From NCBI GenBank assembly GCA_017503645.1, contig JAFVSR010000012.1:1-39826 (forward strand): a DNA stretch of 39,826 nucleotides. Direction: 5' to 3'. Both the position numbers and the translations under genes were made by a program. Below are positions 1 through 39,826 of the stretch, in pieces (within the stretch, counting starts at the first letter, position 1; each line of letters starts with the position of its first letter). Source of the stretch: Bacteroidaceae bacterium (GTDB lineage Bacteria > Bacteroidota > Bacteroidia > Bacteroidales > Bacteroidaceae). The notes below the pieces were generated by a model, which was given only the letters and a program-made list of their open reading frames with translations, made no database searches and had not been told where the DNA came from.

Positions 1-243
1 AAAGGTTTTGTAAATATAACAATCCCCGATACGATAACAAAAATAAGAAGAGACGCCTTCCGCAGTTGCGAAAAACTTAAAAGTATCACATTACACCCGT
101 CGATAACCGAGATTGAAAATGATTTCTACTGTGATTATTGGAAAGAGAGATTGATAACTATCAATATCCCAGTGGGAATGACCGACCATTTCAAGCAGAT
201 ACTGCCCGAGGAATATCATGAATTCATCGTAGAACCGAAATAG
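1..243 (+). CDS. C-terminal end of a BspA-type leucine-rich repeat protein (partial)
   Basis: The reading frame is open from the first base and ends at TAG 241-243, so the 5' part lies outside the window. The 80 visible residues hold one and a half LRR_5 (BspA-like) repeats, with the pattern ITIPDTITKIRRDAFRSC followed by LKSITLHPSITEIENDFY. In this family each unit of about 23 residues reads I.IP..V..I...AF..C..L. These repeats are common in surface and secreted proteins of Bacteroidales, where they mediate adhesion or protein contacts. No sorting domain (Por or type IX) is visible at the C-terminus, so export cannot be judged from here. The family call is firm for the repeat; the role of the protein is not known. 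Confidence 0.8.
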   Translation, partial: KGFVNITIPDTITKIRRDAFRSCEKLKSITLHPSITEIENDFYCDYWKERLITINIPVGMTDHFKQILPEEYHEFIVEPK

Positions 244-254
244 AAGGGATTTGG

Positions 255-431
255 ATGTATGCCAAGGATGAGGCTGACGCGGTGCGACAACTTCACGAAG
301 AAAACTTGATACCTGAAGCATTGAATGATTTTGCGTCCATAAAGCAATATGTTGATGAAAAATTTGGAGAGGACAGTTTCGAGGTCGCAAAAATCAATGA
401 GGTCTATCATCCTTTTGCAGACTTTATGTAG
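255..431 (+). CDS. Small ORF, 58 aa, unknown; possible gene remnant
   Basis: ATG 255 to TAG 429-431 encodes 58 acidic residues with normal-looking codon use (MYAKDEADAVRQLHEEN near the start, INEVYHPFADFM at the end). It begins only 11 bases after the leucine-rich repeat gene stops. The frame is closed upstream by TGA at 219-221. No domain is recognised. The composition looks like real protein rather than random translation, so it may be a short gene or the surviving end of a larger one. It sits among truncated genes, which favours a remnant. Confidence 0.35.
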   Translation: MYAKDEADAVRQLHEENLIPEALNDFASIKQYVDEKFGEDSFEVAKINEVYHPFADFM

Positions 432-477
432 TAGATAGAAACTATAGCATATATATAACGTAAATTGCACTGATATT

Positions 478-879
478 ATGAATAGGAAGATACTGGAACT
501 GGTCAACAATAGGGAATTCCAAAATCTGACTGACTATTATGGAAAGCGAACTGTTTTTGAAACACTGAAGGTGGAACGCAAGGAGAACCGCCATAGTGCA
601 TTCATCGCATGGTGGCTGAATCCAAAGGCCGAGCACGGCCTGAACGATGCCCCCCTGAAATTGTTGTTGCGCCTGTTTGCAACCAAGGATATGGGGCATT
701 ACATCTTTGACAGTTCTGTCTATGCCAAGGTTCTTGCAGGAAACTACAACGTGGAACTTATGGACGGCGGTATAGAGGTGGAAAAGTGCGTGAAGTTCTG
801 GAGAAAGAATGATTTCGAGTCTTTGGCAGAATGGGTAAGTAAAAATTATAAGTTCATTGACGTGCAGAAGTGTCTGTAA
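478..879 (+). CDS. Truncated PD-(D/E)XK (PDDEXK_4-like) family protein, N-terminal part only
   Basis: This 133-aa ORF matches by eye the N-terminal part of the complete nuclease-like protein at 2132-3319. The segment FETLKVERKENRHSAFIAWW then LNPKAEHGLNDAPL aligns with FDVLRISRTEIRHSNMLGWL then LDPNENHGLGDSFL. PDDEXK_4-like proteins carry this helical N-terminal region before a D...ExK nuclease core. Here the similarity fades after about residue 105 (GGIEVEKCV). The remaining 28 residues show no HIDILL or IENK-type core, so the catalytic part is missing. The most likely reading is a decayed or deletion-truncated paralogue; a small non-catalytic derivative is possible. The 134 bases after it, up to the next start, hold no convincing gene. 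Confidence 0.55.
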   Translation: MNRKILELVNNREFQNLTDYYGKRTVFETLKVERKENRHSAFIAWWLNPKAEHGLNDAPLKLLLRLFATKDMGHYIFDSSVYAKVLAGNYNVELMDGGIEVEKCVKFWRKNDFESLAEWVSKNYKFIDVQKCL

Positions 880-964
880 ACTTCTGCCGCCTCAGTGTGC
901 CTTGCCATGGTTCGCGTGTGGGAGAAGTTGTTAGAGTTGGTCAAGTAAAAAAGTTGGAGCAAAT

Positions 965-995
965 TTTGAATTTTTCTCCCTTTGTTATATATTAT
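965..995 (+). promoter_or_regulatory. Promoter-like element, copy A of a shared upstream motif
   Basis: A -33-like TTTG at 965-968 and a -7-like TATATTAT at 988-995 are 19 bases apart, and the ATG at 1014 follows 18 bases downstream. The spacer is T-rich with a CCC..TTGT core. Almost the same arrangement occurs at 3437-3468 and 5094-5125, so this is one of three related promoters in the region. Confidence 0.5.
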
Positions 996-1013
996 AAAAT
1001 AAAACAAATTATT

Positions 1014-1775
1014 ATGGACAAAGAACAGAATTTCTTAGAAGGTATCCACGAAGCCGACGGAGAAGAATTGTCAAAGTTGGGACTGAATGTCCTTGAGAAC
1101 ACAGAACAATGTGTAGAGGTGCTGCTTGAGCAGATGCGAAGTGGCAACGACGAATTCAAGTTCGTATTGCACGATTTATTGTTTCATGGGTACGGTCTTC
1201 ATCTCTTGCAGGCTGGTGACAAACAGTGGTTGCTTGATGACGACTGCGTAGAATGCAAGGCCATCGTTTTGAAAGGGATGTACAGGAGTTGGCACACTTG
1301 GGAAGACTCCTTTACCGACGAGGATACAGGCGAGACAGTGGTAATTACGCGCAAGGAAATCCTGGGAACTCCTTTGTTTGCAAGCACAGAGGATGAGGCA
1401 AAGGCGCTCTTTGAGCAAATAATCAGGCAGAGCACACCGGCAGAAAGTGAAGAATTGGTACATTGCGTAAGATGGCACACACCGTTCGACTACACCTTGA
1501 TTATCCGTAATGAGTATGAGGAACTGTTGGAACGCTGCCGTAAGAGAGAAGGTTTCTACGATATGAAAACCATCCACCAATGCGGACACTATGGTTGGCT
1601 GTGCGAACAGTTGGGCGATCTCTACTTCTATGGTGAGGAACAGTTCGGTTACTTCATCGACAAGGAGAAAGCAGCGTATTTCTATGCCGAGGCACAGAAG
1701 GCCAAGGACTATCACCATGACGAGTCGCTGCTCGTTAATGGTAATCCCATGGAGAGTTTTGACGAGAAGGATTAG
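1014..1775 (+). CDS. Sel1-like repeat containing protein, function unknown
   Basis: The start is taken as ATG 1014 (MDKEQNFLEG), just downstream of a promoter-like element. The open frame reaches back to 870 but that stretch looks non-coding. The product is 253 aa and acidic. Near residues 210-240 it has LGDLYFYGEEQFGYFIDKEK followed by AAYFYAEAQKA, which fits the Sel1/TPR-like consensus (LG..Y..G.......KA..YY..A). The first 200 residues show no family I recognise. The TAG at 1773-1775 is followed in the same frame by another coding-looking stretch up to 2108, so this may be the first part of one longer protein of about 365 aa interrupted by a nonsense codon. Sel1 repeats usually mediate protein contacts; nothing more specific can be said. 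Confidence 0.6.
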   Translation: MDKEQNFLEGIHEADGEELSKLGLNVLENTEQCVEVLLEQMRSGNDEFKFVLHDLLFHGYGLHLLQAGDKQWLLDDDCVECKAIVLKGMYRSWHTWEDSFTDEDTGETVVITRKEILGTPLFASTEDEAKALFEQIIRQSTPAESEELVHCVRWHTPFDYTLIIRNEYEELLERCRKREGFYDMKTIHQCGHYGWLCEQLGDLYFYGEEQFGYFIDKEKAAYFYAEAQKAKDYHHDESLLVNGNPMESFDEKD

Positions 1776-1832
1776 GAATACTATGAAATATCTCCCCAAC
1801 CCTGCCATTATCGCCTGTCGGGACCAAAAGAG

Positions 1833-2108
1833 GTGCCGGACAAGGTAAGAACCACCATTGACAAACTGACCGAAAAGTACGGCATGCCCGACAACGAGTT
1901 CGGGCGCTATGTGTCCACTCCCATATTGTTACAGGCGCTTTTGGGAATAAAGTCCGAGGCACCGAATTATTGGGGCAACCTCCTGTTCATGGAAGACCAG
2001 CCCGACGGCACCCTTACCATTACGATGGAGGTGGAGCTGACGCATGTATGGTCCTATGTCTTTGAACAGGGCTTTCCTGGCATAGAAGTGGAGGTAGAGA
2101 AGGAGTAA
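1833..2108 (+). CDS. ORF, 91 aa or longer, in frame with the preceding Sel1-like gene; probable 3' part of it
   Basis: The frame is open from 1776, directly after the TAG of the preceding gene, to TAA 2106-2108. It uses sensible codons from the first triplets (EYYEISPQPCHYRLSGPKEV). The first acceptable starts inside it are GTG 1833 and ATG 1884; neither has an obvious ribosome binding site. An ATG at 1783 is in another frame and ends after 21 codons. The C-terminal half (WGNLLFMEDQPDGTLTITMEVEL and onward) looks like a beta-rich globular segment, but no family is recognised. The likeliest explanation is one gene, 1014-2108, split by an in-frame stop. An independent gene starting at GTG 1833 is the alternative. 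Confidence 0.45.
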   Translation: MPDKVRTTIDKLTEKYGMPDNEFGRYVSTPILLQALLGIKSEAPNYWGNLLFMEDQPDGTLTITMEVELTHVWSYVFEQGFPGIEVEVEKE

Positions 2109-2131
2109 TGAAGAAATAAAATGATGACAAT

Positions 2132-3319
2132 ATGAATAATATAACCAACGCAACAAGTCCAAAGGGCAAAGACAATTACGACAAGGAGTGTCTTTTGAAG
2201 TTCATGCAGGATGCAGATTGCCTTGAAAGTCTTTCAAGATGGACAAGTGAACTCAACATGTTTGATGTATTGAGGATTTCTCGCACAGAGATACGCCATA
2301 GCAATATGTTAGGTTGGCTTCTTGACCCCAATGAAAACCATGGGTTGGGAGACTCGTTCCTTTATGGGGTTATATCTAAAGTCTCGCATGACATGGGTAC
2401 TGACAATGCTCTCCAGTTTTTGAGTTCAGATTTGTACTCTTTCAATGTTCGTCGCGAATGGAATCATATAGATATACTGCTGGTTTCAAACCAGTGCAAA
2501 CTTGTACTGGCCATTGAAAACAAGGTTGGTTCGCACGAGCACAACTCCAATGGAACAAGCGTATCGCAATTGCGTACATACAAAGACGTGCTTCAATCCC
2601 AATTCAAGGACTATACGAAGGCATTTGTCTATCTGACTCCGGATGGAGATAATCCCTCTGATGATGATTGGATGGTGTTGGATTATTCGGATGTTCTCAC
2701 TGTCTTGGAGAATGTCTACAAATCCAAGAGTTGTTATTTATCCGGGGAGTCATCTCTGCTAATCAAAAATTATATCAATAACATTAAGAAAAATGTAATT
2801 ATGGATGAGGAATTGGTTAACCTTTGTAATTCTATTTACAACAAGCATCGCAAAGCGTTGGATCTCATTTTTGAGAATCGTGATGATATCACTTCACAAG
2901 TTTCCAATAACTGTATAAGAATACTCCGTGAGACAAAGGGGGTGTTTCTTGACGACTCTTCAAGAAGCAAGGTGTATGTAAAGTTCAGGACGGATGGATT
3001 GAAAAACCATTTCAAGGACATAGATTTCAGTTACTACTATTACCAATTTGAAATCAGGGCCGACCAGATTATTCTTATGCTTGAATTCCACAAGGAGAGA
3101 AACGAAGAACTGGACGATGAAATCTCCGATAAGATGGAACGGGCAAAGTCGCTTTTCGGTGTAGGCAAGAAGAAACTTAAGAAAGACTGGAGATGGAACA
3201 GGGTTTGGACAAAAAGGACACATGATCTGAATAACGAAGGATGGATAATTGAGGTGCTAAAATTCATCTGCGAGAGAGATGGCACTCATAAACTTCTGGA
3301 GAGTGAACTGACGGAGTAG
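2132..3319 (+). CDS. PD-(D/E)XK nuclease superfamily protein (PDDEXK_4-like)
   Basis: This 395-aa protein has a helical N-terminal region (residues about 30-85, with FDVLRISRTEIRHSNMLGWL and NENHGLGDSF). A nuclease-like core follows: Asp114 in HIDILLV, then Glu129 and Lys131 in LAIENKVG, then Gln and Tyr in the SQLRTYKDVL helix. The D...ExK plus QxxxY pattern is typical of PD-(D/E)XK enzymes of the PF14281 type, which are common in bacterial accessory and defence loci. The C-terminal 200 residues (WRWNRVWTKRTHD and around) are probably a specificity or DNA-binding part. The gene is visibly more AT-rich than the metabolic genes further on and lies beside a truncated relative at 478, both signs of an accessory island. 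It ends before a strong terminator hairpin at 3372-3414. Nuclease activity and substrate are inferred from family only. Confidence 0.75.
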   Translation: MNNITNATSPKGKDNYDKECLLKFMQDADCLESLSRWTSELNMFDVLRISRTEIRHSNMLGWLLDPNENHGLGDSFLYGVISKVSHDMGTDNALQFLSSDLYSFNVRREWNHIDILLVSNQCKLVLAIENKVGSHEHNSNGTSVSQLRTYKDVLQSQFKDYTKAFVYLTPDGDNPSDDDWMVLDYSDVLTVLENVYKSKSCYLSGESSLLIKNYINNIKKNVIMDEELVNLCNSIYNKHRKALDLIFENRDDITSQVSNNCIRILRETKGVFLDDSSRSKVYVKFRTDGLKNHFKDIDFSYYYYQFEIRADQIILMLEFHKERNEELDDEISDKMERAKSLFGVGKKKLKKDWRWNRVWTKRTHDLNNEGWIIEVLKFICERDGTHKLLESELTE

Positions 3320-3371
3320 GGCAGTCATAATCAATTATTGATTTCAAGACGACTTTTGTTTAATGAATTTT

Positions 3372-3414
3372 AACTATTTGCATCGCGTTGAAACACAAGG
3401 CGATGCAAATAGTT
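3372..3414 (+). terminator. Terminator hairpin after the PDDEXK_4-like gene
   Basis: Two perfect 15-base arms (3372-3386 and 3400-3414, AACTATTTGCATCGC and its complement) enclose a 13-base loop. They sit 53 bases after the stop codon and run into a short T-tract. Confidence 0.75.
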
Positions 3415-3436
3415 TTCAATAGCGCCTACCCGAAAA

Positions 3437-3468
3437 TTTGAATTTTTTTTCATTTGTGTCTATATTAT
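3437..3468 (+). promoter_or_regulatory. Promoter-like element, copy B of a shared upstream motif
   Basis: TTTG at 3437-3440 and TATATTAT at 3461-3468 are 20 bases apart, with a spacer ending in CATTTGTGTC. The spacer is nearly identical to that at 5094-5125 and clearly related to 965-995. The element lies 23 bases before ATG 3492 and just after the terminator of the previous gene, so it should start a new transcript covering 3492 and perhaps 3959. Confidence 0.6.
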
Positions 3469-3491
3469 TCCTGTAACTAAATGAAAAAAGT

Positions 3492-3905
3492 ATGGCATTC
3501 AAATTTGACTTCGGTTATTTTTACACAGTGGAGAAACCAACAAACCGGCGCCGTTTCAAGTACGAGAAGTGGTGGTATTTTGTATTAAATGAGCGCAACG
3601 GCAACGAGGTTGCGTTCAGCAACAAGCACGAGGAACCTTTGGTAAGGTATCGCGGCAAGGTGCTCACAAACCCAAAGACCGGCGACGAGATTTGCTTTCT
3701 CACAATAAATGGTGCAAAGTATATGCTCGAAGCCAAGAACGGGCACAGTGAGGGGCGCCGGCTTACCGACCACGACCTCGACAACCTCGTTGTTGATGTT
3801 GAATGGAGCGACAGCAAGGGCAAGTTTGTCAAAAGCAAGCACGAGGGCGTTACACTAAGGGAGTTCTTCAAGAAAAAGGCAGAGGAAAGGCTTAAAAAAG
3901 ATTGA
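3492..3905 (+). CDS. Hypothetical protein, 137 aa, first gene of the sigma-like/AAA+ cluster
   Basis: A soluble basic protein of 137 residues with no signal peptide or membrane segment. The N-terminal 80 residues are rich in aromatic and beta-forming residues (FKFDFGYFYTVEK, KWWYFVLNERNGNEVAFSNK, GDEICFLTINGAKYMLEAKN). The C-terminus is a charged helix (LREFFKKKAEERLKKD). I do not recognise a family. It has its own promoter-like element at 3437-3468, of the same kind as the AAA+ gene at 5146, and the sigma-like gene starts 53 bases downstream. This makes a shared role with those two genes plausible but unproven. Confidence 0.65.
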   Translation: MAFKFDFGYFYTVEKPTNRRRFKYEKWWYFVLNERNGNEVAFSNKHEEPLVRYRGKVLTNPKTGDEICFLTINGAKYMLEAKNGHSEGRRLTDHDLDNLVVDVEWSDSKGKFVKSKHEGVTLREFFKKKAEERLKKD

Positions 3906-3958
3906 CCTGAACAACGGGCATTAAAACAACTTTAAATACATCACATATCTTTTGACCT

Positions 3959-4936
3959 ATGAGACAACTTAAAATAACAAAAAGCAGGGGCGCTTCCGAT
4001 ATCATTGAGTGCCTTAAAGACGATAATTTCAACCTCGATGAGTTTATAAAAAGGATTCCCGAGGAAGAGTCGTTGATTAGTTGCGAAGAGGGCTCCCTGT
4101 TAGATGATATACAGCAAGGACCACGGCCCGGGGGGCGCATACCGTTATCGGAACCGGAAAATCAGCAGGACATTAGTTATGAGGAGATGCTTGCCGACCA
4201 TTATGAGACTTGCTGTGAGACGAACGAGTTGCGTTGGCTCTCTGCCCGTAGGGTGCTGTCCATAGCACTTGAGTATGAAAACAGCGGCAAGCCTATGCAG
4301 CAACTGCTCCTTGCCGCTATGCAGGGAGTGAAAAACGCCGCATTGGCATATAATTTCAACCCCAAGATAATTTTCATCGATTTTGCCGCGCCAATCATAC
4401 GCAGGCACATTGAGCAGTATATACAATATGGCGAATCTTCTTTTGCGCTGCTTTACAGGGAATACAAGGAGATTCTCGATAATGCCAAGCTGGCATATGA
4501 CAACTATTGCAACCCCGTATGCAATGTGGCTGCATATTCCGCGCAGCCTGAAAAGGCGAGGGAGCATCTGTTTGCAAACGCAAAGATAAGCCGTTGCCGC
4601 AAGGAGATAAGAATGGCTGCCGATTATGCGGAGTGGAGGCTGGTTGATATTGCCGTTCACCTGCCCGATGACTATGACGAGCGCGACAAGTTTATACGCA
4701 CCGCCTCTTTTACGTTGCACGATGCTCTCTACAGCGGCGAGTGCAAGGACTTTGTGAAGCCTGTGGGCGGCGAGTGGAGCGTATGTACAGCCAATGGCGT
4801 GCGTGTGCCTGTGGGTGAACTCACCGACAGGGGTTCAATGCGTAATGCCCTGGAGGCTCTGCTGGGTGTTCTCGAAAAAAATCCCCTAACAAGGACTTTG
4901 GGCTTTAGCGAGTGGCGTGCCGATACAGGGGTATAA
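3959..4936 (+). CDS. Degenerate RpoD-like sigma-70 family protein lacking region 4
   Basis: This 325-aa protein begins with MRQLKITKS, which as I recall is the N-terminus of the primary sigma factor RpoD of Bacteroidales. Residues about 33-54 (IPEEESLISCEEGSLLDDIQ) resemble region 1.2 (IGREDLITVEEEVELAQRI). Residues about 92-158 resemble region 2: LRW...VLSIALEYENSGKPMQQL, then QGVKNAALAYNFNP, then FIDFAAPIIRRHIEQYI, against LRFVVSVAKQYQNQGLSLPDL...GLIKAAEKFDET...FISYAVWWIRQSILQAL. The aromatic residues of region 2.3-2.4 that melt the -10 element are largely lost. Near the end, LTDRGSMRNALEALLGVLEK resembles the stretch before region 4, but the helix-turn-helix that reads the -33 element is absent. 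It may bind core RNA polymerase as a decoy, anti-sigma or adaptor, or be a non-functional paralogue. The resemblance is by eye from memory of the family; no alignment was computed. Confidence 0.6.
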   Translation: MRQLKITKSRGASDIIECLKDDNFNLDEFIKRIPEEESLISCEEGSLLDDIQQGPRPGGRIPLSEPENQQDISYEEMLADHYETCCETNELRWLSARRVLSIALEYENSGKPMQQLLLAAMQGVKNAALAYNFNPKIIFIDFAAPIIRRHIEQYIQYGESSFALLYREYKEILDNAKLAYDNYCNPVCNVAAYSAQPEKAREHLFANAKISRCRKEIRMAADYAEWRLVDIAVHLPDDYDERDKFIRTASFTLHDALYSGECKDFVKPVGGEWSVCTANGVRVPVGELTDRGSMRNALEALLGVLEKNPLTRTLGFSEWRADTGV

Positions 4937-4959
4937 CTTTTGCAATATCGCCTTCTCTC

Positions 4960-4992
4960 TCTGCCGACAATGTGAATCTCATTGCCGGCAGA
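4960..4992 (+). terminator. Hairpin after the sigma-like gene, possible terminator
   Basis: Arms 4960-4972 and 4980-4992 (TCTGCCGACAATG and CATTGCCGGCAGA) pair over 13 positions with one mismatch around a 7-base loop, 23 bases after the stop codon. There is no good T-tract, so it may be a weak terminator or an mRNA-stabilising hairpin. Confidence 0.4.
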
Positions 4993-5093
4993 ATTGTATT
5001 TCCTGTATTCCGTGTCTTATGTATTTTAACACTTTGGTAACGGCTTGATATCCTTGGTCTTACGAATTATTTTCGGTGATTGGGGCTCTTGGT

Positions 5094-5125
5094 TTTGAAT
5101 TTTTTTCCATTTGTGTCTATATTAT
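5094..5125 (+). promoter_or_regulatory. Promoter-like element, copy C of a shared upstream motif
   Basis: TTTG at 5094-5097 and TATATTAT at 5118-5125 are 20 bases apart and lie 20 bases before ATG 5146. The second half of the spacer (CATTTGTGTC) is identical to the copy at 3437-3468. This indicates that the AAA+ gene has its own promoter, related to that of gene 3492. Confidence 0.6.
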
Positions 5126-5145
5126 ATATAAACACAAACAAAAAT

Positions 5146-6795
5146 ATGGAAAAGAAGAAAATTGCAAAAGAGGAGCCCACACTGCTGCAGGCTATTGAGA
5201 AAATCATTGCACACACCGAGGATTCAAAACTCGACAAAAAGATTCTGAGCAAGATAAAACCATACAGCAGTTTCCTTGCCAAGAGCTATGGCATTACTGA
5301 GTTGCAGGCAATACTTTTCAGCATCAGCCTTCAGCTGGGCCCCAGGCGCGTGGAACTTAATGACATTGCACGCTTCTTGGATATTGGCAAGATACGTATC
5401 CTCAGTTATGCCGATGAAATTGACGCTCTTATAAGCCGCCGTCTCTTGCGCTACCACAATGCAAAGGAGCAGGAGGAGTTTCATGTAAATTCAGTCGTCA
5501 TTAAGGCGCTTAAACATAATGAGGTGTACCGGGCACCGCGCCGTACCGGGCTCGACTGTGTACAACTTTTCGAGCAGTTTGATATACTGTTCGACGAGCT
5601 CGATGACAACGCAGTGAGCGTGCCCGACTTTATCGGCTGCATAAAACAGCTGCTTGACGACAATGGCAACGTGCGTTTTGTGCAGGAGGTTAAGAGGCTG
5701 AGGCTTGAACCTGAAGAATTGCTGTTGTTGCTCTTCTTCTGCCATATGCTTGTGAACAAGGACGATGACGATATAAGGTTCGATCAAATAGAGGACATCA
5801 CCGATTCAAAGGCACAGTTCAACCGTTTCAAGGCCGAATTGCGCAGCGGCAAGCACGCCCTTATGCAGGCGGGGCTCATAGAGCATCTTTGCGTGAATGG
5901 CATTGCCGACACTACACGCTTCAAGCTCACAGAGGAGGCCAAGAGAAACCTTCTCTCTGAGATGAACATAACGGCTGTGGAGGAGGGGGGTGCCGACCTG
6001 TTGCAGCACACCGACATTACCCCAAAAGAGCTTTTTTACCCCACCGATATCGAGGCCCGTATATCGGACCTTGCAACCTTCTTCGTCCCCGAGAAGTATG
6101 CCGAGATTCGCGAGCGTATGCAGCAGCGCGGCTTCCGCCAGGGCTTTGCCTGCCTTTTCTATGGCGGGCCCGGAACGGGAAAAACCGAGACAGTTTATCA
6201 GCTTGCCAGGTACACCGGGCGCGACATTATGGTAGTGGATGTGCCGCAAATAAAGAGCAAGTGGGTGGGCGACAGCGAGAAGAATATAAAGGCGCTCTTC
6301 GACCGTTATCGCGAAGTGTCCAAGCGTTGCACATTGGCACCCATCTTGCTTTTTAACGAGGCCGATGCCATTATAGGCACACGCAAGAACGGTGCCACCA
6401 ATGCAGTTGACAAAATGGAGAACTCGATACAGAACATCATTCTGCAGGAGATGGAGACACTCGACGGTATAATGATAGCAACCACAAACCTGCAAGAGAA
6501 CCTCGACCCCGCATTCGAGCGCCGTTTCCTCTACAAGATAAAGTTTGAGAAGCCCGATGCCGCGGTTCGTGCCAAAATATGGCAGCAGATGATTCCCGAA
6601 CTTAGCGAGAGCGATGCTGCAACACTTGCCGCGAGCCACGACCTCAGTGGTGGGCAGATAGAAAACATTGCACGTAAACACGCTATAAATTGTGTGCTCC
6701 ACGGAAACGAGGCCTCTACATTGAACTCGCTTCTTCAGGACTGCGCTTGCGAGAAACTCAACAACAAGGAACAGCACAGGAGGGTGGGGTTTTAA
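5146..6795 (+). CDS. AAA+ ATPase, Bacteroidota-type, with N-terminal helical/winged-helix-like region
   Basis: ATG 5146 (MEKKKIAKEEP) is chosen over the longer open frame from 5080 because the promoter-like element lies at 5094-5125. The 549-aa protein has an N-terminal half of about 300 residues rich in helices and winged-helix-like segments (ELNDIARFLDIGKIRILSYA, ALISRRLLRY), then one AAA+ module. Walker A is GGPGTGKT at 340-347. Walker B is ILLFNEADAI with Asn404-Glu405 in place of the usual Asp-Glu. A sensor-1-like ATTN segment follows, with an arginine finger in ERRF around 458-461. The family is probably a remodelling ATPase working as a ring. Asn in Walker B may be normal for this clade, with the Glu still able to catalyse. 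It sits behind the sigma-like gene, and a remodelling role on that protein or on RNA polymerase is only an inference. Confidence 0.75.
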   Translation: MEKKKIAKEEPTLLQAIEKIIAHTEDSKLDKKILSKIKPYSSFLAKSYGITELQAILFSISLQLGPRRVELNDIARFLDIGKIRILSYADEIDALISRRLLRYHNAKEQEEFHVNSVVIKALKHNEVYRAPRRTGLDCVQLFEQFDILFDELDDNAVSVPDFIGCIKQLLDDNGNVRFVQEVKRLRLEPEELLLLLFFCHMLVNKDDDDIRFDQIEDITDSKAQFNRFKAELRSGKHALMQAGLIEHLCVNGIADTTRFKLTEEAKRNLLSEMNITAVEEGGADLLQHTDITPKELFYPTDIEARISDLATFFVPEKYAEIRERMQQRGFRQGFACLFYGGPGTGKTETVYQLARYTGRDIMVVDVPQIKSKWVGDSEKNIKALFDRYREVSKRCTLAPILLFNEADAIIGTRKNGATNAVDKMENSIQNIILQEMETLDGIMIATTNLQENLDPAFERRFLYKIKFEKPDAAVRAKIWQQMIPELSESDAATLAASHDLSGGQIENIARKHAINCVLHGNEASTLNSLLQDCACEKLNNKEQHRRVGF

Positions 6796-6897
6796 CCACC
6801 TTCTTGTTGTGTCAAAACAACCTGCTGCAATGCACGAAAAAACATTTTGCAGTGTAGAAGAACCAGAAAGAACCAAGAATGGGAAATTTTTAAGTTG

Positions 6898-7045
6898 TAT
6901 CTTTGCGGTGGATAATAAAATTCTTTACTGATGGCATAGATGCTTGGCAAAACAAATAAATAGAAATCAAACAGAATTTAGAAAAACAAGATGTAAATTT
7001 TTTCATATTGTCCCGGGTGGCGTTCGCGCCACTCGGGACTCCCTT
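6898..7045 (+). ncRNA. Candidate small RNA ending in a strong hairpin
   Basis: The 332-base gap 6796-7127 holds no CDS on either strand. TATCTTTGC at 6898-6906 is a perfect Bacteroidota -7 element facing right, though no good -33 TTG lies 19-22 bases before it. It is followed about 105 bases later by a 13-bp hairpin (7010-7022 with 7027-7039, one G-T pair, loop TTCG) and then TCCCTTTT. No open frame of note lies between them. A small RNA of roughly 135 nt is one reading; a leftover promoter plus the terminator of the AAA+ gene is another. Confidence 0.3.
7010..7039 (+). terminator. Strong GC-rich hairpin with a TTCG loop
   Basis: Arms 7010-7022 and 7027-7039 pair over 13 positions (one G-T), closed by a TTCG tetraloop on a C-G-rich stem, and followed by TCCCTTTT. 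It is 215 bases past the AAA+ stop codon. It could end that transcript or a separate small RNA. Confidence 0.6.
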
Positions 7046-7057
7046 TTACATATCCTT

Positions 7058-7099
7058 GTAAATGCAAACACCTCCTCTATTTAGAGGAGGTGGATTTAC
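7058..7099 (-). terminator. Two-part hairpin at the 3' side of the SIMPL gene
   Basis: An inner stem of 10 bp (7069-7078 with 7083-7092, CACCTCCTCT and its complement, 4-base loop) is flanked by an outer 6-bp stem (7058-7063 GTAAAT with 7094-7099 ATTTAC). It lies 28 bases beyond the stop of the leftward SIMPL gene, so it is likely its terminator. Confidence 0.5.
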
Positions 7100-7127
7100 G
7101 GGCAACGCGAGTAAATGCGGAGGAGTA

Positions 7128-7823
7128 TTACCTCAATGCATAATCTATGGTGGTTACCACGCGCACTTTCTTTATCTGCGGGGTAACATCCTCGCTTGTG
7201 ATGCTGAACTGCCCCTGGTTGGCGTTGCGTATGTCGCCCAGGCGGCTCTGCGAGTCCTCGGCAAATTTTTGCGCCACGGCGCGGGCGTTGCGTGTGGCCT
7301 CCTCAATCATCACGGGCTTCAACTCGTTGAGCTTTGTGAATTCAAAGCGTGTCTGGTATTGGTAGTCGGTGGTTATGGCTATGTTCATCTTCATAAGCTC
7401 CACCTGTTTTTGCATAAGCGACAGTATGTTTTCCACCTGCGAGGAGATGACGGTGATGACGGCCTCGGCCTGGTAGCGATATTTAATGTCGTTGCTGCTG
7501 TAATATTCGGCCTCACGGTCGCGCACCTTTGGTGCAGAAATTATTATCTCTCCATCGCTTATGTTGTTGTTCTTTAAGAAGGTGGTTATTGTTTTGCTGT
7601 TCTTCTCCACCTCTTTGTATAGCTGTTGCAGGTCGTTGCTCACGCATTTGTATGGGAGGTTCCACACCACGCGGTCGGCCATCACTTCGCGCTCGGCAAG
7701 TCCTTTTACTGTCACGTAACGGTCGCGTGCCGCAAAATTGTCTATTCCGCTCTTAATGAAGCATCCTGCTGCTGCCAGGCCTATGGCTATGAGTGCCGCA
7801 CCAATTATTTTGCTCTTTTCCAT
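7128..7823 (-). CDS. SIMPL domain (DUF541) protein, membrane anchored
   Basis: This 231-aa protein starts with a short basic segment and one hydrophobic helix (IIGAALIAIGLAAAGC, Cys21), which can serve as a membrane anchor or a lipoprotein signal. The rest is the SIMPL domain: YVTVKGLAEREVMADRVVW as first strand, ISDGEIIISAPKVRDRE in the middle, and a closing part with ARAVAQKFAEDSQSRLGDI and KKVRVVTTIDYALR. SIMPL proteins (PF04402) face the periplasm or outer surface and are often linked to oxidative stress, but their exact activity is unresolved. The gene stands alone and leftward. The 346-base gap on its 5' side holds an intergenic palindromic repeat and the aspA promoter. Confidence 0.85.
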   Translation of the reverse strand: MEKSKIIGAALIAIGLAAAGCFIKSGIDNFAARDRYVTVKGLAEREVMADRVVWNLPYKCVSNDLQQLYKEVEKNSKTITTFLKNNNISDGEIIISAPKVRDREAEYYSSNDIKYRYQAEAVITVISSQVENILSLMQKQVELMKMNIAITTDYQYQTRFEFTKLNELKPVMIEEATRNARAVAQKFAEDSQSRLGDIRNANQGQFSITSEDVTPQIKKVRVVTTIDYALR

Positions 7824-7878
7824 ATGCTGTTTTTTAATTAGGTTTTAGGGCTTATGCTCTTTTGGTTGTTAATTGGTC

Positions 7879-7953
7879 TGTCATTCTGAACCTTTAGGTG
7901 AAGAATCTCGCCCAGTAGTTGTTCTTGGATACTTCACTACGTTCAGTATGACA
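7879..7953. repeat. Imperfect palindromic intergenic repeat, copy 1
   Basis: The element of about 75 bases opens with TGTCATTCTGAAC and closes with GTTCAGTATGACA, which are near-complementary. Inside are GAAGAATCTCG and GATACTTCACTACG. The same layout (TGTCA...GAAC at one end, GTTC...ATGACA at the other) recurs at 16281-16367 and 31063-31139, always between genes. Confidence 0.65.
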
Positions 7954-8060
7954 AAACAGTGATTCCCGTTTATTGTTTAACGTGGCTAATGTATTCAAAT
8001 ATTGTACGATGGGCAAATAATATGGGCTTTTTATGATTTTTTTTAATAAAAAAGGCGTTG

Positions 8061-8095
8061 TTTGTGTGAAAAAGATAATAAATCACTATCTTCGC
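8061..8095 (+). promoter_or_regulatory. aspA promoter
   Basis: TTTG at 8061-8064 and TATCTTCGC at 8087-8095 form a Bacteroidota-type promoter with a 22-base spacer. It leaves a 5' leader of about 70 bases before aspA. Confidence 0.55.
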
Positions 8096-8169
8096 AGTTG
8101 GTTTATTGGGTATTGCCCCGTGAACTTGTTTGTTTTAAGTAGGATAATTATATAAAAATAGGATAATAG

Positions 8170-9588
8170 ATGAAAACACGTCTCGAACACGATTCATTAG
8201 GCGAGATTCAAGTTCCTGCCGATGCGTATTATGGTGCCCAAACTTTAAGGGCTTTGGTCAATTTCAAGGATGTAAGTGGCTTGTCCATAGGTGAGCATCC
8301 TTATTATATAAAGTCTTTGGCTATGGTTAAATGGGCGGCAGCCCACGCCAATATGTCGCTTGGCACGCTCGACGAGGAGATAGGCAAGGCTATTAAGGCG
8401 GCTTGCGAGGAGATTATGGAGGGCGCTCTTGCCGACCAATTCCCCATAGACCTTGTGCAGGGTGGTGCAGGTACATCCACCAATATGAATATTAACGAGG
8501 TTGTTGCCAACCGTGCCTTGGAGATTATGGGCCACCAGAAGGGTGAGTACCAGTATTGCAGCCCCACAGAGCACGTGGATTTGTCGCAATCGACCAACGA
8601 TGCATTCCCCACTGCCTTCAAACTATGCTTCATACTGCACAACGAAGACCTTGTGCGCGAGTTGCAGCGCCTTATTGCAGCCTTCCGTGCCAAGGGTAAG
8701 GAGTTCGACCACATTATAAAGATGGGCCGCACTCAGTTGCAGGATGCCGTACCTATGACACTGGGGCAGGAGTTCGAGGCGTTTGCCGTTACTCTTGACG
8801 AGGAGGTGAGCCGCCTTACCGAGGTGGCAGAGCTCTTCCTCGAGGTGAACCTCGGCGCCACAGCCATCGGTACCGGTATAAACACCGTTCCCGGCTACTC
8901 GCACACTGCGGTAGATGCTCTGCGCGTAATCTCGGGCAAGAAATTTGTGCTCGCAGGCAACCTTGTTGAGGCTACATCCGATGCAGGTTCGTCGGTTATG
9001 TACTCGTCGGCATTGAAGCGCCTTGCCGTTAAATTGTCGAAGATTTGCAACGACTTGCGCCTGCTGTCGAGCGGTCCCCGTTGCGGCCTTAATGAGATAA
9101 ACATACCTCCCGTGATGCCAGGTTCAAGCATTATGCCCGGCAAGGTGAACCCTGTTATTCCCGAGCTTGTGAACCAGATTTGTTACAGCGTCATTGGCAA
9201 CGACCTCACCGTTACATTTGCAGCCGAGGCGGGCCAGTTGCAGCTCAACGCTATGGAACCCGTGATAGTTCACTCTATGCTTATGTCCATACGTATGCTT
9301 TTGAAGGGCCTCACCCGTCTGCGCGTGCTGTGTGTTGACGGCATCACTGCCAATGAGGGCCATTGCAAGGAGCTTGTTCTGGGTAGTATCGGTATTGCCA
9401 CGGCGCTTAACCCCGTGATTGGTTTTGAGACCTCGGACCGCATCGCACGCCGTGCGCTCAAGGAGAACCGCAGCATCTACGATTTGGTTCTGGAGGAGAA
9501 ACTAATCTCCAAAGAGGAACTCGACGAGCTGCTGCGTCCCGAAAAGATGATTGCCCCGCATCTGATAAAGAGTAAAAGACGTTTCTAA
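8170..9588 (+). CDS. aspA: Aspartate ammonia-lyase (aspartase)
   Basis: This 472-aa cytoplasmic enzyme interconverts L-aspartate with fumarate and ammonia, linking amino acid use to the fumarate respiration branch common in Bacteroidales. Its length is normal for the family. TSTNMNINEVVANRA near residues 100-115, HVDLSQSTNDAFPTA near 137-151 and the signature GSSIMPGKVNPVIPE from about residue 318 are typical of the fumarase/aspartase superfamily. The catalytic serine lies in the flexible signature loop. The VNPVIPE ending and the opening MKTRLEHDSLGEIQVPADAYYG favour aspartase over class II fumarase, whose signature continues with PTQ. The gene is monocistronic: it has its own promoter at 8061-8095, and its stop codon lies inside a perfect palindrome at 9582-9639. 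Confidence 0.93.
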   Translation: MKTRLEHDSLGEIQVPADAYYGAQTLRALVNFKDVSGLSIGEHPYYIKSLAMVKWAAAHANMSLGTLDEEIGKAIKAACEEIMEGALADQFPIDLVQGGAGTSTNMNINEVVANRALEIMGHQKGEYQYCSPTEHVDLSQSTNDAFPTAFKLCFILHNEDLVRELQRLIAAFRAKGKEFDHIIKMGRTQLQDAVPMTLGQEFEAFAVTLDEEVSRLTEVAELFLEVNLGATAIGTGINTVPGYSHTAVDALRVISGKKFVLAGNLVEATSDAGSSVMYSSALKRLAVKLSKICNDLRLLSSGPRCGLNEINIPPVMPGSSIMPGKVNPVIPELVNQICYSVIGNDLTVTFAAEAGQLQLNAMEPVIVHSMLMSIRMLLKGLTRLRVLCVDGITANEGHCKELVLGSIGIATALNPVIGFETSDRIARRALKENRSIYDLVLEEKLISKEELDELLRPEKMIAPHLIKSKRRF

Positions 9589-9639
9589 AATACAGACCAA
9601 AGGCTCGCTTAAGCGAGCCTTTGGTCTGTATTTTAGAAA
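9582..9639 (+). terminator. Perfect 58-base palindrome at the 3' end of aspA
   Basis: Arms 9582-9610 and 9611-9639 are exact reverse complements over 29 bases with no loop in the sequence. The aspA stop codon (9586-9588) lies inside the left arm. As RNA this would be a very stable hairpin ending in an AU-rich base, which should work as a terminator. Confidence 0.8.
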
Positions 9640-9746
9640 AATAGTCAGCTGTTCCATACAAATTGGCCGAAAATACCTAAATTCGCAAAATGAACCACTG
9701 CGTGAATACAAAACGGTGACGTTGATGTCAATAAATGTGTGTATAG

Positions 9747-11768
9747 ATGAAAAAGATATATATAATACTGTTTGCCCTGCTGCTTGCCGCTTGTGCAGGT
9801 GAGGTGCCCGCCCCAATGAGCATAATAGAGAACATTCCGACCACGCCGCCGCGCCTGGCTGCCGATGTGGAGCTCAATAGGGCATTATATACCCAAAAAG
9901 TGGATATCCTGTTCAAGGGCAACGAGGTGCAGCTGTCGCAGTTGCCCGCGGGCATAACCGCAACAACCAATGGGGCCTTCGTCACATTGCACTCGTTGCT
10001 TGCCGGGGTTGAGTATGTGGTAAAGGGTGCCACCGACAACGGTTCGCTTGTTATTGTGAGCGAGAAATCGCCCTTGGTGACATTCGACTCCCTCGATATT
10101 CACTCGGTTGGTTGCAATGCTGTCACTATATCATCAAAGGAAAAAATATTCCTCGCCGGTGAGCATCTGTTTCTTTCCGACGAAACGGGCTCTACGCCCA
10201 ATGTCGATAAACAGGCAGCCACGCTGTCGCTGCTTGGCGATGCCGTGCTGTGCGGTGGGCTCAATATATGCCTGCAGGCCACGCGCCGCGATGCGCTTGT
10301 GACTACGGGTATCCTTTATATGAACGGTGCCGATGTGCACGTGGAGTATGCAACAGGCTGTGCAGTGAATGCCACTGCGGGACTGGTGGTTGCGGGTGGC
10401 ACAATGTCGGCCACAGCGCTCAAGGATATAATAAAGGTAAAGCGCGGTAATTTTGTGATGCTTGGCGGCGATATGTCGCTTGGCGCGGCTGCCGACAAGG
10501 CCGATGCCGTGGTGGCACGCAATATATATGTTTTCGGCGGTGCCATTATGGCCGACCTGCAAGGTGCTGCGGCCAAGGGATTGAGCAGCAAGGAGAGTGT
10601 TTTTCTTGTAGGTGGCGAGGTGAAGGTGCATACATCGGGTGGTGCACTCTTTTCGGAAAACAAGAGCGACTACAGCTCATCGTCGTGCATCAAGAGCAAG
10701 GCCCACACATATATAAAGGCCGCCAATGTGTCGCTTGCAAGCGATGGCGATGCGGGAAAGGGCATAAATTGCGATGGCCGCCTGCAGATAGATGGCGGTA
10801 TCATATCCATAAAGACAAAGGGCAACGATGTGAACCATCCCATCAATCTTAACGCACACGCATCGCCCAAGGGTATAAAGTGCGACAGCGCACTGCTCAT
10901 AAACGGTGGCAAGGTAGAGGTTCTGGTGCTTGGCCGTGGCGAGCGTTGCGAGGGCGTTGAGTCCAAAGGCGATATAATTATAGATGGCAAGGATACAAAA
11001 CTATATATCTTCGCATACGATGATGCTATAAACTCGGGCAGCAACCTCACGGTGAACAACGGTACCATATATGCCTATTCTGTGGCCAACGACGGCATAG
11101 ACAGCAATGGCCGCATAGATATAAAGGGTGGTGTGGTGCTTGCCACGGGAACGCACACTCCCGAACAGGGCATAGACACCGACGTGGAGCAGATGTTTGC
11201 CATCACAGGCGGAACCATAGTTACGCTTGGCGGTGCTATGGGCCCCTCGCCCTGTATGCCCAAGAGTAGCGCCACAAGCGTGCCCGTTGTTTCCTGGAAT
11301 GGGGTGGATGTCAAAAAAGACAATTACCTTAATGTGGCCGATGATGACGGCGAACTGCTTTTGTCCTACCGCCTGCCACGTACATTGCCCTTTGCCTCGG
11401 TTATGGTGGCATCGCCGCTTATGGAGAGGGGTGCCTCATATTCAATATTTATGAGCGACAGCATAAGTGGTGGCACACGTTTGGGCTATGGCCTATACTC
11501 GCACGCGCAGGCGGTAGCGTCGCACAAAGCTGCCGATTGGGAACAAGAGGCACTCATTGCCATTATCGACCACAGCGGCAAGGTGCTGAATATAAACCCC
11601 GACACAATTAAATCCGACGGCGGTATGCCGCCCTTTGGCCCGCCTCCTGCGGGCTTCCCGCCCCACGGCGCTCCTGGCAGGCCACCTATGGGGCCTCCGC
11701 CTGCGGGCTTCAAACCTATGATTCCCGAGGAGTATGATGCGAATAACCTGCCAGGTTTGGGGTGGTGA
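9747..11768 (+). CDS. Cthe_2159-like beta-helical carbohydrate-binding lipoprotein
   Basis: The 673-aa protein begins with a lipoprotein signal (MKKIYIILFALLLAAC, Cys16), so it should be lipidated and probably shown on the outer membrane. From about residue 140 to 530 it has repeated GG..(I/V)...G..A..(L/I)..(K/N)G.. units, such as VNNGTIYAYSVANDGIDSNG and DIKGGVVLATGTHTPEQG, with the GI-D/N-S/T-D-G pattern of the Cthe_2159 family (PF14262). That family forms a parallel beta-helix that binds calcium and acidic polysaccharides such as polygalacturonate. The last 50 residues are very rich in Pro and Gly (PPFGPPPAGFPPHGAPGRPP), probably a flexible tail. It stands alone and ends at a bidirectional terminator shared with the OmpH-like gene. 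Ligand identity is not known. Confidence 0.75.
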   Translation: MKKIYIILFALLLAACAGEVPAPMSIIENIPTTPPRLAADVELNRALYTQKVDILFKGNEVQLSQLPAGITATTNGAFVTLHSLLAGVEYVVKGATDNGSLVIVSEKSPLVTFDSLDIHSVGCNAVTISSKEKIFLAGEHLFLSDETGSTPNVDKQAATLSLLGDAVLCGGLNICLQATRRDALVTTGILYMNGADVHVEYATGCAVNATAGLVVAGGTMSATALKDIIKVKRGNFVMLGGDMSLGAAADKADAVVARNIYVFGGAIMADLQGAAAKGLSSKESVFLVGGEVKVHTSGGALFSENKSDYSSSSCIKSKAHTYIKAANVSLASDGDAGKGINCDGRLQIDGGIISIKTKGNDVNHPINLNAHASPKGIKCDSALLINGGKVEVLVLGRGERCEGVESKGDIIIDGKDTKLYIFAYDDAINSGSNLTVNNGTIYAYSVANDGIDSNGRIDIKGGVVLATGTHTPEQGIDTDVEQMFAITGGTIVTLGGAMGPSPCMPKSSATSVPVVSWNGVDVKKDNYLNVADDDGELLLSYRLPRTLPFASVMVASPLMERGASYSIFMSDSISGGTRLGYGLYSHAQAVASHKAADWEQEALIAIIDHSGKVLNINPDTIKSDGGMPPFGPPPAGFPPHGAPGRPPMGPPPAGFKPMIPEEYDANNLPGLGW

Positions 11769-11778
11769 TGCAAGTGAA

Positions 11779-11821
11779 TTACAACAACGCCGCTGTGGAT
11801 TCCACAGCGGCGTTGTTGTAA
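11779..11821. terminator. Bidirectional terminator between convergent genes
   Basis: Arms 11779-11799 and 11801-11821 pair perfectly over 21 bases around a single T (TTACAACAACGCCGCTGTGG and its complement). It lies between the rightward Cthe_2159-like gene and the leftward OmpH-like gene and can serve both. Confidence 0.8.
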
Positions 11822-11840
11822 CAAAAATATTGATATTAAA

Positions 11841-12428
11841 TTACTCTTCTGCTTTGTAGCGGTCGTTAAGCCCATTGATAACCTCCTTTGTAATGTCGAG
11901 CGCTTCGTTTGCATAGAGCAGGTTGTCACCCACGCGGCTTATGATGAGGTCGTATCCCTGTGTGGCATTATATTCCTTAAGGTAGGAGTTAATGGAGTCG
12001 CGCAGTATAACGTTGTTCTTCTGACTCTCGGCGGCAAGCTCGCTTGCAAGGCGCTCCGACAGCCTTTCATATGATTCGCGCTTCTTCAATATACGGTTCT
12101 GCTCCTCCTCGGCACGTGCCTGTGTGGCAAATACGTTGTTTTCGAGCTTGCGCTGGAACTCGTCGATGTCTTGCTGCAAGTCGCGTGCTTTCTCGCTGAG
12201 TGTGAGGCGCATATTCTCCTCCTTGCGCAGCATCTCTTTGTTGATGGTGATGGAGAACTCGTAGTTGTTGAGCAGTGAGTCGATATCGACAAATGCAATC
12301 TTGATACCTTTGACACCGTCGCAACCCACCTGTACAGGCTTCTGTGCCTGTGGCTGTTCATTGTTGCACTGTGTAAAGACGAGCATTGCTGCTATGGCAG
12401 CAAAACTTAAATAAACAAATTTCTTCAT
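11841..12428 (-). CDS. OmpH/Skp family periplasmic chaperone-like protein
   Basis: The 195-aa product has a signal sequence (MKKFVYLSFAAIAAMLVFTQ, then Cys21; the residue before Cys is Gln, so lipidation is uncertain). A Skp-type domain follows: KIAFVDIDSLLNNYEFSI at about residues 43-60, a long charged coiled coil (about 65-150, rich in Glu, Lys and Arg), and a closing strand YDLIISRVGDNLLYANEALD that ends in DITKEVINGLN. This layout and length fit OmpH/Skp proteins, which escort unfolded outer membrane proteins through the periplasm. The gene is second in a leftward pair, 10 bases after the small membrane protein gene at 12439, and ends at the shared terminator 11779-11821. Confidence 0.85.
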   Translation of the reverse strand: MKKFVYLSFAAIAAMLVFTQCNNEQPQAQKPVQVGCDGVKGIKIAFVDIDSLLNNYEFSITINKEMLRKEENMRLTLSEKARDLQQDIDEFQRKLENNVFATQARAEEEQNRILKKRESYERLSERLASELAAESQKNNVILRDSINSYLKEYNATQGYDLIISRVGDNLLYANEALDITKEVINGLNDRYKAEE

Positions 12429-12438
12429 AGTTTTAATG

Positions 12439-12657
12439 TTATTTCTTTTTTCTTATCTCTTCAATTGCCATAGGGTTTGCGCGGCGGGCGGCTTTGTCCT
12501 GCGACTGGGCGCAGCCTATTCCGCGTTTGCGCATATGCTTGTTACCGCCAACGTGGGTGTTGGGGAACTTGCCGTTCTTCTTTATTATTATGGTTATTGC
12601 CAATAATGCAAAGCTTATAGCAATTATTAACAATGTAAGTAGTAAAGTTTGCCACAT
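12439..12657 (-). CDS. Small single-span membrane protein, conserved in Bacteroidales
   Basis: The 72-aa protein has one N-terminal membrane helix (LLLTLLIIAISFALLAITII, about residues 5-24) and a basic cytoplasmic-like tail with KNGKFPNTHVGGNKHMRKRG and CAQSQDKAARR. The pattern of a single helix followed by KKNGxFP(N/x)xH and a Cys near residue 49 is familiar from small Bacteroidales membrane proteins of unknown function. It lies directly upstream of the OmpH-like gene with a 10-base gap, so the two are probably co-transcribed. No role can be assigned. Confidence 0.65.
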   Translation of the reverse strand: MWQTLLLTLLIIAISFALLAITIIIKKNGKFPNTHVGGNKHMRKRGIGCAQSQDKAARRANPMAIEEIRKKK

Positions 12658-12745
12658 TTCAATTATATTTGAAATAAATTTTGGATATAGGTGTGGCGCG
12701 GCATAAAAAAATGGGTAAGCTACTTTTTATTGCTCTTGCCTTTCA

Positions 12746-12774
12746 CTATATTCGCAAAGCGAGTGCGAATATAG
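12746..12774. repeat. Inverted repeat in a divergent intergenic region
   Basis: CTATATTCGCA (12746-12756) and TGCGAATATAG (12764-12774) form 11-bp arms around a 7-base loop, between the start of the leftward small membrane gene and rightward pepD. Each arm contains TATATTCG, close to a -7 element, on opposite strands. It may be an operator or a pair of promoter elements. No matching -33 TTG is placed well, so this is tentative. Confidence 0.35.
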
Positions 12775-12888
12775 CCTTTTTGCCCGTTTTTTTGTTTCTT
12801 TACAGGCGAAAATGTGATAAACAACTCGTTAATTAAAGATATTTTAGAAAGTGAAAAAATAATTTAACAAAATTAAACAAATAGAACT

Positions 12889-14349
12889 ATGGAAAATGTA
12901 AGATTGGAACCCCAAAAAGTGTTTGATTTCTTTTTGCAGTTGTGCGAAATACCCCACGGCTCAAAGAACGAAGCGCAAATATCGCAGTTCTTGCAGAATT
13001 TTGGCAAGAGCCTTGGTTTTGAGACAATAGCCGACGAAGTGGGTAACGTACTCATCAAGAAACCTGCTACCCCGGGTTACGAGAATCGCAAGACAATAAT
13101 TCTGCAGGGCCATATGGATATGGTGTGCGACAAACGCCCCGACGTGGAACACGACTTTACAAAGGATGCCATACAAACATACATCGATGGCGAGTGGCTC
13201 AAAGCAAAGGGCACAACTCTGGGCGCCGATAACGGTATAGGCGTGGCAGCAGGTATGGCAGTGCTTGCCGACACCACTATGCAGCACGGCCCCATCAACT
13301 GCCTCTTTACAATAGACGAGGAGACAGGCCTCACCGGCGCCGAGAAACTATCCCCCGACTTCTTGCAGGGCGATATCCTCATAAACCTCGACTCGGAGGA
13401 CGAGGGCGAAATATTCATAGGCTGCGCCGGCGGTGTGTGCAACTATGCCACATTCAAGCATCTGTGGGTGCCTGTTGCAGGCGATATGTTCTATATGAAG
13501 GTGGATATAGCGGGGCTCACAGGCGGTCACTCGGGCGACGATATTGACAAAGGCCGTGCCAATGCCAACAAACTGCTCAACCGTTTCCTCTGCCGTGTTG
13601 CCGATAAATATGAGTTCTATCTGTGCGACATTTCGGGTGGCAGCCTTCACAATGCCATTCCCCGCGATGCATCGGCTGTAATAGCTGTTCCTTCGGCCGA
13701 CAAGGAGTCTGTTCGTGTCGATTTCAACATCTTCGCAGCCGAGGTGCAGGATGAATATGCTGCCACCGAGCCTAATATGCGCTTCACATTGCAGAGCGCC
13801 GAGCCCACAGGCCGTTGCATAGATACCGATGTGGCCCGTGGCTTGCTCAAATCTGTTCACGCAGTGTTCAACGGCGTGTTTGCAATGAGCCAGGATATGC
13901 CCGGCCTTGTTGAGACATCGAGCAACCTTGCCTCCATAAAGCGTACAAGCGATAACACTTTGAAGATAACAGCAAGCCAGCGTAGCTCCATCCTGTCGGC
14001 TCGTGACAATGTATCGGCAACAGTGCGCTCGGCATTCGAACTTGGCGGTGCCACTGTGGAAACAAGCGGCGGTTACCCCGGTTGGAAGCCCAATGTGAAA
14101 TCGGAGATTCTGAAGGTGGCTTGCGATACATACAAGGAAATCTTTGGTGGCGAGGTCAAAATCCGCGCCATCCACGCAGGCTTGGAGTGTGGTCTTTTCC
14201 TTGAGAAGGCTCCACACTTGGATATGATATCCTTCGGTCCCACAATGCGTGGCGTTCACTCGCCCGACGAGCGTTTGAACATCCCCTCGACCGAGCGTTG
14301 GTGGCGTCACCTTGTTGCTGTGCTCGAAAATGCACCGGTTAAGCAATAA
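12889..14349 (+). CDS. pepD: Aminoacyl-histidine dipeptidase (Xaa-His dipeptidase, M20 family)
   Basis: The 486-aa cytoplasmic metallopeptidase cleaves dipeptides, classically carnosine-type Xaa-His and others, in peptide use. It has the di-zinc ligands of the M20/M25 clan: His75 and Asp77 in ILQGHMDMV, Asp114 in LGADNGIGVA, and Glu144-Glu145 in FTIDEETGLTGA. GGHSGDDIDKGRANANKLLN in the middle marks the dimerisation or lid domain insertion typical of PepD. Near the end are AIHAGLECGLF and ISFGPTMRGVHSPDERLNI, which supply the last His ligand. Length and motif order match PepD closely. The beta-helix lipoprotein gene follows after 45 bases on the same strand. Confidence 0.92.
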   Translation: MENVRLEPQKVFDFFLQLCEIPHGSKNEAQISQFLQNFGKSLGFETIADEVGNVLIKKPATPGYENRKTIILQGHMDMVCDKRPDVEHDFTKDAIQTYIDGEWLKAKGTTLGADNGIGVAAGMAVLADTTMQHGPINCLFTIDEETGLTGAEKLSPDFLQGDILINLDSEDEGEIFIGCAGGVCNYATFKHLWVPVAGDMFYMKVDIAGLTGGHSGDDIDKGRANANKLLNRFLCRVADKYEFYLCDISGGSLHNAIPRDASAVIAVPSADKESVRVDFNIFAAEVQDEYAATEPNMRFTLQSAEPTGRCIDTDVARGLLKSVHAVFNGVFAMSQDMPGLVETSSNLASIKRTSDNTLKITASQRSSILSARDNVSATVRSAFELGGATVETSGGYPGWKPNVKSEILKVACDTYKEIFGGEVKIRAIHAGLECGLFLEKAPHLDMISFGPTMRGVHSPDERLNIPSTERWWRHLVAVLENAPVKQ

Positions 14350-14394
14350 ACAGCGCCTTTCATCGTTTATAATTAGAATACAATTATATTACAG

Positions 14395-15858
14395 ATGAAA
14401 TTCATAGACAAGATACCTTTTCTTTTGATATTGTCGGTTATCATCGCTGCTTGCAGTGATGATACCGACTTTTCTTCCAATCCCTCGCATCGTCTTACAT
14501 TCTCGGGCGACACAATAGCTTTCGACACCCTGTTTACAGAAGTACCCTCGTCGCGCGGCGGTATGATGGTGTATAACAACAACGATAAAGCCTTGAGAAT
14601 AAGCAGTGTGGAGCTGTTGAGCGGTGGCGAGAGCGGTTTTCGTGTGCTTGTAGATGGGCAGTATGGCACATTTATGCAGGACATAGAACTGTGGAGCAAC
14701 GACAGCCTTTTCCTTTTTGCCGAGCTCACCCCGCCCAGAAACGGTGCTGCAAGCCCGTTGAAGGTAGAGGACAAATTGCGCTTCACTCTCGAAAGCGGTG
14801 TGCAACAGGATATAGTGCTGTTGGCCTATGGCCGCGATGTGTCGTTTATGCGCGCTGTTACCGTGAACCGCGATTCCGTGATAACAGCGGGTCACTATGT
14901 GGTTTACGACAGCCTTGTGGTAGCACCCGATGTCACCCTCACCGTGGAGCCCGGTGCCACTCTCTATTTCCACGACAAGGTTCCTATGGTGGTGCGGGGC
15001 AGCATATCGGCAGTGGGCACCAAGGAGAAGCCTGTGATATTCCGTGGCGACCGCACCGACAACATATTCAGCTACCTGCCCTATGACCGCTTGCCCGGGC
15101 AATGGGATGGCATAGTGCTGGCATCGACAAGCAACGGCAACAATTTTGAATATTGCGACATACACAGCGCCAATTACGGCATAAAGATGGAGGCCGGTGA
15201 CAGCACCGTGCAGCGCCTCACGATGAACGCTTCGCGCCTTGAAAATTTTTATGGCAATGCACTGGAACTTGTGCAGGCCCACGCCCGTGTCACAAACACA
15301 CTGCTGGCCAATGCCGGCGGCAATTGCGTGAAGATAGTGGGCGGCAAGGTGAATTTCATTCACTGCACCATAGCCAATTTCTTTGTGTACAAGGTGCGCG
15401 ATGTGGCACTCACACTGCATAACTCGTATGGAACCACGCCGGCGCCTCTCTATGGAGCCGATTTTGTGAATTGTGTAATCACGGGCAGCAAAAAAGATGA
15501 GCTTATGGGCTATCTGTCCAATCTTGGCGACACGGTGCCGCATTGCAAGAATTACCATTTTGAAAACACACTCATAAACACCGTGGTGGGCGACGATGAG
15601 AATTTTGTGAACATAACGATTGACGAGAGCGAAACATCGCCCTTTGCGGCAGAGCATTTCAGAACCATAGACCACGACATCTTCTTCTACGATTTTCACC
15701 TCACCGAGGGCTCAACGGCACGCTCTATAGGTGGTGACGTGTTGCACGACGATGAAAAACTGCGCTACGACAAAGATGGCGTTGTGCGTGAGAGTGGCTT
15801 TACCGATGCCGGTTGCTATCAATATGTGGCCACCGAGGAAAATGAACAAAATGAATAA
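14395..15858 (+). CDS. Beta-helix lipoprotein, function unknown
   Basis: The 487-aa protein has a lipoprotein signal (MKFIDKIPFLLILSVIIAAC, Cys20). The first domain (about residues 30-140) looks like a beta sandwich (FDTLFTEVPSSRGGMMVYNN). After it come right-handed parallel beta-helix turns from about residue 175 to 400 (VTLTVEPGATLYFHDKVPMV, GSISAVGTKEKPVIFRGDRT, NNFEYCDIHSANYGIKMEAG, FIHCTIANFF, FVNCVITGS). The C-terminus GGDVLHDDEKLRYDKDGVVR with TDAGCYQY is typical of Bacteroidales proteins of this type. It should sit on the outer membrane. No catalytic residues can be named. The next gene, at 15869, begins 10 bases after the stop, which points to co-transcription. Confidence 0.75.
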   Translation: MKFIDKIPFLLILSVIIAACSDDTDFSSNPSHRLTFSGDTIAFDTLFTEVPSSRGGMMVYNNNDKALRISSVELLSGGESGFRVLVDGQYGTFMQDIELWSNDSLFLFAELTPPRNGAASPLKVEDKLRFTLESGVQQDIVLLAYGRDVSFMRAVTVNRDSVITAGHYVVYDSLVVAPDVTLTVEPGATLYFHDKVPMVVRGSISAVGTKEKPVIFRGDRTDNIFSYLPYDRLPGQWDGIVLASTSNGNNFEYCDIHSANYGIKMEAGDSTVQRLTMNASRLENFYGNALELVQAHARVTNTLLANAGGNCVKIVGGKVNFIHCTIANFFVYKVRDVALTLHNSYGTTPAPLYGADFVNCVITGSKKDELMGYLSNLGDTVPHCKNYHFENTLINTVVGDDENFVNITIDESETSPFAAEHFRTIDHDIFFYDFHLTEGSTARSIGGDVLHDDEKLRYDKDGVVRESGFTDAGCYQYVATEENEQNE

Positions 15859-15868
15859 ACAGTAAATT

Positions 15869-16240
15869 ATGGGCCGAAAAAAGTTCTCGGAACGCGAGAT
15901 AAAGATAATACGCAAGTTGCTTGGCAGTAAAATGTCGGGCAACCGTTCGCAGCAGAAGATGGTGCGCCACACACTGCGCACGGTGTTCGAATTCAATATA
16001 TCCGATTTCAATATCCAGGGTAAAGCCTTTGGTCCTGCCGACCTTGACGAGTGTGTGCGCCGAGGACGCATACAGGTGCTCGACGAGGCTACCATTGAGG
16101 TTATGAAGGCGCGATATGCCGAAAAGAAACAGCGCGACGAGGCGCTGCGCCAGGCCGAGGCTATTGCCGATGGCGAGGTGGTTGATTGGCAGCAGGTGCT
16201 AAAGGAGTGGAATGAGTACTATGGTGTAAAGGAAGAATAA
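15869..16240 (+). CDS. Conserved hypothetical small basic protein
   Basis: The 123-aa soluble protein has a basic N-terminus with MGRKKFSEREIKIIRKLL and KMSGNRSQQKMVRHTLRTVF. A short core (FNISDFNIQGKAFGPADLDECV) follows, then a helical, acidic tail. The N-terminal third could bind nucleic acid, but no helix-turn-helix or other family is recognised. It is 10 bases downstream of the beta-helix lipoprotein gene and seems to share its transcript. There is no terminator hairpin directly after it; an intergenic repeat at 16281-16367 follows. Confidence 0.6.
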   Translation: MGRKKFSEREIKIIRKLLGSKMSGNRSQQKMVRHTLRTVFEFNISDFNIQGKAFGPADLDECVRRGRIQVLDEATIEVMKARYAEKKQRDEALRQAEAIADGEVVDWQQVLKEWNEYYGVKEE

Positions 16241-16280
16241 AAGAAGGTTGTTATATACGATATTACACCAAATACAAAAT

Positions 16281-16367
16281 TGTCATCCCGACATAGCGAA
16301 GCGACGAGGGAACTCAAAACATTGTGGATTAAGAGATTTCTCCTCCCGTGCGGTCGTCGAAATGACA
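16281..16367. repeat. Imperfect palindromic intergenic repeat, copy 2
   Basis: The element opens with TGTCATCCCGAC and closes with GTCGTCGAAATGACA, with GAGGGAACTC and AGAGATTTCTCCTCCCG inside. It lies between the convergent gene at 15869 and rlmH and resembles the copies at 7879 and 31063 in layout and ends. Confidence 0.6.
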
Positions 16368-16401
16368 GCCTTGTGTAAACCGCTATGTAAATACCTGAAA
16401 A

Positions 16402-16875
16402 TTATTCGTGATGATAGGGCAGATGGTTTATAATGGTATATGCGCGGTATAGCTGCTCAATGAATAGCAGGCGTATCATCTGGTGCGAGAATGTCATTTT
16501 CGACAACGACAGCTTTTCGTGTGCGGCATCATATACCTTTTGCGAAAAACCATAGGGGCCACCCACAACAAACAGCAGACGCTTGGTGGATATGTTCTGC
16601 TTGTGTTCTATCCACGCAGCGAATTCGGTGGAACGAAACTCCTTGCCGCCCTCGTCGAGCAGCACCACGCGGTCACCCGCCTGCGTAGCCTTCAATATAA
16701 GCTCGCCCTCCAGCTCCTTCTGTTGCGCTTCGCTCAGTTTGCGGGCGTTCTTCAGTTCAGGTATCACCTCCATATCGAATTGCGCAAAGTGGCTCACCCT
16801 TTGTGTGTAGTCTTTTATTCCGGCTATTATGTTGGAATCCACGGTGCGTCCCACCACAAGTAATGTTATCTTCAT
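16402..16875 (-). CDS. rlmH: 23S rRNA (pseudouridine1915-N3)-methyltransferase RlmH
   Basis: The start is the ATG at 16875 (MKITLLVVGRTVDSN), giving 157 aa, the usual size; the longer open frame upstream overlaps nadC and is not coding. RlmH is a SPOUT-class enzyme that methylates pseudouridine 1915 in helix 69 of 23S rRNA using S-adenosylmethionine. The knot signature LLFVVGGPYGFSQKVYDAAH binds the cofactor, LLDEGGKEFRSTEFAAWIE precedes it, and the C-terminus HQMIRLLFIEQLYRAYTIIN with PYHHE is diagnostic. A promoter facing left at 16898-16929 drives it, back to back with the nadC promoter. Confidence 0.95.
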   Translation of the reverse strand: MKITLLVVGRTVDSNIIAGIKDYTQRVSHFAQFDMEVIPELKNARKLSEAQQKELEGELILKATQAGDRVVLLDEGGKEFRSTEFAAWIEHKQNISTKRLLFVVGGPYGFSQKVYDAAHEKLSLSKMTFSHQMIRLLFIEQLYRAYTIINHLPYHHE

Positions 16876-16897
16876 AGGGTTCTTCTTTTTACTGCAG

Positions 16898-16929
16898 CGA
16901 AGATACTCTTTTTTGGCGTATATTTCCAA
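16898..16929 (-). promoter_or_regulatory. rlmH promoter
   Basis: On the minus strand, TTG (16929-16927) and TATCTTCG (16905-16898) are 21 bases apart, about 22 bases before the rlmH start. Confidence 0.6.
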
Positions 16930-16967
16930 TTTTATTCTCCATTGCTTGCAAAACAATAGGGCTCTTT

Positions 16968-16999
16968 TTTGCACTAATTGCGGGAATTGCCTATCTTCG
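16968..16999 (+). promoter_or_regulatory. nadC promoter
   Basis: TTTG (16968-16971) and TATCTTCG (16992-16999) are 20 bases apart, and nadC starts 18 bases further on. This is a textbook Bacteroidota promoter, divergent from that of rlmH. Confidence 0.65.
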
Positions 17000-17017
17000 C
17001 AGAAAATATCATATACT

Positions 17018-17869
17018 ATGAATATCAAAGACGAACTTATCGACAGACTTATCGATCTTTCTTTTGCCGAGGATATCGGCGATGGTGACCACACTACATT
17101 GTCCTCAATTCCCGCCGATGCAATGGGCAAGAATATGCTGCTCATAAAGGAGGACGGCGTGCTTGCCGGTGTGGAGATGGCAAAACGTATTTTTGCCCGT
17201 TTCGACAAGGATTTGCAGGTTGAAGTACTTATTGAGGATGGTGCCGAGGTGAAGAAGGGCGACATTGCAATGTATGTGACAGGCAGCGTGCGCTCGCTGT
17301 TGCAGACCGAGCGCCTTATGCTCAACGTTATGCAGCGTATGAGCGGTATTGCCACTATGACACGCAAGTATGTACGTCGCCTCGAGGGTACCAATACCCG
17401 TGTGCTCGATACCCGCAAGACCACTCCCGGTATGCGCATTATGGAGAAGGAGGCAGTGCGCATTGGTGGCGGCGTGAATCACCGCATCGGCCTGTTCGAT
17501 ATGATACTGCTCAAGGACAATCACGTGGATTTTGCAGGCGGCATCACAGCAGCCATTACCCGTGCACAGGAGTATTGCAAGGCCAATGGCAAGGATTTGA
17601 AGATTGAAATAGAGGTGCGCAACTTCGATGAGTTACAGGAGGTACTCGACCTGGGTGGCGTGCAGCGCATTATGTTCGACAACTTCGATACTGAAAAGAC
17701 ACGTAAGGCAGTGGAGATGGTTGCCGGCCGCTTTGAAACAGAGTCGTCGGGCGGTATCACCTTCGATACTCTGCGCGACTATGCTCTCTGCGGTGTCGAT
17801 TATATCTCGGTGGGTGCTCTCACGCACTCCGTGATGGGGCTCGATATGAGCTTCAAGGCTGTAAAATAG
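17018..17869 (+). CDS. nadC: Nicotinate-nucleotide pyrophosphorylase (quinolinate phosphoribosyltransferase)
   Basis: ATG 17018 (MNIKDELIDRLIDLSFAEDI) gives 283 aa, the normal length; the open frame upstream of it crosses the promoter. The enzyme converts quinolinate and phosphoribosyl pyrophosphate to nicotinate mononucleotide in de novo NAD synthesis. Seen here are EDIGDGDHTT at the start, ERLMLNVMQRMSGIATMTRK, the substrate-binding DTRKTTPGMR and EKEAVRIGGGVNHR, LKDNH, and EIEVRNFDELQEVL with a later MFDNF, all typical of NadC. nadA and nadB are not in the window. The histidine kinase gene follows after 130 bases. Confidence 0.95.
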   Translation: MNIKDELIDRLIDLSFAEDIGDGDHTTLSSIPADAMGKNMLLIKEDGVLAGVEMAKRIFARFDKDLQVEVLIEDGAEVKKGDIAMYVTGSVRSLLQTERLMLNVMQRMSGIATMTRKYVRRLEGTNTRVLDTRKTTPGMRIMEKEAVRIGGGVNHRIGLFDMILLKDNHVDFAGGITAAITRAQEYCKANGKDLKIEIEVRNFDELQEVLDLGGVQRIMFDNFDTEKTRKAVEMVAGRFETESSGGITFDTLRDYALCGVDYISVGALTHSVMGLDMSFKAVK

Positions 17870-17999
17870 TATTGGTTCATAGGTGCTTTTCGGCAGTTTG
17901 TCGATTTTTGCGAAAAAGAGGCTCTCTTTAGGGCAAAAGTTCGTAAATTGCAATGCAATATTGCCGCTCCCTTTGAACAGGACTATATATAGACGAAGA

Positions 18000-19235
18000 A
18001 TGTACAAGAGCAGGGTAGCCATAGAATATATAATATATTTACTCTTTTGGGGGGCTCTCTTTCTGTCTCCCTTTTGGGGCTTTATCCTGGCCGGTTCCGC
18101 TTCGCAGGTGGAGTGGAGCAATGTTTATAGGTTCTGGATATACCTGCTGCCGGCGCTCATACTCTTTTATGTAAACAATAATCTATTGATGCCTTTCCTT
18201 CTTATGAACAAAAAGAGGGAAAGGCATTATTTGCTATATCTCATTTGTATAATAGCATTGGTCTATTTTGGCTCGCTCATCGTTACATCCACACGCGATG
18301 TGGGTAACGTGCCCTCTCACAAGCGTACCGCTCGTATGATGCACCGCCCTGGCGGCCGTATGCCGCACCGCGAGGCCCCTCGTATGCAGGTATATGCCAC
18401 ATACATCGAGGCGCAGCAGACGATACACTCCTTTTTTGTGGAGAACGATGCTTATAGCGTAAAACTCTCACCCCCGTCGCGGGACAAGAATATGCCTTAC
18501 GCATTCTTGCACCCCGATAATGTGCAGATTCTGCTCATTGTGTTTGTGCTGGCGTTCAATATATGTGTGCGCCTCTTTTTCCTAACCCTGCGCAGCGATG
18601 AACATCTGCGTGAGGTTGAAAAGGAGAAGCTGCGCACCGAACTCGACTATTTGAAATATCAGATTAACCCGCATTTCTTTATGAACACGTTGAACAACAT
18701 TCACGCGCTCATAGACATTGACTCCGTGAAGGCGCAAGAGGCTGTCATCGGTCTGTCAAAAATGATGCGCCACGTGTTGTACGATGCTCATTCGGCATTT
18801 GTTCCTCTGGAAAAAGAGATAGAGTTCCTCAACAGCTATACGGAGCTTATGCGGTTGCGCTACACTGCGGCACTGAAGGTAACCACCTCGTTCCCGCCCG
18901 ATGTGGAGGGCTGCTTTGTGCCGTCGCTGCTTTTTGTGTCGTTCCTCGAAAATGCCTTCAAGCATGGTGTGGCGTATAACAAGGAGTCGTCAATCTCGGT
19001 GAGCATAGTAATTGATGATAATAAAATATGCTTCAACTGTTTTAACAGTTGCGTCGGGAGCGACGCTGCCAAGAGTGACACACAATCGAACGGCGGTATA
19101 GGTATAGACAATGTGCGCAAACGCCTCTCGCTCATATATGGCGAGGTGTATTCGCTCGAAATAGAGAAGAAAAAGAGTAGTTTTAATGTGATATTAAAAA
19201 TTCCTATGCATTATGATAAAGTGTATAATAGTTGA
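18000..19235 (+). CDS. LytS/YehU-type sensor histidine kinase
   Basis: ATG 18000 (MYKSRVAIEYII) is chosen because a membrane helix begins directly after it; the upstream frame looks non-coding. The 411-aa protein has about four membrane helices (roughly residues 8-35, 42-62, 75-98 and 175-200), with a basic, probably extracytoplasmic segment between the third and fourth. Next comes a His_kinase (PF06580) domain with YLKYQINPHFFMNTLNNIHA, phospho-accepting His near residue 224, then an ATPase domain with ENAFKHGV near 317 and GGIGIDNVRKRL near 365. The 3' end overlaps the response regulator gene by 23 bases, so they form a coupled two-component pair. The signal it senses is not evident. Confidence 0.88.
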   Translation: MYKSRVAIEYIIYLLFWGALFLSPFWGFILAGSASQVEWSNVYRFWIYLLPALILFYVNNNLLMPFLLMNKKRERHYLLYLICIIALVYFGSLIVTSTRDVGNVPSHKRTARMMHRPGGRMPHREAPRMQVYATYIEAQQTIHSFFVENDAYSVKLSPPSRDKNMPYAFLHPDNVQILLIVFVLAFNICVRLFFLTLRSDEHLREVEKEKLRTELDYLKYQINPHFFMNTLNNIHALIDIDSVKAQEAVIGLSKMMRHVLYDAHSAFVPLEKEIEFLNSYTELMRLRYTAALKVTTSFPPDVEGCFVPSLLFVSFLENAFKHGVAYNKESSISVSIVIDDNKICFNCFNSCVGSDAAKSDTQSNGGIGIDNVRKRLSLIYGEVYSLEIEKKKSSFNVILKIPMHYDKVYNS

Positions 19236-19953
19236 CGATGAGCCTCTTGCCCTGGTGCAGTTGCAGAAATATGTGGATAGAGTGCCGTTCTTGCACTGCG
19301 TAAAGGCTTGCGGCAGTGCTGCCGAGGCTATTGAGGTACTGTCGGCCGAGGAGGTTGATGCTATGTTCGTGGATATAAATATGCCCGATGTGAATGGTTT
19401 GCAGCTTGTGCGCTCGTTGCATAAAAGCCCTATGGTGGTGTTCACCACGGCATATTCGGAATATGCGATAGAGGGATTCAAACTCGATGCAATAGACTAC
19501 CTGCTCAAGCCATTCTCGTTTGAACAGTTCTTGAAGGCGGCCAACAAGGTGAACGAAATATATACCTTGCGCCACAAGGCATCGCAGGGCTACAGCGAGG
19601 ATGGCTCCTTGTGCGACGACTGCCTCTTTGTGAAGTCGGATTATAGGATGTTGCGTATCCCCGTTTCTCAAATCAAGTACATTGAGAGTATGAGCGAATA
19701 TGTGCGCATTTTTGTCGAAGGACACAACAAGCCCATAGTGTCGCTTATGAGTATGAAGAAGATAGAGGATTTTCTCCCGTCGCAGCTGTTTATGCGTGTT
19801 CATCGCTCCTATCTTGTAAACCTAAACAAGATAATAGAGGTATCGCGTATGCGCATAGTGTATGACGGCGATGTATATGTGCCCATAGGCGATATGTACA
19901 AGGATAAGTTTTTTGAGTATGTCGAAAAACATTTTGTAGGTAAAAATAGTTGA
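19213..19953 (+). CDS. LytTR-family response regulator
   Basis: The 246-aa regulator has a receiver domain with the acidic pair in IIVDDEP, phosphoacceptor Asp near residue 54 in MFVDINMPD, a Thr/Ala switch in VFTTAYSEYA, and Lys in YLLKPFS. A LytTR DNA-binding domain follows at about 135-240 (FVKSDYRMLRIPVSQIKYIE, FMRVHRSYLVNLNKI). LytTR proteins bind direct repeats upstream of target genes. The start overlaps the kinase gene by 23 bases, which implies translational coupling. A short hairpin at 19962-19978 follows the stop. Confidence 0.9.
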   Translation: MIKCIIVDDEPLALVQLQKYVDRVPFLHCVKACGSAAEAIEVLSAEEVDAMFVDINMPDVNGLQLVRSLHKSPMVVFTTAYSEYAIEGFKLDAIDYLLKPFSFEQFLKAANKVNEIYTLRHKASQGYSEDGSLCDDCLFVKSDYRMLRIPVSQIKYIESMSEYVRIFVEGHNKPIVSLMSMKKIEDFLPSQLFMRVHRSYLVNLNKIIEVSRMRIVYDGDVYVPIGDMYKDKFFEYVEKHFVGKNS

Positions 19954-19961
19954 TAGCTTAT

Positions 19962-19978
19962 GAGGCTGTGGCAGCCTC
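19962..19978 (+). terminator. Short hairpin after the two-component pair
   Basis: GAGGCTG and CAGCCTC form a 7-bp stem with a 3-base loop, 8 bases after the regulator stop codon. There is no T-tract, so it may be a weak terminator or attenuator before the guanine deaminase gene. Confidence 0.35.
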
Positions 19979-20013
19979 CGCAATTACCGAACAACTAAAA
20001 AGAAATTACAATT

Positions 20014-20481
20014 ATGAAGAATGAAGAGCTTATGCGTCTGGCCATCGATATTGCCGTGGATAATGTGAAGAATGGTGGCGGCCCGTTTGGCGCGGTAATA
20101 GCACGCGACGGGCAGGTGGTGGCTACGGGAGTGAACAGGGTGACTGCCAACAACGATCCCACTGCCCACGCCGAGGTAAACGCAATACGCACAGCCTGCA
20201 CCAAACTTGGTACGTTCGATTTGAGCGGCTGTGTTCTCTACACATCCTGCGAGCCTTGCCCTATGTGCCTTGGTGCCATATATTGGGCACACATAGATAA
20301 AATATATTATGGTGCCAACCAGCACGATGCTGCAGCCGTCAATTTCGACGACTCTTTCATATATCGTGAATTGGAACTGCCAATGAACAAACGTAAGAAA
20401 CCGATAGAGAACCTGTTGCACGACGAGGCGCTTGCCCCCTTCAAGCAGTGGCAGGCAAAAGAGGATAAAGTGGTGTACTGA
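20014..20481 (+). CDS. guaD: Guanine deaminase (cytidine/deoxycytidylate deaminase fold)
   Basis: The 155-aa zinc enzyme converts guanine to xanthine in purine salvage. It has the zinc site His52-Ala-Glu54 (PTAHAEVNAIR) and Cys82-Pro-Met-Cys85 (SCEPCPMCLGAIYWA). It also has the downstream pattern AAVNFDDSFIYRELELP, which matches the GuaD branch (DAAEAGFDDSFIYKE in the Bacillus enzyme as I recall it) rather than tRNA adenosine deaminase TadA. The length fits GuaD. It ends inside a perfect palindrome (20481-20536) shared with the convergent DUF454 gene. Confidence 0.88.
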   Translation: MKNEELMRLAIDIAVDNVKNGGGPFGAVIARDGQVVATGVNRVTANNDPTAHAEVNAIRTACTKLGTFDLSGCVLYTSCEPCPMCLGAIYWAHIDKIYYGANQHDAAAVNFDDSFIYRELELPMNKRKKPIENLLHDEALAPFKQWQAKEDKVVY

Positions 20482-20536
20482 TACATTAAAATAGAAGAAC
20501 CGTTTCAATTGAAACGGTTCTTCTATTTTAATGTAT
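20481..20536. terminator. Perfect 56-base palindrome between convergent genes
   Basis: Arms 20481-20508 and 20509-20536 are exact reverse complements over 28 bases with no loop. The arms overlap the last base of the guaD stop and contain the TAG stop of the convergent DUF454 gene (20523-20525). It should act as a bidirectional terminator. Confidence 0.8.
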
Positions 20537-20882
20537 TATAATGTAGTATATGAATAGTTATTCCCGTGGCAAGCAGCAGAAAAAGCGCCTGCAGCCACCA
20601 TTCCCGCGCAATGCCAAAGGCGCAGTAGAGCAGGGTGGCCCACACAAGTGAAACCGACACTATTTTCACGCGCAGCGGTATGGCCTTGTTCTCTCTGAAA
20701 TTGCGTATATATGTGCCAAGCCGCGGGTGGTTCATAAGCCACTCATAAAGCCTTGGCGAGCTGCGAAAATAGAGCGCAGCCGTCAATAGCAGAAAGGGGG
20801 TGGTGGGTAGCATAGGTACAAAAATACCCACGATGCCAAGCGCAAGCGACACGCTGCCCAAAAACGTCAGAATATATCTCAT
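20523..20882 (-). CDS. DUF454 (YbaN family) inner membrane protein
   Basis: The 119-aa protein has three hydrophobic segments: residues 3-36 (ILTFLGSVSLALGIVGIFVP with MLPTTPFLLLTAALYF), about 73-92, and 95-112. LGIVGIFVPMLPTTPFLLL and the following SSPRLYEWLMNHPRLG are the signature of DUF454/YbaN proteins, whose function is unknown. Its length is normal. The gene overlaps the shared terminator with guaD at its 3' end. TAATTTCG at 20924-20917 on the minus strand may be its -7 element. Confidence 0.85.
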   Translation of the reverse strand: MRYILTFLGSVSLALGIVGIFVPMLPTTPFLLLTAALYFRSSPRLYEWLMNHPRLGTYIRNFRENKAIPLRVKIVSVSLVWATLLYCAFGIAREWWLQALFLLLATGITIHILHYNTLK

Positions 20883-21053
20883 ACGGTTGTTCTTTTATTA
20901 TCTCTTAAATAGGTTGCGAAATTACTAAATATATCCATATAAACAGCTAAAACGCTATTTTAGAACTAAAAAAATCCACTTTTTTTTTATTTGTTCAAAA
21001 AAAGTTGTACATTGCAAAAGAAAATAAATATTAACCATAAATACTATACTCGT

Positions 21054-21542
21054 ATGAAACGAACGATGCTACTTTTTGCAGCCCTTTTAGTGTGTGGTGT
21101 TGCTTTTGTGAATGCACAGCAGGTAGTTGACAAGAACCTTTGCGGCTTGTGGCAATATGTGGAAGAGCGTGAAGCACCCGATGGCTCGGTGCAGTATGTG
21201 GGCAAGCCCATCTTCAAGAGTATAAACCAGGATAACTCCTATTTTGCAATGGCTTGCGTGACAATAGATGTTGCAGGCACCGAAAAGGAGAAACCATATA
21301 CCGTAACTGAAACTTATGTAACACAGCGTGGTGAAATTGAGGTTAAGGCTATTGGTAATTATTTGGAGTACATTGCCGACCATTATACCAACCCCGGCCT
21401 CACAAATACCATCACAAGTTTGAGGTATGAGTTCAAGGATAAGGAAAAGACCATTATGTACATAGAGTACCTCACTGCCAATAACAACGACACTTGGTTT
21501 GGCGAGATTTGGCGCAAGGTGCAGCCTTTCGGAAATAAGTAA
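21054..21542 (+). CDS. DUF4488-like secreted protein
   Basis: ATG 21054 opens a signal peptide (MKRTMLLFAALLVCGVAFVN, cut probably after NAQQ-proximal Ala); the upstream frame is not coding. The mature part of about 140 aa has NLCGLWQYVEEREAPDGSVQ, YVGKPIFKSINQDNSYFAMA and ITSLRYEFKDKEKTIMYIEY. This lipocalin-like, beta-rich pattern is familiar from the Bacteroidales DUF4488 family, of unknown function. The gene is monocistronic and ends at a good terminator, 21556-21596. The exact family name is from memory. Confidence 0.7.
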   Translation: MKRTMLLFAALLVCGVAFVNAQQVVDKNLCGLWQYVEEREAPDGSVQYVGKPIFKSINQDNSYFAMACVTIDVAGTEKEKPYTVTETYVTQRGEIEVKAIGNYLEYIADHYTNPGLTNTITSLRYEFKDKEKTIMYIEYLTANNNDTWFGEIWRKVQPFGNK

Positions 21543-21555
21543 ATAACAGAATATT

Positions 21556-21596
21556 AAGAATAAAGCCCCGATGCATTGCTTCGGGGCTTTATTCTT
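21556..21596. terminator. Terminator between the DUF4488-like gene and the LuxR-type gene
   Basis: Arms 21556-21571 (AAGAATAAAGCCCCGA) and 21581-21596 pair perfectly over 16 bases around a 9-base loop. It lies between two convergent genes and can serve both. Confidence 0.8.
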
Positions 21597-21600
21597 ATAG

Positions 21601-22194
21601 TTAATTGAAATCGGTCATATCCACCAGTTTGTTCATTATGGCATAGACCGTGAGGCCCGGGATACTGTTGATGCCGAGCTTTTGCGATATGTTGCGGCGG
21701 TGCGAAATTACCGTGTATATGGATATGTTGAACTCGTCGGCTATCTCCTTGTTGGTTCTGCCTTTTGCCACGGCTGTGAGTATGTCGCGCTCGCGTGTAG
21801 ATAGTTCGTTTATGTCGCTTTTGGGTGTTTGCGTAGCCTCTTCCACAGCGCTCTTCAGCTTTTGCGCAATGCGTTGCGCGCTGTCGTATATGCCAATGCA
21901 GCCGTTGTACTGGCGCAGCACGCTCTCTTCGTAGCTCTCCTGCGTGAGGGCCACTATGGTTACATTCTCCTTTCCAAAGTAAGAGCGTATGTTGAAGCGC
22001 TCGTTGTAATCTACCACCGCGGGGTTTATTATTATAATATCTATGTCGCTGTTCTGCGCGTTGTAGTAGCCCGGGTTGGTGAGTGTCTGCACAATCGTGA
22101 ACTCGGGGTGGCGGGCAATAATCGCCTGCATACCTGCCGATACAATTTCCGATGGTTCTATAAGCAGAATTCTATATTTATTTGTCTTCTCCAT
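21601..22194 (-). CDS. LuxR-type regulator with degenerate receiver domain
   Basis: The 197-aa protein looks like a NarL/FixJ-type response regulator. The receiver-like part (residues 8-120) has RILLIEPSEIVSAGMQAIIA, but the phosphoacceptor place reads IDIIIINPAVVD, with Asn57 where Asp is expected, and the first acidic pair is replaced by EP. It is therefore probably not phosphorylated. The C-terminal helix-turn-helix (about 130-192) is intact: LSTRERDILTAVAKGRTNKE then IADEFNISIYTVISHRRNIS. It overlaps the hemerythrin gene by 17 bases and is last in the feoAB operon, so it may respond to iron, oxygen or nitric oxide through another mechanism. Confidence 0.82.
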   Translation of the reverse strand: MEKTNKYRILLIEPSEIVSAGMQAIIARHPEFTIVQTLTNPGYYNAQNSDIDIIIINPAVVDYNERFNIRSYFGKENVTIVALTQESYEESVLRQYNGCIGIYDSAQRIAQKLKSAVEEATQTPKSDINELSTRERDILTAVAKGRTNKEIADEFNISIYTVISHRRNISQKLGINSIPGLTVYAIMNKLVDMTDFN

Positions 22195-22888
22195 TCTTCT
22201 TTTCCATTATTCCCACCAGGGGTATAAGTAGCTTGTTCTCTATGAGAGAGTGCTTGCGCAGGTCGCTCTCAACGGCATAAATGTCGTTGAGCAGGTTGAA
22301 ACGCAGGGCCGATGAGTGCTCCTCGGGTAGGTATTTTATGATGATGTTCTTAAGGTCGTTGAGTTTCTCGCTTATGTTGCTGTGATTATCCTCGAACTTG
22401 CTTATGTGGTATGCTTCGTCGTCGATGTCGCCCCCCGCCTGCATCGCCTCAATGTAGGGAAAAACAACCTCCTCTTCGTATTTGAAGTGGTTGGTCACCT
22501 CGTTGTCGTAGTCGTCGTAAAACTTGTCTATGAGGCGGCGGTTTACATCGTCCAACTCCTTTACAAGGCTGTGTATGCTGTTGTGTATGGCAGGGAAGCA
22601 TACTTCGCTGTAGAACTTGTGCGATGTGCGCAGATATGTGGTTATGCTTGCAACGTCGCTCTCGGTGAGTGCCTCAATGTGCGGCTGGTAGTGACGGAAC
22701 GAGTAAATGTTGCATATCTCAAGGAAAAGCCCTGTGGATATGTTGTATCGTGTGCATATATCTTCCACCGTAGCCTCGCCAAAGCCCAGGCGTATGTTCA
22801 GGCGTTGCAATATCGACAGCAGGCTGTTGTCGGCCGCAATGAGCTCGGCAAGCTTCATATTTTTCTTATATGTTGTTTCTATAGTCAT
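22178..22888 (-). CDS. Hemerythrin domain protein with ScdA_N-like N-terminus (RIC-like)
   Basis: The start is ATG 22888 (MTIETTYKKNMKLAEL), giving 236 aa; a longer frame to 22933 runs into feoB. Residues about 10-60 (LAELIAADNSLLSILQRLNI...FGEATVEDICTRYNI) look like the DUF542/ScdA_N domain, though the usual Cys pair is missing. Residues about 85-230 form a four-helix hemerythrin-like bundle with His/Glu candidates in RTSHKFYSEVCFPAIHNSIH, NHFKYEEEVVFPYIE, FEDNHSNISEKL and RKHSLIENKLLIPL. Such di-iron proteins (YtfE/ScdA, RIC) repair iron-sulfur clusters after nitrosative or oxidative stress, or sense O2/NO. It lies between feoAB (28 bases upstream) and the LuxR-type gene (overlap 17), so it fits an iron-stress operon. 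Confidence 0.8.
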   Translation of the reverse strand: MTIETTYKKNMKLAELIAADNSLLSILQRLNIRLGFGEATVEDICTRYNISTGLFLEICNIYSFRHYQPHIEALTESDVASITTYLRTSHKFYSEVCFPAIHNSIHSLVKELDDVNRRLIDKFYDDYDNEVTNHFKYEEEVVFPYIEAMQAGGDIDDEAYHISKFEDNHSNISEKLNDLKNIIIKYLPEEHSSALRFNLLNDIYAVESDLRKHSLIENKLLIPLVGIMEKKNGEDK

Positions 22889-22916
22889 ATTTATATGTAA
22901 ATTCAAAAAAAGTTTC

Positions 22917-25310
22917 TTAAAACAGTCCTCCAATTATGTAAACAATGTAGCCGGCAACCCACGCAACGGTGGTGTTATATACCACCGAGAATAGTGCCCA
23001 CAGGCGGCTGCCTGTCTCTGTGGCAATGGTGGCCACGGTGGCAATGCAGGGGAAAAATAGCAGTATGAACACAAGGAACGCTGCGGCCGAGCGTGGCGAA
23101 AAATCGCCCGACTCCTTGAGGTCACTCTCTATTCCCTCTTCGGTGTCGCTGCTGTAGAGCACGCCGAACGTGCTCACTACAAGCTCCTTGGCAGGGATGC
23201 TTGTGATTATGGCTACGCTTGAGCGCCAATTCTGCCCCAGTGGCGCAAGTGCGGGTTCTATGGCGCGCCCTATCATACCGATGTATGAATTTTCGTATCC
23301 GCTTTCGGCCGTCTGCTCGGTGCGTGCCGGTGAGCCGTTATCACTCTGCGTGGGGCGTGGGAAATAGCTCAGGAACCATATAATTATGGTGGCAACAAGT
23401 ATTGTCGTTCCTATCTTTCTTATGTACTGCTCACATTTTTCCCACATATGGCGCAGTGTGGCGCGCAGCGTGGGTATGCGGTAGGGTGGCAGCTCCATAA
23501 CAAACGGTGTTTCGTCTTTCTGGAAGCGTGTCCAGCGCAGCAGGCGTGCCGTGAACACCGCCACCACAATCCCCAGCAGATACAACGATATGAGCACTGT
23601 GGGTGCGTGGTTGGGGAAGAATGCCCCGGCGAAAAGCACCAGTACCGGCAGACGTGCGCTACACGACATAAAGGGGGTAACCAAAATTGTTATTATGCGG
23701 CTGCTGTGGCTCTCAATGGTGCGTGTGGCCATAATGGCCGGCACGTTGCAGCCAAATCCCATAAGCATAGGTATGAACGATTTTCCGTGCAGGCCCATTT
23801 TGTGCATAAGCCTGTCCATAATGAATGCGGCACGTGCCATATACCCCGAATCCTCCATAAGCGATATGAAAAGATAGAGTATAAGTATTTGCGGAATGAA
23901 TACAGCCACGCTGCCCACACCGCCTATTATGCCATCGACAATGAGGTCCTGTATGGCCCCTTCGGGTATGAAACGGGTTACAAAATCGCCGAAGAACGAG
24001 AATAGGGCATCTATCCAGTCCTGCGGGTATGCTCCCAACAGGAATACCGTGTAGAACATCACCCACATAACAAGTATGAATATTGGGAAGCCGAGCCAGC
24101 GGTTTGCCACAAGGCGGTCTATGCGGCGGGTGTGTTTTTGCGTGTCCTTGTTGCCCGGGGTGTATGTCTCCTGCAATGCTCCGTTTATGAAACCATACTT
24201 TGCATCGCTTATGGCTGTTTCAACATCAATCTTCAGGCTTGTATGTATTCGTTTGGCGGCGTGCCCGGCCATCTGCTGCCACTCGGTGAGTTCGGCGCAG
24301 TTGTGCAGCTGTGCTATGGCCTCCTTGTCCTGTTCCAGAAGTTTGAGCGCCCAGTAGCGCACGGGGAACTGGTATGGCAGGTCGCTAGCCTTGTGCATCC
24401 TCTCCGACAGGGGGGCAAGCTCACCTTCGAGCGTGTTGCCGTAGTTTATGTGTATGTGCCTAATTGTGCTGTTCTTGCCCTCGAATAACTCAATCACTAT
24501 GTCGAGCAGTTTGTCAAGCCCCTTGCCCGTTTTTGCAATTACGGGCACCATAGGGATACCCATCATACCGCCTAAGTGCTCATAATCTATTTTTGCTCCG
24601 CTGGCCAGCAGTTCGTCATACATATTCAGCGCCACCACGGTGCGCAGGTTCATATCGATAAGCTCTGTGGTGAGGTAAAGATTGCGTTCCAGGTTCGATG
24701 CCACAACCGAGTTTATTATAATATCGGGCATCTGCTCAAAGAGGTGGCGGCGCACATAAATCTCCTCGGGCGAGTATGCCGCAATGGAGTATGTGCCGGG
24801 CAGGTCGGTGATGTTTATGCGGTAGCCCTTGTAGTTGAAGCTGCCGGTCTTGGCATCTATGGTAACACCGCTGTAATTGCCCACGTGCTCGTTTTCGCCT
24901 GCAAGAGCATTGAATATAGATGTTTTTCCGCTGTTGGGGTTGCCCACCAGTGCCACGGTTATCACGTTGTTCTTTTTTGTGGACACCTTGCGCTGGGTGC
25001 AACTGCGGCAGGCACACCCGTTGCACTCTTCGCAAGCCGAGAAGCAACTGAACGATGGGGCGGGGGTAAGCTCCTTTTTGGCCTCCTCCTCGGGTAATAC
25101 CTCAATCATATCGGCCTCGCCGCGGCGCAAGGAGATGTCGTAGCCCATAATATGGTATTTAATGGGGTCGTGCATAGGTGAGTCGAGTACCGATTTCACC
25201 TTCTCGCCTCTTATGAAGCCCATCTCCATTATGCGTTTGCGGAATCCTCCGTGCCCCGACAGGCGCACAATGACTGCGGTTTCCCCGTTTTTAAGCTCCG
25301 AAAGTTTCAT
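22917..25310 (-). CDS. feoB: FeoA-FeoB fusion, ferrous iron transporter
   Basis: The 797-aa protein imports Fe(II) across the inner membrane. Residues 1-75 are a FeoA (SH3-like) domain with GGFRKRIMEMGFIRGEKVKS and IMGYDISLRRGEADMIEVL. A Cys-rich linker follows (SCFSACEECNGCACRSC, about 88-104). The G domain has G1 GNPNSGKTS near 121, G3 DLPGTYS, and G4 NMYD. The membrane part holds the Gate motifs FGCNVPAIMATRTIES and TPFMSCSARLPVLVLFAG, with about ten helices, and ends near KELVVSTFGVLYSS. The FeoA-FeoB fusion is usual in Bacteroidota. It leads an operon with the hemerythrin and LuxR-type genes, driven by a promoter at 25386-25417. Confidence 0.95.
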   Translation of the reverse strand: MKLSELKNGETAVIVRLSGHGGFRKRIMEMGFIRGEKVKSVLDSPMHDPIKYHIMGYDISLRRGEADMIEVLPEEEAKKELTPAPSFSCFSACEECNGCACRSCTQRKVSTKKNNVITVALVGNPNSGKTSIFNALAGENEHVGNYSGVTIDAKTGSFNYKGYRINITDLPGTYSIAAYSPEEIYVRRHLFEQMPDIIINSVVASNLERNLYLTTELIDMNLRTVVALNMYDELLASGAKIDYEHLGGMMGIPMVPVIAKTGKGLDKLLDIVIELFEGKNSTIRHIHINYGNTLEGELAPLSERMHKASDLPYQFPVRYWALKLLEQDKEAIAQLHNCAELTEWQQMAGHAAKRIHTSLKIDVETAISDAKYGFINGALQETYTPGNKDTQKHTRRIDRLVANRWLGFPIFILVMWVMFYTVFLLGAYPQDWIDALFSFFGDFVTRFIPEGAIQDLIVDGIIGGVGSVAVFIPQILILYLFISLMEDSGYMARAAFIMDRLMHKMGLHGKSFIPMLMGFGCNVPAIMATRTIESHSSRIITILVTPFMSCSARLPVLVLFAGAFFPNHAPTVLISLYLLGIVVAVFTARLLRWTRFQKDETPFVMELPPYRIPTLRATLRHMWEKCEQYIRKIGTTILVATIIIWFLSYFPRPTQSDNGSPARTEQTAESGYENSYIGMIGRAIEPALAPLGQNWRSSVAIITSIPAKELVVSTFGVLYSSDTEEGIESDLKESGDFSPRSAAAFLVFILLFFPCIATVATIATETGSRLWALFSVVYNTTVAWVAGYIVYIIGGLF

Positions 25311-25385
25311 ATATAGCAGCTGTTTTTTTTATTCTTGGTATATTGTTTTTTTGCGGCCTCGCAAGACCTCGTCTATTTTTGCTAC

Positions 25386-25417
25386 GCAAAAATAGCGCTC
25401 TTTTTGTACTCCCGCAA
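25386..25417 (-). promoter_or_regulatory. feoAB operon promoter
   Basis: On the minus strand, TTG (25417-25415) and TATTTTTGC (25394-25386) are 20 bases apart, leaving a leader of about 70 bases. The -7 lies in a small palindrome (TATTTTTGC..GCAAAAATA) that could also be an operator. The rest of the 410-base gap 25311-25720 holds only a terminator and no gene that I can see. Confidence 0.6.
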
Positions 25418-25655
25418 TAGTTGTTTTTTGTAAAATAGGCTGTTTAGTGGTTATTTATAACTATAGAGCTTTGGATTTCCCTGCTTTTTTATGCAAAATA
25501 CCTATATGTTGTTACCGTTTTGTGCAAAAATCATATTTTTTGTGATTGCAGGCTTGCTTTTTACACCATACTTTTGCATCAAGAATAAACCAGACAATAA
25601 ATTGTATTATCCCTTAATTAGCAAGGTGGGTTCAATCCTTGCCTGCCAAGCATAA

Positions 25656-25691
25656 CAGAGGGCATCGCGCGTAAGCCGGCGATGCCCTCTG
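25656..25691 (-). terminator. Terminator of the His-rich protein gene
   Basis: CAGAGGGCATCGC (25656-25668) and GCGATGCCCTCTG (25679-25691) pair perfectly over 13 bases around a 10-base loop, 30 bases past the stop of the leftward gene at 25721. Confidence 0.75.
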
Positions 25692-25720
25692 CTGTTTAAG
25701 TATGATTGGTTTTAAGTCTT

Positions 25721-26176
25721 TTAGTTAGCAAGCAGTGATATAAGGCCCACAACACCTATTGCCACGGCTGCTGCACTTGCCACGTCACTGTCGCAGTGGT
25801 AATGTACGCGGGGTGCGGGATGGTGTACCACAACGGGGCGGGGTGCGGGGTGGTGTACAACTACGGGAGGAGGGCAGCTGTGTGTAACGTGCACGGGAGT
25901 GTGGTGATGAATCACTTGCGGTTTATGGTGCACAACGTGCTGCTTGTGGTGTGCCTGTGGCTTGTGAGGAGCGGGCTTGTGGCTGCTCACGGCGTGATGT
26001 CTGTTGTTGCGGCTCTCCACTCTCATCTCCTTGCGGTTGCCTCCTCTGTTGGTGTTGCGGCTTTCAATGCGGGGGCGGTTATCCTGTCTGTTGTTTTCTC
26101 TGTTCTTCTGTGCCATTAGCTGTGCAGGCATAAGCATTGCGCTCACGAGTACTGCAATCATCATAATCTTTTTCAT
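25721..26176 (-). CDS. His-rich secreted protein, possible metal binder
   Basis: ATG 26176 (MKKIMMIAVLVSAMLMPAQL then MAQ) opens a normal signal peptide; a GTG three codons upstream is less likely. The mature protein of about 130 aa begins with an Asn/Arg-rich stretch (NRENNRQDNRPRIESRNTNR). Next is a segment with repeated HHKP and VVHHPAPRP units, with over twenty His in about 70 residues. It ends with a hydrophobic helix (ASAAAVAIGVVGLISLLA), which may insert in a membrane. The His/Pro repeats suggest binding of Zn, Cu, Ni or Fe, and feoAB is the next gene leftward, but no family is recognised. It has its own promoter at 26224-26255 and a terminator, so it is monocistronic. Confidence 0.7.
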   Translation of the reverse strand: MKKIMMIAVLVSAMLMPAQLMAQKNRENNRQDNRPRIESRNTNRGGNRKEMRVESRNNRHHAVSSHKPAPHKPQAHHKQHVVHHKPQVIHHHTPVHVTHSCPPPVVVHHPAPRPVVVHHPAPRVHYHCDSDVASAAAVAIGVVGLISLLAN

Positions 26177-26223
26177 AATATTCACGTTTTAGTGGTTAAA
26201 CCTTTTCTGTTGTTTCTGTGGTA

Positions 26224-26255
26224 GCAAAGGTATGAATGAGAAAATCTCCCTGCAA
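26224..26255 (-). promoter_or_regulatory. Promoter of the His-rich protein gene
   Basis: On the minus strand, TTG (26255-26253) and TACCTTTGC (26232-26224) are 20 bases apart, about 48 bases before the start codon. Its -33 lies inside the arm of the terminator of the sialic acid operon (26243-26285). Confidence 0.6.
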
Positions 26256-26285
26256 CGTTAATTTCCTAATCGTTGCAGGGAGATT
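26243..26285 (-). terminator. Terminator of the sialic acid operon
   Basis: Arms 26243-26257 and 26271-26285 (AATCTCCCTGCAACG and its complement) pair perfectly over 15 bases around a 13-base loop, 46 bases beyond the stop of the leftward symporter gene. Confidence 0.75.
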
Positions 26286-26330
26286 CCCTATTTTGCAGGG
26301 GATTTTCCCCGTGCTTGTAATGTATGGCTT

Positions 26331-28847
26331 TTATTTACTGCCCTTGAAGTATGAACCCAATGATAGCAACCAGGCCACAATAATGCTCACAGCCATACCT
26401 ATGGCTCCGTAGAGCAGGAAGTTGGCATCGGTGTATTCGCTCACTAAGAATACCACTACCTCGCCCGCCACAAAACCGGCAAGTGCTGCGTAGCCCTTAA
26501 CGCGTTTCATAAACACGGCAATGAAGAACAAACCTCCCAATCCGCTGGTGAGCAGTCCCAAAACCTCGTTAAAGAAATCGAGGAACGACTGTATATCCCA
26601 CGTTGCCATAAGCAGGGCAAGTACAAGACCTATCATACCGCTCACTACCGAGCCCCAACGTGCCACCACCACAAGCTGCGAATCGGTGGTGGATGTGCGG
26701 AAACGCTTCCAGAAATCTATGGAGAATGCCGTGGCCACACTGTTTATGTTGCTCGATATTGTACTCATTGTGGCTGCGAATATTGCGGCTATGAGTGCTC
26801 CGGCAATGCCGGCAGGCATTTGGCTCATCATAAAGAATGGGAAGATAGCGTCGGATTGTCCCATTGTGATATCAAGCTCTGCAGGGTGTGTTTTGTAGAA
26901 TGTGTAGAGGCCGGTACCTATCATATAAAAGGCCACCGACACAAACACACTCATCACGCCGTTTACCAATATACCACGGCCGGCTGCCTTTTCGTCAGAT
27001 GTGGTGAGGTAACGCTGTATCACCGTTTGGTCAGATGTGTATGAAATAAGGTTATTTGCCAAACCGCCGAGAATGATAACCCACCAGGTGGCCTGCGACC
27101 AGGTATTGTTGAGGTTGAACAGTTGGAACTTGTCGTTTTCCAAAGCAATGTCTATGCAACCGCCAATGCCCCCCTCGGTGCTCATTGCCAAATATATAAC
27201 TGCAAATATCGCTCCAAAGACAAGTATAAGACCTTGAATAACGTCGCCCCAGATAACGGCCTCCACACCACCCATCGTGCAGTAGATGATGGTAGCCAAT
27301 CCCATAAGCACTATGCACAGGTATATGTCTATGCCTGTAACGGCTGTTAGTGCCAACGAGGGCAGGTAGAGCACAATGGCCATACGCACAATCATAAATA
27401 TGCAGAAGAGCGTAGATGCCAACATTCGTGTGAACAGGTTGAAGCGCTGCTCCAATATCTCGTAGGCACTGGTTACATTAAGTTTGCGGAAGTATGGCAG
27501 ATAGTACTTTATAACGGGGAAACTCACGAGCAGTATCATCCACAGCATTGGGTAGTAGGTCCAGTCGGTGGTATATGCCTTAGCGGGTATTGTCATATAG
27601 GTGATGGCCGAGAGCATAGTGGCATAGATACTTATTCCGGCTGCCCACCAGGGTATGCGGCCGCCGCCCTTGAAGAAGTCGTCGGCGCTGTTCTCCTTGC
27701 GCATAAAGTATATACCCATACCCAGCATTGCAGCAAGGTAAAGTACCAATATTGTCCAGTTTAGCCAACCGAAACTCTTGTCGTTGGTTACCTCTACGTG
27801 GGTTACGTCGGCACTGCGCACTCCGGGCATCAATTCGCCACCGCTGTAGCTCCAGCCTTTTCCACCCACCTCGGCTGTGAGGCAGGCGCCGGCACGGGCC
27901 AGCAGGCTGTTGCCGGGCAGGAAGCCCCACGAGTCGGTAACGGTGTGGTATATGAGAACATCCTCGCGGAAGCGATACCAATCGGGCTTGTGTCGCAGGT
28001 ATAGGCTGTCCTGTTGCCCGCTGATGGCACTGTGGAAGATGTCGTAATCCACACCGCCAAAGAACAGCACGTGGCTGTAGCCCGTGGTGCTACAGGTGCT
28101 GCCCACCACGGCTTGGCGTTGTTGCACTCGCTTGCCGTCGGCGGCATTGTCTATCCACGCCAATGTAGGTGATGTGCGTTTCCATTGCGCGGTTGTCGTG
28201 CCGCCCTTCTTCAGTTCTGCAATAGGAATATAAACACCATCGGTGTGCACTACGGCCTCTTGTCCCTCACTCTTTGGCTGGTATCCGCCAAAAACAAAGA
28301 GGGCATAACCTGTGGCGGTGTTCTGTGCCGCTACGCAGGGCTGCAAACGACAGGCATCGGGCAGGGTGGCGACAACGCTCCACTCCTTACCGTCGCAAGG
28401 GAATGGCAGGGCATAGACATCGGTGTTGGGCACACCGTTGCTTTGTCCGCCGGCTACCCATATTGTGCCGTCGTAGTATGTGGCTGCAAAGTTATCAAGG
28501 CCCTTGGGTAACGATGCTATGGTGGTTTCTATGCCATCTGCGGCATTTATGAATGTGCACCCGTTGAGTGAGCCCGCATTGTCCATTCCGCCAATATAGA
28601 CCACGCCGCCGGGTACTTGTACACTCGCTCCGTAGGCGCAGGGGTAATATACCTTCTCGCCACCGTCGGCACAAGGAACGTCGGGGAAATTGCAACCTCC
28701 GTAGGTGGCAAGTTCACCCTTTATCCATCCTGCATAGTGGCCCGAAACGGCTCTATCCAGGGGCGTGGCAGGCTGCACCGTAACTCGGTTCTGTGCTATG
28801 CCTATCATAGAGCAGAATAGCAGCAATAGTAATAGATGTTTTTTCAT
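26331..28847 (-). CDS. Kelch-type mutarotase (NanM-like) fused to SSS-family sodium/solute symporter
   Basis: The 838-aa protein joins two functions. After a signal peptide (MKKHLLLLLLFCSMIGIAQN), residues about 20-365 form Kelch-like blades (VVYIGGMDNAGSLNG, TIWVAGGQSNGVPNTDVYAL, ALFVFGGYQPKS, HVLFFGGVDYD, WSYSGGELMPG). This pattern is that of cyclically permuted mutarotases such as sialic acid mutarotase NanM. From about 370 on there are some 13 membrane helices of the SSS family, with WWAAGISIYATMLSAITYMT and TSDQTVIQRYLTT as typical parts. The first part should lie in the periplasm. The fusion would convert the sugar anomer and import it with sodium. It is third in an operon with nanA and an epimerase, so the substrate is probably N-acetylneuraminate. 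The gap to the epimerase gene is 34 bases. Confidence 0.85.
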   Translation of the reverse strand: MKKHLLLLLLFCSMIGIAQNRVTVQPATPLDRAVSGHYAGWIKGELATYGGCNFPDVPCADGGEKVYYPCAYGASVQVPGGVVYIGGMDNAGSLNGCTFINAADGIETTIASLPKGLDNFAATYYDGTIWVAGGQSNGVPNTDVYALPFPCDGKEWSVVATLPDACRLQPCVAAQNTATGYALFVFGGYQPKSEGQEAVVHTDGVYIPIAELKKGGTTTAQWKRTSPTLAWIDNAADGKRVQQRQAVVGSTCSTTGYSHVLFFGGVDYDIFHSAISGQQDSLYLRHKPDWYRFREDVLIYHTVTDSWGFLPGNSLLARAGACLTAEVGGKGWSYSGGELMPGVRSADVTHVEVTNDKSFGWLNWTILVLYLAAMLGMGIYFMRKENSADDFFKGGGRIPWWAAGISIYATMLSAITYMTIPAKAYTTDWTYYPMLWMILLVSFPVIKYYLPYFRKLNVTSAYEILEQRFNLFTRMLASTLFCIFMIVRMAIVLYLPSLALTAVTGIDIYLCIVLMGLATIIYCTMGGVEAVIWGDVIQGLILVFGAIFAVIYLAMSTEGGIGGCIDIALENDKFQLFNLNNTWSQATWWVIILGGLANNLISYTSDQTVIQRYLTTSDEKAAGRGILVNGVMSVFVSVAFYMIGTGLYTFYKTHPAELDITMGQSDAIFPFFMMSQMPAGIAGALIAAIFAATMSTISSNINSVATAFSIDFWKRFRTSTTDSQLVVVARWGSVVSGMIGLVLALLMATWDIQSFLDFFNEVLGLLTSGLGGLFFIAVFMKRVKGYAALAGFVAGEVVVFLVSEYTDANFLLYGAIGMAVSIIVAWLLSLGSYFKGSK

Positions 28848-28881
28848 AAGGTAGTTCTTGTGTGTTGTCTAAAATATGTGG

Positions 28882-30057
28882 CTATTCTGTTAACTCCTTG
28901 CACAAGTCGTATGCCTTTATCATCATTCTTGGAATGTGGAACGGGCCCTTGAATATATTTCCTTTGGCAGGCTGTGCCACGGTGCCGTCGCGGTGCAGAT
29001 AACCGTACCACTCGCCACACTCATTGTCGGGGAAGTGGGCGTATGTCCACTCGCTTATCTGCTTGTGCCATACGAGGTACTTGTCGTCGCCCGTGGCCTC
29101 ATAAGCATAGAGCGTGGCAATAATGGCCTCGGTTTGCGGCCACCAGAATTTCATATCCTGCGAGTAGTCCTGTGGTGGCAGGTTGCGGCAGTCGCGGAAA
29201 TTTATTATGCCGCCATACTGCTTGTCCCAGCCCCACTCCCAAGACCAGTCGAGTATCTGCAAGGCCTGTGCGGTGAGCTCCTTCTCCCACCCGCGGTGCT
29301 TTGCCTCCTCCAATAGGAACCAAGCGGTTTCAATGCAGTGGCCGGGGTTTATCACGCGGCCGTTGCAGGTATCTATGAACTCGCCGTTGGGGCCCACCAT
29401 CTCGAGCAGTGCCTTGAACTCGGGTTTCATAAAGTCCTTGAGCGATGCTATCGACTCGTCAATCTGTTGGTCCAGTACGGGGTCGCTTATCACGTTGCGT
29501 ATGCGCGATGCGGTGTTTATGAGAATCATCACCAATGAGTGTCCCTTTGCCTGCAGGCTGTCGAGATATTTGGCAGGCATATATCCGGGGGTGGCCACGA
29601 ATTTGCGTATATCCTTGAAAAGTTTCAATGCCTTTTCGGCGTATGTTTTGTCGCCCGATGCCTTTGAGTATTCAGCCATAGCTATGGCTGCAAAGCTCTC
29701 CGAAAAGACATAGCGACGCTTGCGCAGCGGTGTGCCGTCGGCCATCACCTCAAAGTACATACGTCCGTCGCTGTCGAAGCAGTGTGCCTCAATGAAATCA
29801 ATGGTGCTTTTTGCCGCTGCAAGCCACTCGGGGTTTTTCTCTATTGTGTTGTAGGCAAAACTGCATACAAAGGCAAAACGGCCCTGGAACCACACCGACT
29901 TTGTGCTGTCAATGAGCGAGCCGTCGCGGTCGAGGCAGGTGTAAATACCGCCGTTCACACGGTCAAGGCCGTTCTTCAGCCAAAAGGGCATAATGTTCTC
30001 GCACAAATCTTTTTTATAGCTCTGTTGCCATTCGGCAATATATTTTTTCCAATCCAT
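28882..30057 (-). CDS. N-acylglucosamine 2-epimerase family protein
   Basis: The 391-aa protein is an AGE-family (alpha/alpha)6-barrel enzyme, which interconverts N-acetylmannosamine and N-acetylglucosamine. Seen are WLKNGLDRVNGGIYTCLDRD near the start, KSVWFQGRFAFVCSFAY, FVATPGYMPAKY, RVINPGHCIETAWFLLEEAK, and FWWPQTEAIIA with GEWYGYLHRDGTV near the end, all typical of the family, and with the His residues that serve as catalysts. In Bacteroides sialic acid loci the corresponding gene is called nanE. It lies 12 bases after nanA and 34 bases before the symporter gene, and so should process the ManNAc made by NanA. Confidence 0.9.
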   Translation of the reverse strand: MDWKKYIAEWQQSYKKDLCENIMPFWLKNGLDRVNGGIYTCLDRDGSLIDSTKSVWFQGRFAFVCSFAYNTIEKNPEWLAAAKSTIDFIEAHCFDSDGRMYFEVMADGTPLRKRRYVFSESFAAIAMAEYSKASGDKTYAEKALKLFKDIRKFVATPGYMPAKYLDSLQAKGHSLVMILINTASRIRNVISDPVLDQQIDESIASLKDFMKPEFKALLEMVGPNGEFIDTCNGRVINPGHCIETAWFLLEEAKHRGWEKELTAQALQILDWSWEWGWDKQYGGIINFRDCRNLPPQDYSQDMKFWWPQTEAIIATLYAYEATGDDKYLVWHKQISEWTYAHFPDNECGEWYGYLHRDGTVAQPAKGNIFKGPFHIPRMMIKAYDLCKELTE

Positions 30058-30069
30058 TGCTGTGTGGTG

Positions 30070-30987
30070 TTAGAATTTGTTACAACGCTCAAAGAAATTG
30101 ATGGCTTCGAGTTCCTTGCGCATAGCAGCCTCCTCCTCATCGGTCATATTCTGGAACGGAGTGCGGTTTTTGCCCAGGTCGAGACCTATGAGCTTCATTA
30201 TTCTCTTGCCACCCACAATGTTGCCGCGGTAGTGGCAGATTACATTGATAACCTCCTGCGAGAAGTTCTGCAATTCGCGTGCCTTCTCCAAGTCGCCTGC
30301 GTTCCAGGCATCAATTATACCGGCAAGGTTGCAACCGTTGTAGTTGGTGGTGCCGCCTATGCCGCCCTGTGCGCCACCCATTGCAAGGCAGGGGAGAATG
30401 GTTTCGTCTTGTCCGTGCAGCATATCGAATTTGCCGTTCTTGTAGAGGCGGCACTGGTTATACTCATACAAACTTTCGAATGTGTATTTTATACCGGCAA
30501 AATTGGGTATGCGGCCATCTACTGCCTCCAGGAATTTCACCATAGGAAGGAATGCGCCGTTGAAGGCGGGTATGTGGTAGAAATAGAAGGGGAGCTCGGG
30601 TGCTGCCGATGCTATCTCCTCGCAATATTTCACAAGCTCCTCCACGCGGCCCACTTTGGGGAACGGGGGTGCCATAGCGCCAATGCCGAATACGCCCAAC
30701 TTCTGCGCGTGCTCGGCCATACGACGGCTCGACATCACACAGGTGCTGCCCACGTGCACAATTATCTTAAAGTCTTTGGGCGCAGCAGCCACCCAGGCCT
30801 CGGCAAGTTTCATTCTCTCCTCCTCGGTGAGCATATAACCCTCGCCCGAAGAACCGTTGATGAATACACCTTTCATACCATTCTTTGCAAGCATCTGTGC
30901 ATATGCGGGAATGGGTTCATAGTTCACCTCACCGTTTTCATAGAACGGGGTAAAGGGGGCATCAATCAAGCCAATGATTTTTTCCAT
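30070..30987 (-). CDS. nanA: N-acetylneuraminate lyase
   Basis: The 305-aa enzyme cleaves N-acetylneuraminate to N-acetylmannosamine and pyruvate. It is a class I aldolase of the DapA/NanA fold. GSSGEG (residues 45-50) binds the pyruvate carboxylate, Tyr137 in FYFYHIP is the catalytic tyrosine, and Lys167 in NFAGIKYTFESL forms the Schiff base. The spacing is that of the E. coli enzyme (Tyr137, Lys165), and YTFESLYEY after the Lys favours NanA over DapA. It is the first gene of the operon nanA, epimerase, mutarotase-symporter. In Bacteroides it is called nanL. A clear promoter was not found in the 219-base gap before it, which holds an intergenic repeat. Confidence 0.92.
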   Translation of the reverse strand: MEKIIGLIDAPFTPFYENGEVNYEPIPAYAQMLAKNGMKGVFINGSSGEGYMLTEEERMKLAEAWVAAAPKDFKIIVHVGSTCVMSSRRMAEHAQKLGVFGIGAMAPPFPKVGRVEELVKYCEEIASAAPELPFYFYHIPAFNGAFLPMVKFLEAVDGRIPNFAGIKYTFESLYEYNQCRLYKNGKFDMLHGQDETILPCLAMGGAQGGIGGTTNYNGCNLAGIIDAWNAGDLEKARELQNFSQEVINVICHYRGNIVGGKRIMKLIGLDLGKNRTPFQNMTDEEEAAMRKELEAINFFERCNKF

Positions 30988-31062
30988 ATTATTAAATATT
31001 TAATTAGTTGTATTATAAATTTGCACTATGTGGTCATTAAAGCACTGTTTACATCGTTTTTT

Positions 31063-31139
31063 ATATGTCATGTCGAACGTATGTGAGACATCTCATCTGT
31101 TTTTTTAGATTCCTCCACTGCGTGTTCGGAATGACATAT
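31063..31139. repeat. Imperfect palindromic intergenic repeat, copy 3
   Basis: The element opens with ATATGTCATGTCGAACG and closes with CGTGTTCGGAATGACATAT, with GAGACATCTCATC and GATTCCTCCACTG inside. It lies between nanA and the DUF5009-like gene, and its layout matches the copies at 7879 and 16281. Confidence 0.65.
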
Positions 31140-31206
31140 CAATGCAAAAAAAGATAAAAAAAACAGAACGCACAAATTTTGCCCTGCTTTGTTTGCCTGC
31201 GGGCTG

Positions 31207-32325
31207 CTATACTTTCAAAAAGAGTTTCTGCTTGTATAGCACACGCAGAATGAAAAAGAGAATAAGGCTGTTGGCCGCTGTGAGTAACACGGCATACCAA
31301 TCGCTGCCTATATACTGCTCGGTACCACGCAGCAACGACGATGCCACACTGCGGAAATTTATGATTTCGCCAATGAGGTAGGCTGTTATTGCATTGCACC
31401 CATAGTACAAAAGCCACTCCCAACCTTTGCGGTGCCCCTTTACATCTATCCACCAATAGAACAGTGCAAGCAACAGATAGCACAACCCTCCGCTGTATAT
31501 GGTCATACTGCCGTTCCATATGCGTTTTACCATAGGCTGCCATATATCCCACAGTAGGCCGGCTGCAACAAGCGCTGCGCCCACGGCCAACAATCTGATT
31601 GCAGTGCGCTTGCGGTTGTCCTCGCCACTCTTTATGAGTGTACCGGCAAGGCTGCCCATTGCCACCGTGCAGCAGAACGTGAGGCTGCTCCATACCCAAG
31701 TGTAGTCGTACCACGATGCAAACACCACACTGCCGTCGGCAGCCACATAGCTCTGGTCGCGGAAACGGCCGAGAATGAATTTATCCACCTCGCAGGCAAA
31801 ATTTCCTTGCGGTGTGCCGTCGCCCCACAGCACCATAGGCACGGTGTATATTGCAAGCAGCGCCACTATAGCCATCACTTGTGTGCGCGGCTTCAAGTAG
31901 AGCACCAACGGCACGGTGAGCAGGTAGCCCACAGCTATGGCCTGCAAGGTGTTGCTGTATAGATATACTGCATCGGGGTTTAGCGACAGTATATTGCCCT
32001 GCACCAAAATACCAAGGGCAAATAGTATGAAAAAACGTTTAAGCACCCTTTTCCACAGCATTGCCGCGCTGTTTTGCTTCAGATACTTGGGAAGAGAAAA
32101 TGGCATTGTAACGCCCGACATAAAAAGGAAAAGGGGCATCACAAGGTCCCACGCCCTGAACCCCTCCCACTGTGCGTGGTCGAGCTGTGCAAGCAGTGTG
32201 CTGTTGAGTGTTTCGTTGTTTATGGTAAGCAGGGCAGCGCGCAACACCGGTTGCAGGCCCACAAGCATAAAAAGGTCGAGCCCGCGCAGCACGTCGAGCG
32301 ACAGTAATCTTTCGTTCTTTTTCAT
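31207..32325 (-). CDS. DUF5009/HGSNAT-like membrane acyltransferase
   Basis: The 372-aa protein has about ten membrane helices. It begins with RLLSLDVLRGLDLFMLVGLQ, followed by DHAQWEGFRAWDLVMPLFLF and MSGVTMPFSLPKYL. These are marks of the heparan-alpha-glucosaminide N-acetyltransferase-like (HGSNAT/NagX, DUF5009) family, which carries acetyl groups across membranes onto amino sugars. His or Asp in HAQWEGFRAWDLVMP is the likely active site area. It lies just upstream of the sialic acid operon on the same strand, but separated by 219 bases with a repeat, and has its own promoter at 32353-32386. A role in amino sugar handling is likely; the substrate is not shown. Confidence 0.8.
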   Translation of the reverse strand: MKKNERLLSLDVLRGLDLFMLVGLQPVLRAALLTINNETLNSTLLAQLDHAQWEGFRAWDLVMPLFLFMSGVTMPFSLPKYLKQNSAAMLWKRVLKRFFILFALGILVQGNILSLNPDAVYLYSNTLQAIAVGYLLTVPLVLYLKPRTQVMAIVALLAIYTVPMVLWGDGTPQGNFACEVDKFILGRFRDQSYVAADGSVVFASWYDYTWVWSSLTFCCTVAMGSLAGTLIKSGEDNRKRTAIRLLAVGAALVAAGLLWDIWQPMVKRIWNGSMTIYSGGLCYLLLALFYWWIDVKGHRKGWEWLLYYGCNAITAYLIGEIINFRSVASSLLRGTEQYIGSDWYAVLLTAANSLILFFILRVLYKQKLFLKV

Positions 32326-32350
32326 AGAGTGGCGTAATTTGTATTCGCAG

Positions 32351-32381
32351 TTGCGAAGATAATCTTTTTTTTATAATTTTG
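32351..32381 (+). promoter_or_regulatory. trmO promoter
   Basis: TTG (32351-32353) and TAATTTTG (32374-32381) are 20 bases apart, about 31 bases before the trmO start. It overlaps the divergent promoter at 32353-32386. Confidence 0.55.
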
Positions 32382-32386
32382 AGCAA
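32353..32386 (-). promoter_or_regulatory. Promoter of the DUF5009-like gene
   Basis: On the minus strand, TTG (32386-32384) and TATCTTCGC (32361-32353) are 22 bases apart, about 28 bases before the start. The two divergent promoters share this stretch, so only one polymerase could bind at a time. Confidence 0.5.
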
Positions 32387-32412
32387 TAAAAACAAGTGGG
32401 GTTACACCGCCT

Positions 32413-33096
32413 ATGAATATAGAACCAATAGCATATTTCCGCTCGGCACTCACCACAAAATTCGGCGTGCCGCGCCAGAGCGGGCTTGCTGCCGAACTGT
32501 GCGGCACCATTGTGTTTGTGCCCAAGTACCGCAACGCCACCGCATTGCGCGGGCTCGACGGCTTCGACTACCTGTGGCTCATATGGGGCTTTTCGGCCAA
32601 CATAAGAGAGGGGGCAGGGTGGAGCCCCACGGTGCGCCCGCCCCTGCTTGGCGGCAACATCGCAATGGGTGTGTTTGCCACACGCTCGCCCTTTCGCCCC
32701 AACAATTTAGGTCTTTCGTCGGTGAAGATAGTTGCCATAGAGGAGAGCGCTGCCGATGGCGTGGTTATCCACGTGCAGGGTGCCGACCTTATGAACAACA
32801 CCCCCATTTACGACATAAAGCCCTATGTGGCCTACAGCGATGCTCACCCGCAGGCACGCAGCGGCTTTGTCGATGAAAACAGGTGGCAATGCCTTGCGGT
32901 AAACATCCCGCAGGAGTATGAATGCCTCTTTACACCACAGGACTTCAAGGCGCTGCGGCAGTTGCTCTCGTTGGACCCCCGCCCGCAGTATCAGGACAAC
33001 CCCGAAAGGGTTTATGGTATGCCATTTGCCGGCTACGATGTGCGTTTCACCGTGCAAGGCACCGAACTTACTGTGGTGGAGGTGGTTTTGCTGTAA
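32413..33096 (+). CDS. trmO: tRNA (N6-threonylcarbamoyladenosine37-N6)-methyltransferase TrmO
   Basis: The 227-aa enzyme adds a methyl group to t6A37 of threonine tRNAs. It begins with IEPIAYFRSALTTKFGVPRQ and LDGFDYLWLIWGFSAN, continues with VRPPLLGGNIAMGVFATRSP and FRPNNLGLSSVKI, and has DIKPYVAYSDA after that. These are the standard motifs of the TsaA/TrmO beta-barrel (PF01980). A C-terminal domain of about 70 residues with YGMPFAGYDVRF follows, as in the longer form. It is divergent from the DUF5009-like gene. The next gene, umuD, begins 153 bases further on with its own control region. Confidence 0.92.
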   Translation: MNIEPIAYFRSALTTKFGVPRQSGLAAELCGTIVFVPKYRNATALRGLDGFDYLWLIWGFSANIREGAGWSPTVRPPLLGGNIAMGVFATRSPFRPNNLGLSSVKIVAIEESAADGVVIHVQGADLMNNTPIYDIKPYVAYSDAHPQARSGFVDENRWQCLAVNIPQEYECLFTPQDFKALRQLLSLDPRPQYQDNPERVYGMPFAGYDVRFTVQGTELTVVEVVLL

Positions 33097-33147
33097 AATG
33101 TTGCAAAAAAATCAAGCAGTTTGTTTTTTTCTGCGCTCGTTTGTTAT

Positions 33148-33156
33148 TATCTTCGC
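33148..33156 (+). promoter_or_regulatory. umuDC promoter, -7 element
   Basis: TATCTTCGC at 33148-33156 is a clear -7 element facing umuD, about 93 bases before ATG 33250. The best upstream TTTG, at 33120-33123, is 24 bases away, wider than usual, which could mean dependence on an activator. Confidence 0.4.
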
Positions 33157-33211
33157 AACATAATTATTGGTATAGGCCGCTCATCAGCGTAAGTAATCAG
33201 ACCTTTAATTA

Positions 33212-33239
33212 GGCGGTTCTTATGGGGTGGGCGGTTCTT
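33212..33239 (+). repeat. Direct repeat GGCGGTTCTT in the umuD leader
   Basis: GGCGGTTCTT occurs at 33212-33221 and 33230-33239, 18 bases apart start to start, between the -7 element and the umuD start. It could be a regulator-binding site controlling the damage-response operon or an RNA feature. No known box is matched. Confidence 0.35.
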
Positions 33240-33249
33240 TTTGACTATT

Positions 33250-33675
33250 ATGGAAAAATTTGAACCACATAGCATAGACGACAATGCAAGCGCCACAGGC
33301 TCGTTGCTTGGGCACGTGAAGGCCGGTTTTCCCTCTCCCGCCGAGGATATGCGCGAGAGGCTCGACCTGGTGAAACTGCTTGTGCGCCACAAGGCATCTA
33401 CCTTCTTCTTCCGTGTGAGCGGAGTGTCAATGGTTGATGCTGCCCTTGACGAGGGCGATATTATTATAGTGGATAGGGCGGTGGAGCCATATAACAACTG
33501 CAAAGCGGTTTGCTACATCGACGGGGAATATACCGTGAAGCGTGTGGAGATGCTTGGCGGCAAGGTGCGCCTTATGCCTGCCAACGAGAACGCCGCCTAT
33601 AAACCCATAGAGGTTACCGATGGCAACGATTTCCTCATATGGGGCGTTGTAACCTATGTCATAAAGAAGATGTAA
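33250..33675 (+). CDS. umuD: DNA polymerase V accessory protein UmuD (LexA-like protease)
   Basis: ATG 33250 (MEKFEPHSID) gives 141 aa, the usual size; a TTG at 33241 is less likely. The S24 peptidase cuts itself with RecA help. Here the cut site is Ala25-Gly26 (LGHVKAGFPSPAED), the nucleophile is Ser60 in VSGVSMVDA, and the general base is Lys97 in YTVKRVE, all at the places seen in E. coli UmuD. UmuD' then joins UmuC to form the translesion polymerase. umuC follows after 2 bases, so they are one operon. Confidence 0.93.
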   Translation: MEKFEPHSIDDNASATGSLLGHVKAGFPSPAEDMRERLDLVKLLVRHKASTFFFRVSGVSMVDAALDEGDIIIVDRAVEPYNNCKAVCYIDGEYTVKRVEMLGGKVRLMPANENAAYKPIEVTDGNDFLIWGVVTYVIKKM

Positions 33676-33677
33676 TA

Positions 33678-34943
33678 ATGTTTGCCCTTGCCGACTGCAA
33701 TAACTTTTTTGCCTCTTGCGAGCGCGTCTTCCGCCCCGACTTGCAGGGCCGTCCCGTCATTGTTCTTTCGAGCAACGACGGCTGTGCCGTGGCGCGCAGC
33801 AACGAGGCCAAGGCATTGGGCATAAAGATGGGGGCACCGTTCTTCAAGATACGCCACTTGGTGGAGGCTCACAATGTGGCGGTTTTTTCGGGCAATATGG
33901 CACTCTATGGCGATATGTCGCAGCGGGTGCGCTGGGTGCTCGAGGAGTTTGCCCCTTCGATAGAGGTCTATTCCATAGATGAGGCCTTCCTTGACCTGCG
34001 CGGCCTGCTGAATGTCGATTTCGATGCATATGCAAAAGCCATATCCAAGCGCTGCCGGCAACTGACATCTATCCCCGTGTCGGTGGGTATTGCTCCCACA
34101 AAAACACTCGCCAAGATAGCCTCCAAACTATGCAAGCAGTATCCCAAACTGCAAGGCGGCTGCTATATGCACCGCCCGCAGGATATTGAAAAGGTACTGC
34201 GTAAATTCCCCATAGAAGATGTGTGGGGGATAGGCCGTCGCTCGGCTCCCAAACTATATGCCGCAGGAGTGCGCACGGCCTACGATTTTACGCTCCTCAC
34301 CGAGCAGGCGGTGCGTGCAATGTTCGGCATCACGGGGGTGCGCACGTGGCGCGAACTGCGCGGGGAACCCTGCATAGAATTTGAAGATGGTTTTGAGGCA
34401 AAGCAATCCATTTGCGTGTCGCGCAGTTTTTCACAGGAGATAGCCGATGCCGATGTGCTGTGCGAGCAGGTTGCCAATTTTGCCTTCTCCGTTGCCGAGA
34501 AACTGCGGCAGCAACGCTCGGTGGCTTGCGAAATTCTGGTGTTTGCATATACCAACCGCTTCAAGGATAATGCCCCGCAGATGTATGGCAACAAACTTGT
34601 GCACTTTGAACAACCCACCAACGAGCAACGCGCAATAGTGACGGCAGCCGTGGAGGCGGCACGTTCGCTTGCCACGGGTGGTTACAGTTACAAAAAGGCG
34701 GGTGTGGTGGCTACGCACATAATGCCCGTGCAGAATGTAATGCACTCCCTGTTCGAGGATAGGGCGGCCAATGAAAAAGAGGGCCGCATAAGCACAGCCG
34801 TAGACGCAATAAACAGCGCCTTCGGGCGTGGCACGGTGAAATTGGCGGTGCAGGGCAGCGGCAGAATAAAAAGTTCCAGCGAAAAGCAATCGCCCCACTA
34901 CACAACCCTGTGGAGCGATATTCCCACCGTTACGGTGAAGTAA
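33678..34943 (+). CDS. umuC: DNA polymerase V catalytic protein UmuC (Y family)
   Basis: ATG 33678 (MFALADCNNFFASCERVF) gives 421 aa, the usual length. The Y-family polymerase copies past DNA lesions. The metal ligands are Asp6 in LADCNN and Asp101-Glu102 in YSIDEAFLDL. IPVSVGIAPTKTLAKIASKL, the helix-hairpin-helix VWGIGRRSAPKLYAAGV and the little-finger domain follow. The C-terminal stretch GRGTVKLAVQGSG with SPHYTTLWSDIPTV is the DUF4113 tail of UmuC. It forms an operon with umuD (gap 2 bases). The 162 bases downstream, up to hsdR, hold the hsdR promoter. Confidence 0.95.
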   Translation: MFALADCNNFFASCERVFRPDLQGRPVIVLSSNDGCAVARSNEAKALGIKMGAPFFKIRHLVEAHNVAVFSGNMALYGDMSQRVRWVLEEFAPSIEVYSIDEAFLDLRGLLNVDFDAYAKAISKRCRQLTSIPVSVGIAPTKTLAKIASKLCKQYPKLQGGCYMHRPQDIEKVLRKFPIEDVWGIGRRSAPKLYAAGVRTAYDFTLLTEQAVRAMFGITGVRTWRELRGEPCIEFEDGFEAKQSICVSRSFSQEIADADVLCEQVANFAFSVAEKLRQQRSVACEILVFAYTNRFKDNAPQMYGNKLVHFEQPTNEQRAIVTAAVEAARSLATGGYSYKKAGVVATHIMPVQNVMHSLFEDRAANEKEGRISTAVDAINSAFGRGTVKLAVQGSGRIKSSSEKQSPHYTTLWSDIPTVTVK

Positions 34944-35052
34944 CACATTCTTCTATGTCTCCTCCATTAGCGCCTTGTATAGTGGCAATATATAAAATCG
35001 TATAATGTTGCTAAATAGTTGTTCGCTATAACTCTTATATTCTAATAAATTG

Positions 35053-35083
35053 TTGAACCGATAATTTTTTTGTTTATTTTTGC
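35053..35083 (+). promoter_or_regulatory. hsdR promoter
   Basis: TTG (35053-35055) and TATTTTTGC (35075-35083) are 19 bases apart, about 23 bases before ATG 35106. It should drive the type I restriction-modification locus. Confidence 0.55.
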
Positions 35084-35105
35084 ATTTAGCACGTTTTTAT
35101 ACACA

Positions 35106-37931
35106 ATGGTTGATATGACAGCACAGAGTGAAGCAGCATTGGAAAATGGTCTGATAAGGACACTACAAAATATGAGTTATGAATATGTTGTGATTAAAGA
35201 AGAAAGCAATTTGATTGAGAACTTCAAATTACAACTGGAAAAGCATAACCAAAAAGAACTTTCAAAATACAACCGTTCACAGTTTACCGATAAGGAGTTT
35301 GAGAAAATCCTCATTCATCTTGAGGGTGGCACACGCTTTGACAAAGCGAAGAAACTTCGCGACCTTTATCCTCTTGACACCGAGGATGGAGAACGCATTT
35401 GGGTGGAGTTCCTTAATCGTAGCCAATGGTGTAAAAACGAATTTCAGGTAGCAAATCAAATTACCATTGAAGGACGCAAGAAGTGCCGGTATGATGTTAC
35501 CATTCTTATCAATGGATTACCATTAGTGCAAATAGAACTAAAGAAGAGAGGTGTTGAACTGAAACAAGCATACCAACAAATTCAGCGTTATCACAAGACA
35601 TCATACCACGGACTATTTGACTACATCCAAATTTTTGTAGTCTCTAACGGTGTGAATACACGTTACTTTGCTAACAATCCCAATCAAGGTTACAAATTCA
35701 CATTCAACTGGACAGATGCAGCTAACACACCATACAATGACCTAAGCCTGTTTGCCAATGAGTTTTTTGACAAATGCACTCTTGGCAAATTGATAAGCAA
35801 ATACATTGTAATGCACGAGGGCGATAAATGCCTTATGGTGTTGCGACCATATCAATTCTATGCCGTTGAAAAGATACTTGACCGTGTACAAAACACCAAT
35901 AAGGACGGATATATTTGGCACACAACCGGTGCTGGCAAAACACTGACATCATTCAAGGCTGCTCAATTGGTGTCTGAAATAGACGGAATAGACAAAGTTA
36001 TGTTTGTTGTTGACCGCCACGACCTTGATACTCAAACACAATCGGAATACGAAGCGTTTGAACCGGGTGCTGTAGATAATACCGACAATACATCGGAACT
36101 TATCAAACGCTTGAATGGAAATAGTAAAATCATAATCACTACAATACAGAAACTCAACACAGCTGTATCAAAGGATTATTATAGCAATAAACTTTTGGCT
36201 GTTAGAGACAAACGGATTGTTATGATTTTTGACGAGTGTCACCGAAGTCATTTCGGCGACAGCCATAAGAATATTATGAAGTTTTTTACTAACACTCAAA
36301 TATTCGGCTTCACCGGCACTCCGATATTCGTTGAAAATTCAATCGACGGGCACACTACCAAAGAAATCTTTGGCGACTGTTTGCATAAGTATCTTATAAA
36401 AGATGCTATTGCCGACGAAAACGTACTTGGTTTCTTGGTGGAATATTATACAGGCAATGTAACAGCTGAATATGACGATGAGGGCAGAATGACAGAAATT
36501 GCCCAGTTTATACTCAACAACTTCAATAAATCGACATTCGATGGAGAGTATGATGCTCTTTTCGCAGTACAATCTGTTCCTATGCTGATAAAATACTATA
36601 AGATATTCAAGAGTCTTAATCCTCAAATAAAGATTAGTGCAGTATTCACCTATGGGCAAAACACGAATCAGGATGATGCATATACGGGTATGAACAGAGG
36701 GTTTGAGAATGAAAGCGTTCAAGCCGATGAATTGCAAGCCATAATGGATGATTACAATAAAATGTATGGCACAGCATTTACCACAGAGAATTTCAGTGCT
36801 TATTACGATGATATAAATCTTCGTATGAAGAAGAAAAAGCCCGAAATGAAACCTCTTGACCTTTGTCTTGTGGTAGGTATGTTCTTGACTGGGTTTGACT
36901 CTAAAAAGTTGAATACGCTTTATGTTGATAAGAAACTTGAATATCACGGGCTGTTGCAAGCATTCAGCCGCACCAATCGTGTGCTTAACGAAAAGAAACG
37001 CTTTGGAAAAATCGTCTGTTTCCGCAACCTAAAGGACAATGTCGATAACTCAATTAAGCTATTCAGTAATAACTGCCCTTCGGAAGATATTCTGCGTGAG
37101 CCTTTCGACAAAGTAAAAAAAGAACTTAATGACCTCGCGATTGCATTCTTAAAGAAATATCCAAAACCACAATTCGTAGATACGCTTCAAAGCGAATACG
37201 ACAAGCGCGATTTTGTTTTAGTATTCCGCGACCTTATAAAAAAACAGGCTGAAATTCAAATTTACGAGGAATACGACCCTAACGATTCAAGCCTTTACAT
37301 GTCCGAGCAGGAATTTAATGATTTCAAGAGCAAATATCTTGATATTGCATTGGGTGTCGTAACGCTGGACCAAGCAAATAGTATGGTGGCTGAATCTGGG
37401 GCACCATATGGAGAAACACAAAAACTCGAAGATATTGATTTCTGCCTTGAATTACTTCACAGTGATGTTATTAATGTGGCATATATCCTTGCACTCATAG
37501 CCGACCTTAATCCGTCAAGTGATGATTACGAGGAAAAACGCAGGAACATCATTGACACAATGATTAAAGACGCCGAAATGCGTAATAAGGCGAAGCTGAT
37601 TGACGGCTTCATTCAGCAGAATGTGGACGATGATAAAGAAAACTTTGAACGTGCAAAGGCAGACGGGTCAATGGATTTGGAGGCAAGACTCAATTCCTAT
37701 GTAAAAGAAAAACGAGAAAAAGCAATAAAAGACCTCGCTGAAACCGAACATATACCGGTAGCGGTGCTTGCACGCTATTTGGCCGAATATGATTACCTGC
37801 AAAAGCACAAGTCTGAAATAATTCAAGAGGCTATTGCCGAGCAGCATCTTGGTCTTATAAAAACAAGGAAGGCTATAAAACGAGTGACCGAACAATTGAT
37901 GTTTATTATTAATACATTCTCTTGGGAATGA
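35106..37931 (+). CDS. hsdR: Type I restriction endonuclease, HsdR subunit
   Basis: ATG 35106 (MVDMTAQSEAALENGL) gives 941 aa; ATG 35115 is also possible. The open frame upstream lies in the promoter. HsdR cuts DNA after ATP-driven translocation in the HsdRMS complex. The nuclease part has KCRYDVTILINGLPLVQIEL with Asp and Glu-Leu-Lys near residue 142. The SF2 helicase has TGAGKTLTSFKAA near 274, the DEAH-like box IFDECHRSHFGD near 375, GFTGTPIF near 400, and FLTGFDSKKLNTLYVDK with QAFSRTNRVL later on. The C-terminal helical part should bind HsdM. Codon use and AT content differ from umuDC, so it was probably acquired. hsdM follows after 217 bases with repeats. Confidence 0.94.
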   Translation: MVDMTAQSEAALENGLIRTLQNMSYEYVVIKEESNLIENFKLQLEKHNQKELSKYNRSQFTDKEFEKILIHLEGGTRFDKAKKLRDLYPLDTEDGERIWVEFLNRSQWCKNEFQVANQITIEGRKKCRYDVTILINGLPLVQIELKKRGVELKQAYQQIQRYHKTSYHGLFDYIQIFVVSNGVNTRYFANNPNQGYKFTFNWTDAANTPYNDLSLFANEFFDKCTLGKLISKYIVMHEGDKCLMVLRPYQFYAVEKILDRVQNTNKDGYIWHTTGAGKTLTSFKAAQLVSEIDGIDKVMFVVDRHDLDTQTQSEYEAFEPGAVDNTDNTSELIKRLNGNSKIIITTIQKLNTAVSKDYYSNKLLAVRDKRIVMIFDECHRSHFGDSHKNIMKFFTNTQIFGFTGTPIFVENSIDGHTTKEIFGDCLHKYLIKDAIADENVLGFLVEYYTGNVTAEYDDEGRMTEIAQFILNNFNKSTFDGEYDALFAVQSVPMLIKYYKIFKSLNPQIKISAVFTYGQNTNQDDAYTGMNRGFENESVQADELQAIMDDYNKMYGTAFTTENFSAYYDDINLRMKKKKPEMKPLDLCLVVGMFLTGFDSKKLNTLYVDKKLEYHGLLQAFSRTNRVLNEKKRFGKIVCFRNLKDNVDNSIKLFSNNCPSEDILREPFDKVKKELNDLAIAFLKKYPKPQFVDTLQSEYDKRDFVLVFRDLIKKQAEIQIYEEYDPNDSSLYMSEQEFNDFKSKYLDIALGVVTLDQANSMVAESGAPYGETQKLEDIDFCLELLHSDVINVAYILALIADLNPSSDDYEEKRRNIIDTMIKDAEMRNKAKLIDGFIQQNVDDDKENFERAKADGSMDLEARLNSYVKEKREKAIKDLAETEHIPVAVLARYLAEYDYLQKHKSEIIQEAIAEQHLGLIKTRKAIKRVTEQLMFIINTFSWE

Positions 37932-37972
37932 CAAAACAAAGTTTTGTTATCGGCGAGTTTTGTAGTGAACGT

Positions 37973-38005
37973 CGCAGGTGGCATCGCTGAAAGTGATGCC
38001 CTGCG
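37973..38005 (+). repeat. Hairpin in the hsdR-hsdM gap
   Basis: CGCAG and CTGCG (37973-37977 and 38001-38005) enclose an 8-bp stem (37981-37988 with 37992-37999, one G-T pair, 3-base loop). It lies 41 bases after the hsdR stop and may be a terminator-like or attenuating hairpin before hsdM. Confidence 0.5.
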
Positions 38006-38020
38006 GTGCACGAAAAACAA

Positions 38021-38115
38021 AACGAGCCAATGACTATTATTTGTCGGTGAGTTCATTTATGAACGAGCCAATGACTATTATTTGTCGGTGAGTTCATTAT
38101 GAACGAGTCAATAAC
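38021..38115 (+). repeat. Tandem direct repeat of about 41 bases before hsdM
   Basis: Two nearly identical units (38021-38061 and 38062-38101, beginning AACGAGCCAATGACTATTAT) are followed by a partial third (38102-38115). They differ by one base in the T-rich part. Each unit holds a small palindrome such as GTTCATTATGAAC. A weaker older copy seems to lie at about 37945-37972 (CGGCGAGTTTTGTAGTGAAC). Confidence 0.75.
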
Positions 38116-38148
38116 ATTGCAAATTAAGAATTATAAAAACTTTACAAT

Positions 38149-39705
38149 ATGAGCGAAGAACTTCAGCAAAAACTGCGTAACCAACTTTGGACTGTTGCAA
38201 ACACATTGAGAGGAAATATGTCTGCCGGTGAATTTATGTACTTTTCACTTGGCTTCATCTTCTATAAATATCTGTCGGAGAAAATAGAGCATTTTGCAGA
38301 CACAGCTCTTGTCGATGATGAAATAACATTCAAGGAACTTTGGAAAGTTGCCGATGACGAAGATTATCTTGAACTCCAGGAAGCTGTGAAAACACAGTGT
38401 CTTGAATCTATCGGTTATTTCATTGAACCTGAATTTCTGTTCTCTTCGGTCATTGCTTTAATCAAGAAGAAAGAGACTATTCTCCCTGTTCTCGAACGTT
38501 CATTAAAACGTATCGAGGACAGTACATTGGGACAGGACAGCGAAGAGGACTTTGGCGGTCTCTTCTCAGATATTGACCTTGCCTCGCCTAAACTAGGTAG
38601 AACAACTGATGACAAGAATACACTAATCAGCAATGTTCTTCTTGCCCTTGATGAAATCGACTTTGGTGTAGATGCAACACAGGAAATTGATATTCTTGGC
38701 GATGCATACGAGTATATGATTAGCCAATTTGCAGCTGGTGCTGGAAAGAAAGCCGGTGAGTTCTATACACCTCAGGAGGTGAGTCAAATTCTTGCTGATA
38801 TTGTAACTACAGGCAAGACACGCTTGCGTAATGTATATGACCCCACTTGCGGCAGTGGATCATTGCTTATTCGTGCTGCACGCAATGGCAAAGCTGAAGA
38901 CATTTACGGACAGGAAAAGAACCCGACAACATTCAATCTCTGTCGTATGAATATGTTGCTTCACGGTATCAAATTCCACAACTTCCGCATTGAGAATAAC
39001 GACACTCTTGAACACGATGAATTTGGCGACACGCAATTCGATGCTGTGATTGCTAACCCACCATTCTCTGCCGAGTGGAGTGCAGATGCAAAATTCAATA
39101 ATGATGACCGTTTCAGCAAAGCCGGAAAACTTGCACCAAAGAGCAAAGCCGACTATGCGTTTATTCTTCACATGGTTCACCACCTTAATGAAGGTGGTAC
39201 AATGGCTTGTGTTGCACCTCACGGAGTGCTGTTCCGTGGCTCTGCCGAAGGTACAATTCGTCAATTCCTTATTGAAAAGAAAAACTATATTGATGCAATC
39301 ATCGGTTTGCCTGCAAACATCTTCTATGGCACATCAATCCCGACTTGTATTCTTGTCCTGAAAAAATGCCGTCAGGCTGATGACAATATCCTGTTTATCG
39401 ATGCAAGCAAAGAGTTCGAGAAGGTAAAGACTCAAAACAAGCTCCGCCCCGAACATATTGAAAAAATCGTTACCACATATCGCGAGCGTAAAGAAATTGA
39501 GAAATATAGCCACTGTGCTACTCTTGATGAAATCAAGGAGAATGACTACAATTTGAATATTCCTAGATATGTTGATACATTTGAAGAGGAAGAGGAAATC
39601 GACATCAAAGCAGTGATGGCAGACATCAAAACACTTGAAGCACAGCGTGCCGAACTTGATGCTCAAATAGAAGTTTACTTAAAAGAGTTAGGATTAGTTG
39701 ACTAA
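38149..39705 (+). CDS. hsdM: Type I restriction-modification system, HsdM methyltransferase subunit
   Basis: The 518-aa enzyme methylates adenine at N6 within the HsdS-defined site. Residues 1-140 are the HsdM_N helical domain with NQLWTVANTLRGNMSAGEFM and YFSLGFIFYKYLSEKIEHFA. The N6_Mtase domain has GEFYTPQEVSQILADIV, the SAM-binding motif I DPTCGSGSLLI from residue 231, and the catalytic motif IV NPPF near 303. The C-terminus is a coiled coil. The order hsdR, hsdM here differs from the E. coli hsdRMS order only in the spacing; the specificity gene hsdS is not seen in this window and may be just downstream. The gene is AT-rich like hsdR. Confidence 0.95.
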   Translation: MSEELQQKLRNQLWTVANTLRGNMSAGEFMYFSLGFIFYKYLSEKIEHFADTALVDDEITFKELWKVADDEDYLELQEAVKTQCLESIGYFIEPEFLFSSVIALIKKKETILPVLERSLKRIEDSTLGQDSEEDFGGLFSDIDLASPKLGRTTDDKNTLISNVLLALDEIDFGVDATQEIDILGDAYEYMISQFAAGAGKKAGEFYTPQEVSQILADIVTTGKTRLRNVYDPTCGSGSLLIRAARNGKAEDIYGQEKNPTTFNLCRMNMLLHGIKFHNFRIENNDTLEHDEFGDTQFDAVIANPPFSAEWSADAKFNNDDRFSKAGKLAPKSKADYAFILHMVHHLNEGGTMACVAPHGVLFRGSAEGTIRQFLIEKKNYIDAIIGLPANIFYGTSIPTCILVLKKCRQADDNILFIDASKEFEKVKTQNKLRPEHIEKIVTTYRERKEIEKYSHCATLDEIKENDYNLNIPRYVDTFEEEEEIDIKAVMADIKTLEAQRAELDAQIEVYLKELGLVD

Positions 39706-39746
39706 TTGCAATCCTTAATGTTTAACCTAAAAGTAAACAAATGATT

Positions 39747-39826
39747 ATGGCAAACGATAAGCAAAATACAAGTCCTAATGTACCCAATAAGAGAGAGCAG
39801 AGCGGAATTTATTCCGGCTATGCCGA
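39747..39826 (+). CDS. Start of a third gene in the restriction-modification locus (partial)
   Basis: ATG 39747 (MANDKQNTSPNVPNKREQSG then IYSGYA) is open to the window edge; ATG 39741 is in the same frame. It begins 41 bases after hsdM on the same strand. The 26 visible residues are polar and probably disordered, and no family can be named. It could be an accessory gene often found between hsdM and hsdS, or the beginning of hsdS itself. Confidence 0.5.
   Translation, partial: MANDKQNTSPNVPNKREQSGIYSGYA

Follow-up and report, generated by a model that had tools for sequence, protein, structure and literature searches.

The question raised by this locus is what a protein does that begins as the sigma factor RpoD of Bacteroidales begins, has no detectable region 4 and continues instead into a second domain. 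The window (the whole 39,826-nucleotide stretch of DNA that was analysed) is one whole contig (G000:C101) of a Bacteroidaceae assembly of 2.33 Mb that is 86% complete, and the named relatives that carry the gene are Bacteroidaceae MAGs recovered from sheep (rectum) and goat (colon). The fusion gene and the features within and around it are listed in Table 1. As set out below, the product is not an ordinary sigma factor.

Table 1. Coordinates of the fusion gene, its parts, its neighbours and one related fusion (positions are those of the window unless a locus is given).
Feature	Position	Strand	Description
PD-(D/E)XK nuclease-family gene	2132..3319	+	Pfam PDDEXK_4, E 2.2e-27; PADLOC candidate PDC-S26, E 3.8e-108
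Partner gene A	3492..3905	+	137 aa; 53 bp between its end and the fusion gene
Fusion gene	3959..4936	+	Degenerate RpoD-derived sigma part (residues 1-158), linker and C-terminal domain (CTD); 325 aa; ATG start
RpoD-like tag MRQLKITKS	3959..3985	+	Residues 1-9
Region 1.2-like stretch	4031..4123	+	Residues about 25-55; alignment to RpoD and hhalign
Insertion between regions 1.2 and 2	4124..4213	+	Residues about 56-85, ~30 residues; alignment
Degenerate sigma region 2	4214..4429	+	Residues about 86-157; dyad and most clamp-helix contact residues replaced
CTD	4571..4885	+	Residues about 205-309; rare separate domain
AAA+ ATPase	5146..6795	+	549 aa from ATG at 5146; Pfam AAA; PADLOC IetA, E 4.1e-33
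G087 NT5C-sigma fusion	L040:1457-2230	-	

Full-length copies of the fusion are present in 4 of the 44 genomes of the genus (G000, G013, G030 and G017), and the proteins from the last three are 96%, 77% and 66% identical, respectively, to that of the window. Whole-gene dN/dS was 0.22-0.27 in all six orthologue pairs, a sign of purifying selection, and because these values are low across pairs the fusion gene is a functional protein gene, on an orthologue set of four that all come from one genus. Over the same number of pairs dN/dS was 0.15-0.25 for the CTD and 0.14-0.50 for region 2, with the value of 0.50 belonging to the nearest pair, in which there are few changes; for the insertion it was 0.00, 0.47 and 0.74 in three pairs and could not be computed in the other three. 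An antisense ORF (4145-4720, minus strand) was taken as a shadow since selection, which was computed for the plus frame, fits that frame. It is hardly credible that the gene is a decaying duplicate of rpoD or a chance ORF. The many changes relative to RpoD would be in keeping with decay, as would the finding of no rpoD in the window's 86% complete assembly, but the four orthologues are intact down to the most distant of them, their dN/dS is low, and the sister genome G013 has rpoD as well as the fusion gene. A chance ORF or pseudogene was rejected on the strength of the four orthologues and their dN/dS. An origin as a phage or plasmid gene was also rejected: tblastn searches of phage and plasmid collections gave no match to the fusion protein at E <= 0.01, a single-protein search of viral contigs gave no match, and a profile search of those contigs returned one weak locus (L081; 33%, residues 1-155).

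The descent of the N-terminal part is settled by profile comparison. An earlier note on this DNA had described region 1.2-like and region 2-like stretches and had suggested a profile search for a sigma-70 region 2 match as the check. Alignment by hhalign of the four orthologues with eight RpoD sequences and four other sigma factors (12 in all) gave 98.2% with an E-value of 3.4e-14 over residues 1-158, while the best of 100 column shuffles reached 6.5%, and both stretches are thereby confirmed. A PDB search with the four-row profile returned sigma factors as its top 19 matches and as 20 of the 24 listed, with a best E-value of only 0.0092. Single sequences were weak queries: Pfam returned no family for the fusion protein at E <= 1, two NCBIfam sigma models matched at E 0.018 and 0.027, and the PDB gave one sigma chain at E 0.88, the NCBIfam and PDB matches all being below significance. 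Sigma homology is nevertheless far above chance, and from these alignments residues 1-158 are judged to descend from a Bacteroidales RpoD-like sigma factor.

Beyond residue 158 the alignment to RpoD stops, and no Pfam family for region 3 or 4 was found at E <= 1, so the proposal that the whole helix-turn-helix of region 4 has been lost stands. The long insertion, placed by the earlier note at residues 55-90, was recovered with somewhat narrower bounds. Its description of a changed middle was correct in that the middle is altered, and incomplete in that part of the middle and the whole C-terminus from about residue 205 are a different domain. The protein thus resembles Bacteroidales RpoD, a group 1 sigma-70 factor, in its N-terminal start and in regions 1.2 and 2, and differs from it in lacking detectable regions 3 and 4, in the replacement of key residues, in some 30 inserted residues and in the added CTD.

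How far this degenerate family extends was examined with a profile of the sigma part, which matched 72 of 393 genomes of the order at E <= 1e-6, the window's own included. The open frames that hold the matches other than the window are 191-352 aa long, and all 29 of the other loci fetched (L089-L117) are sigma factors with a WW dyad. No degenerate sigma family was seen outside Bacteroidaceae among the 393 genomes at E <= 1e-6 with only the best matches scored, a scan in which a weak degenerate copy may hide because RpoD itself matches and only 29 other loci were fetched. In a tree built from the sigma segment, the fusions (all four) and sequences from G326, G262 and G246 are set apart from RpoD and from the intact rows that consist of region 2 only, with support of 93/95, which lies below the tool's own starred level and comes with a long-branch warning; the grouping is a hint only.

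The earlier note had recognised the first residues of the protein as the exact start of Bacteroidales RpoD. The genus bears this out: all 29 rpoD loci fetched begin MRQLKITKSITNRESAS, and since they were fetched by the MRQLKI pattern, the independent check consists of the residues after MRQLKI only. MRQLKITK is identical in all four orthologues, the ninth residue being S in three and T in G030, and the G017 orthologue continues past the start as MRQLKITKSITNRGAS. At the DNA level the MRQLKI pattern has 44 matches in 39 of the 44 genus genomes, compared with one match for a reversed control pattern. Six of the 44 are members of the gene family (the four fusions and one CTD gene each in G005 and G061), and of the remaining 38, the 29 that were retrieved are all RpoD starts, one of which (L056) is cut before region 2. 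That MRQLKI is simply a common gene start was rejected within the genus. Beyond the genus the motif is common and not invariant, with 19 of the 29 sigma loci fetched at the level of the order beginning in this way.

Members of the gene family spell the tag with different codons (Leu as CTT or TTG, Ile as ATA or ATC, Arg as AGA or CGA), and three distinct sequences stand upstream of its ATG. Two further stretches can be compared directly: L022:5310-6023 and L005:756-1469 share 94% DNA identity over 714 nt, and the identity ends 24 nt inside the tag-bearing gene, at codon 8. Behind the shared stretch, G030 has a sigma-CTD fusion and G005 a CTD protein, and the DNA of the two is unrelated. From this comparison the gene body appears to have been swapped just behind the RpoD-like tag, and because the identity between G030 and G005 stops at codon 8, the tag may mark the swap point.

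Does the sigma part still have the surfaces with which a sigma factor works? Positions are given here in E. coli sigma70 numbering, anchored on the WW dyad at 433/434. The four orthologues have P at 433, I or V at 434 and I or V at 425, with F kept at 427 and a conservative F at 430; these five positions serve promoter melting according to the accounts in PMC6411747 and PMC2613000, the former of which also describes ECF sigma factors as having no tryptophan dyad. The suggestion that the aromatic residues of regions 2.3-2.4 have been lost therefore holds for the dyad and for 425 and fails for 427 and 430. Unchanged in the fusions are 387 V, 404 L, 411 G, 415 A, 427 F, 431 A, 435 I and 436 R. 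Sigma factors of 234-239 aa in L045 (G170) and L046 (G330) have, by eye, region 4 and an SEGN motif and no WW dyad, with P-I at 433/434 in G170 and V-Y in G330, and are possible intermediates. Since the 239-aa sigma factor of G170 has P-I and yet, by eye, a region 4, loss of the dyad alone is not proof of lost sigma function.

The residues that contact the core polymerase are a second such surface. Residues D77, E81, I84 and M87 of sigma32 are reported in PMC10216364 at the interface with the beta' clamp helices, and they correspond to 403, 407, 410 and 413 of sigma70 when H107 of that paper is equated with W433 and an ungapped offset is applied, as was done in this analysis. All eight RpoD rows read D/E/L/I at these positions. 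The four orthologues have E, E, K and Q at 403 and, without exception, A/Q/K at 407/410/413, which makes three of the four positions non-conservatively changed in all orthologues and 403 changed in this way in two. Two standalone degenerate relatives read E/V/A/K. In the four intact rows that consist of region 2 only, too, 407 is A, and 410 is D or E. The idea that the protein keeps the core-polymerase-binding face is thus not supported. As judged from the alignment, the changes weaken the case for core binding and stop short of excluding it, because those intact relatives deviate from RpoD at 407 and 410 as well.

The protein may act as a decoy or adaptor through its tag, through region 1.2 or by contacts of a new kind. 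The specific proposal, put forward in the earlier note, that the protein is a polymerase adaptor or sigma competitor, which would still bind core through the tag, region 1.2 or a remodelled region 2 and would block or modify the holoenzyme, is in our estimation clearly unlikely. Although the RpoD start in every orthologue, the region 1.2 stretch that aligns to RpoD, a residue near RpoD's D at 403 in two of the four and the A at 407 found also in intact relatives are what such an adaptor might have, the uniform replacement of the RpoD residues at 407, 410 and 413, including hydrophobic residue to lysine, and the similarly altered residues of the two standalone degenerate relatives argue against it.

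It is very improbable that the protein is one half of a split sigma factor, supplying region 2 while another protein supplies region 4. Split sigma factors have precedents, such as RsoA/SigO of Bacillus subtilis as summarised in PMC8103513, and RsoA, like the window protein, has a sigma region 2 and no region 4. Proteins that consist of region 2 with an intact dyad also occur in the family (G003, G028 and G172). However, RsoA together with SigO starts transcription, whereas in the window protein the dyad, 425 and most clamp-helix contacts are replaced and a CTD is added, and no region 4 was found among six window neighbours scanned with Pfam. The small sigma factors at L008:1390-1710, L009 near 1390 and L044:1435-1785 are 106-116 aa long, end after region 2 and keep WW, and the small sigma gene of G003 adjoins a REase-ARP family gene.

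As for the CTD, no family of Pfam or PHROGs and no credible PDB chain matches it, and its identification as a sigma region 4 was rejected, as the Pfam and PDB searches give no support. By profile it occurs in 7 of the 44 genus genomes and in 5 of 301 sampled family genomes. The fusion is one of separable parts: free-standing relatives of the CTD are encoded in G012 and G262, at another locus of G017 and at two places each in G005 and G061, and G326 has a CTD gene that follows a standalone degenerate sigma gene at a distance of 0.3 kb, so that the CTD occurs without a fused sigma part in six genomes. The CTD genes of G005 and G061 that keep MRQLKI have no sigma body, and the sigma bundle is therefore dispensable in some versions. 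In nine of the ten CTD loci, G326 being the exception, gene A precedes the CTD on the same strand; its model was built from six of the nine, and the other three (L021, L032 and L037) were found by the model. It has no Pfam or PHROGs match, and among the 393 order genomes, in which the family is thinly represented, only the window's own copy was found.

These observations bear on the possibility, which we consider somewhat unlikely, that an old scaffold has been reused with no link to transcription, the bundle acting as an oligomerisation or solubility domain of a two-gene accessory module made up of the CTD and gene A. The alteration of functional positions of region 2 while several core positions are kept would agree with this, as would the six CTD loci, out of ten, that have no sigma part fused to the CTD. 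For a pure scaffold, however, there would be no need to keep MRQLKITK through synonymous change and in three upstream contexts.

The reading that we prefer, tentatively and at a little less than an even chance, is that the fusion protein is an RpoD-derived sigma mimic, i.e., an interaction module that is joined to the CTD and acts with gene A. The sigma fold would be kept, and the RpoD-like tag and the helical bundle would together offer a surface either to a protein that normally sees RpoD, be it a regulator or a foreign RpoD-binding protein, or to the product of gene A. The CTD, perhaps an effector or a sensor, would carry the output. The reading is built on the sigma descent, the replaced dyad and core-contact residues, the joining of two parts that are found separately elsewhere, the conserved tag and gene A, and the purifying selection. 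Against it speak the CTD genes of G005 and G061 that have MRQLKI and no sigma body, the chance that the tag persists for some other reason, e.g., as a point of recombination, the P-I of the G170 sigma factor at the dyad, and an orthologue set of only four from a single genus. The sigma mimic known to us, PhyR, is built on an ECF sigma factor and serves, by analogy, as the precedent for this proposal. Its sigma-like domain has degenerate promoter and core contacts and titrates an anti-sigma factor, as outlined in PMC8103513, and PhyR and the window protein are alike in that a degenerate sigma domain is fused to a second domain. They differ in that PhyR combines an ECF-like domain with a receiver and has NepR as its target, whereas the window protein combines an RpoD-derived part with a rare CTD. 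Pfam found no receiver domain in the fusion protein at E <= 1, and the neighbouring gene A has no Pfam match. A literature search, with most subscription journals outside its scope, found nothing on a truncated sigma factor in connection with Bacteroides and RpoD, or on the peptide MRQLKIT.

The fusion is not the only truncated RpoD-like protein in these genomes. The standalone relatives of G326 and G262 both pass the Pfam cut-off for Sigma70_r1_2 (25.6 vs 22 bits for G326), while region 2 of the G326 protein falls below its cut-off (13.0 vs 24 bits); this protein also matches the phage-family sigma model PHROG 351 (E 2.4e-10). As a pair, the two gave 98.3% to the window profile and 98.8% to the RpoD profile. 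Upstream of the standalone sigma gene in G326 and G262 is a gene for a protein of 277-282 aa (L049:496-1329 and L041:495-1343) that has no Pfam family above cut-off and ends RKLVITKSVT(E/G)RREQ, like the start of RpoD, and in G326 one in-frame stop lies between this gene and the sigma ORF. A protein of G087 combines an intact RpoD-like region 1.2-2 with an NT5C-type 5'-nucleotidase domain (NT5C E 2.4e-16, sigma region 2 E 1.1e-14). Its gene is flanked by one of the uracil-DNA glycosylase superfamily and by a DUF2971 gene that weakly matches PDC-S31.

The neighbourhood of the fusion gene raises the further possibility of a link to defence. The nuclease in L022 also matches PDC-S26 (E 7.9e-26), and an IetA-like ATPase lies downstream in three of the four fusion loci (the window, L021 and L022), with none seen in L004; the neighbour of the copy in G017 is a SprT-like gene. 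The nuclease and the ATPase are neighbours, and their membership of the module is putative. When ten neighbours of sigma-like and CTD genes were compared with PADLOC, four matched at E <= 0.001, BrxD marginally (8.4e-4), and six did not, whereas none of ten other window genes matched at that threshold; the scanned neighbours were chosen by hand, the PDC families have candidate status, and the similarity to AAA+ models is in part generic. A defence role for the module is suggestive only. A sigma-type domain in a defence setting has been described in MzaA of the Mza defence system, which is called a sigma factor in PMC9523054. The PADLOC model of MzaA matches G087's intact fusion of HAD and sigma domains (1.5e-19) and, with a weak score, the standalone protein of G326 (5e-4), both through the sigma part; unlike these, the window fusion protein matches no PADLOC family, MzaA included, at E <= 0.1.

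Elsewhere in the window, a short ORF at 478-879 (plus strand) covers positions 3-58 of the 183 of the PDDEXK_4 profile and is perhaps the remnant of a second nuclease. By eye, the ORFs at 35070-37931 and 38149-39705, near the contig end, look like the restriction (HsdR-like) and modification (HsdM-like) subunits of a type I system. An ORF of 838 aa at 26331-28847 (minus strand) looks, again by eye, like a fusion of a kelch-type mutarotase and a sodium:solute symporter, and it adjoins epimerase-like and lyase-like ORFs, as if for the use of sialic acid.

A bolder reading, which we regard as decidedly improbable, is an integrated RpoD decoy, in which the N-terminal part of the host's RpoD, copied and disarmed, would serve as bait for foreign proteins that seize RpoD, and binding would switch on the attached domain. 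Its carriers would be accessory proteins, perhaps with an anti-phage role. This would fit the presence of an RpoD start on a diverged protein in which both working surfaces are changed, the proximity of the PDC-S26 nuclease and of the IetA-like ATPase, and the fact that an RpoD-like region 1.2-2 turns up again fused to a quite different domain, the nucleotidase of G087.

Bacteroidaceae thus have a set of truncated RpoD-like proteins that are standalone, fused to a nucleotidase or fused to the CTD. If the sigma mimic that we favour is correct, the window protein would be one based on RpoD and joined to another domain, under selection and within a small accessory module, and it would widen the range of uses to which sigma domains are put.
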